A stretch of DNA of 36,121 nucleotides from Candidatus Alcyoniella australis (GTDB lineage Bacteria; Lernaellota; Lernaellaia; JAVCCG01; Alcyoniellaceae), in NCBI GenBank assembly GCA_030765605.1, contig JAVCCG010000005.1, forward strand, positions 1 through 36,121, read 5' to 3'. The notes under the pieces were generated by a model. The model was not told the DNA's origin. It searched no databases and was given only the letters and a program-made list of their open reading frames with translations. This document shows positions 1 through 36,121 of this stretch, piece after piece. Within the stretch, counting starts at the first letter, position 1. Each line of letters starts with the position of its first letter. The translations under genes were made by a program, and so were the position numbers.

Positions 1-115
1 ATATTTCCCTGGTCATTTTGCGTAGACCCATGCCGCGACGCGGAGAGCATCGTCGAGCCACATGCAGGTCACGTACGCGAGTTTTGCCCCCGGCTCCAAG
101 CCGGGCAGCGCCTTT
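1..115 (-). repeat. Diverged copy E of the dispersed hairpin repeat
   Basis: A hairpin with arms CCCGGCT (89-95) and AGCCGGG (99-105) and a CCA loop sits next to the string CGCGAGTTTTG (77-87). The same arrangement occurs in copy A (hairpins at 313-343 beside CGCGAGTTTTG at 301-311) and copy D (24300-24330). To the left, CGGAGAGCATCG resembles the CTCCGCG-containing segment of copies C and D read in reverse. No gene was found in 1-333; the frames that are open here have no family resemblance or ribosome-binding site. The copy is degenerate, so its boundaries are approximate. Confidence 0.4.
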
Positions 116-210
116 GAGAACCCGCTGAGCGAGCCCCCGTGCGAACCAGAGAACTACCTCGTCAGATCTTAGACCGGCAATCTGAAAAGAATCTCAAACT
201 GATTTCAGCC

Positions 211-345
211 GAGCGCCCACCCAATAATGTTATTCAACATTATTACCCCACCCCCGTTTTCCTACGCAGAAAAGGTCGTGGCGCTACGACCAGCGAACTA
301 CGCGAGTTTTGTGGCACCTCAAAGGTGCCCGGCTCAAAGCCGGAC
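211..345 (-). repeat. Copy A of the dispersed hairpin repeat
   Basis: This is the most complete copy together with C. In order it holds a palindrome with arms AATAATGTT (223-231) and AACATTATT (236-244), a run CCCCCGTTTTCCTACGC, an inverted pair around GTCGTGGCGCTACGAC, CGCGAGTTTTGTG, and two back-to-back hairpins: GGCACCT/AGGTGCC (313-329) and CCGGCT/AGCCGG (329-343). The last hairpin contains the stop codon of the metallophosphoesterase at 334-336. The reverse complement of 12846-12961 matches almost throughout. The copy carries no ORF of its own, so a REP- or MITE-like non-autonomous element is the best description. Confidence 0.7.
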
Positions 346-1632
346 GGCGCGGCCGTTTCGCCAGGCCAGCAGCTCGGCGCGCGGCGGGCCCTCTCCGTGC
401 TCAATGCGCACCAGGGTATCGGCCTTGCTTGATCGCCGCGTGCACTCCACGTCACTAAACAGCGGTCCCCAGCTTCCGGGGTTGAGGTAGGTTCGGCCCT
501 GGCCTTCGACCCGGCCCGGGTCGTGGGAGTGGCCCATTACGCACAGCGGCGCATCGACGATCTCGGCCGCGCGCAATCCAATCCGGGGCAGCACGCGCTC
601 TTTGCCCACGGCCTTGGACGGGCCGAGCAGCCATTCGTAGCCCATGTAGAACGCTACGGCGCACAGCGGCCAGAACAGAGGGGCGACGGGGGACGAGCTT
701 GCGACAACGGCCGCGCCCGCGCCCACTGCCAAGGCGGGGATCAGCACGGCCTTGTCCAGCAGCAGCGTGCGCAACGGCTCGAAGCGCGAGAAGTGAATAA
801 CCGGCCGCGGCAGTTCGCGCAGCAGCTCGCGCGCCTGCTCGCGCTGGAGCCCCAGCTCATCCACAGCCCGCTGAGTCAGCTCGTCCAGGCCGGGCAATGC
901 ATCGAGCCGCGCGCGCTGATCCAGCGCCCGCTTGTACACGGTCGCGGCGTTGGTCAGGTAGGCCAGAGGCAGACGCCACGGCGGCCAAAAGTCGAAACGC
1001 AGCCAGTGCCGCAGATAGCCCGCGATCCCCTGGTGCACCTGCTCGTCGCTGTTGGGATTGAAGCTGGTCAGCGCGTTGCTCAACTGCTGGTTGACAAGGC
1101 AGCCGAAGGGAAAGTAGATCCCATCGTCCAGACGCGGGTCGAACGGATCGTGGGAGCAGGCGTAGGCGTCGTACACGTGTCCGTGCTCGGCCCACAGCAG
1201 GCCCGGCTCGTACAGCGCCCAACGATGCAGCCGCAACCCGGCGGCCGCGCCCGGCGCGTGGCGCTCCAGCTCGTCATCCAGCGCCCGGCGCGCCTGCGGT
1301 AGGCTCAGCTCCAGGTCGTGATTGCCCATCAGCCACTGCAACCGACCGCGGGCCGCGAAACGCGCCAGGGCCGCGAGCAACGGCTGATGGTCGGCAAAGA
1401 CCTTACTTAATTTGCGCACCGCGGCCTGGCCCGGATCAGCGCCGGGCTGTTCGAGCACTACCAGGTCGATGTCGAACACATCGCCGGTGAGGATCAGCCG
1501 CGAATTGTCCAGGCCCTCGATCCACTCCAGGCACTGCAACAGCCGCTGGTCGGCAAAGACCTCGGGCCGCTTGTACCCGCGCCGCGGGTCAGCGTCGGTC
1601 AGATGCAGGTCGCCGAGTAATACTGTATTCAT
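334..1632 (-). CDS. Calcineurin-like metallophosphoesterase with C-terminal hydrophobic segment
   Basis: This 432-residue protein carries the dimetal phosphoesterase signature: GDLHL (Asp8, His10), GDVFD (Asp51), GNHDLE (Asn104-His105-Asp106), and later HGHVYD and GHSHD. It is related to the UDP-2,3-diacylglucosamine hydrolase (LpxH)-like branch, but is much longer than LpxH (about 240 residues), so the substrate is unknown. A hydrophobic stretch near residues 290-335 suggests membrane association. The start is set by ATG at 1632, the first residue of the beta strand leading into GDLHL. There is no Shine-Dalgarno sequence; TATAAT ends 8 nt upstream. The last two codons and the stop lie inside repeat copy A. 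The metallophosphoesterase fold is certain; the precise function is not. Confidence 0.85.
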   Translation of the reverse strand: MNTVLLGDLHLTDADPRRGYKRPEVFADQRLLQCLEWIEGLDNSRLILTGDVFDIDLVVLEQPGADPGQAAVRKLSKVFADHQPLLAALARFAARGRLQWLMGNHDLELSLPQARRALDDELERHAPGAAAGLRLHRWALYEPGLLWAEHGHVYDAYACSHDPFDPRLDDGIYFPFGCLVNQQLSNALTSFNPNSDEQVHQGIAGYLRHWLRFDFWPPWRLPLAYLTNAATVYKRALDQRARLDALPGLDELTQRAVDELGLQREQARELLRELPRPVIHFSRFEPLRTLLLDKAVLIPALAVGAGAAVVASSSPVAPLFWPLCAVAFYMGYEWLLGPSKAVGKERVLPRIGLRAAEIVDAPLCVMGHSHDPGRVEGQGRTYLNPGSWGPLFSDVECTRRSSKADTLVRIEHGEGPPRAELLAWRNGRAVRL

Positions 1633-1640
1633 CGGCGGGC

Positions 1641-1646
1641 ATTATA
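1641..1646 (-). promoter_or_regulatory. -10 element (TATAAT) for the metallophosphoesterase
   Basis: A consensus TATAAT lies on the minus strand, preceded by GGC, and ends 8 nt before the ATG at 1632. No convincing -35 is seen and there is no ribosome-binding site between it and the ATG. Transcription would therefore start at or within a base or two of the start codon. Confidence 0.5.
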
Positions 1647-1887
1647 GCCGCGGCAGCATAGAGGTGGAGGAAAGATCGAGAAATCGATCTTTGGGTGTAG
1701 GGCTCGCCTGGGAATTGGCTCGATATTTATTTATGCCATTCACCATGCCGCCTTGGGCATTCCCTTCGGGTATCGAGTCTTACCTGGGACCAGCTGTTTT
1801 AAAACGCCTGGTCTGTTCCTCTGAAGCTGCGGATAGCTCGTTTATCAGTCCAATTTGGAAATAAATCTCGATCCAATTCCCCGCGAG

Positions 1888-1930
1888 CCTATACCAAATA
1901 ATGTTATCCAACATTATTACCCCGCCCCAT
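1888..1930 (-). repeat. Partial copy B of the dispersed hairpin repeat
   Basis: Only the palindromic end of the family is present: arms AATAATGTT (1897-1905) and AACATTATT (1910-1918) around ATCC, followed by ACCCCGCCCC. The loop differs from copy A (ATTC) while the arms are identical. Confidence 0.6.
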
Positions 1931-1952
1931 CAGTCGTGACGCCGCCCGATGC

Positions 1953-1958
1953 TATAAT
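1953..1958 (+). promoter_or_regulatory. -10 element (TATAAT) for the YkvA-family gene
   Basis: A consensus TATAAT, preceded by GC as in the other examples here, ends 6 nt before the ATG at 1965. No Shine-Dalgarno sequence fits in the gap, so the transcript is probably leaderless. No good -35 is seen. Confidence 0.5.
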
Positions 1959-1964
1959 CAGCCA

Positions 1965-2321
1965 ATGGCTTCTTCTCGCGAACAATTCGTGCGCAATCAC
2001 TTCAAGGGCAAAGTCAACGCGCTGCTGGCCCAGGCCTATTTGCCGGACCACGTGCGGCGGTTGCTCGATTACGTCAAGACTTTTTACCAGATGGCGTTCG
2101 ACCCGGCCTACAAGCTGCCGCGGGCGACCAAGGCGCTGATCGTGTTCGTGCTGTTCTACTTTATAATGCCCTTTGATCTGATCCCGGACATGGTGCCGGT
2201 CAGCGGGCTGCTCGACGACTTCGTGGTGTCGGCCTATTTATTCAAGAAGCTGGCCGAGCAGATCGAGCGCTACCGCGCCTGGCGACGATCCCAGGGTCCG
2301 CTGATCGACGTCGAGGATTAA
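1965..2321 (+). CDS. YkvA family (DUF1232) small membrane protein
   Basis: This 118-residue protein has the DUF1232/YkvA core: a hydrophobic helix (about residues 50-65) running into MPFDLIPDMVPVSGLLDDF, the family's typical D-x-I-P-D turn, and a second helix after it. YkvA proteins are small membrane proteins of unknown role. The protein ends in a basic, Arg-rich tail. Its 3' end overlaps the convergent gene by three bases (2318-2321, TTAA serving both stops). The start is supported by the family length and the -10 element just upstream. Confidence 0.85.
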   Translation: MASSREQFVRNHFKGKVNALLAQAYLPDHVRRLLDYVKTFYQMAFDPAYKLPRATKALIVFVLFYFIMPFDLIPDMVPVSGLLDDFVVSAYLFKKLAEQIERYRAWRRSQGPLIDVED

Positions 2322-3145
2322 TCTCGATCTGAGCGTTGCAGCTTGCGCGCCAACAGCTCGCGCGTGGCTTTTTTGATCTCCGGGTGCAGTCCGCTGTCGC
2401 GGGCCACGTCGCGCACCTGTTGCAGTTGCAGCACGTTGAGCAGCGACAGCGCGATGCGTAACGGCGTATAGGGATTGCGCACCAGCGCCTCCTTGACCGT
2501 ATTGTCGGCGATCCAGCGCTTGGACCTGAACACCGCCTCGAGCACCGCGGCCTCGTTGGGCCGACGGCTGGCAATTTTGAGCACGGTCTGCCGCGTGGTG
2601 CGCGAGTTGCGCAGCAGATGAACGATCACGTTCGGGTCCTGGTCGTATGCCGCGCGCTCGAGCTGCCGTTTATCCTGCAGCCGCGCCACGTAGCGTCGCA
2701 CCCCCAGCGGCACGTCGCTCATGCCGTACAGCATGTTCTCCTCCGAGGGCTGCTGCTGGACTTTAAGCGGCCGCTCCTGAGTCATGAAGCGCAGAATCGA
2801 GCTGATGCCCCGGCGTCGCGCTCCGTGGTAAATCCGGCTGAGTTTGAAGCTGCCCAGGTGTTCGCGCAGGCTCTCGGGGTCGACCAGGTCGATCAGCGTT
2901 TCCTGAAACCCGTGGATACTCAGGCCGGCGCCGGTACACAGGGCGTCGAGCACGGCGATGGCGGTATCGTCCGACATTTTATTGAGGCGTTGGGCCATGT
3001 AGGTGGTGCGCATCTGGCCCTTCTCGATCCTGATCGCGTAACGCACCATCTCCAGTGCGGTCTGCTGCGCCTGCTCGGCGTCGACCTCGGGCTGTGCGAG
3101 ATCCTCCGGCGGCGGCTTCAGAGGTAGGCTCTGATCTTCCATCAT
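2318..3145 (-). CDS. Alpha-helical hypothetical protein, HEAT-like in the second half
   Basis: I do not recognise this 275-residue protein. It has no signal peptide or membrane segment and is almost entirely predicted helix. The second half (about residues 165-270) reads as helical pairs with phrases such as DPNVIVHLLRNSRTT, RRPNEAAVLEAVF and NPYTPLRIALSLL, spaced about 35-40 residues apart, in the manner of HEAT-like or leucine-rich-variant repeats. The first 30 residues are acidic and proline-rich. Coding is supported by uninterrupted length, codon use like the neighbours, and exact convergent packing with the YkvA gene. The start is ATG ATG at 3145/3142 with no Shine-Dalgarno sequence; a TATTCT hexamer ends 5 nt upstream. 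A scaffold or protein-interaction role is only a guess. Confidence 0.7.
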   Translation of the reverse strand: MMEDQSLPLKPPPEDLAQPEVDAEQAQQTALEMVRYAIRIEKGQMRTTYMAQRLNKMSDDTAIAVLDALCTGAGLSIHGFQETLIDLVDPESLREHLGSFKLSRIYHGARRRGISSILRFMTQERPLKVQQQPSEENMLYGMSDVPLGVRRYVARLQDKRQLERAAYDQDPNVIVHLLRNSRTTRQTVLKIASRRPNEAAVLEAVFRSKRWIADNTVKEALVRNPYTPLRIALSLLNVLQLQQVRDVARDSGLHPEIKKATRELLARKLQRSDRD

Positions 3146-3150
3146 TTAAA

Positions 3151-3156
3151 AGAATA
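3151..3156 (-). promoter_or_regulatory. Possible -10 element (TATTCT) for the HEAT-like gene
   Basis: TATTCT on the minus strand ends 5 nt before the ATG at 3145. The spacing matches the other presumed leaderless starts, but no -35 is visible. Confidence 0.3.
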
Positions 3157-3197
3157 CGTGATCGACGATATCCGCGCCATAGTGCTGCATTACGCTC

Positions 3198-3226
3198 TTG
3201 TTAGAGCCGATCGAACGGAATAAACT
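3198..3226 (+). promoter_or_regulatory. Sigma-70-type promoter for the protease operon
   Basis: TTGTTA (3198-3203) and TAAACT (3221-3226) are separated by 17 bp. They lie about 42 nt before the GTG start at 3269, which has GAGG six bases upstream. This is the only good promoter in the divergent gap. Confidence 0.45.
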
Positions 3227-3268
3227 TATTTATTAAGCATAGCCAGGCTCCTTAACGCGAGGATCGTT

Positions 3269-6200
3269 GTGAACAAGCATCTAACGGCCGCCAGTGTTTT
3301 CATTCTGTTGTTGTTCGTCCTGCTCTGCGCCCTGCCTGCCGCGGCGCTCGAGGGGCAGCTCAATCGCTTTTTCGAACAAAACGGCCCGGCCTGGGAGATC
3401 GTCCCCGATGCCCGGGGCGATATCGTGCGCCGAATGTGGGGCCAAGGGATCGCCTTGGACCTGCGCTCCGACGCTGTGCCGGGCGATGTGGCCGCGGCCT
3501 GCGATAATCTGATCGAACGCTGGGGGTCCCTGTGGGGCGCGGACCGCGCGCAGTTGGGCGAGCCGACAATCGTTCGCGTCCACGACCTGTGGTTCGTGCG
3601 TTACGACCAGCAGCTAAACGGCGTGCCGGTGTTCGGCGCGCGCCTCGAGCTGCGCGTTCACGCCACGGGCTCGGTTGTGCTGGTGCGTTCCGACCTGATT
3701 CCCGGCCTGAGCCTGGCCCCGGATCAGCCCGACGTTGCTCTCAATTTCGAACGGGCGCTGGAGGCGGCCTGGGATTTCTGCGGGATCGATGCGCATTCCG
3801 CGCGAATCAGCGCCCTGGCCTGGCCCGACCGCGCCACACAGACCGCGCACTGGGCCTGGCGGATCGAGGCCCGGCCCGGCTCGGGCCGCACGCGGCCGCT
3901 ATGCTATATCGACGATCGCGACCTGGACCTGATCGCCCGCCGCGACCTGACCAACCACGCGGCGGTCAGCGGCACGGTCAGCGCCAATGTGCATCCGCTG
4001 TACGGCACGCAGACGCCGGTTGAGCTGGCGCTGGCCGAGCAGCGTGTGAGCCTGGTCGGCGTGGGCTTTGACATTACCGACGGCTCGGGCGATTACAGCG
4101 TCGAGGCCGGCTCGGGCGCGGTTACGTTGCAGGCCGAGCTCGACGGACCGTTCCTGGACGTGGTCGACCTCGGCGGCGCCTCGCGCATCACACGCGCCAC
4201 CAGCGCCGGGGACACCGAGGACCTGCTGTGGTCAGACGGCAACTCCAGCGCGGCCGAGCGCGACGTGTTCTTTCACCTGACCGCGGCGCGGGCCTTTATG
4301 AAAAATCTCGACACCGAGTTCACCGGCCTGGACGCGCTGCTCTCCGCCCAGACCGGCGCGGCCGGGACCTGCGACGCCTGGTGGGACGGCGCGGGCTTTT
4401 ACTTCACCGCGGCCGGCGGCGGCTGCGGCGACATGGGCACCTTCGCCGACGTGATCTACCACGAGTACGGCCACGCGGTGACCGAACAGCTCGGCGAGGA
4501 GCCCGACGCGTTCCCCGACGAGCTGCTCGAGGCGTTCTCCGACTACTTCGCCTGCACGATCACCGACGATCCGCAGTTCGGCGAGTACGTGCAGGGCACG
4601 GCCGACCCGTTGCGCGACATCGACCAGCCCGATCTGGTGACTCCCGACGACCTGACCGGCGATGCGGAGCACGACGGAATGATCCTCTCCGGCGCGCTGT
4701 GGGACATGCGGCAGAATTTAATCGAGTTGCTCGGCCCGGTGGCCGGACAGACCCTGGCCGACGACCTGTTCCACTTCGCGCGCTACGGCCTGGCCCAGAC
4801 CTTCGAAGACTATATGTTCGACCTCTGGGCCCTGGACGACGATAACGGCGACCTATCCGACGGCTCGCCCCACGCCTACTACATCATCGAGGCCTTCAAC
4901 CGTCACGGCATGGGCCCGCAAACCGGGTTCGACCTGCTGGGCGCCACCGTGCAAAACGACGACAACGACAACGGCACGGCCGAGCCCGGCGAGAGCATCG
5001 AGCTGGTGCCGACCCTGAGCAGCCGCTACAAGGGGACCGACGAGCTTGAGCTGACCCTGAGCTCGGACAGCGAATTCGTGACCGTTGATTCCGACTCCGT
5101 GACCTTCCCCTACGTCGAATCCTGGAGCGAGGTCACGGCGGGCGCGGGCTGGCAGGTCAGCGTGTCGGCCGACGCGCCGTTCGGCACCCAGATCGAGCTC
5201 GAGGTCGAGATCTCCACGCCCGACAAGTCCTACAGCGAGACCGAGCCGCTGGTGCTCACCGTGGGTTCGTTCCAGGTGCTGTTCGTGGACGACGACGGCG
5301 GCCAGGAGCTCGAGGTCTACCTCAACTGCGGACTGCTGGACAGCGGCTACACCTTCGCCTCCTGGAACGTGGCCGGGGTCGAGGCCAGCCCGGGGCTGGT
5401 CGACCTGGGCGCCTACCCGGTGGTGGTCTGGAACACCGGCGACCAAAACGAGAACACGCTCACCGCCGAGGACCAAACAGCCTTGGCCGCGTACCTCGAG
5501 GACGGCGGCGCGCTGCTGATGATCGGCCAGGGGATCCTCAACGATATCGGCGCCACGACCTTCGCCGCGCAGTATCTGCACGCGGCCTCCTCCGAGCTCG
5601 ATACCGGCGCGACCCTGCTCTTTCCGCCGGAGAACGAGCCGATCACCGCCGGGATGTTCTTCGAAACCCTGATCTACATTTACGCCGACGAGGCCGACGT
5701 GATCGTGCCCGGGGCCAACGCCAACTCGCTGCTGCTCAACCACTTAAGCGGCGCGAACGCGATCAAGTTCCCGCAGATCGGGCAGGAAGCCTACCGGATG
5801 ATCTTCTTCAGCTTCAGCTTTGAGGCGCTGCCGATCGAGGGAACCGAGCCCAGCACCGGCCCGACCCTGCTGGCGCGCAGCCTGGACTGGCTGCTGCCGC
5901 TGGAGCTGATCCACAGCTCGCCCTACGATGGCCAGACCGACGTATTGATCGACTCCGAGGTCACCCTGCGCTTCACCAAGCCGCTGGATCAGGAAAGCCT
6001 GGAGCTGATGATCAACCCCGATCCGGGCGAGCTCAGCGTAAGCTGGTCAGCCGACTCGACCGAGGTCACGATCAGCCACGCCGAGCCGTTCCCCGGCGAG
6101 GGCAGCGAGATCAGCGTCCAGGTTGTGAGCGCCACCGATCTTTTGGGCAACGAGCTCCAACGCGGCGACACGCCCAACCCGTTCAGCTTCTTGACCGCCG

Positions 6201-6610
6201 GGCCGCCTCAGCCACAGACGGTAGCGCCCGATCACGGCGCGGCCGACGAGCCGACCGAGGTGCTGATCCAGGGCGCGGAATTTATCGAGACCCCGCAACT
6301 GGCCCTCAACGATACGCCGCTGGAGCAGGTCGAGTTCCGCTCCGCCGACGTGTTGACCGCCCTGGTGCCCGAAGGGCTCGGCCAAGGGACCTACGATCTG
6401 ATTGTGACCAACCCCGACGGCCAGAGCGCCACGCTGAGCAACGCCTTCACCGTGGGCCAGGACGACGATTCAGGGGATGACGACGATGATAGCGGCGGCT
6501 GCGGATGCAGCATGTCGGCAGCTAACGGCAATTCCTTGTCGCTATCATTAATGTTATATATCGCGCTGTTCTTGGCCGCATGGCTCGGCCTGAGCCGCAA
6601 GCAGTACTAA
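3269..6610 (+). CDS. Secreted thermolysin/fungalysin-like metalloprotease with Big_5 and IPT domains and a Cys/TM tail
   Basis: This 1113-residue exported protease begins with a Sec signal peptide (cleavage near AAA-LE, residue 27), then an FTP/PepSY-type propeptide (about 95-180). The gluzincin catalytic domain has HEYGH (His398, Glu399, His402), Glu421 in EAFSD as the third zinc ligand, and DGMILSGALWD downstream, as in M4/M36 enzymes. Next come a glutamine-amidotransferase-like alpha/beta segment starting at FVDDDGG (about 670-800), an SbsA-type Ig-like domain (about 880-970) and an IPT/TIG domain (about 980-1065). The C-terminus has an Asp run, GGCGC (Cys1078, Cys1080), a transmembrane helix (about 1090-1107) and SRKQY, like a MYXO-CTERM sorting signal. 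It is the first gene of an operon, 12 nt from the C25 protease. The GTG start has GAGG upstream. Confidence 0.85.
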   Translation: MNKHLTAASVFILLLFVLLCALPAAALEGQLNRFFEQNGPAWEIVPDARGDIVRRMWGQGIALDLRSDAVPGDVAAACDNLIERWGSLWGADRAQLGEPTIVRVHDLWFVRYDQQLNGVPVFGARLELRVHATGSVVLVRSDLIPGLSLAPDQPDVALNFERALEAAWDFCGIDAHSARISALAWPDRATQTAHWAWRIEARPGSGRTRPLCYIDDRDLDLIARRDLTNHAAVSGTVSANVHPLYGTQTPVELALAEQRVSLVGVGFDITDGSGDYSVEAGSGAVTLQAELDGPFLDVVDLGGASRITRATSAGDTEDLLWSDGNSSAAERDVFFHLTAARAFMKNLDTEFTGLDALLSAQTGAAGTCDAWWDGAGFYFTAAGGGCGDMGTFADVIYHEYGHAVTEQLGEEPDAFPDELLEAFSDYFACTITDDPQFGEYVQGTADPLRDIDQPDLVTPDDLTGDAEHDGMILSGALWDMRQNLIELLGPVAGQTLADDLFHFARYGLAQTFEDYMFDLWALDDDNGDLSDGSPHAYYIIEAFNRHGMGPQTGFDLLGATVQNDDNDNGTAEPGESIELVPTLSSRYKGTDELELTLSSDSEFVTVDSDSVTFPYVESWSEVTAGAGWQVSVSADAPFGTQIELEVEISTPDKSYSETEPLVLTVGSFQVLFVDDDGGQELEVYLNCGLLDSGYTFASWNVAGVEASPGLVDLGAYPVVVWNTGDQNENTLTAEDQTALAAYLEDGGALLMIGQGILNDIGATTFAAQYLHAASSELDTGATLLFPPENEPITAGMFFETLIYIYADEADVIVPGANANSLLLNHLSGANAIKFPQIGQEAYRMIFFSFSFEALPIEGTEPSTGPTLLARSLDWLLPLELIHSSPYDGQTDVLIDSEVTLRFTKPLDQESLELMINPDPGELSVSWSADSTEVTISHAEPFPGEGSEISVQVVSATDLLGNELQRGDTPNPFSFLTAGPPQPQTVAPDHGAADEPTEVLIQGAEFIETPQLALNDTPLEQVEFRSADVLTALVPEGLGQGTYDLIVTNPDGQSATLSNAFTVGQDDDSGDDDDDSGGCGCSMSAANGNSLSLSLMLYIALFLAAWLGLSRKQY

Positions 6611-6622
6611 GGAGTAGGCAAG

Positions 6623-9600
6623 ATGACCAGACGACCGATCCTGCGCAATCGTATCTGGGCGCTGGCCCTGGCGTTGGTTTTAATCGCGGCGGGCGCCGCG
6701 TTTGCCCAAGGCGAGTGGATCAGCCTCAACGGAAACGCCGTTCCCGGCGCCGAGCCCGAGCTGCTGACCCTGGAGAGCAATAATACGGAAATCACCCTGC
6801 GCATCTCGCTGCCCGGATTCTATCTTGAGCAGCTGATGGCCGAGGGGCTGATCTATGATCGAATCTCGGTTCCCGGCTGCGCCACCACCGAACAGATCGG
6901 CATGCCCGAGCTGCCGGTAGTGCGCGCCACGCTTGCTCTGCCGCCGCAGGCCGATGTTCAAGGCTCGATCAAAAGCGGCGAGTTCCGCGCGATCAGCGAT
7001 CTGCAGGTCTTCCCGTTCCAGACCCCGACCACTGACGAAGACCCGATCGTCTTTGACATTGATCGCGGCTACTACGAGTCGGGCGTCCCCTTTCCCGAGA
7101 TCGAGTTTGAGGTTGCCGAGCCCGCGACCTGGCGCGACCTGCGAGTGGTGCAGATCGTCTGGAGCCCGTTTGTCTACGATCCGATCAGCGGCGTGCTCGA
7201 GATCGCTGAGTCGGCCGAGGTGCGCCTGACCTTCAGCGGCCCGGGCACCGGCACCGACGCGCCGATCGGGCCCTACAACATCACCCCGGCCTTTGAGAAT
7301 TCTTACGCCCACACGCTGGTCAACTTCCAGTCGCTCAACATCGCATCGCGGCAGCGCGACGCGGCCGACCCGACCTACGACTACCTGGTGATCGCCGATC
7401 CGGCGCTGGCGGCCAACGCCAAGCTCGCCGAGCTGGTGGCCGCACATCAGGCCGAGGGCCTGGCCGTCCTGGTGGTCGATACCAGCACCACCGGCTCTAC
7501 CGCCAGCGAGATCAAGAGCTACCTGACCACGTTCTACAGCACCAACGCCAATACCTACGTGCTGTTCGTGGGCGACGTTGACGCGATCCCGCTCTACTCC
7601 TGGGACGGCAATCCGTCCGACTCGTGGTACACGTTCCTAGACGGCGGCGACATGTACGCCGAGGTCGGCCTGGGCCGTTTCCCGGCCAAGAACGATGCGG
7701 ACCTGAACATGATGATCGACAAAACCCTGGACTGGATCGACAACACCTACGGCGGGGCCTGGCAGCAAAAGAGCGTGCTCATCGCCCACAAGCAGGAGTA
7801 TCCGGGCAAATACACCGCGTGCAAGGAGACGATCCGCACCTATTCCTACGTCTACGACGCCCCGACCTTTGACACGGTCTACGGCGGCGCGGGCGGCTCC
7901 TGCCAGGACGCCACCGACGCCATTGAGGACGGCCGGGTGCTCGTCAACTACCGCGGCCACGGTTCGGCCACCACCTGGTCCTCGTGGGATACCAGTTCCG
8001 CCTCGTTCACCACCACCATGGCCCATGCGCTGTCGACCAACGGCATGAACCCGGTGGTCTACTCGATCGCCTGCGTCAATATGTCGCTCAGCGGCTCGGC
8101 CGAGTGCCTGGCCGAAGCGTTCATGGTCGACACCGACGGCGCCGTGGCGTTTTTGGGCGCCACCCAGCCCAGCTACACAACTCCCAACCACGATTTCGAC
8201 CGCTACCTCTACCGCGCGCCCTACGACAAGGCGATCGCACCGATCAGCCTGATCCTGATGGACGCCAACGCCGAGCTCTACGACCAGTACGGCGCGGGCA
8301 GCTACGGCGAGACCAATATTAAGATGTACCTCTGGCTCGGCGATCCGGCGATCGAGATCCCGGTGGCCGGGCTGCTCAGCCCCGAAAGCCTGACGGCCGC
8401 GCCCGACGGCGAGATTGCCATCGACCTGAGCTGGACCGACCGCACATCCGACGAGGACGGCTTTGAGATCGAACGCAAGCCCGCCGGAGGCGCGTGGAGC
8501 GTGCTGGACACCGTGACCGCCAGCGTCGTGAGCTACAGCAACGAGGGCCTGAGCGAGGGCAGCGAATATTCCTACCGCGTGCGGGCCTACAAGGGCAGCG
8601 ACTATTCGCTGTACTCCAACTCCGCCACCACCGCGACCCTGCCCGCGGCGCCCAGCGACCTGTTCGCCCAGACGTTGGTCGGCGGCGAGGTCTACCTGGT
8701 CTGGACCGACAACTCCGGCGGCGAATCGGGTTACATCGTCGAACGCGCCACAGCCGATAAGCTCGACTGGTCGCCGCTGGCGACCCTGGGCTCCAACTCC
8801 GAGAGCTACACCGATTCGGGGATGGGCGAGTGCGAGACCTACTCCTATCAGGTGCGCGCCTACAACATCGGCGGCGAGTCGGCCAACGCCGGCCCGGCCG
8901 CGGCCACGACCCTGCCCAACCCGGCCTCGGGCCTCAGCGCCCAGGCGCTGAATTCCGAGTCGATCCAACTGGACTGGACCGATAACTCCGCGGGCGAGAC
9001 CGGCTACCGTGTGCTTGGCAAATTGGCCGGCGAGACCGACTACAGCGAGTACGCCCAGGTCGACGCCGACGCCATCCAATACCAGGTCGATAGCCTGGAC
9101 GAGGCCACGACCTATTCGTTCAAAGTCTGCGCCGTCGGCGTGGGCGGCGACAGCCCGACCACCAACGACGCCTCGGCCACGACCTTGCCCAACGCCCCCG
9201 ACGGCCTGAGCGCCCACGGGGTGAGCGAAAGCAGCGTGGCCCTGGCCTGGTCCGACAACTCCGGCGGCGAGTCCGGCTACCGCATTGAGCGCCTGCTGGC
9301 CAAGGACGGCGAGTTCGAGGTCGTGGGCGTAGTGGCCGCCGACGCCTCCGAGTTCGAGGACGACTCGCTGACCGAGGCCACCTTGGCGACCTACCGCGTG
9401 CGCGCCTTCACCGACATCAACGACTCCGCGCCCTCCAATGAGGTGCAGGCCGCCAGCCTGCCCGCGGCCCCCAGCGACCTGGTCGGCGTGGTGGTGTCGC
9501 ACAGCGAGCTCGAGATCAGCTGGATCGACAACTCCGGCGGCGAGGCCGGGTACGTGATCGAGCGCGCCGACGCCGACGACAAGGGCGACTTCGAGGAGGT

Positions 9601-9796
9601 CGGCCGGGTCGAGTCCAACGTGGTGGTCTTTGCCGACGAGGGCCTGAGCGCCGGTACGACCTACCTCTACCGCGTGGCCGCCTACGTGGCTCAGGACTTC
9701 TCCGCCTATTCCGACGAGGTCGAGCTGACCACCGAAGGCGATCCCTCGGGCGACGACGACGACGATGACGACGACGCCTGCGGCTGCGGGCTGTAA
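6623..9796 (+). CDS. Gingipain-like C25 cysteine protease with fibronectin type III repeats and poly-Asp-CGCG tail
   Basis: This 1057-residue exported protease starts with a signal peptide (cleavage near AFA-QG, residue 28) and a C25-type propeptide region to about residue 240. The caspase-like C25 domain (about 250-590) has the catalytic pair His446 in NYRGHGS and Cys484 in SIACVNMS, 38 residues apart, as in the gingipains. Five fibronectin type III repeats (about 600-1040) follow, each with a recurring W-x-D-N-S-G-G-E-x-G-Y core. The tail is eight Asp then ACGCGL and stop. Unlike the upstream protease, it lacks a membrane helix after the Cys-Gly-Cys motif, and none is encoded just past the stop. 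The start has AAGGAG eight bases upstream. C25 enzymes cleave after Arg or Lys; specificity here cannot be read from sequence. Confidence 0.88.
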   Translation: MTRRPILRNRIWALALALVLIAAGAAFAQGEWISLNGNAVPGAEPELLTLESNNTEITLRISLPGFYLEQLMAEGLIYDRISVPGCATTEQIGMPELPVVRATLALPPQADVQGSIKSGEFRAISDLQVFPFQTPTTDEDPIVFDIDRGYYESGVPFPEIEFEVAEPATWRDLRVVQIVWSPFVYDPISGVLEIAESAEVRLTFSGPGTGTDAPIGPYNITPAFENSYAHTLVNFQSLNIASRQRDAADPTYDYLVIADPALAANAKLAELVAAHQAEGLAVLVVDTSTTGSTASEIKSYLTTFYSTNANTYVLFVGDVDAIPLYSWDGNPSDSWYTFLDGGDMYAEVGLGRFPAKNDADLNMMIDKTLDWIDNTYGGAWQQKSVLIAHKQEYPGKYTACKETIRTYSYVYDAPTFDTVYGGAGGSCQDATDAIEDGRVLVNYRGHGSATTWSSWDTSSASFTTTMAHALSTNGMNPVVYSIACVNMSLSGSAECLAEAFMVDTDGAVAFLGATQPSYTTPNHDFDRYLYRAPYDKAIAPISLILMDANAELYDQYGAGSYGETNIKMYLWLGDPAIEIPVAGLLSPESLTAAPDGEIAIDLSWTDRTSDEDGFEIERKPAGGAWSVLDTVTASVVSYSNEGLSEGSEYSYRVRAYKGSDYSLYSNSATTATLPAAPSDLFAQTLVGGEVYLVWTDNSGGESGYIVERATADKLDWSPLATLGSNSESYTDSGMGECETYSYQVRAYNIGGESANAGPAAATTLPNPASGLSAQALNSESIQLDWTDNSAGETGYRVLGKLAGETDYSEYAQVDADAIQYQVDSLDEATTYSFKVCAVGVGGDSPTTNDASATTLPNAPDGLSAHGVSESSVALAWSDNSGGESGYRIERLLAKDGEFEVVGVVAADASEFEDDSLTEATLATYRVRAFTDINDSAPSNEVQAASLPAAPSDLVGVVVSHSELEISWIDNSGGEAGYVIERADADDKGDFEEVGRVESNVVVFADEGLSAGTTYLYRVAAYVAQDFSAYSDEVELTTEGDPSGDDDDDDDDACGCGL

Positions 9797-9829
9797 CGCA
9801 ACGAATACAAGAGCATAAGGACTTACTCG

Positions 9830-10474
9830 ATGAAGCATCTCAAGCTGACGATCCTGATCCTGGCGTTGCTGGCGGTCCTGGCGTTGTGCCTGGGCGCCTG
9901 TAATACCAGCAACGACGACGATAATCGTGACGACGATGACGACGACGACGTTCTCGACGACGATGACGACGATGACGACGACGACGAGGGCTGCCCGGAC
10001 GCGGACCAAACCAACCTGGGCCATGACGAAGACAAAACCATGGCCGACTGGACCCTGCCCAACCACCAGGGCGACGAGATCTCGCTCTACGACCGCTATT
10101 GCGGCTCGATCGTCGTGATCTTGGTCGGCGCGGGCAACTGCCCCTACTGCGGACAGGAGGCCGACGCGTTCCAGGGCTACTACGACGAATACAAAGACGA
10201 CGGCGTGGACCTGGTGGTGGTCATGGGCGGCAACTTCAGCGGCGGCACGCCCACCGAGGGTTTCCTCGACACTTACAAAGAACGGCATGGGCTGGACGAC
10301 GTTGAGGTGCTGGGCGACACGAACTACAGCGTGACCGGGCCGTACTTCCCGGATAATGGGATCCCGATGACGATCTTCCTGCGCCGCGACATGGAGATCG
10401 GCTACATTGTGCTCGGCTGGTCCGACGCGATGATCGAGGGCAAAATCAAGCGCATGCTGGTCGAAGACGAATAA
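9830..10474 (+). CDS. Thioredoxin-like lipoprotein with poly-Asp linker (CPYC)
   Basis: This 214-residue lipoprotein has a signal peptide with lipobox LGAC (lipidated Cys24). An Asp-dominated linker (about residues 29-52) acts as a charged spacer away from the membrane. The redoxin/AhpC-TSA-like thioredoxin fold (about 70-210) has CPYC (Cys104, Cys107) and a cis-proline in GIPMTIF. The CPYC pair suggests disulfide exchange on an exported partner. The Cys-containing tails of the two proteases upstream are possible substrates, which is inference. It lies 33 nt after the C25 gene and ends the operon before a terminator. AAGGA is placed nine bases before the ATG. The linker DNA is a GAC/GAT microsatellite, so its length may vary without changing frame. 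Confidence 0.85.
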   Translation: MKHLKLTILILALLAVLALCLGACNTSNDDDNRDDDDDDDVLDDDDDDDDDDEGCPDADQTNLGHDEDKTMADWTLPNHQGDEISLYDRYCGSIVVILVGAGNCPYCGQEADAFQGYYDEYKDDGVDLVVVMGGNFSGGTPTEGFLDTYKERHGLDDVEVLGDTNYSVTGPYFPDNGIPMTIFLRRDMEIGYIVLGWSDAMIEGKIKRMLVEDE

Positions 10475-10500
10475 AAAGAACAGAACGAACGCCAATCACC

Positions 10501-10533
10501 AGCCCCGTCGCATCTGCGGTGGGGCTTTTTTTC
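10501..10533 (+). terminator. Rho-independent terminator of the protease operon
   Basis: Arms AGCCCC (10501-10506) and GGGGCT (10521-10526), with an inner CGC/GCG pairing, are followed by seven T residues. The site is 26 nt after the lipoprotein stop codon. Confidence 0.85.
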
Positions 10534-10613
10534 TATCTACCTGATCTTGTGGCAGCGTCCCCTGTGTGATATGAAATCGCGAACTATTCGACCGCCTATA
10601 GGTTATCAATCGA

Positions 10614-11708
10614 ATGACCATACTGACGTTTCTGTTCAATCTGCTGCTGTTCTTGGTGCTGTGCTTGGGGGTCTTGTTCGCCCTGGGCCTGCTGTGGGGC
10701 AGGATCTACCGCCTGGAGGACAGCCCGGAGCAGGTGCACTACTTCCAGGCCGCGGACGGCTGGACCCTGAGCATCAGCCGCCGCACCCCGGAAAAGCCGG
10801 TCAAGGGGCGCGAGCCGGTGATCCTCTGCCACGGGTTGGCCTGCAATCGTTTCAACTTCGACTTCAACCGCACCATGTCCATGGCGCGTTATCTGGCAGG
10901 CGAAGGATTGGACTGTTGGGTGCTCGAGCTGCGCGGATTTGGCCGCTCGGCCCGGCGTCGACTGTTCTCCGCCAACCGCTTCAAGATCAGCTTCGACGAC
11001 CTGGTGCGCCTCGACCTGCCGGCCGCCGTGGATCACGTATCTAAGGTCACGGGCGCAAAAAAGGTCCATTGGGTCGGACACTCGATGGGCGGGATGGTCG
11101 CCTACGGCGCGTTCCCCTCTGAGGGCGGGAAAAAGGTCAAATCACTATGTACGATTGCCAGTCCCGGCCAGTTCGGATTGCAGCCCGAGATTACAATCCT
11201 CACTAAAGCCAGGCCCTTGCTGCGCAACATCCGCTATATCCCGGTGCGGTTCTTCGCCTGGGCCGTGATCCCGTTCGTGGGCCGCGCCACGATGAATTTC
11301 GCGCGCGCCACGTTCAACGAATCGAACATGGAGCCGCTGGTCGTTCGCCGGATCTTGGCCAACGTGACCTCGCCGATCAGCAGCACCTTGGCCGGACAAT
11401 TCCTGTACTGGATCGAGCAGCGCTCCGAGCTGATCGGCCTGGACGGCCACAACTATTCGCGCGGCATGGAAGATCTTTCAATGCCGATGATGTTCATCGC
11501 CGGCAACGTCGACCACCTGGCCTCTCCGGCGGCCGTGCGGCACGCCTACGATCGGGTCGGAGGCCAGGATAAACATTTTCGATTGTTCGGCACGGACCAG
11601 GGCGATTCGATCGACTACGGCCACGGCGATTTGATCCTGGGCAAGGCCGCACCCTACGAGGTGTTCCCCTTCGTGCGCGACTGGCTGCTGAAACAGAGTT
11701 CCAAGTGA
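10614..11708 (+). CDS. Membrane-anchored alpha/beta hydrolase, copy 1
   Basis: This 364-residue serine hydrolase has an N-terminal membrane helix (about residues 4-26). The core shows the oxyanion region CHGLACNR, the nucleophile elbow GHSMGG (Ser157), a likely acid in GNVDHLAS and the catalytic His in YGHGDLILG. The order and spacing match lipase/esterase-type alpha/beta hydrolases, such as the gastric-lipase-like branch. The substrate is unknown; membrane anchoring suggests lipid or ester hydrolysis at the envelope. It is followed 7 nt later by a paralogue with its Ser at the same residue number, so the pair arose by tandem duplication. There is no clear Shine-Dalgarno sequence; TATAGG lies 11 nt before the ATG. 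Confidence 0.85.
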   Translation: MTILTFLFNLLLFLVLCLGVLFALGLLWGRIYRLEDSPEQVHYFQAADGWTLSISRRTPEKPVKGREPVILCHGLACNRFNFDFNRTMSMARYLAGEGLDCWVLELRGFGRSARRRLFSANRFKISFDDLVRLDLPAAVDHVSKVTGAKKVHWVGHSMGGMVAYGAFPSEGGKKVKSLCTIASPGQFGLQPEITILTKARPLLRNIRYIPVRFFAWAVIPFVGRATMNFARATFNESNMEPLVVRRILANVTSPISSTLAGQFLYWIEQRSELIGLDGHNYSRGMEDLSMPMMFIAGNVDHLASPAAVRHAYDRVGGQDKHFRLFGTDQGDSIDYGHGDLILGKAAPYEVFPFVRDWLLKQSSK

Positions 11709-11715
11709 GGCTGCG

Positions 11716-12792
11716 ATGAGCCTGATCGTCTGGTTGATAAAGCTGCTGCTGGTCCTCGGAGCCGTCTGGCTGTCGCTGCACGTCCTGGCACGCTTTTTCG
11801 CGCGCTATTATCTGATCGAGCGCCGTCCCGATTCCGTGCATTACGCGCGCACGGACGACGACTGGCTGGTGGCCCTGCACCGCTTTGAGCCAACCAAACG
11901 CAAACCGCGCTCCCTGCCGCTGATCCTCTGCCACGGACTGGGCGGCAACATGCGGCTCTACGACTTCTCGGACCACGCCAGCCTCTGCCGCAGCCTGGCC
12001 GACGCGGGCTACGACGTCTGGGCCCTGGAGCTGCGCGGGGCCGGTGATTCGAGTAAGCCCGACTGGCTGGGCAACTACTCGTATCACTGGGATTTCAACG
12101 ATTACCTGCGCTACGACATCCCGGCGGCCGTGCGCTACGTGCTTAAGCAGACCAGGAAGAAAAAGCTGCACTGGATCGGCCATTCGATGGGCGGAATGCT
12201 GATGTACGCCTATCTGCAGACCCAGGGCGCGGCGCAGATCGCCACGGCCACGGCGATCTCCAGCCCGGGGAATCTCGATCAGTTCAAGGGAATCAGCCGC
12301 CTGGCCAAGGTGGTGGCCCTGCTGCCGGTGATCCGGCTGGCCCGGCTGACCCAATTCCTCGCCCCGCTGTTCAACCACTCATCGCTGATCGGAATGATCA
12401 CGGGCATCCGCCTGGAGAACATGCTCCCCGGCCAGTCGGCCCTGGCCGCGGCCAACTGCCAAAGCAACATCCCGGTCAAGCTGCTCAACCAGTTCGCCCA
12501 GTGGGTCGAGGCCGGCGAGATCAGCGACCACAAGGGCGGATATTCCTACACCCGCAACCTGCAAGTAATCCAAACGCCGTTCCTGTTCCTCGCGTCCGAG
12601 GGCGACATGACCGCGCTGAGCGGATCGGTCAAGTTCGTGTACGACGCGGTCAGCAGCAAGGACAAGCGCTACGTGCTCTTCGGCCCGGGCAGCGAGAGCA
12701 CCGCCTACGGTCACGTCGATATCCTCATCGGCGAGAACGCCCCCACCGAGGTCTTCCCCGTTATCCACGAGTGGCTCGACCAGCACATCTAA
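11716..12792 (+). CDS. Membrane-anchored alpha/beta hydrolase, copy 2
   Basis: This 358-residue paralogue of the preceding gene has the same plan: an N-terminal helix (about residues 4-26), CHGLGGNM for the oxyanion region, GHSMGG with Ser157, an acidic candidate in ASEGDMTAL and His in YGHVDILIG. GAGG five bases before the ATG gives it its own ribosome-binding site. Loop regions around residues 195-240 differ most from copy 1, where the substrate-capping region of these hydrolases usually lies. The two copies may therefore act on different substrates. Both genes would be read from one promoter. Confidence 0.85.
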   Translation: MSLIVWLIKLLLVLGAVWLSLHVLARFFARYYLIERRPDSVHYARTDDDWLVALHRFEPTKRKPRSLPLILCHGLGGNMRLYDFSDHASLCRSLADAGYDVWALELRGAGDSSKPDWLGNYSYHWDFNDYLRYDIPAAVRYVLKQTRKKKLHWIGHSMGGMLMYAYLQTQGAAQIATATAISSPGNLDQFKGISRLAKVVALLPVIRLARLTQFLAPLFNHSSLIGMITGIRLENMLPGQSALAAANCQSNIPVKLLNQFAQWVEAGEISDHKGGYSYTRNLQVIQTPFLFLASEGDMTALSGSVKFVYDAVSSKDKRYVLFGPGSESTAYGHVDILIGENAPTEVFPVIHEWLDQHI

Positions 12793-13181
12793 AACAACCA
12801 TCTCCACGACTGCAATGGTTGATGGGTAATAACGACCCGCCCCGCGGCAGCTTAGAGCTGCAGCATGGCACGCGAGCGGACCAGGGTCGTAGCTCCACGA
12901 CCTTCTCCGCGTAGGAAAACGGGGGTGGGTAATAATGTTGAATAACATTATTAGGTGGGCGCGAGCGGTGCGTTGAATCAGGGTTTTCATCTGGAGGGGA
13001 CAGACAGACGTCGTGTTTTTCGTTCAACGAAGCGAATCGATTTCGATTAAAAATTGGCCTCGGATTTATGCCGTGAGAAGAGGTGTTGTTCGAGGTGGCA
13101 AGGTGAGGAGTTTATGAAAACCCTGAGGCAATGCGCCGCTCGCCTTATTCACAAAGATCGTTTTAACGATCTTTCCTCTGC
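12793..13181. other. Convergent intergenic region with repeat C and a hairpin
   Basis: No gene was found here. The region contains a short piece of the dispersed repeat (12802-12831, CTCCACGAC and GGGTAATAA), then copy C. It also contains a perfect hairpin with arms AAAGATCGTT (13157-13166) and AACGATCTTT (13169-13178), just past the stop of the Pss gene, possibly its terminator, although no long T-run follows. Its arms resemble the hairpin at 1671-1692. Confidence 0.5.
12846..12961 (+). repeat. Copy C of the dispersed hairpin repeat
   Basis: Hairpin GCAGCT/AGCTGC (12847-12861) comes first, then CGCGAGCGG, GGTCGTAGCTCCACGACC, TTCTCCGCGTAGG and GGGGGTGGG. The palindrome AATAATGTT/AACATTATT (12931-12952, GAAT loop) and GGTGGGCGC complete it. 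It is the reverse complement of copy A over nearly the whole length. The hairpin arms differ from those of A but still pair. Confidence 0.7.
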
Positions 13182-14060
13182 TCAATCCTCTTCGGATCGC
13201 CCGCTGTTTCGGCGGTTGCGCAGTTGCCTCAGGCGTTGGCGCGCGGAATCGCGGCTGAAGTACCACAGCACCGGGCCGTGCAGCACATAGATCAGCACCA
13301 CCGCATAAAGCGTCTTGGCGCGCTCGACCACGATCACGATAATCAGCATCGCCACCAGCACTAAAATCCACAGCGGCCGGCGGCGCACTAGGTCGGCGTC
13401 CTTGAACGAGTAGTACTGTAAGGTGCTGACCATCGTCAGGCTGACGATCAGCAGCACAAGCATGAACAGGTTAGGAAAGGCGCAACTGCCGTCGTCGTTG
13501 GTCCAGCCCATGTGCTGGGCAAAGAGCACCGTGGCGATGACGAACATCGCGCCGCCGGGGATCGGCAGGCCCGAGAAAAACCGCGGGTCGGCGGTCTGGT
13601 CCTCGGTGTGCACGTTGAAGCGCGCCAGCCTCAGCGCTCCGCAGAGCAGGAACAGGAAGGCCGCGACCCAGCCCAGGCGCGGATCGTAGGCATATTGCAG
13701 CGCCCAGGCGTGGGCGATGATTGCCGGGGCCACGCCGAAGCTCACCAGGTCGGACAGCGAGTCGTACTGCACGCCGAAGGGACTGGTGGTCTTGGTCCAG
13801 CGCGCGACCTTGCCGTCGAGCCCGTCGAAGATCACCGCGGCGATGATTAAGAACGCGGCCTGGCGAAAGTCGCGCTCGTAGAGCACGCTGATCATCGCCC
13901 AGAAGCTGCAAAACAGGCTGCCGGTGGTCAGCAGATTGGGCAGCAGGAAAAAGCCGCGCTTGATCCCCTCGCGGGTCGGCTCGGCCTCGTCGTGCAGCCG
14001 CGCGTTCTGCGCGGCCGCGTCCATCTTCCGCGAGCTGGAGCCCTTTACTCCTCGGGGCAC
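13182..14060 (-). CDS. pssA: CDP-diacylglycerol-serine O-phosphatidyltransferase
   Basis: This enzyme makes phosphatidylserine from CDP-diacylglycerol and serine at the inner membrane. The 292-residue protein has the full CDP-alcohol phosphatidyltransferase motif: Asp82-Gly, Ala86-Arg87, Gly96, Asp100 and Asp104 (in DGKVAR and GVQYDSLSD). Several membrane helices follow. The family assignment to serine transfer rests on the motif and on the decarboxylase gene directly upstream, with which it overlaps by 16 nt. The start is GTG at 14060, chosen because GGGAGG lies five bases before it; the later ATG at 14024 has no ribosome-binding site. The N-terminal 30 residues are a polar extension. Confidence 0.92.
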   Translation of the reverse strand: MPRGVKGSSSRKMDAAAQNARLHDEAEPTREGIKRGFFLLPNLLTTGSLFCSFWAMISVLYERDFRQAAFLIIAAVIFDGLDGKVARWTKTTSPFGVQYDSLSDLVSFGVAPAIIAHAWALQYAYDPRLGWVAAFLFLLCGALRLARFNVHTEDQTADPRFFSGLPIPGGAMFVIATVLFAQHMGWTNDDGSCAFPNLFMLVLLIVSLTMVSTLQYYSFKDADLVRRRPLWILVLVAMLIIVIVVERAKTLYAVVLIYVLHGPVLWYFSRDSARQRLRQLRNRRNSGRSEED

Positions 14061-14722
14061 TTGAGCCTCCCCAGTACGGTGATTCCGGCCTTAACCTTTT
14101 GGCCGACCTGCACGTTTACCTCGGATTCCGGCGGCAGGAACACGTCCAAGCGTGAGCCGAACCTGATTAGGCCCATGCGCCGCCCGGTGTGGGTGCGGTC
14201 GCCCTCGTGCAGATAGCAGACAACGCGCCGCGCCACGAATCCGGCGACCTGGACCCAGGCCACGCGGCAGCCCTCGGGCGTGCGGATTACCACCAGGTTG
14301 CGCTCGTTCTCCTCGCTGGCCTCGTCGCGCTCAGCCACCAGAAAACGTCCGGGCGTGTATTGGATCGTCTCGACCACGCCATCGTAGGGCGAGCGGTTGA
14401 CGTGTACGTTGAATACGTTCATGAACACGCTGATCTTCTTGGCCGGACCGCCCAGCGGCGAGTCCTCGACGTAGGCCTGCTGGCAGACTTTGCCGTCGGC
14501 AGGCGAGATCACGGCCAGCGGCTCGTCAGGGGGCACGCGCTCGGGATTGCGGAAAAATTGCAGGCTGAACAGGAACGGCAGGCCGACCAGCAGCTTGACC
14601 CATAACGGCAGGTGGTAGCCGATGGCTATCAGAAACAGCACACCGGTGATCACGATAAACGGCAGACCTTCGCGAGCGAAGATTCCGATATTTCCCTTGA
14701 GTGATTTAGGCTCGTTGTTCAT
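14045..14722 (-). CDS. psd: Phosphatidylserine decarboxylase, short (pyruvoyl) type
   Basis: This enzyme converts phosphatidylserine to phosphatidylethanolamine. The 225-residue length fits the short Psd form. MNVFNVHVNRSPYDG (residues 101-115) and FGS (Gly189-Ser190) are the family signatures; self-cleavage between Gly189 and Ser190 gives the pyruvoyl group. N-terminal hydrophobic segments (about 19-55) anchor it to the membrane. It lies between TsaB, 15 nt upstream, and Pss, with which it overlaps. AAAAGG lies eight bases before the ATG. With CdsA encoded in the same cluster, the route from phosphatidate to phosphatidylethanolamine is complete here. Confidence 0.93.
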   Translation of the reverse strand: MNNEPKSLKGNIGIFAREGLPFIVITGVLFLIAIGYHLPLWVKLLVGLPFLFSLQFFRNPERVPPDEPLAVISPADGKVCQQAYVEDSPLGGPAKKISVFMNVFNVHVNRSPYDGVVETIQYTPGRFLVAERDEASEENERNLVVIRTPEGCRVAWVQVAGFVARRVVCYLHEGDRTHTGRRMGLIRFGSRLDVFLPPESEVNVQVGQKVKAGITVLGRLKCPEE

Positions 14723-14737
14723 CCGCGCAACCTTTTC

Positions 14738-15406
14738 TTAGTCCAGGTTGATCTCGGCCGCGCTACGGCGCAGGTAGCGCGGCTGCAGCCGCGCGGGACC
14801 CTCCGCGCGCTCAGGCCGCCCCAAGGCGATCCGCCCCACGGCGACGGCCGAAGGATAGCATAATTCGTCCGGCGCACGCATGCACTTCCGGCCGCCACAC
14901 AGCTCGTCGAAATAAGGTCCCGCGTCGCCGGCCACGATCAGCTCGTCCGGCAAAATATCGGCCAGCTTTTCCGCGTCGAACGCCGCATCCTCGATCAGCG
15001 GCAGGGGTAATCCGCGCTCGTCGGCGCGATACAGTCCGGCGTAGAGCTGCCCGCGCCCGGCGTCGACGCAGGCCAGCACCGGCACTCCGCGGTCGATCAG
15101 CGGTTGGGCCAAAGCCTCGAGGGTCGAGACCGCCAGGGCCTGTATCCCGCGCGCCAGGGCGATCCCCTGGGCCGTGGCAACGGCCACGCGCAGGCTGGTA
15201 AAGCGTCCCGGTCCCACGCCGCAGGCTACCTTGTCCAGCCGGTCGAAGCTGATCCCGCTTTCGGCCAGCAGTTCGATAATCGCCGGCAGCAGCAGCGCGG
15301 TCTGGTTGCCGCGCTGGTTCCACTGCCGCGAGCAGATCAGCTCCTGCTCGCAAAACAGCGCCGCCCCCCCGGCCGAGGTGGCGGACTCCACGGCCAGCAG
15401 ATACAT
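14738..15406 (-). CDS. tsaB: tRNA threonylcarbamoyladenosine biosynthesis protein TsaB
   Basis: TsaB is the non-catalytic partner of TsaD in making t6A37 on ANN-decoding tRNAs. The 222-residue protein begins MYLLAVES, a strand typical of the ASKHA fold, and has GVGPGRFTSLRV, the family's GPGSFTGLR motif with two changes. The frame extends upstream to 15520, but the start is placed at 15406. There the ATG overlaps the RseP stop by one base (TGATG), a typical coupling arrangement, and the family alignment begins there. Neighbours are RseP upstream and Psd downstream. Confidence 0.9.
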   Translation of the reverse strand: MYLLAVESATSAGGAALFCEQELICSRQWNQRGNQTALLLPAIIELLAESGISFDRLDKVACGVGPGRFTSLRVAVATAQGIALARGIQALAVSTLEALAQPLIDRGVPVLACVDAGRGQLYAGLYRADERGLPLPLIEDAAFDAEKLADILPDELIVAGDAGPYFDELCGGRKCMRAPDELCYPSAVAVGRIALGRPERAEGPARLQPRYLRRSAAEINLD

Positions 15407-17091
15407 CAGAACAGGCCGATGAAGAAATTCTTGATCGGCAGCGAGAAGCGCGACACGTCGAGGAAGATGATCAGCATCATCAGCAAGATAATCATGCCAA
15501 AGCCGATCGAGCCGATCCATTCCAGCGTGCGCAACGGCAGCGGCTTGCCGCGCACCCGCTCCAGGCCGATCAGCACCAGCATTCCGCCGTCGAGCACGGG
15601 CAGCGGCAGCAGATTGACCAGCGCCAAGTTGATGCTGATGAAGGCCATCATCATCAGGAACGTGAACGGACCCTGTTTTGCCGAGTCGCCGGCCACCTTG
15701 GCGATCAGGATCGGTCCGCCCAGGCCGTGTACGTTGGCCTGGCCGCTGAACAGCGCTACGAGGAAGCGCCCCATCTCGGCGGTCAGCCGGCCGGTGTCGA
15801 CCGTGGCCATGTACAACGCCTTGAACGGATTGTGCGTGCGGTCAATCCGCAGCTCGGGCAGCGCCCGCGCGCCGTAGAACGAGGCGCCGATGCGACCGAT
15901 GGAGCTGATCTCGCCCAGGATGTCCTGGTTCTGTTCGGAGCGGGCCGTGACCTGAAGATCGAGCCGCACGCCATCGCGGATCAGTCCGATAACGACCGGC
16001 GTGTCCGGCCGCGGTTGCACGTACTCAATGAACTGCTCGCTGTAACTCAGCGGATTGCCGTCGATCGAAACCGCCTGGTCGCCGGGTTCGATCCCGGCCT
16101 GGCCCGCGGCCTTGTCCGGGTCCACATCGTAGAAGAACAGGCCGACCTGCCCTACTCCCAGGCTCTGGGCGCTCCAGGCTTCGCCGCCCGCGGGAACGCT
16201 GAGGTTCAGCTCCTGCCAGACCACCTCGAGCTCATCGCCCTTGCCCCGGGTGTAGCTCGGGCGCGAGATTGCCAGCTCGATCGGGCCGTATCCGGCCGCG
16301 GCCAGCGCCGATTGAAACTGTCGCCAGGTGCGCACGTCGTTGCTGTTGACGCTGCGAATCGTGTCCGCGGTCTTAAACCCGGCACGCGCCGCAGGCGTTT
16401 CCGAGCCGACCAGCCCGACCTGAGACGAGAGCGGGAAGTTGTCGATACCGATCGACCAGATATCGGTCTTGTTGGCGAAACGGTCGAGCCCTTCGGTCAG
16501 TCGCGGCTGGACCGGCAAGCTCAGCTCGCCTCCGTCGCGCCTGATCGCGAACTCCAGCTCGCTCCCCTGGCTGCCCTGCACCGCGTTGACCACATCGTCC
16601 CATAGCCCGATCGAACTGCCGTCGATGGCCACGATCTCGTCGCCGGGCAGCAGCTGCGCCTGGGCCGCCGCGCTGTCGATGTAGACCCTGCCGATCACCG
16701 GCGCGGGCTTGGGGTAGCCGACCATGTAGATCCCGCCGATGATCAGCACCGCCAGCAGCCAGTTGGCCAGCGGGCCGCAGAACACGATCAGCGCGCGCTG
16801 CCACGGCGGCTTGTGCATAAAGCTGCGCGACTTCTGCTCATCGGTTAAATCCGGCGCCTCGTCCGGATGCTCGCCGATCATCTTTACGTAGCCGCCGAAG
16901 GGAATCAGGCTCAGGCCGTACTCGGTCTCGCCCCATTTGCGGAAGAAGATCCGGCGGCCGAACCCGAGGTTGAAACGCTCGACCCCCACGCCGAAAAGTT
17001 TGGCCAGGGTGAAGTGCCCCAACTCGTGAAAAAAGATCAACGCGCCCAGCAGCACGATGAACGGCAAAATGTAGTCGATCAAAAATCCCAT
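15406..17091 (-). CDS. rseP: RIP metalloprotease RseP (site-2 protease, M50)
   Basis: This intramembrane zinc protease cleaves membrane-bound anti-sigma factors and remnant signal peptides. HELGH at residues 22-26 gives the catalytic Glu and two His ligands in the first membrane helix. Two PDZ domains occupy about residues 115-390, and the second active-site motif reads LVNLLPLPVLDGG near the C-terminus, followed by further helices. At 561 residues it is longer than E. coli RseP (450), with the extra length in and between the PDZ domains. An own promoter is likely, since TATAAT lies about 45 nt before the ATG. No rseA/sigma-E pair is present in the window. Confidence 0.93.
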   Translation of the reverse strand: MGFLIDYILPFIVLLGALIFFHELGHFTLAKLFGVGVERFNLGFGRRIFFRKWGETEYGLSLIPFGGYVKMIGEHPDEAPDLTDEQKSRSFMHKPPWQRALIVFCGPLANWLLAVLIIGGIYMVGYPKPAPVIGRVYIDSAAAQAQLLPGDEIVAIDGSSIGLWDDVVNAVQGSQGSELEFAIRRDGGELSLPVQPRLTEGLDRFANKTDIWSIGIDNFPLSSQVGLVGSETPAARAGFKTADTIRSVNSNDVRTWRQFQSALAAAGYGPIELAISRPSYTRGKGDELEVVWQELNLSVPAGGEAWSAQSLGVGQVGLFFYDVDPDKAAGQAGIEPGDQAVSIDGNPLSYSEQFIEYVQPRPDTPVVIGLIRDGVRLDLQVTARSEQNQDILGEISSIGRIGASFYGARALPELRIDRTHNPFKALYMATVDTGRLTAEMGRFLVALFSGQANVHGLGGPILIAKVAGDSAKQGPFTFLMMMAFISINLALVNLLPLPVLDGGMLVLIGLERVRGKPLPLRTLEWIGSIGFGMIILLMMLIIFLDVSRFSLPIKNFFIGLF

Positions 17092-17135
17092 GCAACCTAT
17101 CCGTCGTTGGTTTCGTTGTGGATCGTTCCGCGATG

Positions 17136-17141
17136 ATTATA
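17136..17141 (-). promoter_or_regulatory. -10 element (TATAAT) for rseP-tsaB-psd-pssA
   Basis: TATAAT preceded by GGC lies in the 87-bp gap between ispC and rseP, with about 44 nt to the rseP ATG. Unlike the leaderless-type sites elsewhere in the window it leaves room for a 5' leader with a weak GGATAGG. A -35 is not obvious. Confidence 0.4.
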
Positions 17142-17178
17142 GCCTAGACCGCGTGTCGGCTCCCAACCGGCAGCTCGA

Positions 17179-18327
17179 TTATCGGCCGATCAGCCCATCG
17201 GCGCTGTGGCGCGCCTCGCGGTCGGCCTCGAGCACGCGCTCGATGGAGTCCAGCTGCTGCGGCTCGTGGCCCTCGAGCACTTCGCCGATGATCCGCGGAA
17301 TATCCAGAAAGCCGATGCGGCGTTCCAGGAACGCGGTCACGGCCTGCTCGTTGGCCGCATTGAGCGCAGCCGGGGCCGTGCCGCCGAGCTCCAACGCGCG
17401 ATAGGCCAGTCCCAGGCACGGGAACGCCCGGTGGTCCACGGCCGTGAACTCCAGGTCGGCAAGCTGCTCCAAGTGCAACGGCGCCACCGCGCCCTGGATC
17501 CGCTCGGGGTAGGACAGGGCGAAGCTGATCGGCCCGCGCATGTCCGGCAGGCCCAGTTGCGCGATGCACACGCCGTCCACGTATTCGACCAGCGAGTGTA
17601 CGATGCTCTGCGGGTGAATCAGCACCTCGATCCGTTGCGGCTCCACGTTGAACAGCCAGTGGGCCTCGATCACTTCGAGCCCCTTGTTCATCATCGTCGC
17701 CGAGTCGATGCTGATCTTGGGCCCCATTTTCCAGGTCGGGTGCGCCAATGCCTGCTCGGGCTCGACCGATTCCAGTCCCTCGCGCTGCATGCCGCGGAAC
17801 GGCCCGCCCGAGGCGGTGAGGATGATCCGTCGCAGGTCCTCGCGGCGGTGGCCGAGCATGCTTTGTAAAATCGCCGAGTGCTCCGAGTCGATGGGCAGCA
17901 GCCGCACGCCGCGCTGTTCGACCCGTTGCAGCACCAGCTCACCGGCGCAGACCAGCGCCTCCTTGTTGGCCAGGGCCACGTCGTTGCCCGCCTCGATCGC
18001 GGCCAAAGTCGGCTCGAGCCCCACCGCGCCGACCATCGCCGAGACCACCAGATCGGTCGACCGCGACGCCAGCTCGCAGGCCCCGGCCGTGCCGCAGAGC
18101 ACCTCGGTCCCATCGCCGATCAACGCGCGCAACGCCTCGGCCTCGGACTCGCCGCGCACGGCCACCGCGGACGGAGCGAAGCGCGCGACCTGTTCGGCCA
18201 ACAGCTCGACGTTGCTCCCGGCGGCCAGGCCCACGACCTCGAAGCGCTCGGGATTTTCGGCCGCCAAGCCCAACGCCTGGGTGCCGATCGAGCCCGTGCT
18301 GCCCAAAATCGTCAGCCGTTTGCTCAT
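17179..18327 (-). CDS. ispC: 1-deoxy-D-xylulose-5-phosphate reductoisomerase
   Basis: This is the first committed enzyme of the MEP isoprenoid pathway; it makes 2-C-methylerythritol 4-phosphate with NADPH and a divalent metal. The 382-residue length is normal. Visible motifs are the NADPH loop GSTGSIGTQ (residues 8-16), LANKEALV, the metal/substrate site PIDSEHSAI, TASGGPFRG, HPTWKMGPKISIDSATMMNK and IHPQSIVHSLVEY. Its ATG overlaps the CdsA stop by one base. The product eventually feeds the undecaprenyl synthase encoded two genes upstream. Confidence 0.96.
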   Translation of the reverse strand: MSKRLTILGSTGSIGTQALGLAAENPERFEVVGLAAGSNVELLAEQVARFAPSAVAVRGESEAEALRALIGDGTEVLCGTAGACELASRSTDLVVSAMVGAVGLEPTLAAIEAGNDVALANKEALVCAGELVLQRVEQRGVRLLPIDSEHSAILQSMLGHRREDLRRIILTASGGPFRGMQREGLESVEPEQALAHPTWKMGPKISIDSATMMNKGLEVIEAHWLFNVEPQRIEVLIHPQSIVHSLVEYVDGVCIAQLGLPDMRGPISFALSYPERIQGAVAPLHLEQLADLEFTAVDHRAFPCLGLAYRALELGGTAPAALNAANEQAVTAFLERRIGFLDIPRIIGEVLEGHEPQQLDSIERVLEADREARHSADGLIGR

Positions 18328-19247
18328 CAGCCTCCCAGCACGAACAGCCGCGCCGCGCCCTCCACCGCGTCGGGGAATTTCAGCGCGATAAACAGCAGGA
18401 AAAACGGCGCCACGAACAACACCGCGTCGAGCCGGTCGAGGATTCCGCCGTGCCCGGGCAGCAGCGATCCCGAGTCCTTGACCTCGGCTGCGCGCTTGAA
18501 CGCCGACTCGACCAAATCGCCGATCGGGCCGAGCACCGCGGCGATCAGCCCCAGCAGCAGTCCGTCGTACCAGTGCAGCGCGTCAAAGGCGATGCCGCAG
18601 ATCAGCCCGGCGATCAGGCTGGCGGCCATGCCGCCGAGCAGCCCCTCGATGGTCTTCTTGGAGCTGATGCGCGGAGCCATCGGCCGCTTGCCCAATGCGC
18701 GCCCGCTGAAGTAGGCCCCGGAGTCGCAGGCCCAGACCAGCAGGAACAGCATGAATACCCACAACACGCCCGTGGGCCCCTCGAGCAATTTGAGCACCAG
18801 CAGCAGCGCGGGCAGCGCCCCGGCGTACAGCGCGCCGAGCATGATCAGCGACAGCGCGCGCGGCATCTGGTGCAGGTCCGGCTCGCGTAAGAGCAAGGCG
18901 CTCAGCAAAGCGAAGACCGCCAGCGCGACCAGCAGGCCCAGGATCAGCCCTCCCAGGGCGATGGCCGCGAAGATCAGCAGACCGGCGATCAGGGTGATGT
19001 ACTTGTAGCGCGGCGTTCCGGGCTCGAACAGCAGGTCGCCGACCTCCAGCAACCCCAGGATCGCGGCCAACGCGATGACCACCGCCAGCAAATAAAACGG
19101 CCCGGCGATGATCAGCCAGGCAACCAGCGGTGCGCCGATCACGCCGATGATGATTTTGGTCTTGGCCCCGCCGCGGGCCGCGGTCGGCCGGCGTCGGGGT
19201 TTAGGATCCCACTGGGCCGGGCTCGCCGCTGGCTCCTGGTGTTCCAT
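18327..19247 (-). CDS. cdsA: Phosphatidate cytidylyltransferase
   Basis: CdsA makes CDP-diacylglycerol, the precursor used by the Pss encoded further down this strand. The 306-residue protein has many membrane helices and the diagnostic C-terminal signature: SAFKRAAEVKDSGSLLPGHG then GILDRLD. An N-terminal basic segment of about 30 residues precedes the first helix. The start at 19247 overlaps the UppS 3' end by 47 nt. Internal starts are possible, since the extension is rich in Pro and Arg and is not part of the core family. Confidence 0.93.
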   Translation of the reverse strand: MEHQEPAASPAQWDPKPRRRPTAARGGAKTKIIIGVIGAPLVAWLIIAGPFYLLAVVIALAAILGLLEVGDLLFEPGTPRYKYITLIAGLLIFAAIALGGLILGLLVALAVFALLSALLLREPDLHQMPRALSLIMLGALYAGALPALLLVLKLLEGPTGVLWVFMLFLLVWACDSGAYFSGRALGKRPMAPRISSKKTIEGLLGGMAASLIAGLICGIAFDALHWYDGLLLGLIAAVLGPIGDLVESAFKRAAEVKDSGSLLPGHGGILDRLDAVLFVAPFFLLFIALKFPDAVEGAARLFVLGG

Positions 19248-20025
19248 CTTCGTGCCCCTCCGGGCTCTCGCCCGCTGTGGATTGTGCGGCCCGCGCCAGT
19301 TGCTCGCCGGTGAGGCCCATCCGCCGCTCGCGCTCCTGATAGACGGATATCGCCCGCTGCAGCTCGTCCTTGTCGAAATCCGGCCAGAGGGTATCGGTGA
19401 CGTAGATCTCGGTATAGGCCAGTTGCCACAGCAGGAAGTTGCTGATACGCATCTCGCCGCTGGTGCGGATTAGCAGGTCCGGGTCGGGTGCGGGATGGGT
19501 GTAGAGCAGCGACGCGAACAGTTGCTCGTCGATCTGTTCCGGATCGAGCTCGCCGTCCTTGGCCTGTTGCGCGATCTGCCGCGCGGCGCGCAAGATCTCC
19601 TGGCGTCCCGAGTAGCTCAGACAGATCGTCAGCAGCAGGTCGGTATTGTGCGCGGTCTGCTCCAATGCATAGTCGATCTGCTCGAGCACATCCGCGGGCA
19701 TCCGGCTTAAATCGCCGGCAATCTTGAGTCGTACGCCGTTGTCGCGAATCTCGCGCAGCTCGCTGCGGATGTACTGCCGCATCAGCCCCATCAGTCCGTC
19801 GATCTCGTCCTCGGGACGTCCCCAGTTCTCGGTGGAAAAGGCAAAAATCGTCAGGTAGGGAATCTTCAGCTCGCGGCAGCTGCGCACCAGCGCCTTGACC
19901 GCCTGAATCCCCTGTCGATGGCCGCGCAATCGACCCAGCCGCCGCTTGGCGGCCCAGCGGCCGTTGCCGTCCATGATCACCGCAATGTGCTGCGGAAGCC
20001 GTGACTTATCGAGCTGTACCGACAT
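19201..20025 (-). CDS. uppS: Isoprenyl (undecaprenyl diphosphate) synthase
   Basis: This cis-prenyltransferase makes undecaprenyl diphosphate, the lipid carrier for cell wall synthesis. The signature MDGNGRWA, FAFSTENW, and the C-terminal DLLIRTSGEMRISNFLLWQ and WPDF motifs are all present. The ATG at 20025 is chosen because the family begins a few residues before the HIAVIMDGNGRW strand; the frame stays open to TTG/ATG at 20082/20079, which would add a Gly/Arg-rich stretch. The tail after RRMGLTGEQ is an unusual acidic, low-complexity extension of about 35 residues that overlaps cdsA. Confidence 0.93.
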   Translation of the reverse strand: MSVQLDKSRLPQHIAVIMDGNGRWAAKRRLGRLRGHRQGIQAVKALVRSCRELKIPYLTIFAFSTENWGRPEDEIDGLMGLMRQYIRSELREIRDNGVRLKIAGDLSRMPADVLEQIDYALEQTAHNTDLLLTICLSYSGRQEILRAARQIAQQAKDGELDPEQIDEQLFASLLYTHPAPDPDLLIRTSGEMRISNFLLWQLAYTEIYVTDTLWPDFDKDELQRAISVYQERERRMGLTGEQLARAAQSTAGESPEGHEDGTPGASGEPGPVGS

Positions 20026-20090
20026 GCCGGGAAAGGTATCACCGCGCCTGCCCCCGGGCAAGGGGCGTCTGATCCGCATCAATCAGGCGC

Positions 20091-21383
20091 CTAGAGCACC
20101 CTTTCGCCGCCGAGCACCAGGGCGCTGAGCGTGCTTTGCCCCATGTGGTAGGGCAGGCTGGAGTAGTCCGGCGCGTCGAACGCGGCGAAATCCGCGCGCA
20201 GCCCCGGCGCGAGCGCACCGCGATCATCGAGCCCCAGAGCAGCGGCCGCGTTGACCGTAGAAGCGCACAGCGTCTCGGCCGCGCTCATGCCCATGTTGGT
20301 GCATGCCAGGCTGAGAATCAGCGCCAGGTTTTCCGAAAAGCACGAGCCGGGATTGAAGTCGGTGGAGATCGCCACGCGCACCCCGGCGTCGAGCAACCGG
20401 CGCGCGGGCGCGTACTGCGATTTGCCCAAAAACAGCGCGGTCCCCGGCAAGAGCACGGCCACGCAGCCCGAGTCGGCCAGCGCGCGGATTCCATCCGCGT
20501 CGATCGCCAGCAGATGATCGGCCGACACACAGCCCAGTTCCGCGGCCAACTGTGCGCCGCCCGAATTCTCGAACTCGTCGGCGTGGATTTTAAGCTTCAG
20601 CCCATGCTCGCGGGCCGCGATCAAAATGCGGCGCGACTGCTCGCGGCTGAAGAATCCCGGCTCGCAGAATACGTCGCAGAACTTTGCGATCCCCTGCTGG
20701 GCCACCGCGGGGAGCATCCGGTCGATCACCAGCGCCACAAAGCCCTCGGGGTCGTCGCGATATTCCGGCGGCACGGCGTGAGCCCCGAGGAACGTGGGCA
20801 CCAGCGTGACCGGCGCAATCTGGGTCAAATCGGCTATCGCCTGCAGCTGCCGCAGCTCGCTTTCAACGTTCAGGCCGTAGCCGCTCTTGACCTCGATCGT
20901 GCCAGCGCCGTAGCCCATGAAGCGTTGCAGCCGCCGCTCTCCCAGCCGTGTGAGTTCGTCGACCGAGGCGCGGCGCGTGGCGCGCACTGTTGATAAAATC
21001 CCGCCGCCGGCCTGCGCGATCTCGAGGTAGGTCGCGCCCTGGGAGCGCTGCTCGAACTCCGCGTGACGGCTGCCGGCGAACACCAGGTGGGTATGCGGAT
21101 CGATCAGCGCCGGCGTGACCAACGCCTGATCGAGCTCGACCCGGCGTGCGTCGGGATGCCGCGCCTCGAGCTGCGTCGCCGATCCGACCTCGACGATCGA
21201 CCCCCGATTGCACAGCAGCGCCGCGTCGTCGATCAGGCCCAGGTCGTCGCGCGTCACGCCCACGCCGCACTTGTCGCGCGCGGGCGCCATGGTCGCCATT
21301 CTGCGGATCGCGGTGTAGAGCGTGGCCGTCAGTCGAAAGCCCCGGGCAGTCTCCAGGGGGCGAACAACGGTCCGGCCGGGCAT
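20091..21383 (-). CDS. hutI: Imidazolonepropionase
   Basis: HutI hydrolyses 4-imidazolone-5-propionate to N-formimino-L-glutamate in histidine breakdown. Metal-binding and substrate motifs are DPHTHLVFAGSR, GGGILSTV, VKSGYGL, the His-containing KIHADEF, SADHL and STDFNPG. No other hut gene is nearby. The start is uncertain. The first core beta strand (ATLYTAIRRMATM) must be included, which rules out the ATG at 21299. Candidates are the ATG at 21383, overlapping the upstream gene by 55 nt without a ribosome-binding site, and a CTG at 21332, whose CTGA overlaps that gene's stop in the usual coupled way. Placement between a SprT-like gene and uppS is unusual. Confidence 0.9.
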   Translation of the reverse strand: MPGRTVVRPLETARGFRLTATLYTAIRRMATMAPARDKCGVGVTRDDLGLIDDAALLCNRGSIVEVGSATQLEARHPDARRVELDQALVTPALIDPHTHLVFAGSRHAEFEQRSQGATYLEIAQAGGGILSTVRATRRASVDELTRLGERRLQRFMGYGAGTIEVKSGYGLNVESELRQLQAIADLTQIAPVTLVPTFLGAHAVPPEYRDDPEGFVALVIDRMLPAVAQQGIAKFCDVFCEPGFFSREQSRRILIAAREHGLKLKIHADEFENSGGAQLAAELGCVSADHLLAIDADGIRALADSGCVAVLLPGTALFLGKSQYAPARRLLDAGVRVAISTDFNPGSCFSENLALILSLACTNMGMSAAETLCASTVNAAAALGLDDRGALAPGLRADFAAFDAPDYSSLPYHMGQSTLSALVLGGERVL

Positions 21384-22090
21384 TCGTCGGAGGGCGTGTG
21401 CGGCCGTTTCTTGCGGCCCAGCAGGTACGGCAAATTGACCTGCTCCCATTGCGCGGCGCGGAACGCATCGGGATACGCGGCCTCGGCCTTACGGAAGCGC
21501 TGGGTGTGATAGCGTCCCGGCCCGCCGTCCGCGCCGATCAGGTCGTGCAGCATCTCGTGGTAGACCACCCAGCCGATGAAGTAGTCGGGGACCCGCGGAT
21601 TGTCGAGGATCGGATGGATGCGGATCACCCGCTCCTGCGCGTAGTACGAGCCCAGCCGGACCGAGCGTTTGGCCTTCTTAACGCTTCCGCGGCCCCAGCC
21701 GATGCTCGCAATGCAGGCGTTGCCGAAGTAGCGCTGGTTCAGATCGTCGAACACCAGTTGCAGGTCGAAGATCTTGCCTTTGCAGTTGAGTCCGTGGGCG
21801 CGGCCGTTGGCCGGGTCGGGCTTGACCAGGTGCATGTGGTCGTTGACGAACTCGCTGATGCGTTGGCTTGCCGCGTTGTCGCGGTCGCGAATGAACGCGG
21901 CCAGATCGCGCACCGTGGATTCGTTGGCCATCAGAAACATGCGATGCACGCGCACACGCATCCGCTCGCCGTCGCTGCGATAGGTCAGCATCCGGCGGCG
22001 GTTGTCGGTGATTTCGAGACAGATCGGGTTATTTAAATGTTCAACCAGCGCCTTTTCCAGAGCCCTGGTGCGGGCGGGCGCGTCAGTCAT
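21329..22090 (-). CDS. SprT-like zinc metalloprotease-domain protein
   Basis: This 253-residue protein has HEMLH in VVYHEMLHDLIG (about residue 190), a further His in RYHTQRF downstream as third ligand candidate, and the preceding beta-rich region with IGWGRGSVKKAKRSVRLGSY. That layout is typical of SprT/Spartan-like gluzincin folds. The N-terminal part (about 15-110) contains basic residues and RVRVHRMFL, with no recognised domain. The start is ATG at 22090, six bases after GGAG; the earlier ATG at 22117 lacks this and lies on the -10 element. The substrate is unknown. Relatives cut DNA-crosslinked proteins in eukaryotes, but a bacterial role is not established. Confidence 0.75.
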   Translation of the reverse strand: MTDAPARTRALEKALVEHLNNPICLEITDNRRRMLTYRSDGERMRVRVHRMFLMANESTVRDLAAFIRDRDNAASQRISEFVNDHMHLVKPDPANGRAHGLNCKGKIFDLQLVFDDLNQRYFGNACIASIGWGRGSVKKAKRSVRLGSYYAQERVIRIHPILDNPRVPDYFIGWVVYHEMLHDLIGADGGPGRYHTQRFRKAEAAYPDAFRAAQWEQVNLPYLLGRKKRPHTPSDECPAGPLFAPWRLPGAFD

Positions 22091-22115
22091 ACTATTCTCC
22101 GAATGAGCTTGCGCC

Positions 22116-22143
22116 ATTTTACTCGCGACCGGTCAATTGTCAA
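22116..22143 (-). promoter_or_regulatory. Sigma-70 promoter for the SprT-like/hutI/uppS strand
   Basis: On the minus strand TTGACA (22143-22138) and TAAAAT (22121-22116) are separated by 16 bp. A leader of roughly 18 nt with GGAG precedes the ATG at 22090. The string GGTCAATTGTC here (22131-22141) recurs at 31969-31979 upstream of another divergent pair. Confidence 0.6.
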
Positions 22144-22220
22144 AAAGGAAATCTGTGGTCGTTAATTCTTTATTAGCGATGGCCGCCAGGGTCTTGCCGT
22201 GCTGTAAAAACGGTTGTTTT

Positions 22221-22231
22221 TAGAATAGAAT
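22221..22231 (+). promoter_or_regulatory. Possible -10 element(s) TAGAAT for the TPR gene
   Basis: Two overlapping TAGAAT hexamers (22221-22226 and 22226-22231) lie 14 and 9 nt before the ATG. No Shine-Dalgarno sequence is seen. A -35 at proper distance is not convincing. Confidence 0.3.
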
Positions 22232-22240
22232 CTAATTCTT

Positions 22241-23320
22241 ATGAGATCGATTCCCGCCCTGATCGCGCTGCTTTGCATCGCGCTTGCGGCAAGCGGCGTG
22301 CAGTGGGCTGCTGCGGCCCAAAACCCGCTGGCCAAGGCGGAACAGCTGCTGGCGGCGGGCAACGCCGCGCGAGCCTTGGAGCTGATCGAGGCCGCGCCCC
22401 AGGCCCGCGACGCGCGAGGGCTCGAGTTCAAGGGCCGCTGCCTGCTCGCGCTCGAGCGTCTGGACCAGGCGCAGGCGGCGTTCCAGCAGGCCGTGACCAA
22501 GGCCGAGACCCACGGCGACCGGCTGACCCTGGGCCGGGCTCACGTGGGTCTGGGAGCGCTGGCATTGCGGCGCGGCGAGGTCGACGCGGCCGATCGTTCG
22601 CTCAAGCGTGGCGTGGGAGTGCTCGAGCGCACCGGGCACAAGCTCGCAGCGGTCCCGGCCTATGTGCGGCTGGCCGAGACTGCTTTGGCGCGCAACGATC
22701 CGCAGAGTGCGCTGAGCTACCTGTTCATGGCCGAGTCGATCCTCGCCACGCATCCGAGCAATCCCGCGCGGCTGGATATCTACACCGGCGTCGTCGCGAT
22801 CTACGAGCGGCAGGAGCAATTAAAGCAGGCGATTCCCTATATGGAGTCGGCCTACCGCGAGGTGGCCGCACGCAACAAAACAGCCCAAATGCGCGCCTGG
22901 TGCTATCGCATTTCCCGGGCCTACGAGAAGACCGCCGATCTGGAAAAGGCCCTGGCCTGGCAGCAAAAGGAGCTCGAGCTGGCCCAAACGCTGGGCCGCA
23001 CCGCGGACATCCCGGGCATTTTGGTCGACCTGGGAGTGCTGAGCTTTAAGCACAAAAAATCGGTTCAGGGCCGGGCCTATTTCGAGCAGGCGCTGGAACT
23101 GCTGCACTCCGCGGGCGACGAGGTCAAGCAGGCCGACGTGCTCTGGCAGCTCTCCGAGGTCTACGCCCTGCTCGAGGATTACGGCCAGGCGGCCGCGGCC
23201 ATGCGGCGCTGCCTGGAGATCGAACAGCGGATCAACGCGCCCGAGCTGGCGCAAGATCGCGAGCGGCTCAAACGCTTCGAGCGACTGAACAATCCAGAAA
23301 AGGAACGGGACGATGAATGA
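22241..23320 (+). CDS. Exported TPR-repeat protein
   Basis: This 359-residue protein has a signal peptide (cleavage near AAA-QN, residue 26), then tetratricopeptide-type helical pairs to about residue 335. Examples are LAKAEQLLAAGNAARALELI, RAYEKTADLEKALAWQQKEL and YFEQALELLHSAGDEVKQA. It is probably a periplasmic protein-interaction scaffold. It overlaps the carbamate kinase by 8 nt, so the two are translated together, though no shared function is evident. The first Met after the -10-like hexamers gives a complete signal peptide. Confidence 0.75.
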   Translation: MRSIPALIALLCIALAASGVQWAAAAQNPLAKAEQLLAAGNAARALELIEAAPQARDARGLEFKGRCLLALERLDQAQAAFQQAVTKAETHGDRLTLGRAHVGLGALALRRGEVDAADRSLKRGVGVLERTGHKLAAVPAYVRLAETALARNDPQSALSYLFMAESILATHPSNPARLDIYTGVVAIYERQEQLKQAIPYMESAYREVAARNKTAQMRAWCYRISRAYEKTADLEKALAWQQKELELAQTLGRTADIPGILVDLGVLSFKHKKSVQGRAYFEQALELLHSAGDEVKQADVLWQLSEVYALLEDYGQAAAAMRRCLEIEQRINAPELAQDRERLKRFERLNNPEKERDDE

Positions 23321-24299
23321 CCTGTTTCGCAGCGACCGCCGGATGGTGCTGGTAGCGATGGGCGGCAACGCGCTGATCAGGGCCGGCCAGAGCGGCACGA
23401 TCTCCGAGCAGGAGCGCAACGCCGATCAGCTGGTGAGCTGCCTGATGTCGCTGGTGCGGCGCGACGACAACCTGGTCGTGACCCACGGCAACGGCCCGCA
23501 GGTCGGAATACAGATGATCCGCCACGAGAACTCGCGCGAGGCCTGCCCGCCGATGCCGCTGGACGTGCTGGTCGCCGAGACACAGGGCAACATGGGCTAC
23601 TTCCTGCAACAGGCGTTTTTAAACCACGTGCGCCACGAGGCGATCCCGCGCTACGTGACCACGGTAATGACCCAGGTGATCGTCGATCGCAACGACCCGG
23701 CTTTTAAAACGCCCAACAAGCCGGTGGGCCGCTTTCTCAGCGCCGAGCAGGCGCAAGACCGCATCGAGCGCTACGACTGGAAGATGGTCGAGGATGCCGG
23801 GCGCGGCTGGCGGCGCGTGGTGCCCAGCCCCAAACCGCTGAAGGTGATCCAGCGCCACGTGATCCGCCACGCGGCGCTCGAGGGCGTGATCGTCATCACC
23901 TGCGGCGGCGGCGGAATCCCGGTCTGGATCAAGGAGGACGGCGACTACGAGGGGATCGAGGCGGTGATCGACAAGGACCTCAGCTCCTCGATGCTCGCCA
24001 CCCAGGTGCGCGCCGAGGAGCTGATTATCCTGATGCCCGAGCCGCGGGTCTACATCAACTTCGGCAAGCCCGACCAGCGCGCGCTTGGGCGCGTCGCTCT
24101 CTCGGAGCTGAGGGGCTATCAACAGCAGGGGCATTTCCCGCCGGGCAACATGGGGCCCAAGGCCGAGGCGGTAATCAACTTTTTAGAGAACGGCGGCAGG
24201 CACGCGATCATCACCAGCGCCGAACAGATCGACGCGGCCCTTGAGGGACGCGAGGGCACGCACTTCTACCCCGACGACAAAGGCAACGCCCGGCTTTGA
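23313..24299 (+). CDS. arcC: Carbamate kinase
   Basis: Carbamate kinase interconverts carbamoyl phosphate plus ADP with carbamate plus ATP. The 328-residue protein is slightly longer than the usual 310. It has VAMGGNALI, VTHGNGPQVG, TQVIVDRNDPAF, ITCGGGGIPV, VIDKDLSSSMLA, and the C-terminal PPGNMGPKAEAVINF and AIITS motifs, all in family order. No arginine deiminase or ornithine carbamoyltransferase gene accompanies it, so its pathway here is open. The final RL codons and stop (CGGCTTTGA) match the end of the dispersed repeat, whose hairpin begins immediately. Confidence 0.93.
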   Translation: MNDLFRSDRRMVLVAMGGNALIRAGQSGTISEQERNADQLVSCLMSLVRRDDNLVVTHGNGPQVGIQMIRHENSREACPPMPLDVLVAETQGNMGYFLQQAFLNHVRHEAIPRYVTTVMTQVIVDRNDPAFKTPNKPVGRFLSAEQAQDRIERYDWKMVEDAGRGWRRVVPSPKPLKVIQRHVIRHAALEGVIVITCGGGGIPVWIKEDGDYEGIEAVIDKDLSSSMLATQVRAEELIILMPEPRVYINFGKPDQRALGRVALSELRGYQQQGHFPPGNMGPKAEAVINFLENGGRHAIITSAEQIDAALEGREGTHFYPDDKGNARL

Positions 24300-24386
24300 G
24301 GCAGCTTGGAGCTGCCACAAAACACGCGAGCGAACCACAGTCATAACTCCACGATCTTCTCCGCGACGAATAAAGGCGGTGGGTAA
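24290..24386 (+). repeat. Partial copy D of the dispersed hairpin repeat
   Basis: CCGGCTTTGAG is followed by hairpin GGCAGCT/AGCTGCC (24300-24316), CACAAAACACGCGAGCG, CTCCACGATCTTCTCCGCG and GGCGGTGGGTAAT. It matches copies A and C in order but lacks the terminal AATAATGTT palindrome. It contains the last codons of the carbamate kinase gene, and its hairpin sits where a terminator would be expected. Confidence 0.65.
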
Positions 24387-24406
24387 TGCGGCGGCTCGAA
24401 GCTGTC

Positions 24407-24435
24407 TTGATCTTTATCAGACGGCGGCGTAGTTT
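24407..24435 (+). promoter_or_regulatory. Promoter of the ABC exporter operon
   Basis: TTGATC (24407-24412) and TAGTTT (24430-24435) are separated by 17 bp. The ATG at 24445 is 9 nt downstream, with no ribosome-binding site. Transcription would start about three bases before the start codon. Confidence 0.4.
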
Positions 24436-24444
24436 TTACCGGCT

Positions 24445-25428
24445 ATGAACGACCAATATGCCATCGAGACCAGAGACCTTTGCCGCGAGTTCAAAAAGGA
24501 CCGCAAGACCAAATTCACGGCCTTGGATCGAATCAACATCAAGATCGAGCAAGGCGGGATTTTCGGCTTTTTGGGCCCCAACGGCGCGGGCAAGACCACG
24601 CTGATCAAGATCCTGGTCACCCTGCTCTACCCCAGCACGGGCAGCGCGTTTATCCAGGGCCTGGACGTGGTGCGCGACGCGGCCAAAGTGCGACCCTTGA
24701 TCAACATCGTCTCCGGCGGCGAGACCTCGGGCTACGGCATTCTCAACGTGCGCGAGAACATCTGGATGTTCTCCCAGTTCTACGGAATCCCGAGCAAGGT
24801 CGCCAAGCAGCGGATCGACGAGTACCTCGAGCTGTTCGAGATGACCGGCGACGCCGCGACCAAGATCAACAAGCTCTCCACTGGCATGCGGCAGAAGATG
24901 AACATCATCCGCGGGCTGATCACCGAGCCGCAGATCCTGTTTCTGGACGAGCCGACCCTGGGGCTGGACGTACACATCGCACGCGAGATCCGCAACTATT
25001 TAAGCGTGTGGATAAAGCAGCGCGGCGACCGCACGATCTTCCTCACCACGCACTACATGGCCGAGGCTGAGCAGCTTTGCAATCGACTGGCGATCATTGA
25101 TCGCGGCCGGATTGTGGCCGACGATTCTCCCACGGCGTTGCGCGCCAAGCTCAGCGACGGCAGCCGTTTCCGCATCAACGTGGCGCCGGTTCCCGGCGAC
25201 TTGCATTGGCTTGAAAACGTCGTGGCCGTGGACGGGGTCAAGCGCCGCCGCGAGCTCGACGGCCTGCTCGAGGTCGGTTTCCGCCTGCACGATGAGACGC
25301 GCATCGGCGACGTGTTCGAGGCGGCCCAGGCCCAGGGCCTGCGCATCGTGGGCGTGGACAAGCGCCAGCCCGACCTTGAGGAGCTGTTCCTGCAGATCGT
25401 CGGCCGCCAACTGGACGACGATGAGTAA
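24445..25428 (+). CDS. ABC-2 type transporter ATP-binding protein
   Basis: This 327-residue ATPase has Walker A GPNGAGKTT, a Q-loop region, signature LSTGMRQKM, Walker B ILFLDEPTLGLD and the switch His in LTTHYM. A C-terminal extension (about 240-327) ending DLEELFLQIVGR is typical of DrrA-like drug or polysaccharide exporters. It couples ATP hydrolysis to the two permeases encoded by the next genes; the first overlaps it by 8 nt. The substrate cannot be read from the sequence. Confidence 0.93.
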   Translation: MNDQYAIETRDLCREFKKDRKTKFTALDRINIKIEQGGIFGFLGPNGAGKTTLIKILVTLLYPSTGSAFIQGLDVVRDAAKVRPLINIVSGGETSGYGILNVRENIWMFSQFYGIPSKVAKQRIDEYLELFEMTGDAATKINKLSTGMRQKMNIIRGLITEPQILFLDEPTLGLDVHIAREIRNYLSVWIKQRGDRTIFLTTHYMAEAEQLCNRLAIIDRGRIVADDSPTALRAKLSDGSRFRINVAPVPGDLHWLENVVAVDGVKRRRELDGLLEVGFRLHDETRIGDVFEAAQAQGLRIVGVDKRQPDLEELFLQIVGRQLDDDE

Positions 25429-26269
25429 CATCGGCTATGCCCTGGGCGCTATCCGCGCCCGCGCCTACGTGCGGGTGGTCGGAGCCAACCGCGAGCTGAG
25501 CTGGACCCTAAGCGAGATCGTGCTGCCCGTGCTCTCGATGGTCGCCTACGTGATGATCTACAAAACCCTGTTCAGCCACGACCAAGAGCTGTACCGCCGT
25601 TACGCCGGACTGGTGATTATCGGCGGCGCAATGGTGCCGTTTTGGCTGGTGGTGCTCTGGAGCATGGCCTCGCAGTTCTATTGGGAAAAGGAGATGGGCA
25701 ACCTCGATCTGTACATGGCCAGCCCGATGCACCCGATGATTTTGCTGCTGGGCATGGCCGCGGGCGGGGCGGTGATGGCTCTGGGCCGCAGCGTGGTGAT
25801 CGTGCTGCTGGGCCTGCTGGTGTTTAAGGTGCCGCTGGCGGTCAACGACTGGCCCGCGCTGGTGCTGGCGTTCGTGCTGTGCCTGGCCGCGCTGTTCAGC
25901 ATGGGCATGGCCATGTCCTCGGTCTACTTCATGGTCGGCAGGGCCGGAATCAAGGTCAACATGCTGCTGATGGAGCCGATCTATCTGCTGACCGGGTTCT
26001 ACTTTCCAGCGCGCGCCCTGGGCCCGACGCTGTCAATGGCCGCAGCGCTGATTCCGCTGACCATCGGGCTGGACGCCATCCGCCAGGTCACGGGCCTGCT
26101 TACCCCGCAGATGGTGCTCAAGCTCGGCCCCATCGAGCTTAGCGCCTGGCTCGAGATCGGCATCTTGGCCGTGATGTCCGTGGTCTTCACCATCGCGGCC
26201 TTTTGGCTGATGGCCTACATGCAGCGCATGGGCAAGCGCGAGGGCAAGATGACCCTGAGGTGGCAATGA
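25421..26269 (+). CDS. ABC-2 type transporter permease, subunit 1
   Basis: This 282-residue integral membrane protein has about six helices in the ABC-2/DrrB arrangement. A polar loop (QFYWEKEMGNLDLYMASPMHP) follows the second helix, as in the coupling-helix region of this family. The start is ATG at 25421, overlapping the ATPase stop; the frame is open upstream as a shadow of the ATPase and that part is not coding. It overlaps the next permease by 4 nt (ATGA), so the two are made in equal amounts and probably form a heterodimer. Confidence 0.88.
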   Translation: MSNIGYALGAIRARAYVRVVGANRELSWTLSEIVLPVLSMVAYVMIYKTLFSHDQELYRRYAGLVIIGGAMVPFWLVVLWSMASQFYWEKEMGNLDLYMASPMHPMILLLGMAAGGAVMALGRSVVIVLLGLLVFKVPLAVNDWPALVLAFVLCLAALFSMGMAMSSVYFMVGRAGIKVNMLLMEPIYLLTGFYFPARALGPTLSMAAALIPLTIGLDAIRQVTGLLTPQMVLKLGPIELSAWLEIGILAVMSVVFTIAAFWLMAYMQRMGKREGKMTLRWQ

Positions 26270-27108
26270 GCGCCTATTGGCGACGCCTGTGGGCCGCGAT
26301 CAAGATCGGCTGGGCCGTGGAGAGCAACTGGACCCACACCTGGGTCTTTGTGATCTACTCGGCGGTGCGTCCGCTGGCGCTGTGCCTGGTGCTCTATTTT
26401 CTGTTCCGGCTGGTCTATCAACAGCCCGCGACCGAGCAGGCGTTCATCGGCGTGTACGTGGCCAACGCCTTTTTCACTCTCGTGATTACCCTCTGCGCGG
26501 GCACGACCTGGGCAATTATCAACGACCGCGAGCACTACTACATTATTCGCTACATCTACGTCTCGCCGATTCGGATGATCACCTACGTGCTGGGGCGTAG
26601 CGTGCCGTTGCTGATGCTGGGCCTGAGCAGCCTGCTGATTATCCTGGTCTTCGGCCGCTATGTGCTGGAAATGCCTATCGGGCTTGACGCGATCCGCTGG
26701 GAGCTGCTGCTGCCCGCCTCGATTTTGGGAGTGGTCTGCTCCATGGCCCTGGGGATCTTCTTCGCCGGGTTCTGTTTGGTGACCGCCAAACACTCGATGA
26801 TGCTCGCCGAAGGGGTGGGCGGCGTGTTCCTACTGCTGTGCGGGGTGATCTTCCCGGTGGACATCATGCCCGCGGCCTTCCGCGTGGCCGGACTGGCCCT
26901 GCCCGTGACCTACTGGATGGAAGCCACCCGCCGCGCCTTCGGCGTGCAGGGCTTCTCGGCAATGCTCACACCGCTGAGCGATATAAACCTGATGCTGATT
27001 TTGCTGATCGGCAGCGCCCTGCTGCTGGCCGCCAGCGTTTGGGCCTTCCACGGCTTCGAACACCTCGCCGTGAAACACGGCAAGATCGACCAGGCGACGA
27101 ACTACTAG
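26266..27108 (+). CDS. ABC-2 type transporter permease, subunit 2
   Basis: This 280-residue permease has about six membrane helices and the ABC-2 polar loop (NDREHYYIIRYIYVSPIRM) after the second. The start is ATG at 26266 in an ATGA overlap, with TGAGGTGG just before it. The C-terminus reads HGKIDQATNY. These last eight codons recur, with only silent changes, at 29519-29545 beyond the AT-rich cargo. The gene therefore forms the left boundary of an accessory hotspot. Confidence 0.88.
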   Translation: MSAYWRRLWAAIKIGWAVESNWTHTWVFVIYSAVRPLALCLVLYFLFRLVYQQPATEQAFIGVYVANAFFTLVITLCAGTTWAIINDREHYYIIRYIYVSPIRMITYVLGRSVPLLMLGLSSLLIILVFGRYVLEMPIGLDAIRWELLLPASILGVVCSMALGIFFAGFCLVTAKHSMMLAEGVGGVFLLLCGVIFPVDIMPAAFRVAGLALPVTYWMEATRRAFGVQGFSAMLTPLSDINLMLILLIGSALLLAASVWAFHGFEHLAVKHGKIDQATNY

Positions 27109-27137
27109 GATGGGTATAATCAACCAATCCCAGGTGG

Positions 27138-27159
27138 CGAACTTTTCACGAACTTTTCA
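27138..27159 (+). repeat. Perfect tandem 11-bp direct repeat
   Basis: CGAACTTTTCA occurs twice without a gap at the start of the AT-rich block, about 40-60 bp upstream of the promoter elements. It could be a regulator-binding site or a junction scar. Confidence 0.5.
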
Positions 27160-27200
27160 GAGAGCACTTGACTTTTACAGATAAAGTATTCCTAATTCGC

Positions 27201-27239
27201 TTGACATACGTTGGACGACATTGCAATACTATCATTATA
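27201..27239 (+). promoter_or_regulatory. Promoter region of cargo unit 1
   Basis: TTGACA is at 27201-27206 and TTGGAC at 27211-27216. The latter is 17 bp from CATTAT (27234-27239), the best-spaced pair. The ten bases CGCTTGACAT (27198-27207) recur in the promoter of unit 2 (29565-29574). A small hairpin TAGAGC/GCTCTA follows at about 27238-27254. Confidence 0.45.
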
Positions 27240-27296
27240 GAGCGTTCGGCTCTAACGCATTATCCATGCCTCTATTTTTCTTAAAAAGGAACGCCG

Positions 27297-28967
27297 ATGT
27301 TCATAGTCCGAATTGGCGACAAGGATTATTCCTGCCCAGATGTTGAGACGCTCAAACTGTGGCATGCGCAAAAACGTGTAATGCCTGGCAATGAAGTTTA
27401 TATGAAAAAGTTGGGGAAATGGGTCAGATTGGAGGAAGTAATTCCTGTCGATACGGCGATGGCACAAAATCAACAAATTAATAATTGGATAAATAACTGG
27501 ACTGGCTATTCCTCACTTTCCACGTACGATATAAAGGTACTAAAAGGTGTTGTTTTATTTTTTCTATTATTGTTGGTAGCTATTTTTCTTAAAGCTCTGC
27601 CTTTATTTGGCTTGGTTATATATTTAGCCCTAACCCTTGTTTCAGCTTTACTTTGTTTCCATCCTGCTAAAGTTAATGTGATCAATCGCAGTCAGCTTCT
27701 GAGTAAACTGTATAGCAAGCAATCTGTGGGGATTATCCTGTCCGTTGTCTTTTTCGGCTTATCTATATCTTCTTTTTCAAGTTGGTATAGTTCAGGTTCA
27801 GCCAACAGACAAGATATTAAAAATAATAATGCAATATTCCAGAAGGCAACTAGCCATATAGAATCAGAAGAATATCAAAAGGCCATCGATCTGCTTGGAA
27901 CGGTATCCGGCAATCCACGAACAATTGAACAAAGAAATGAGTTATCCAAAAAGGCATCAGAAGGTCTTGCCAACAAATTTCTTTCACAAGGAATTGAGTT
28001 TTTCAATCAAGGTAATTGGGAATATGCCTTGTCTAATTTCAATAAGGTAACACAAAGCACATCCTCTTATCAGCAGGCACAGGCCTATATTAAAAGGACC
28101 AATGAGAATATCCGTGAGGATACATACTCGGAAGCTGTCATTTTATTCAACGACGAGGCTTACGATGAAGCTAAAGCCGTTTTTGCAACAATTAGCGACT
28201 ACAAGGACTCTGGCAATTACCTGATTGATATCGATAATATTATCAATGAGCAAACCTATGGCAATGCAATCGCACTGCTGGAAGAAAAAAGGTATTCAGA
28301 AGCGAAAGAGCTTTTTACCATCATCCCAAATTATAAAGATTCACTAGAGCGATGTAGTAAGATTGAGGAGTTGATAAAGGCTGATAATTATCAAGAAGCA
28401 ATTAGTCTATATCGGAAGAAGAAATACGAAGAAGCTCGTGCGCTTTTATTAACTTACCCAGACTATATGGAGACAATAAATTATCTTGATCGCATTGAAG
28501 CAGGTATTAATAACCGACAATACCAGCAGGCATTGAATCTATATAATCGAGGAAAATATCAAGAAGCAAAAACAATCTTTATGGCATTGAGCGGGTACAA
28601 GAGCTCGGATACTTATCTCTCTCGAATTGAGAGAAAATTATTAGCTTCGAGGGTAGAGAAATTAAGCTTTGCACGGCTAGACAAAAATCCAGATAGATGG
28701 AAAGGCACATTTGTACGTTTCAGAGGCCAAGTATTCAATATAGAGGAAGGAGGTGGTAGCACGGTCATGCAGGTAAACGTTACGCACCTTGGCTATGGTA
28801 TTTGGAACGACCAGATAATGGTTTTTTACGGTGGATACACCGATGCTGTTAAAGACGACATCATCACATTCTATGGAACAGTATCGGGTTCATACTCTTA
28901 CACAACGGTTGCCGGTTGGACAATGACTGTTCCACTAGTACAAGCAGAGGCCGTTTTTATGAAATAG
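27297..28967 (+). CDS. GYF_2-like / two-TM / repeat / OB-fold-like protein
   Basis: This 556-residue protein combines four parts. An N-terminal GYF_2-like domain spans residues 1-50 (FIVRIGDKDYSCPDVETL, GNEVYMKKLGKWVRLEE). Hydrophobic helices lie at about 80-123 and 143-165. TPR/Sel1-like repeats (about 180-440) carry the recurring phrases YxEAxxLF and DYKDS. The C-terminal beta-rich segment (about 463-555; NPDRWKGTFVRFRGQVF, DIITFYGTVSG) resembles the OB-fold-like domain seen at the end of many Firmicutes surface proteins. This suggests a membrane sensor or scaffold; the function is unknown. AAAAAGGAA lies five bases before the ATG. Codon use is unlike the chromosomal neighbours, indicating transfer. 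Confidence 0.8.
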   Translation: MFIVRIGDKDYSCPDVETLKLWHAQKRVMPGNEVYMKKLGKWVRLEEVIPVDTAMAQNQQINNWINNWTGYSSLSTYDIKVLKGVVLFFLLLLVAIFLKALPLFGLVIYLALTLVSALLCFHPAKVNVINRSQLLSKLYSKQSVGIILSVVFFGLSISSFSSWYSSGSANRQDIKNNNAIFQKATSHIESEEYQKAIDLLGTVSGNPRTIEQRNELSKKASEGLANKFLSQGIEFFNQGNWEYALSNFNKVTQSTSSYQQAQAYIKRTNENIREDTYSEAVILFNDEAYDEAKAVFATISDYKDSGNYLIDIDNIINEQTYGNAIALLEEKRYSEAKELFTIIPNYKDSLERCSKIEELIKADNYQEAISLYRKKKYEEARALLLTYPDYMETINYLDRIEAGINNRQYQQALNLYNRGKYQEAKTIFMALSGYKSSDTYLSRIERKLLASRVEKLSFARLDKNPDRWKGTFVRFRGQVFNIEEGGGSTVMQVNVTHLGYGIWNDQIMVFYGGYTDAVKDDIITFYGTVSGSYSYTTVAGWTMTVPLVQAEAVFMK

Positions 28968-29014
28968 AATCCCGTGTTAAATCAGAAACTGGCCACCATT
29001 CAAAGGAGAACAAG

Positions 29015-29326
29015 ATGAATGACATGCTACCGGAAGCACTCGCAGGGGGTCTGTTTGGATTGATTCTTGGATTTCTATGCATCCTTTGGGTTATTCTATG
29101 GATATTAGTTCCTTTCATGATTCATAGCATCCAATCAAGTAATAAAAAGATATTAACACAATTGAGTAAAAAAACCTCTAGTGATGAGTTGGTACACCAG
29201 CTTATATACACAAATGAATTGCTGAAACATTGCAATGAACAAACTTTTAATAAATTGGACCAGATCGCTGCAATGTTACAGTCTGATAAACATGGATTCC
29301 AAAAGCCTCCACCCACCGACGACTAA
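29015..29326 (+). CDS. Small single-pass membrane protein with coiled-coil tail
   Basis: This 103-residue protein has a long hydrophobic segment (about residues 8-40), then a polar, probably coiled-coil tail (SNKKILTQLSKK through TFNKLDQIAAML). The ATG at 29015 is set by AAAGGAGAA just upstream; the longer open frame from 28916 overlaps the preceding gene and has no ribosome-binding site. It lies 47 nt after the GYF-domain gene and is probably cotranscribed. No family was recognised. Confidence 0.65.
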   Translation: MNDMLPEALAGGLFGLILGFLCILWVILWILVPFMIHSIQSSNKKILTQLSKKTSSDELVHQLIYTNELLKHCNEQTFNKLDQIAAMLQSDKHGFQKPPPTDD

Positions 29327-29421
29327 AATAATGATTAACTACAGGCTTTCCACCAAGTAGCCCTTCCATCCTACGAGTATCCATCTGGCGCTGAATTGCG
29401 ACTTCCCTGATAGTACGTCGC

Positions 29422-29493
29422 CTAGACCTCATCCCCGGTCCAGGGTTTGCCGGGGTTGGAGTTGATTTCGCGCAGTAAGCTGTGGACGAAGCA
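29422..29493 (-). pseudogene. 3'-end remnant of a radical SAM gene (junction copy)
   Basis: The minus strand reads FVHSLLREINSNPGKPWTG then DEV and a TAG stop. It is homologous to the end of the intact radical SAM gene (LREINSNPGKPYKPWTG, DEV, TAG at 34150), but lacks its three residues YKP. Nothing of the rest of the gene is present. Its DNA is nearly identical to the remnant at 31063-31155 over about 70 bases, so both come from the same parent gene, a paralogue or orthologue of the intact one. Confidence 0.75.
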
Positions 29494-29518
29494 GGTTGCG
29501 GAAGCAGCGTTTCTGCCC

Positions 29519-29545
29519 AAAATCGACCAGGCCACGAATTACTGA
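29519..29545 (+). pseudogene. 3'-end copy of the ABC permease gene (junction copy)
   Basis: The sequence encodes KIDQATNY and a stop, identical in protein to the end of the intact permease at 27082-27108. The DNA differs at third positions of three codons, and the stop is TGA instead of TAG. The differences are all silent, so the copy came from a diverged gene that had been under selection, not from a recent local duplication. Confidence 0.65.
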
Positions 29546-29567
29546 TTCGTGTCTTTTTAGTATGCGC

Positions 29568-29596
29568 TTGACATCAACGGCTTCCTATGGTATACT
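29568..29596 (+). promoter_or_regulatory. Consensus sigma-70 promoter of cargo unit 2
   Basis: TTGACA (29568-29573) and TATACT (29591-29596) are separated by 17 bp, the best promoter in the window. It starts 22 nt after the permease remnant stop codon and shares CGCTTGACAT with the unit 1 promoter. It would transcribe the small peptide gene and the gene at 29939. Confidence 0.75.
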
Positions 29597-29716
29597 TCCT
29601 AAACTTAAATAGATTATGGTTTTATTTTTGTTTTTATATGACCATGGTCTTTGTGAGCTGTTGAGTGGCTGTCATTTAACATACTAATTTTAAACGTATT
29701 TAGAAAAGGAGAATTT

Positions 29717-29842
29717 ATGTTGTTGCGAATTATTACTGTCGGAAAATATTTTTCTGAAAATCCCCTGAACGCATTCATCCAAACGACAAGCGTCCTTATT
29801 ACGATTAGTATCCTGTATTGTTCCGTAGTGTTGACATGCTGA
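29717..29842 (+). CDS. 41-residue hydrophobic peptide
   Basis: A short gene with a strong ribosome-binding site (AAAAGGAGAA, ending four bases before the ATG) downstream of the consensus promoter. The peptide starts MLLRIITVGKYFSENPLN and continues into a hydrophobic stretch of about 17 residues (SVLITISILYCSVVLTC), so it is a likely single-pass membrane peptide. It precedes the gene at 29939 by about 95 nt, and both are read from the same promoter. It could be a leader peptide, a small toxin or a membrane partner. Its reality rests on the ribosome-binding site and position only. Confidence 0.5.
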   Translation: MLLRIITVGKYFSENPLNAFIQTTSVLITISILYCSVVLTC

Positions 29843-29938
29843 ATCTCGGTCCGTCAATCTCTTTATGCCACAATTCTGATTTGTTTTACAGGTGATTTCT
29901 TTCGCTAAGGAAAGCTATTATAAAAAAAGGAGACCAAT

Positions 29939-30934
29939 ATGAAGCAAGCTATTAAGAACTTATGTCTAATTGAGGAACTAACCACAGCTCATAATTTAAT
30001 TGAGATTGGGCTTGGCGAGTTACAAGAAATCAACATGGGGAATGATTTTTACCATTTACCACATCTTTTACTCGCCAATGGATTTGAACGTCTCATGAAA
30101 AGCTATTTTTGTCTTGTGTACGAGGCGAGAAACGGGCAATATCCAGACAACAAATTTCTCAAAGATATGGGCCACAATTTGAGCAAGTTAAAAAAGTTGC
30201 TCATCGATGAGTACTATAATACCAATGGAAATTCGATTTTAACTGATGACCTGAACTTTCTACAAAACGACCTTACGTTACAGAAGATTATAGATGCACT
30301 ATCTGAGTTCGGCCAAAAAGCTCGCTACTATAATCTCGATGTAATTACAGGCAGAAATATTAATGCAATTGACCCAAAAAGTAAATGGGAAGAAATCGAG
30401 GTCGATATAGAAAATCCTTCAGGGTATTACTCTGAGGAGGATGATTATTTTCCACGCGTGAATGCAGCAATTATCGCTAAACTGGAGCGTTTATTAAGAT
30501 CGGTTGCTATGCAGTTTACCCATGGAGACCATGGAGGAAGACTCAAGCAAAATAGTCCAACGCTTAGTCGATATAGGAGAATGAACAAAGATGATTTTGG
30601 CAAAACCGATTACCGCAGATCTGTAAAGACAGCCCGCCAATCACAGGATAAATGGATAAAGCGAAGCAAGAAAAAAATATTAGAAAGTAAGTGGCCCACT
30701 CTTGTGATCAAAGAAGAGGACTTCGAACAAGATTGGCCTTTTCGATGTGATGAAGTAATAATTGAATGTCGTGAAAAGTTCTTATGCGTCATAAATATTG
30801 AGGAATATGATTTTGCTCTTGATGGTGCAGCGAGAAGCTTCTATGGCTATCCATACCCTCACGATGTGGGTTTCGCTATTTTAGGTAAATCTGTAGAACC
30901 ATTTATACAACGTGCACTTAAGTTGGGTGAATAA
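29939..30934 (+). CDS. Hypothetical protein, possibly HEPN-like N-terminal half
   Basis: This 331-residue soluble protein belongs to no family I can name with certainty. Residues about 40-95 (HLLLANGFERLMKSYFCL, then DMGHNLSKLKKLL) resemble HEPN-type helical bundles with the GH-x-L-x-x-L element that several AbiV- and abortive-infection-related proteins show. The catalytic Rx4-6H motif of HEPN nucleases is not clearly present. The C-terminal half is basic in the middle (RSVKTARQSQDKWIKRSKKK) and ends in a beta-rich region. AAAGGAG six bases before the ATG supports the start. The AT-rich codon use and hotspot position fit an accessory or defence gene; that is inference. Confidence 0.7.
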   Translation: MKQAIKNLCLIEELTTAHNLIEIGLGELQEINMGNDFYHLPHLLLANGFERLMKSYFCLVYEARNGQYPDNKFLKDMGHNLSKLKKLLIDEYYNTNGNSILTDDLNFLQNDLTLQKIIDALSEFGQKARYYNLDVITGRNINAIDPKSKWEEIEVDIENPSGYYSEEDDYFPRVNAAIIAKLERLLRSVAMQFTHGDHGGRLKQNSPTLSRYRRMNKDDFGKTDYRRSVKTARQSQDKWIKRSKKKILESKWPTLVIKEEDFEQDWPFRCDEVIIECREKFLCVINIEEYDFALDGAARSFYGYPYPHDVGFAILGKSVEPFIQRALKLGE

Positions 30935-30960
30935 CATTAGGACTTCGGAAGTGTCGCAGC

Positions 30961-31155
30961 TCAGGGCGAAGGGGGCAGTTTGCCGTAGGGGCCGCGCCAA
31001 AGGTCGGCGTGGGACAGGAACTGTTCGTAGCCGTGGCGGCGGATGAATACCACGGCTTTGCGTCAGACCTCTTCCCCGGTCCAGGGTTTGCCGGGGTTGG
31101 AGTTGATTTCGCGCAGCACGTTGTGGACGAAGTCCGGCTCGCGGGCGGACAAACA
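30961..31155 (-). pseudogene. 3'-end remnant of a radical SAM gene with in-frame open extension (right end)
   Basis: The minus strand reads CLSAREPDFVHNVLREINSN, PGKPWTG, EEV, then TGA at 31063. This matches CLTARDPDFVKGVLREINSN of the intact gene ending at 34150. Past the TGA the same frame stays open for 33 more codons with GC-rich, coding-like usage, ending GPYGKLPPSP and a TGA at 30961. The paralogues stop at the same place as the first TGA, so the extension is probably the tail of another lost gene rather than a readthrough product. Upstream of 31155 the homology is lost at the terminator of the lipoprotein gene. Confidence 0.65.
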
Positions 31156-31181
31156 AAGGGCCGGGCGTTTCGGCCCGGCCC
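31151..31181 (-). terminator. Rho-independent terminator of the poly-Asp lipoprotein gene
   Basis: Arms GGGCCGGGC (31158-31166) and GCCCGGCCC (31173-31181) are followed on the minus strand by TTTGTTT. It lies 24 nt after the stop codon at 31205. Confidence 0.8.
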
Positions 31182-31204
31182 TGGTATGCGCGGAAGAATC
31201 GGGA

Positions 31205-31897
31205 TCAGTCCAGCGGATCCGGCGGATTGGTCAGCAAGTCGTTGATCACGTAGGAGAAGTAGGTCGTGTTCAGGCCCTTCTGCTTGTGCACGCACACACC
31301 GTTCTGGTCGAGGATCGCGTAGAACGGAATGGAGAACTTGGAGTTGTTGAACCTCGCTCCAACGCCCCAGTTGGGATCGATCATCACCACGTATTCCAGG
31401 TTATTGGTGTCGCGCCAGTTTTGGATAAACTCCAGGTCGGGGGTCTGGCGGACGGAATTCTCGGCCATCAACTGCAGCACCTCAAAGCCTTGGTCGTGGT
31501 ACACGTCCCACAGCTCGGACTGCAGCAGCAGCGTATCGCTGCGGCAGGTGGGGCACCAGGTGGCCATGGTGTCGAGCACCAGCACCTGTCCGGCGAAGTC
31601 GCTCAGCGACTGGGTCTCGCCGGTATGGCTCATCAGGGTGAAGTCCGGGAAGACGTCGCCCACGTCATATTCGCCATCGTCATCATCGTCGTCAATATCA
31701 TCGTCGTCGATGTCGTCGTCGTCGACGTCGTCGTCACCAGTATCGTCGTCGTCATCCACGTCGTCATCGTCAGCCACATCGTCGTCGGCTTCGTCGTCAT
31801 CATCATCGTCGTCGTCGGACGAGACCGTGCCACAGGCGACCAGCATCGCGGTGGCGATCAGCATGACAAAGAGGATTAATTGCCATCTGGTTCTCAT
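31205..31897 (-). CDS. Thioredoxin-like (TlpA/redoxin) lipoprotein with long poly-Asp linker (CPTC)
   Basis: This 230-residue lipoprotein has lipobox MLVAC (lipidated Cys22) and a linker of about 47 residues, nearly all Asp (about 28-74). The TlpA/ResA-like domain begins DVFPDFTLMSHTG and has TWCPTCRSD (Cys115, Cys118) and a cis-proline in FSIPFYAIL. It is predicted to be an envelope thiol-disulfide reductant. It shares its architecture with the lipoprotein at 9830 but has a different Cys motif and little other similarity, so the poly-Asp linker is a recurring module. It is transcribed away from the radical SAM genes across a 165-bp gap. Confidence 0.88.
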   Translation of the reverse strand: MRTRWQLILFVMLIATAMLVACGTVSSDDDDDDDDEADDDVADDDDVDDDDDTGDDDVDDDDIDDDDIDDDDDDGEYDVGDVFPDFTLMSHTGETQSLSDFAGQVLVLDTMATWCPTCRSDTLLLQSELWDVYHDQGFEVLQLMAENSVRQTPDLEFIQNWRDTNNLEYVVMIDPNWGVGARFNNSKFSIPFYAILDQNGVCVHKQKGLNTTYFSYVINDLLTNPPDPLD

Positions 31898-32023
31898 TTT
31901 TGCTCTCCGGCTTAGGTGATTCGCATTCAGCCAATTTATCGGCGAAGGCTATCGAGAAATGATTTCAAGGTCAATTGTCCGGCTAACAAGGCAATATTTA
32001 TCAATCTCCAACGGTCGAGGTCA

Positions 32024-32053
32024 TTGACCGCCTAAATCAAGCTGGGATAGCCT
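32024..32053 (+). promoter_or_regulatory. Possible promoter of the radical SAM operon
   Basis: TTGACC (32024-32029) and TAGCCT (32048-32053) are separated by 18 bp, with the ATG at 32063 nine bases further and no ribosome-binding site. The imperfect palindrome GGTCATTGACC (32019-32029) overlaps the -35 and could be an operator. Confidence 0.4.
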
Positions 32054-32062
32054 CGACAGACG

Positions 32063-33103
32063 ATGAGCAGCTTCGACCGCCTACGCAAGCATATCGGCTA
32101 CCTGGGGAAGTACCCGGGGATCATTCCGCGGGTGGTCGAGAACTACTGGCGGCTGATGCTGCGCGGCGAGCCGCGGCTCAAGGGGCTCGAGTTCGCCCTG
32201 ACCTTCGCCTGCCAGTGTAGTTGCGAGCATTGCTCCGCGGCCCTGTTGCGCCGCAAGGACCGGCCCGAGCTGACCCTGCCCCAGATCAAACGCGTGCTGG
32301 GCGAGGCGCACCGCTTAGGCGCGCTCAACGTCAACCTCACCGGCGGCGAGTTTATGCTGCGACGCGACGCGCGCCAGATCGTCGAGGCGGCCAGCCCGCG
32401 CGATACCGTAGTCTCCGTGGCCACCAACGGCCTGACTATCACGCCCCAAGCCGCGCGGGACATGGCGCAGTGGGGTGTGCGGATCGTCACCATCAGCCTG
32501 GACTCGGCCGACCCGCAAATCCACGACGCCGGGCGCAACCATCAAGGTTGCCACGCCGCGGCCCTGCGCGCAGCGGACCTGCTCAAACAGCAGGGGGTCG
32601 AGGTCTTCTTCTGCACGATTCTCACCCGCCGCAACGCGGCTGACGGCGACATCTTCCGCATGATCGAAATCGCCAACCAACGCGACTGTATGCTGACGAT
32701 CAACATGCCCTGCCCGGTAGGGCGCTGGTCCGCAGCGGACATCGGCCTGGACGAGGGTGGCCGCAGGCTGCACCGCGAGCTTTTAAGCGTGCCCCACGTG
32801 CGCTGGGAGGGCTACTCCAACTACGCCTCGGTCGGCTGCCCGATGGGCATCGAGAAGCTCTACATCAGCCCCTACGGCGATGTGATGCCCTGCAACTTCC
32901 TGCATATCGGGTTCGGCGATTTGCGCAAGCAGACCCTGGGCGAGATCTGGAGCCTGATGCTCACGCGCTCGCCGTTCAACCGCATTGTGGACGGCTGCCC
33001 GGTGAGCAGCGACCAGCAGTTCATCGAACGCTTTGTCGAGCCGCTGTGGGACAGCGATCAGCTCCCCCTTGATTGGCGGCAGCACCCAGCGTTCCGGCAT
33101 TAA
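32063..33103 (+). CDS. Radical SAM protein with SPASM-like C-terminus, copy 1
   Basis: This 346-residue enzyme binds a 4Fe-4S cluster and S-adenosylmethionine through C-x3-C-x2-C (Cys50, Cys54, Cys57 in ACQCSCEHC). NLTGGE and SVATNGL are the usual following strands. The C-terminal region (GCPMGIEKLYISPYGDVMPC) resembles the SPASM/twitch region that holds auxiliary iron-sulfur clusters. Such proteins modify peptides or act in cofactor synthesis; no precursor peptide gene was found beside it. It is directly followed by a paralogue, with no gap. Confidence 0.85.
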   Translation: MSSFDRLRKHIGYLGKYPGIIPRVVENYWRLMLRGEPRLKGLEFALTFACQCSCEHCSAALLRRKDRPELTLPQIKRVLGEAHRLGALNVNLTGGEFMLRRDARQIVEAASPRDTVVSVATNGLTITPQAARDMAQWGVRIVTISLDSADPQIHDAGRNHQGCHAAALRAADLLKQQGVEVFFCTILTRRNAADGDIFRMIEIANQRDCMLTINMPCPVGRWSAADIGLDEGGRRLHRELLSVPHVRWEGYSNYASVGCPMGIEKLYISPYGDVMPCNFLHIGFGDLRKQTLGEIWSLMLTRSPFNRIVDGCPVSSDQQFIERFVEPLWDSDQLPLDWRQHPAFRH

Positions 33104-34150
33104 GTGATGGCCATGTACTCCCGCCGCACCGTGCTCAAAGATTTGCGCCAGCTTTTCGACCATCCGCGGCTGCTGCCCAAGCTGGCCAAGGTCTACGCAC
33201 GCCTGGCATTGGGACGCGGCCCGGTGCTGCGCGGGGCCGAGTTCGCCGTGACCTACCGCTGCCCCATGAACTGCGCGCACTGCCTCAAGACCGGGCTGGT
33301 CGATGCGGAGCGTAAAGAGCTGCGGCCCGACGAGATCGCCGGGATCACCGGCCAGATGGCCGACCTGGGCGCGATCTTCTGCAACCTCACCGGCGGCGAC
33401 CCACTGGAGCGCGACGATATCGAGGAGATCGTGACGCGCTGCGCCGCGCGCCGCGATATTTTGATCACCATCGGCACCTCGGGCTGGCAGCTCACGCCGC
33501 AGCGCATGGCCGCACTGGTGCGCGCGGGCCTGGACATGATCACCTTCAGCCTCGATGGCGCAAGTGCGCAGACCCACGACCGCAGCCGCGGCTGCCCCGG
33601 GCACTTTGAGCAGACCATTGCCGCGATCCAGATGGCCCAGGCCGTGGACCTGCCCACCTGGGCGACCACGATTCTTACCGCGGAGAACACGGCCTCGGGC
33701 GAGATCTTCGCGGTGGCCGAGCTGGCGCGCAAACTCGGCGTGACCCTCACGGTCAACTGGGCCTATCCCGCGGGCGAATGGGCGGGGGACGAGCTGCTGC
33801 CCGACGAGCTGGAGGTCGAGGCGTTCCGCACGCTGCAACGCATGCCCCACGTGCGCTGGGAGGGGACCAGCAACTGGTTCGGCGAGGGCTGCCCCGCGGG
33901 GAGCGAGAAGATCTACATCACGCCCTACGGCGACGTGTTCGCCTGCTCGGTGATCCAGGCCACGTTCGGCAACCTGCGCAACGAACCCCTGTCCACGATC
34001 CACCGCCGGATGATCGAAGTGCCGATCTTCGACGGCCGTTGCAAAGACTGCCTCACCGCCCGCGATCCCGACTTCGTCAAGGGCGTACTGCGCGAGATCA
34101 ACTCCAACCCCGGCAAGCCCTACAAACCCTGGACCGGGGACGAGGTGTAG
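33104..34150 (+). CDS. Radical SAM protein with SPASM-like C-terminus, copy 2
   Basis: This 348-residue paralogue of the preceding gene has Cys53, Cys57 and Cys60 (CPMNCAHC) for the catalytic cluster, NLTGGDPL, and a C-terminal region with GCPAGSEKIYITPYGDVFAC, CKDC and the end LREINSNPGKPYKPWTG. That end is the sequence found as remnants at 29422-29493 and 31063-31155. The start is GTG at 33104, ATG at 33107 or ATG at 33113; all lie directly after the previous stop. The two enzymes may act as a pair on one substrate. Confidence 0.85.
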   Translation: MMAMYSRRTVLKDLRQLFDHPRLLPKLAKVYARLALGRGPVLRGAEFAVTYRCPMNCAHCLKTGLVDAERKELRPDEIAGITGQMADLGAIFCNLTGGDPLERDDIEEIVTRCAARRDILITIGTSGWQLTPQRMAALVRAGLDMITFSLDGASAQTHDRSRGCPGHFEQTIAAIQMAQAVDLPTWATTILTAENTASGEIFAVAELARKLGVTLTVNWAYPAGEWAGDELLPDELEVEAFRTLQRMPHVRWEGTSNWFGEGCPAGSEKIYITPYGDVFACSVIQATFGNLRNEPLSTIHRRMIEVPIFDGRCKDCLTARDPDFVKGVLREINSNPGKPYKPWTGDEV

Positions 34151-34168
34151 GGCGCATTTGAGGCGCCC
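34150..34168. other. Hairpin after the radical SAM gene
   Basis: Arms GGGCGC and GCGCCC around ATTTGAG begin at the last base of the stop codon. Position and TTTGAG loop resemble the hairpins of the dispersed repeat after two other stop codons, but no further repeat sequence follows. Confidence 0.3.
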
Positions 34169-34191
34169 CATCCCTGCTGATGCCCCGGCGG

Positions 34192-34220
34192 TTGACAACC
34201 ACCTCCGGCCGTGTCGCAAT
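34192..34220 (+). promoter_or_regulatory. Possible promoter of the DUF3108 gene
   Basis: A perfect TTGACA (34192-34197) is 17 bp from a poor -10, CGCAAT (34215-34220). The ATG at 34229 is 8 nt further on, the spacing of a leaderless start. Confidence 0.35.
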
Positions 34221-34228
34221 TGTCCGTC

Positions 34229-35161
34229 ATGAAACTCGGAGATAACCGCAATCCGCCCCGGCGCTGGTTCTTACGCAGCGCGGCAGGGGCTTTGGGCTCG
34301 GCATTTGCCATCGGCGCGCCGCGCATCGCAGCAGCGCAGATCCACCCCCCGGACCCGGCGCAGCCGCAGCTTTCCACGTTCAGGAGCTTTGCCCAGCAGG
34401 CCACGGACGATCAGCTGCTCGAACAGCTCAGCGGCGAACACCTGTTGTACAAGATGACCTTCATGGGTTTCATCGACGCTGCCGAGACGCACCTGAGAAT
34501 CGAGCGCGGCCCGCAGGACAACCAGCTCACAGCCACCATTGACGCCCGGGCGCGGGGACTGTTCGGCTGGCTCACCGGCTACCGTCGGGAACAGCAAGTG
34601 AGCGTAATGCAGCTCGGACTTGACCCGTACACCCAGCGCCGCAGGCTGATCACCGTGGGCCTGGAGCGCAGCAGCAAATACAACGGCAGCCAGACTCACT
34701 CCAAACACACCCTGGAGTACGGCTCGACGCGCATCTGGTCGTACAAGGAATACGATGACGGACGGCTGAAGAACGGTCGCCAGACCTTGATCCCGCCCGG
34801 CGTGATCTACGAGAGTCTGCCCAGCGCGCTGTACAACTTCCGCCTCGGGGTCTACGGCCCGCTGAAGCCCGGCCGCAGCTTTGAACTACAGACGATCCCG
34901 TTCAAGGGGGTCGATACCTTCCGCCTGCGCGTGGCCGAGCAAGAGCTGCTTGCCCAAGAGCAACGCTGGATCGCACACACGCCCGGCGCGCGCTGGCTGG
35001 CCGTAATCGAGATCAACCGCAAGATCTACGGCATCAAGGCCGGGCAGGCGCAAATTTTGGTCGACTCCGCACTGCTGCCGTTGGCCGGCAAAATCAATAA
35101 CGCCCTGGCCTTCGGCAACCTTGAGACCGAGTTGCTCAACAATCCGCATAACGGCAAGTAG
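34229..35161 (+). CDS. DUF3108-type exported protein with Tat-like signal
   Basis: This protein of 310 residues from the ATG at 34229 (316 from the GTG at 34211) has a twin-arginine style leader: RRWFLRSAAG, a hydrophobic stretch, and AAA-QI as a likely cleavage site. The mature part shows the DUF3108 pattern: YKMTFMGFIDAAETHLRIE near the start, long antiparallel strands, PPGVIYESLPSALYNFRLG in the middle and GKI near the end. DUF3108 proteins are predicted periplasmic beta-barrel-like proteins of unknown role. The Tat-like leader suggests folding before export. It may be linked to the radical SAM pair upstream, but a separate promoter is suggested. Confidence 0.72.
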   Translation: MKLGDNRNPPRRWFLRSAAGALGSAFAIGAPRIAAAQIHPPDPAQPQLSTFRSFAQQATDDQLLEQLSGEHLLYKMTFMGFIDAAETHLRIERGPQDNQLTATIDARARGLFGWLTGYRREQQVSVMQLGLDPYTQRRRLITVGLERSSKYNGSQTHSKHTLEYGSTRIWSYKEYDDGRLKNGRQTLIPPGVIYESLPSALYNFRLGVYGPLKPGRSFELQTIPFKGVDTFRLRVAEQELLAQEQRWIAHTPGARWLAVIEINRKIYGIKAGQAQILVDSALLPLAGKINNALAFGNLETELLNNPHNGK

Positions 35162-35231
35162 CACGAAAAAATGCAGCGTCCCAGCCGGGTGCTGTATCAT
35201 TACCGGAAATACAGCTAATCACGGAGAGAGC

Positions 35232-36121
35232 ATGAGTCAGCCCGATTCAATCCCGCTGCATCATTGCCCGCGCTGTAAAGATACGGCCCTGGCCTCGACC
35301 CCCGCGGCCAACGGCATAATCGTCGACGTCTGCCCGCGCTGTCACGGGATCTTCCTGGACTACGGCGAGGTCAACTACTTTGTGCGGCCCGGCGAGATCG
35401 ACCCCTACTACCAGACCGGGTTGATCGAGCCGCACCAGAGCCAGTTGCGCTGCCCCAACGACGGCCAGATGATGTGGGAGGGCGGCCTGCTGCACAAGGA
35501 TCTGCAGGTCGACGAATGCTCCCACTGCCGCGGGCTGTGGTTCGGCAATAAGGAACTGGCCAAGCTGCAGGACCTGGCCAAATCGCTGACCAAAATCGAA
35601 CCGCAGGTCACCCAGACCTACCATCCCGAGGCGGCCGCGGCCGCGTCGAACAAGGTCGGGGTCTACGCCAAGCTCGCGGCGCTGCCGGGGCTGCCCAACC
35701 TCTTTGTACGCTCGGTGGGCCTGCTGGGATTGCTCTATGCGCTGATGTTCGCCTTTGTGGTCGTGTTGACCACGGCCGGCGGCGTTTCGCCGATAATCGC
35801 GGTGTTCGGCGCCTGCGCGCTGATCTTCGTCCAATACCTGATCAGCCCGTTCATCATGGATTACACCCTACGCTGGTTCAACAGCCTGCGCTGGGTGAGC
35901 TACGAGGAGCTGCCGCCGCACCTCAAGGACTTCATGCTGCGCGTGTGCGCGGAAAATAAGATGAAGGCGCCGCGGGTGGGGATCATTCAGGACTACTCGC
36001 CCAACGCCTTCACCTACGGCCACACCCCGCAAAACGCGCGGGTGGTAATCACCCAAGGGTTGATCAAAATCCTCGAGCCCGAGGAGCTGGAGTCGGTGGT
36101 GGCCCACGAGCTGGGGCACGC
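35232..36121 (+). CDS. Zinc-ribbon (TFIIB-like) / M48 metalloprotease, cut by window end
   Basis: The reading frame is open from ATG 35232 (GGAGAGAG before it) to the last base, with 296 codons seen. Two zinc-ribbon-like segments come first: CPRC at 12-15 and 34-37, then Cys74, Cys96 and Cys99 in CPNDG and ECSHCRGLWF, with the typical CxxCxGLWFxxxEL pattern. Two membrane helices follow (about 161-180 and 187-207). An M48/HtpX-like catalytic region starts near 215 (RVGIIQDYSPNAFTYGHTPQ) and reaches HELGH at 292-296, exactly where the window ends. The fusion of zinc-ribbon domains to an M48 protease is uncommon. Gene extent and C-terminus are unknown. Confidence 0.82.
   Translation, partial: MSQPDSIPLHHCPRCKDTALASTPAANGIIVDVCPRCHGIFLDYGEVNYFVRPGEIDPYYQTGLIEPHQSQLRCPNDGQMMWEGGLLHKDLQVDECSHCRGLWFGNKELAKLQDLAKSLTKIEPQVTQTYHPEAAAAASNKVGVYAKLAALPGLPNLFVRSVGLLGLLYALMFAFVVVLTTAGGVSPIIAVFGACALIFVQYLISPFIMDYTLRWFNSLRWVSYEELPPHLKDFMLRVCAENKMKAPRVGIIQDYSPNAFTYGHTPQNARVVITQGLIKILEPEELESVVAHELGH

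Follow-up and report, generated by a model that had tools for sequence, protein, structure and literature searches.

A Candidate Helix-Free Asp-Cys Tag at the C-Termini of Secreted Enzymes in the Class Lernaellaia

Results

Three Adjacent Genes with Different Putative Anchors

The window, which is the whole stretch of DNA that we analyzed (36,121 nucleotides from Candidatus Alcyoniella australis), contains an apparent operon of three genes on the forward strand. The first gene (3269..6610) encodes a secreted HEXXH metalloprotease-like protein: the ORF contains HEYGH, and it has a signal-like segment at its N-terminus. Among the domain models, Big_5 scored above its cut-off, and FTP (19.3 bits, cut-off 21) and TIG scored below theirs. 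The C-terminus consists of Asp runs and GGCGC (6461..6508; DDDSGDDDDDSGGCGC, by pattern match), a spacer, a 19-residue hydrophobic helix (LSLSLMLYIALFLAAWLGL at 6536-6592), SRKQY, and the stop codon (the helix and the SRKQY end together occupy 6536..6607). The initial annotation described this as a MYXO-CTERM-like sorting signal. All of the elements that it listed are there, and the Cys motif, the helix, and the basic end are those of a MYXO-CTERM tail (with just two basic residues in SRKQY), but the protein scores 12.3 bits against the MYXO-CTERM model TIGR03901, which is below the cut-off of 20.

The second gene (6623..9796) lies 12 nt beyond the first and encodes a gingipain-like C25 protease, with matches to Peptidase_C25 (PF01364, 192 bits), its propeptide (PF08126, 71 bits), and fn3 (130 bits, in five stretches). 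As the initial annotation stated, this protein ends with eight Asp (9752-9775) and ACGCGL (9776-9793), and then comes the stop codon (TAA, 9794-9796). We will refer to 9752..9793 as a helix-less tag; as described below, each of the seven genomes of the class has tails of this kind. The Cys signature motif of MYXO-CTERM is there, in the ACGCGL end, but no helix follows it (the stop codon is two residues past CGC) and the end is GL rather than a basic cytoplasmic cluster. TIGR03901 does not match the protein at E ≤ 1. The N-terminus (MTRRPILRNRIWALALALVLIAAGAAFAQGEW) does not contain any Cys, and there is no lipobox Cys after the signal peptide. We also rejected the identification of this protein as PorU, the type IX sortase (64.3 bits against NF033707, for which the cut-off is 420).

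A sequencing error at the stop codon might have hidden a helix, as the initial annotation had cautioned. We read both of the alternative frames across the tail, and they reach stop codons without any hydrophobic stretch. As the C25 homologues are also helix-less (see below), we consider a hidden helix or an error at this stop codon to be ruled out.

The third gene (9830..10474) starts 33 nt after the stop codon of the C25 gene and encodes a thioredoxin-like lipoprotein (AhpC-TSA, 40.6 bits). Asp runs follow its predicted N-terminal lipid Cys, in a mirror image of the C-terminal tag. The apparent operon would place three types of anchor side by side: a C-terminal Cys with a helix (3269), a C-terminal Cys without a helix (6623), and an N-terminal lipid Cys (9830).

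Helix-Less Tails across the Class

We compared the window's genome (G000) to six other genomes of the class (G001 to G006); the next nearest genomes share only the domain. To collect the tails in the window's genome, as the initial annotation had proposed, we searched for three Asp followed by Cys-Gly-Cys within 24 nt. Counting overlapping starts, there were 23 raw matches, and these fell at 11 places, nine of them in frame and two out of frame. Eight of the nine in-frame ORFs are helix-less and stop at the motif or at most two residues past it. The ninth, which alone has a helix, is the metalloprotease. In the same genome, neither CGC adjoining a stop codon without an Asp run nor Cys-x-Cys near a stop codon after just two Asp was more frequent than the corresponding reversed pattern, so it is the combination of an Asp run and Cys that stands out.

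Across G000 to G006, the raw counts for DDD followed within 24 nt by CGC and a stop codon were 9, 186, 103, 116, 129, 138, and 15, as compared to 0-2 matches for the reversed pattern (the forward counts of 9-186 are inflated because overlapping starts in long Asp runs are counted repeatedly). Helix-less tails are present in all seven genomes, and G003 has at least 41 distinct helix-less ends. A tighter pattern, searched in 386 genomes, matched in every member of the class (raw counts of 6-94), and outside of the class, 11 of 379 genomes had one or two matches each, mostly out of frame. Judging by the length of the match and the stop codon, only one of these 11 genomes (G088) has a match that is in frame with a true stop.

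These searches begin with the motif. For a survey of all ORFs, we used a simple greedy ORF caller on 400 kb of G002 (327 ORFs) and 400 kb of G000 (317 ORFs). Among ORFs whose last 60 residues include DDD, 9 of 14 (G002) and 6 of 12 (G000) had a Cys in the last five residues; without a DDD tail, the corresponding counts were 13 of 313 and 22 of 305. Pooling the two genomes gives 15/26 versus 35/618 (P ~ 1e-11, Fisher test). By eye, one of the 15 (from G002, ending with GCKYFF) is not a true tail, and 14/26 gives P ~ 2e-10. All 14 of the remaining Asp-Cys tails are helix-less and none has a helix. With a stricter definition (DDD in the last 40 residues and Cys in the last five), we found 14 of 644 ORFs, as compared to a mean of 1.8 and a maximum of 6 in 500 shuffles of the tail residues. 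Some of the 12 of 26 DDD tails that are not Asp-Cys tails belong to cytosolic proteins or to lipoproteins that lack a terminal Cys. Extrapolating from the density of tails in the survey (6 per 400 kb in G000 and 8 per 400 kb in G002), the window's genome would have roughly 64 tagged genes and G002 roughly 106.

C25 Homologues Keep the Terminal Cys

To choose proteins by their catalytic domain and not by their tail, we used residues 1-626 of the C25 protein, which exclude the tail, as the query against the seven genomes. The 32 hits correspond to 28 genes, and we set aside four that are cut by contig ends, one fragment, and one lone propeptide, which leaves 22 complete ends. Twenty of these have an Asp-rich linker and a Cys in the last five residues, or 21 if the shifted-frame end from G005 is included, and none of the 22 has a helix. 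The terminal Cys is kept although the linkers vary. The helix-less tail is found on C25 homologues in plain frame in six of the seven genomes, and in G005 in a shifted frame only. This G005 protein is the nearest homologue in another genome: it ends with DDDDDEDDAGCGCGF and then a stop codon, and this end is out of frame with the remainder of the ORF and matches the unusual ACGCGL ending in the window. One complete homologue (L292 from G003) does not have a tag. Another C25 protein in the window's genome, as identified by Pfam, ends with SCGCQ, but it had been chosen for its tail and is not among the 22.

The homologues end with GCGC, ACGC, GCCG, GGCG, GGCS, GGCN, ACSS, and similar sequences. 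As GGCS, GGCG, GGCN, GCCG, and ACSS do not contain CGC, we rejected CGC as an obligatory motif.

We tried a similar approach for the metalloprotease, to ask if tails with and without a helix are exchanged on one body. Outside of its own genome, there were just two weak partial matches (L240 and L241), both in the last 70-80 residues searched (the C-terminal domain). These are Asp-rich proteins that end with DDDTV and DDDTII, without Cys. When we clustered the bodies of tagged proteins, the metalloprotease was grouped with four helix-less proteins from G003. The similarity spans at least 80 residues, and it is probably due to a repeat domain in common and does not imply a full-length relation.

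The Tag Is Found on Many Families of Exported Proteins

In total, we collected 110 proteins with Asp-Cys tails, of which 103 are helix-less and 7 have a helix. (All members of the set were selected for a Cys among their last seven residues, and some were selected by CGC; a few, such as a fragment from G005, are probably false ORFs.) Of the 103 helix-less tails, 77 have Cys as their very last residue. Within the last eight residues, 65 of these tails have two Cys, 22 have three, and 16 have one. The single-Cys tails make it less likely that the tag generally serves as a self-contained CXC redox or metal site.

Clustering the bodies of the 110 proteins gave 51 families, of which 29 have a single member, so we rejected the possibility that the tag is part of a single protein family. 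Linkers differ freely between homologous pairs within these families. Both members of a pair were preselected for a terminal Cys, so retention of the Cys is tested by the C25 set only. Of the 20 tagged proteins that we scanned, 19 matched Pfam, and the matches ranged from peptidases (papain C1, subtilase S8, carboxypeptidase M14, trypsin-like, S15, and C25) to GH123, GH38, GDPD, purple acid phosphatase, and Kelch and BNR repeats. No NCBIfam model was reported for the tail of the C25 protein (E ≤ 1), and the same was true of ten further tagged proteins (E ≤ 0.001).

At the DNA level, CGC is encoded in eleven ways, with mixed GAC/GAT and Cys/Gly codons, and 75 tails have 74 distinct 36-nt ends. 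This argues for selection on the protein and not for a DNA repeat.

Most of the tagged proteins appear to be exported. Among 85 tagged ORFs whose N-terminal end lies inside the locus, 75 have a hydrophobic segment within the first 120 residues, and three of the other ten (L134, L136, and L149) show a signal-like start further in. (Here and below, we called signal peptides and lipoboxes by ad hoc rules instead of a trained predictor, reading each ORF from its first start codon.)

Asp Runs beside N-Terminal Lipid Cysteines

The lipoprotein in the window is not the only one with Asp next to its lipid Cys. Among the survey proteins with a lipobox, 11 of 29 (G000) and 19 of 37 (G002) carry an Asp run in the 25 residues that follow the lipid Cys. 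Four or more Asp in a row occur in 19 ORFs of G000 and 34 of G002, and most of these ORFs (15 and 25, respectively) have either the C-terminal tag or Asp after a lipobox.

Lipoboxes are rare on the tagged proteins themselves. For proteins with a hydrophobic N-terminal segment within 60 residues, 3 of 74 tagged proteins have a lipobox, versus 64 of 271 untagged survey proteins (P ~ 5e-5); with a window of 120 residues, the counts are 3/75 versus 64/309 (P ~ 3e-4), and in both comparisons the untagged group takes in membrane proteins and the rules are ad hoc. Within the survey alone, 1 of 13 tagged proteins has a lipobox, which is a small sample. So, an Asp run beside a Cys seems to occur at either end of these proteins, and seldom at both; three tagged proteins do have an N-terminal lipobox as well.

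Myxosortase-Like Proteins and Type II Secretion

Helix-bearing tails also occur in these genomes. TIGR03901 has 2-13 matches at E ≤ 1 in each of the seven genomes (some of these are false), with at least one above the cut-off in each. In contrast, 6 of 14 control genomes have a match at E ≤ 1 and none is above the cut-off. Several of the MYXO-CTERM matches have the same Asp-run/GCGC motif before the helix (e.g., DDDDDDDGCGCSV...LRRSR).

The myxosortase family model (Mrt_core) matches in six of the seven genomes, above the cut-off in five, versus 8 of 14 control genomes, all below the cut-off. The myxosortase-like protein in the window's genome (G000:C61) is present but borderline (98.8-100.4 bits, cut-off 100), and it scores below the cut-offs for MrtX (120 versus 180), MrtP (132 versus 250), and MrtC (113 versus 195). 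The ORF list around this gene held no obvious modifying partner. G003, which is a 99% complete draft, has no match to Mrt_core despite its many helix-less ends, which fits with tags that need no cleavage. G003 also has two helix-type tails, which count against this.

The type II secretin GspD matches in all seven genomes, above the cut-off in six (in G001 there are partial matches on two contigs), as compared to 6 of 14 controls, of which 2 are above the cut-off. As both Mrt_core and GspD have matches in control genomes, these partners are not specific. Of the type II genes, we found gspC, gspD, and gspE in G002, and there was no GspN among the six proteins beside them that we scanned.

Discussion

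A Class-Wide Tag

Judging by the sequences, the helix-less Asp-Cys tail is the common form in this class and not a truncation. The initial annotation had offered a naturally truncated signal as one account of the C25 tail. This does not fit with the survey, in which 14 of 14 Asp-Cys tails are helix-less, or with the C25 homologues, which keep the form. Its other account, that the motif works alone, is partly borne out: helix-less Asp-Cys tails are found across the class on unrelated proteins, but CGC itself is not essential. That the C25 tail belongs to a class-wide tag is well supported. Such tagged proteins have a signal peptide, enzyme domains, an Asp-rich linker, one to three terminal Cys, and no helix. 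Many different secreted enzymes of the class end in this way, and the tag looks undescribed. Our literature search, which covered titles and abstract openings of open-access papers (subscription papers were outside its scope), returned no description of a helix-free Cys sorting tag.

What Could the Tag Do?

The most likely explanation is that the tag is a surface-anchor signal, with the terminal Cys probably lipidated, or else joined to the envelope in another way, and that it is a helix-free variant of MYXO-CTERM. We would give this close to an even chance. In its favor, we count the spread of the tag over 51 body families, its retention on C25 ends, the enrichment of terminal Cys in the survey, the hydrophobic N-terminal segments, the variety of DNA codings, the motif that also precedes a helix in some proteins, the matches to Mrt_core and GspD, the Asp runs after lipid Cys, and the rarity of lipoboxes on tagged proteins. 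Under this proposal, the protein would be exported by Sec, and its terminal Cys would then receive a lipid, or be attached to an envelope component by other means, in the same step that acts on the GCGC of helix-bearing MYXO-CTERM-like tails. The type II system would place the protein on the cell surface, and the Asp run might be a spacer or an export mark. Helix-bearing tails would need myxosortase to remove the helix; helix-less tails, being made at mature length, would not. In M. xanthus, Guo et al. (2025, PMC11980579) propose that the Cys is lipidated first and that MrtX then cleaves on its distal side, so that the modified Cys becomes the C-terminus. The helix-less tails stop at about the position where this cleaved product would stop. 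Most simply, they would be substrates for the same Cys modification that are synthesized at mature length from the start. The initial annotation had reasoned that if the Cys motif is processed or lipidated, then the C25 protein should not be sorted like the metalloprotease. The Asp-run/GCGC motif that the two proteins have in common suggests a common Cys step, with a difference only in later cleavage.

It is hard to see how a soluble C-terminus without a helix would meet a membrane enzyme, and we counted this against the anchor proposal. We also counted against it the Asp-rich ends without Cys (L240 and L241), the C25 homologue without a tag (L292), the 12 of 26 DDD tails that are not Asp-Cys tails, the three tagged proteins with lipoboxes, the helix-type tails in G003 without a match to Mrt_core, and the matches to Mrt_core and GspD in control genomes.

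The main rival is a thiol anchor that involves no lipid, in which the terminal Cys would be joined to a surface protein or a glycan by intermolecular disulfides or some other covalent link. An exposed Cys at the very end suits conjugation and makes a membrane helix unnecessary, and 65 of 103 tails have two Cys in the last eight residues and 22 have three (in a set that was partly chosen by CGC). However, 16 of the 103 tails have a single Cys, GCGC also precedes the helices of MYXO-CTERM-like tails, and in M. xanthus, TraA depends on its Cys pair for proper cleavage and anchoring (Guo et al., 2025, PMC11980579). The rarity of lipoboxes on tagged proteins also suits the lipid alternative slightly better. 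Overall, a thiol anchor seems unlikely to us, if well worth keeping in mind. Another possibility is that the tail does not anchor the protein at all: the type II system might read the acidic Cys tail as a secretion signal, or the tail might bind Ca2+ or another metal for stability, and the protein would be released. All seven genomes have a match to the type II secretin, and soluble hydrolases are typical type II cargo. Also, in Acinetobacter, Gly/Ser-rich or Asn/Asp-rich residues beside the lipid Cys are reported to mark type II lipoproteins (PMC12802150). This would leave unexplained why 20-21 of 22 C25 ends retain a terminal Cys in addition to the Asp run, and we view it as improbable.

If the helix-less tails were remnants of MYXO-CTERM signals that had lost the helix and had little present function, then it would make sense that helix-bearing tails have the same Asp-run/GCGC motif. 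Against decay, the survey has 14 helix-less tails and no helix-bearing ones, C25 homologues keep a terminal Cys while their linkers differ, and the tail is found on unrelated families; we think that decay is very unlikely. As for an artefact, whether an error at the stop codon or slippage in a low-complexity GAC repeat, the apparent frameshift near the tail of the nearest homologue elsewhere (in G005) is a point in its favor. Nevertheless, tails in seven genomes, with mixed GAC/GAT and Cys/Gly codons and with no helix in the other frames, already refute this for the class.

Returning to the proposal of an anchor, a class in which Cys tags commonly lack both the helix and the basic end would separate the modification of the Cys from cleavage. 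Such a class is a natural test of what modifies the Cys of MYXO-CTERM and of whether the helix is needed. As described by Guo et al. (2025, PMC11980579), the lipidating enzyme for MYXO-CTERM has not been found, and lipidation in M. xanthus is itself a proposal. The tag would, in addition, allow the surface enzymes of this group of bacteria to be predicted by a simple rule.

Comparison to Known Systems

Bacterial C-terminal sorting tags have been described as tripartite, with a motif, a helix, and a basic end (PMC11980579). The tags of this class resemble MYXO-CTERM in that the proteins are exported, are often hydrolases, and have an N-terminal signal peptide and a C-terminal Cys motif of the GCGC type. 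The company is similar as well: a myxosortase-family protease (six of seven genomes), a type II secretin (seven of seven), and the helix form on some proteins of the class. Unlike MYXO-CTERM, the tags have an Asp-rich linker and neither a helix nor a basic end, and the helix-less form is the commoner one in our survey. As the protein stops at the Cys motif or within a few residues of it, there is nothing for myxosortase to remove.

The Synerg-CTERM and CGP-CTERM tags are Cys-based, and to our knowledge JDVT-CTERM, Synerg-CTERM, and CGP-CTERM all have a C-terminal helix, which our tags lack. JDVT-CTERM is described as a Cys-based C-terminal tag with a CPBP-family protease (Guo et al., 2025, PMC11980579), and going by the names of the enzyme models, the likeness extends to all three as Cys-based tags with CPBP-family proteases.

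At the other end of the protein, the lipoprotein export signal (LES) of Bacteroidetes consists of acidic residues beside the lipid Cys that send lipoproteins to the surface (PMC5080379). Like the type II lipoprotein signals of Acinetobacter, it has acidic or Asn/Asp-rich residues that adjoin the Cys of surface-targeted proteins. (As a Gly/Ser-rich motif works too in Acinetobacter, Asp is not special there; PMC12802150.) These signals are N-terminal and are found on lipoproteins, whereas the tags have the mirrored order at the C-terminus and their lipidation is only proposed.

The C25 protein in the window resembles PorU and the gingipains of type IX systems in its catalytic domain and propeptide. 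Type IX proteins have a folded C-terminal domain. In contrast, the C25 tail is a linker with Cys, and the score against the PorU model is far below the cut-off.

A parallel to an anchor without a helix is found in eukaryotes. Rab-type proteins end in C-x-C or CC, which are helix-free prenyl anchors that are added in the cytosol; the proteins of our class have a similar end but are exported. It is possible, although we would lean slightly against it, that these bacteria have a helix-free anchor system in which an Asp-rich linker and a terminal Cys suffice for an extracytoplasmic enzyme to lipidate the last residues of many different exported enzymes. If this is correct, then Cys modification in MYXO-CTERM-like tags would be independent of the helix, and the missing modifying enzyme would be encoded in these genomes. 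Such a system would be a bacterial, extracytoplasmic counterpart of the C-terminal CXC/CC lipid anchors.

A second thioredoxin/TlpA-like lipoprotein is, judging by its sequence (VACGTVSSDDDDDDDD...), encoded at positions 31205-31897 of the reverse strand of the window, and its predicted lipid-bearing Cys is followed by a long Asp-rich linker. The ORF antisense to it (31043-31879, forward strand), which has a valine/isoleucine-rich end, is probably spurious. Also on the forward strand (32063-34150) are two adjoining radical SAM-SPASM proteins and then a protein that matches DUF3108, with a score below the model's cut-off.

Additional sorting enzymes may be present in the window's own genome (G000): two CPBP proteins, L026 (G000:C48) and L027 (G000:C4), are possible candidates. 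They resemble the archaeal myxosortase MrtA model, at 59 and 73 bits, respectively, below its cut-off of 200. In two other genomes of the class, small ORFs that match MYXO-CTERM lie side by side (G005:C25:4013-4951 and G004:C122:68928-70405, both on the reverse strand). Among the matches displayed, the tails in these clusters are of the helix type and are Asp-rich or contain Cys.

L240 (G003:C75) and L241 (G006:C371), which share a C-terminal domain with the window's metalloprotease, end in long DDDT repeats; as read, the terminal Cys is missing (either absent or lost to a frame change). In a sub-group of tails (L209, L216, L291, L157, L260, L081, and L265; endings CGCGL, CGGCAL, CGCGF, CGCGV, GCGGI, CCGRL, and CCGGSV), two to four residues lie beyond the last Cys and the final residue is hydrophobic, which gives this sub-group a faint likeness to the CaaX motif.
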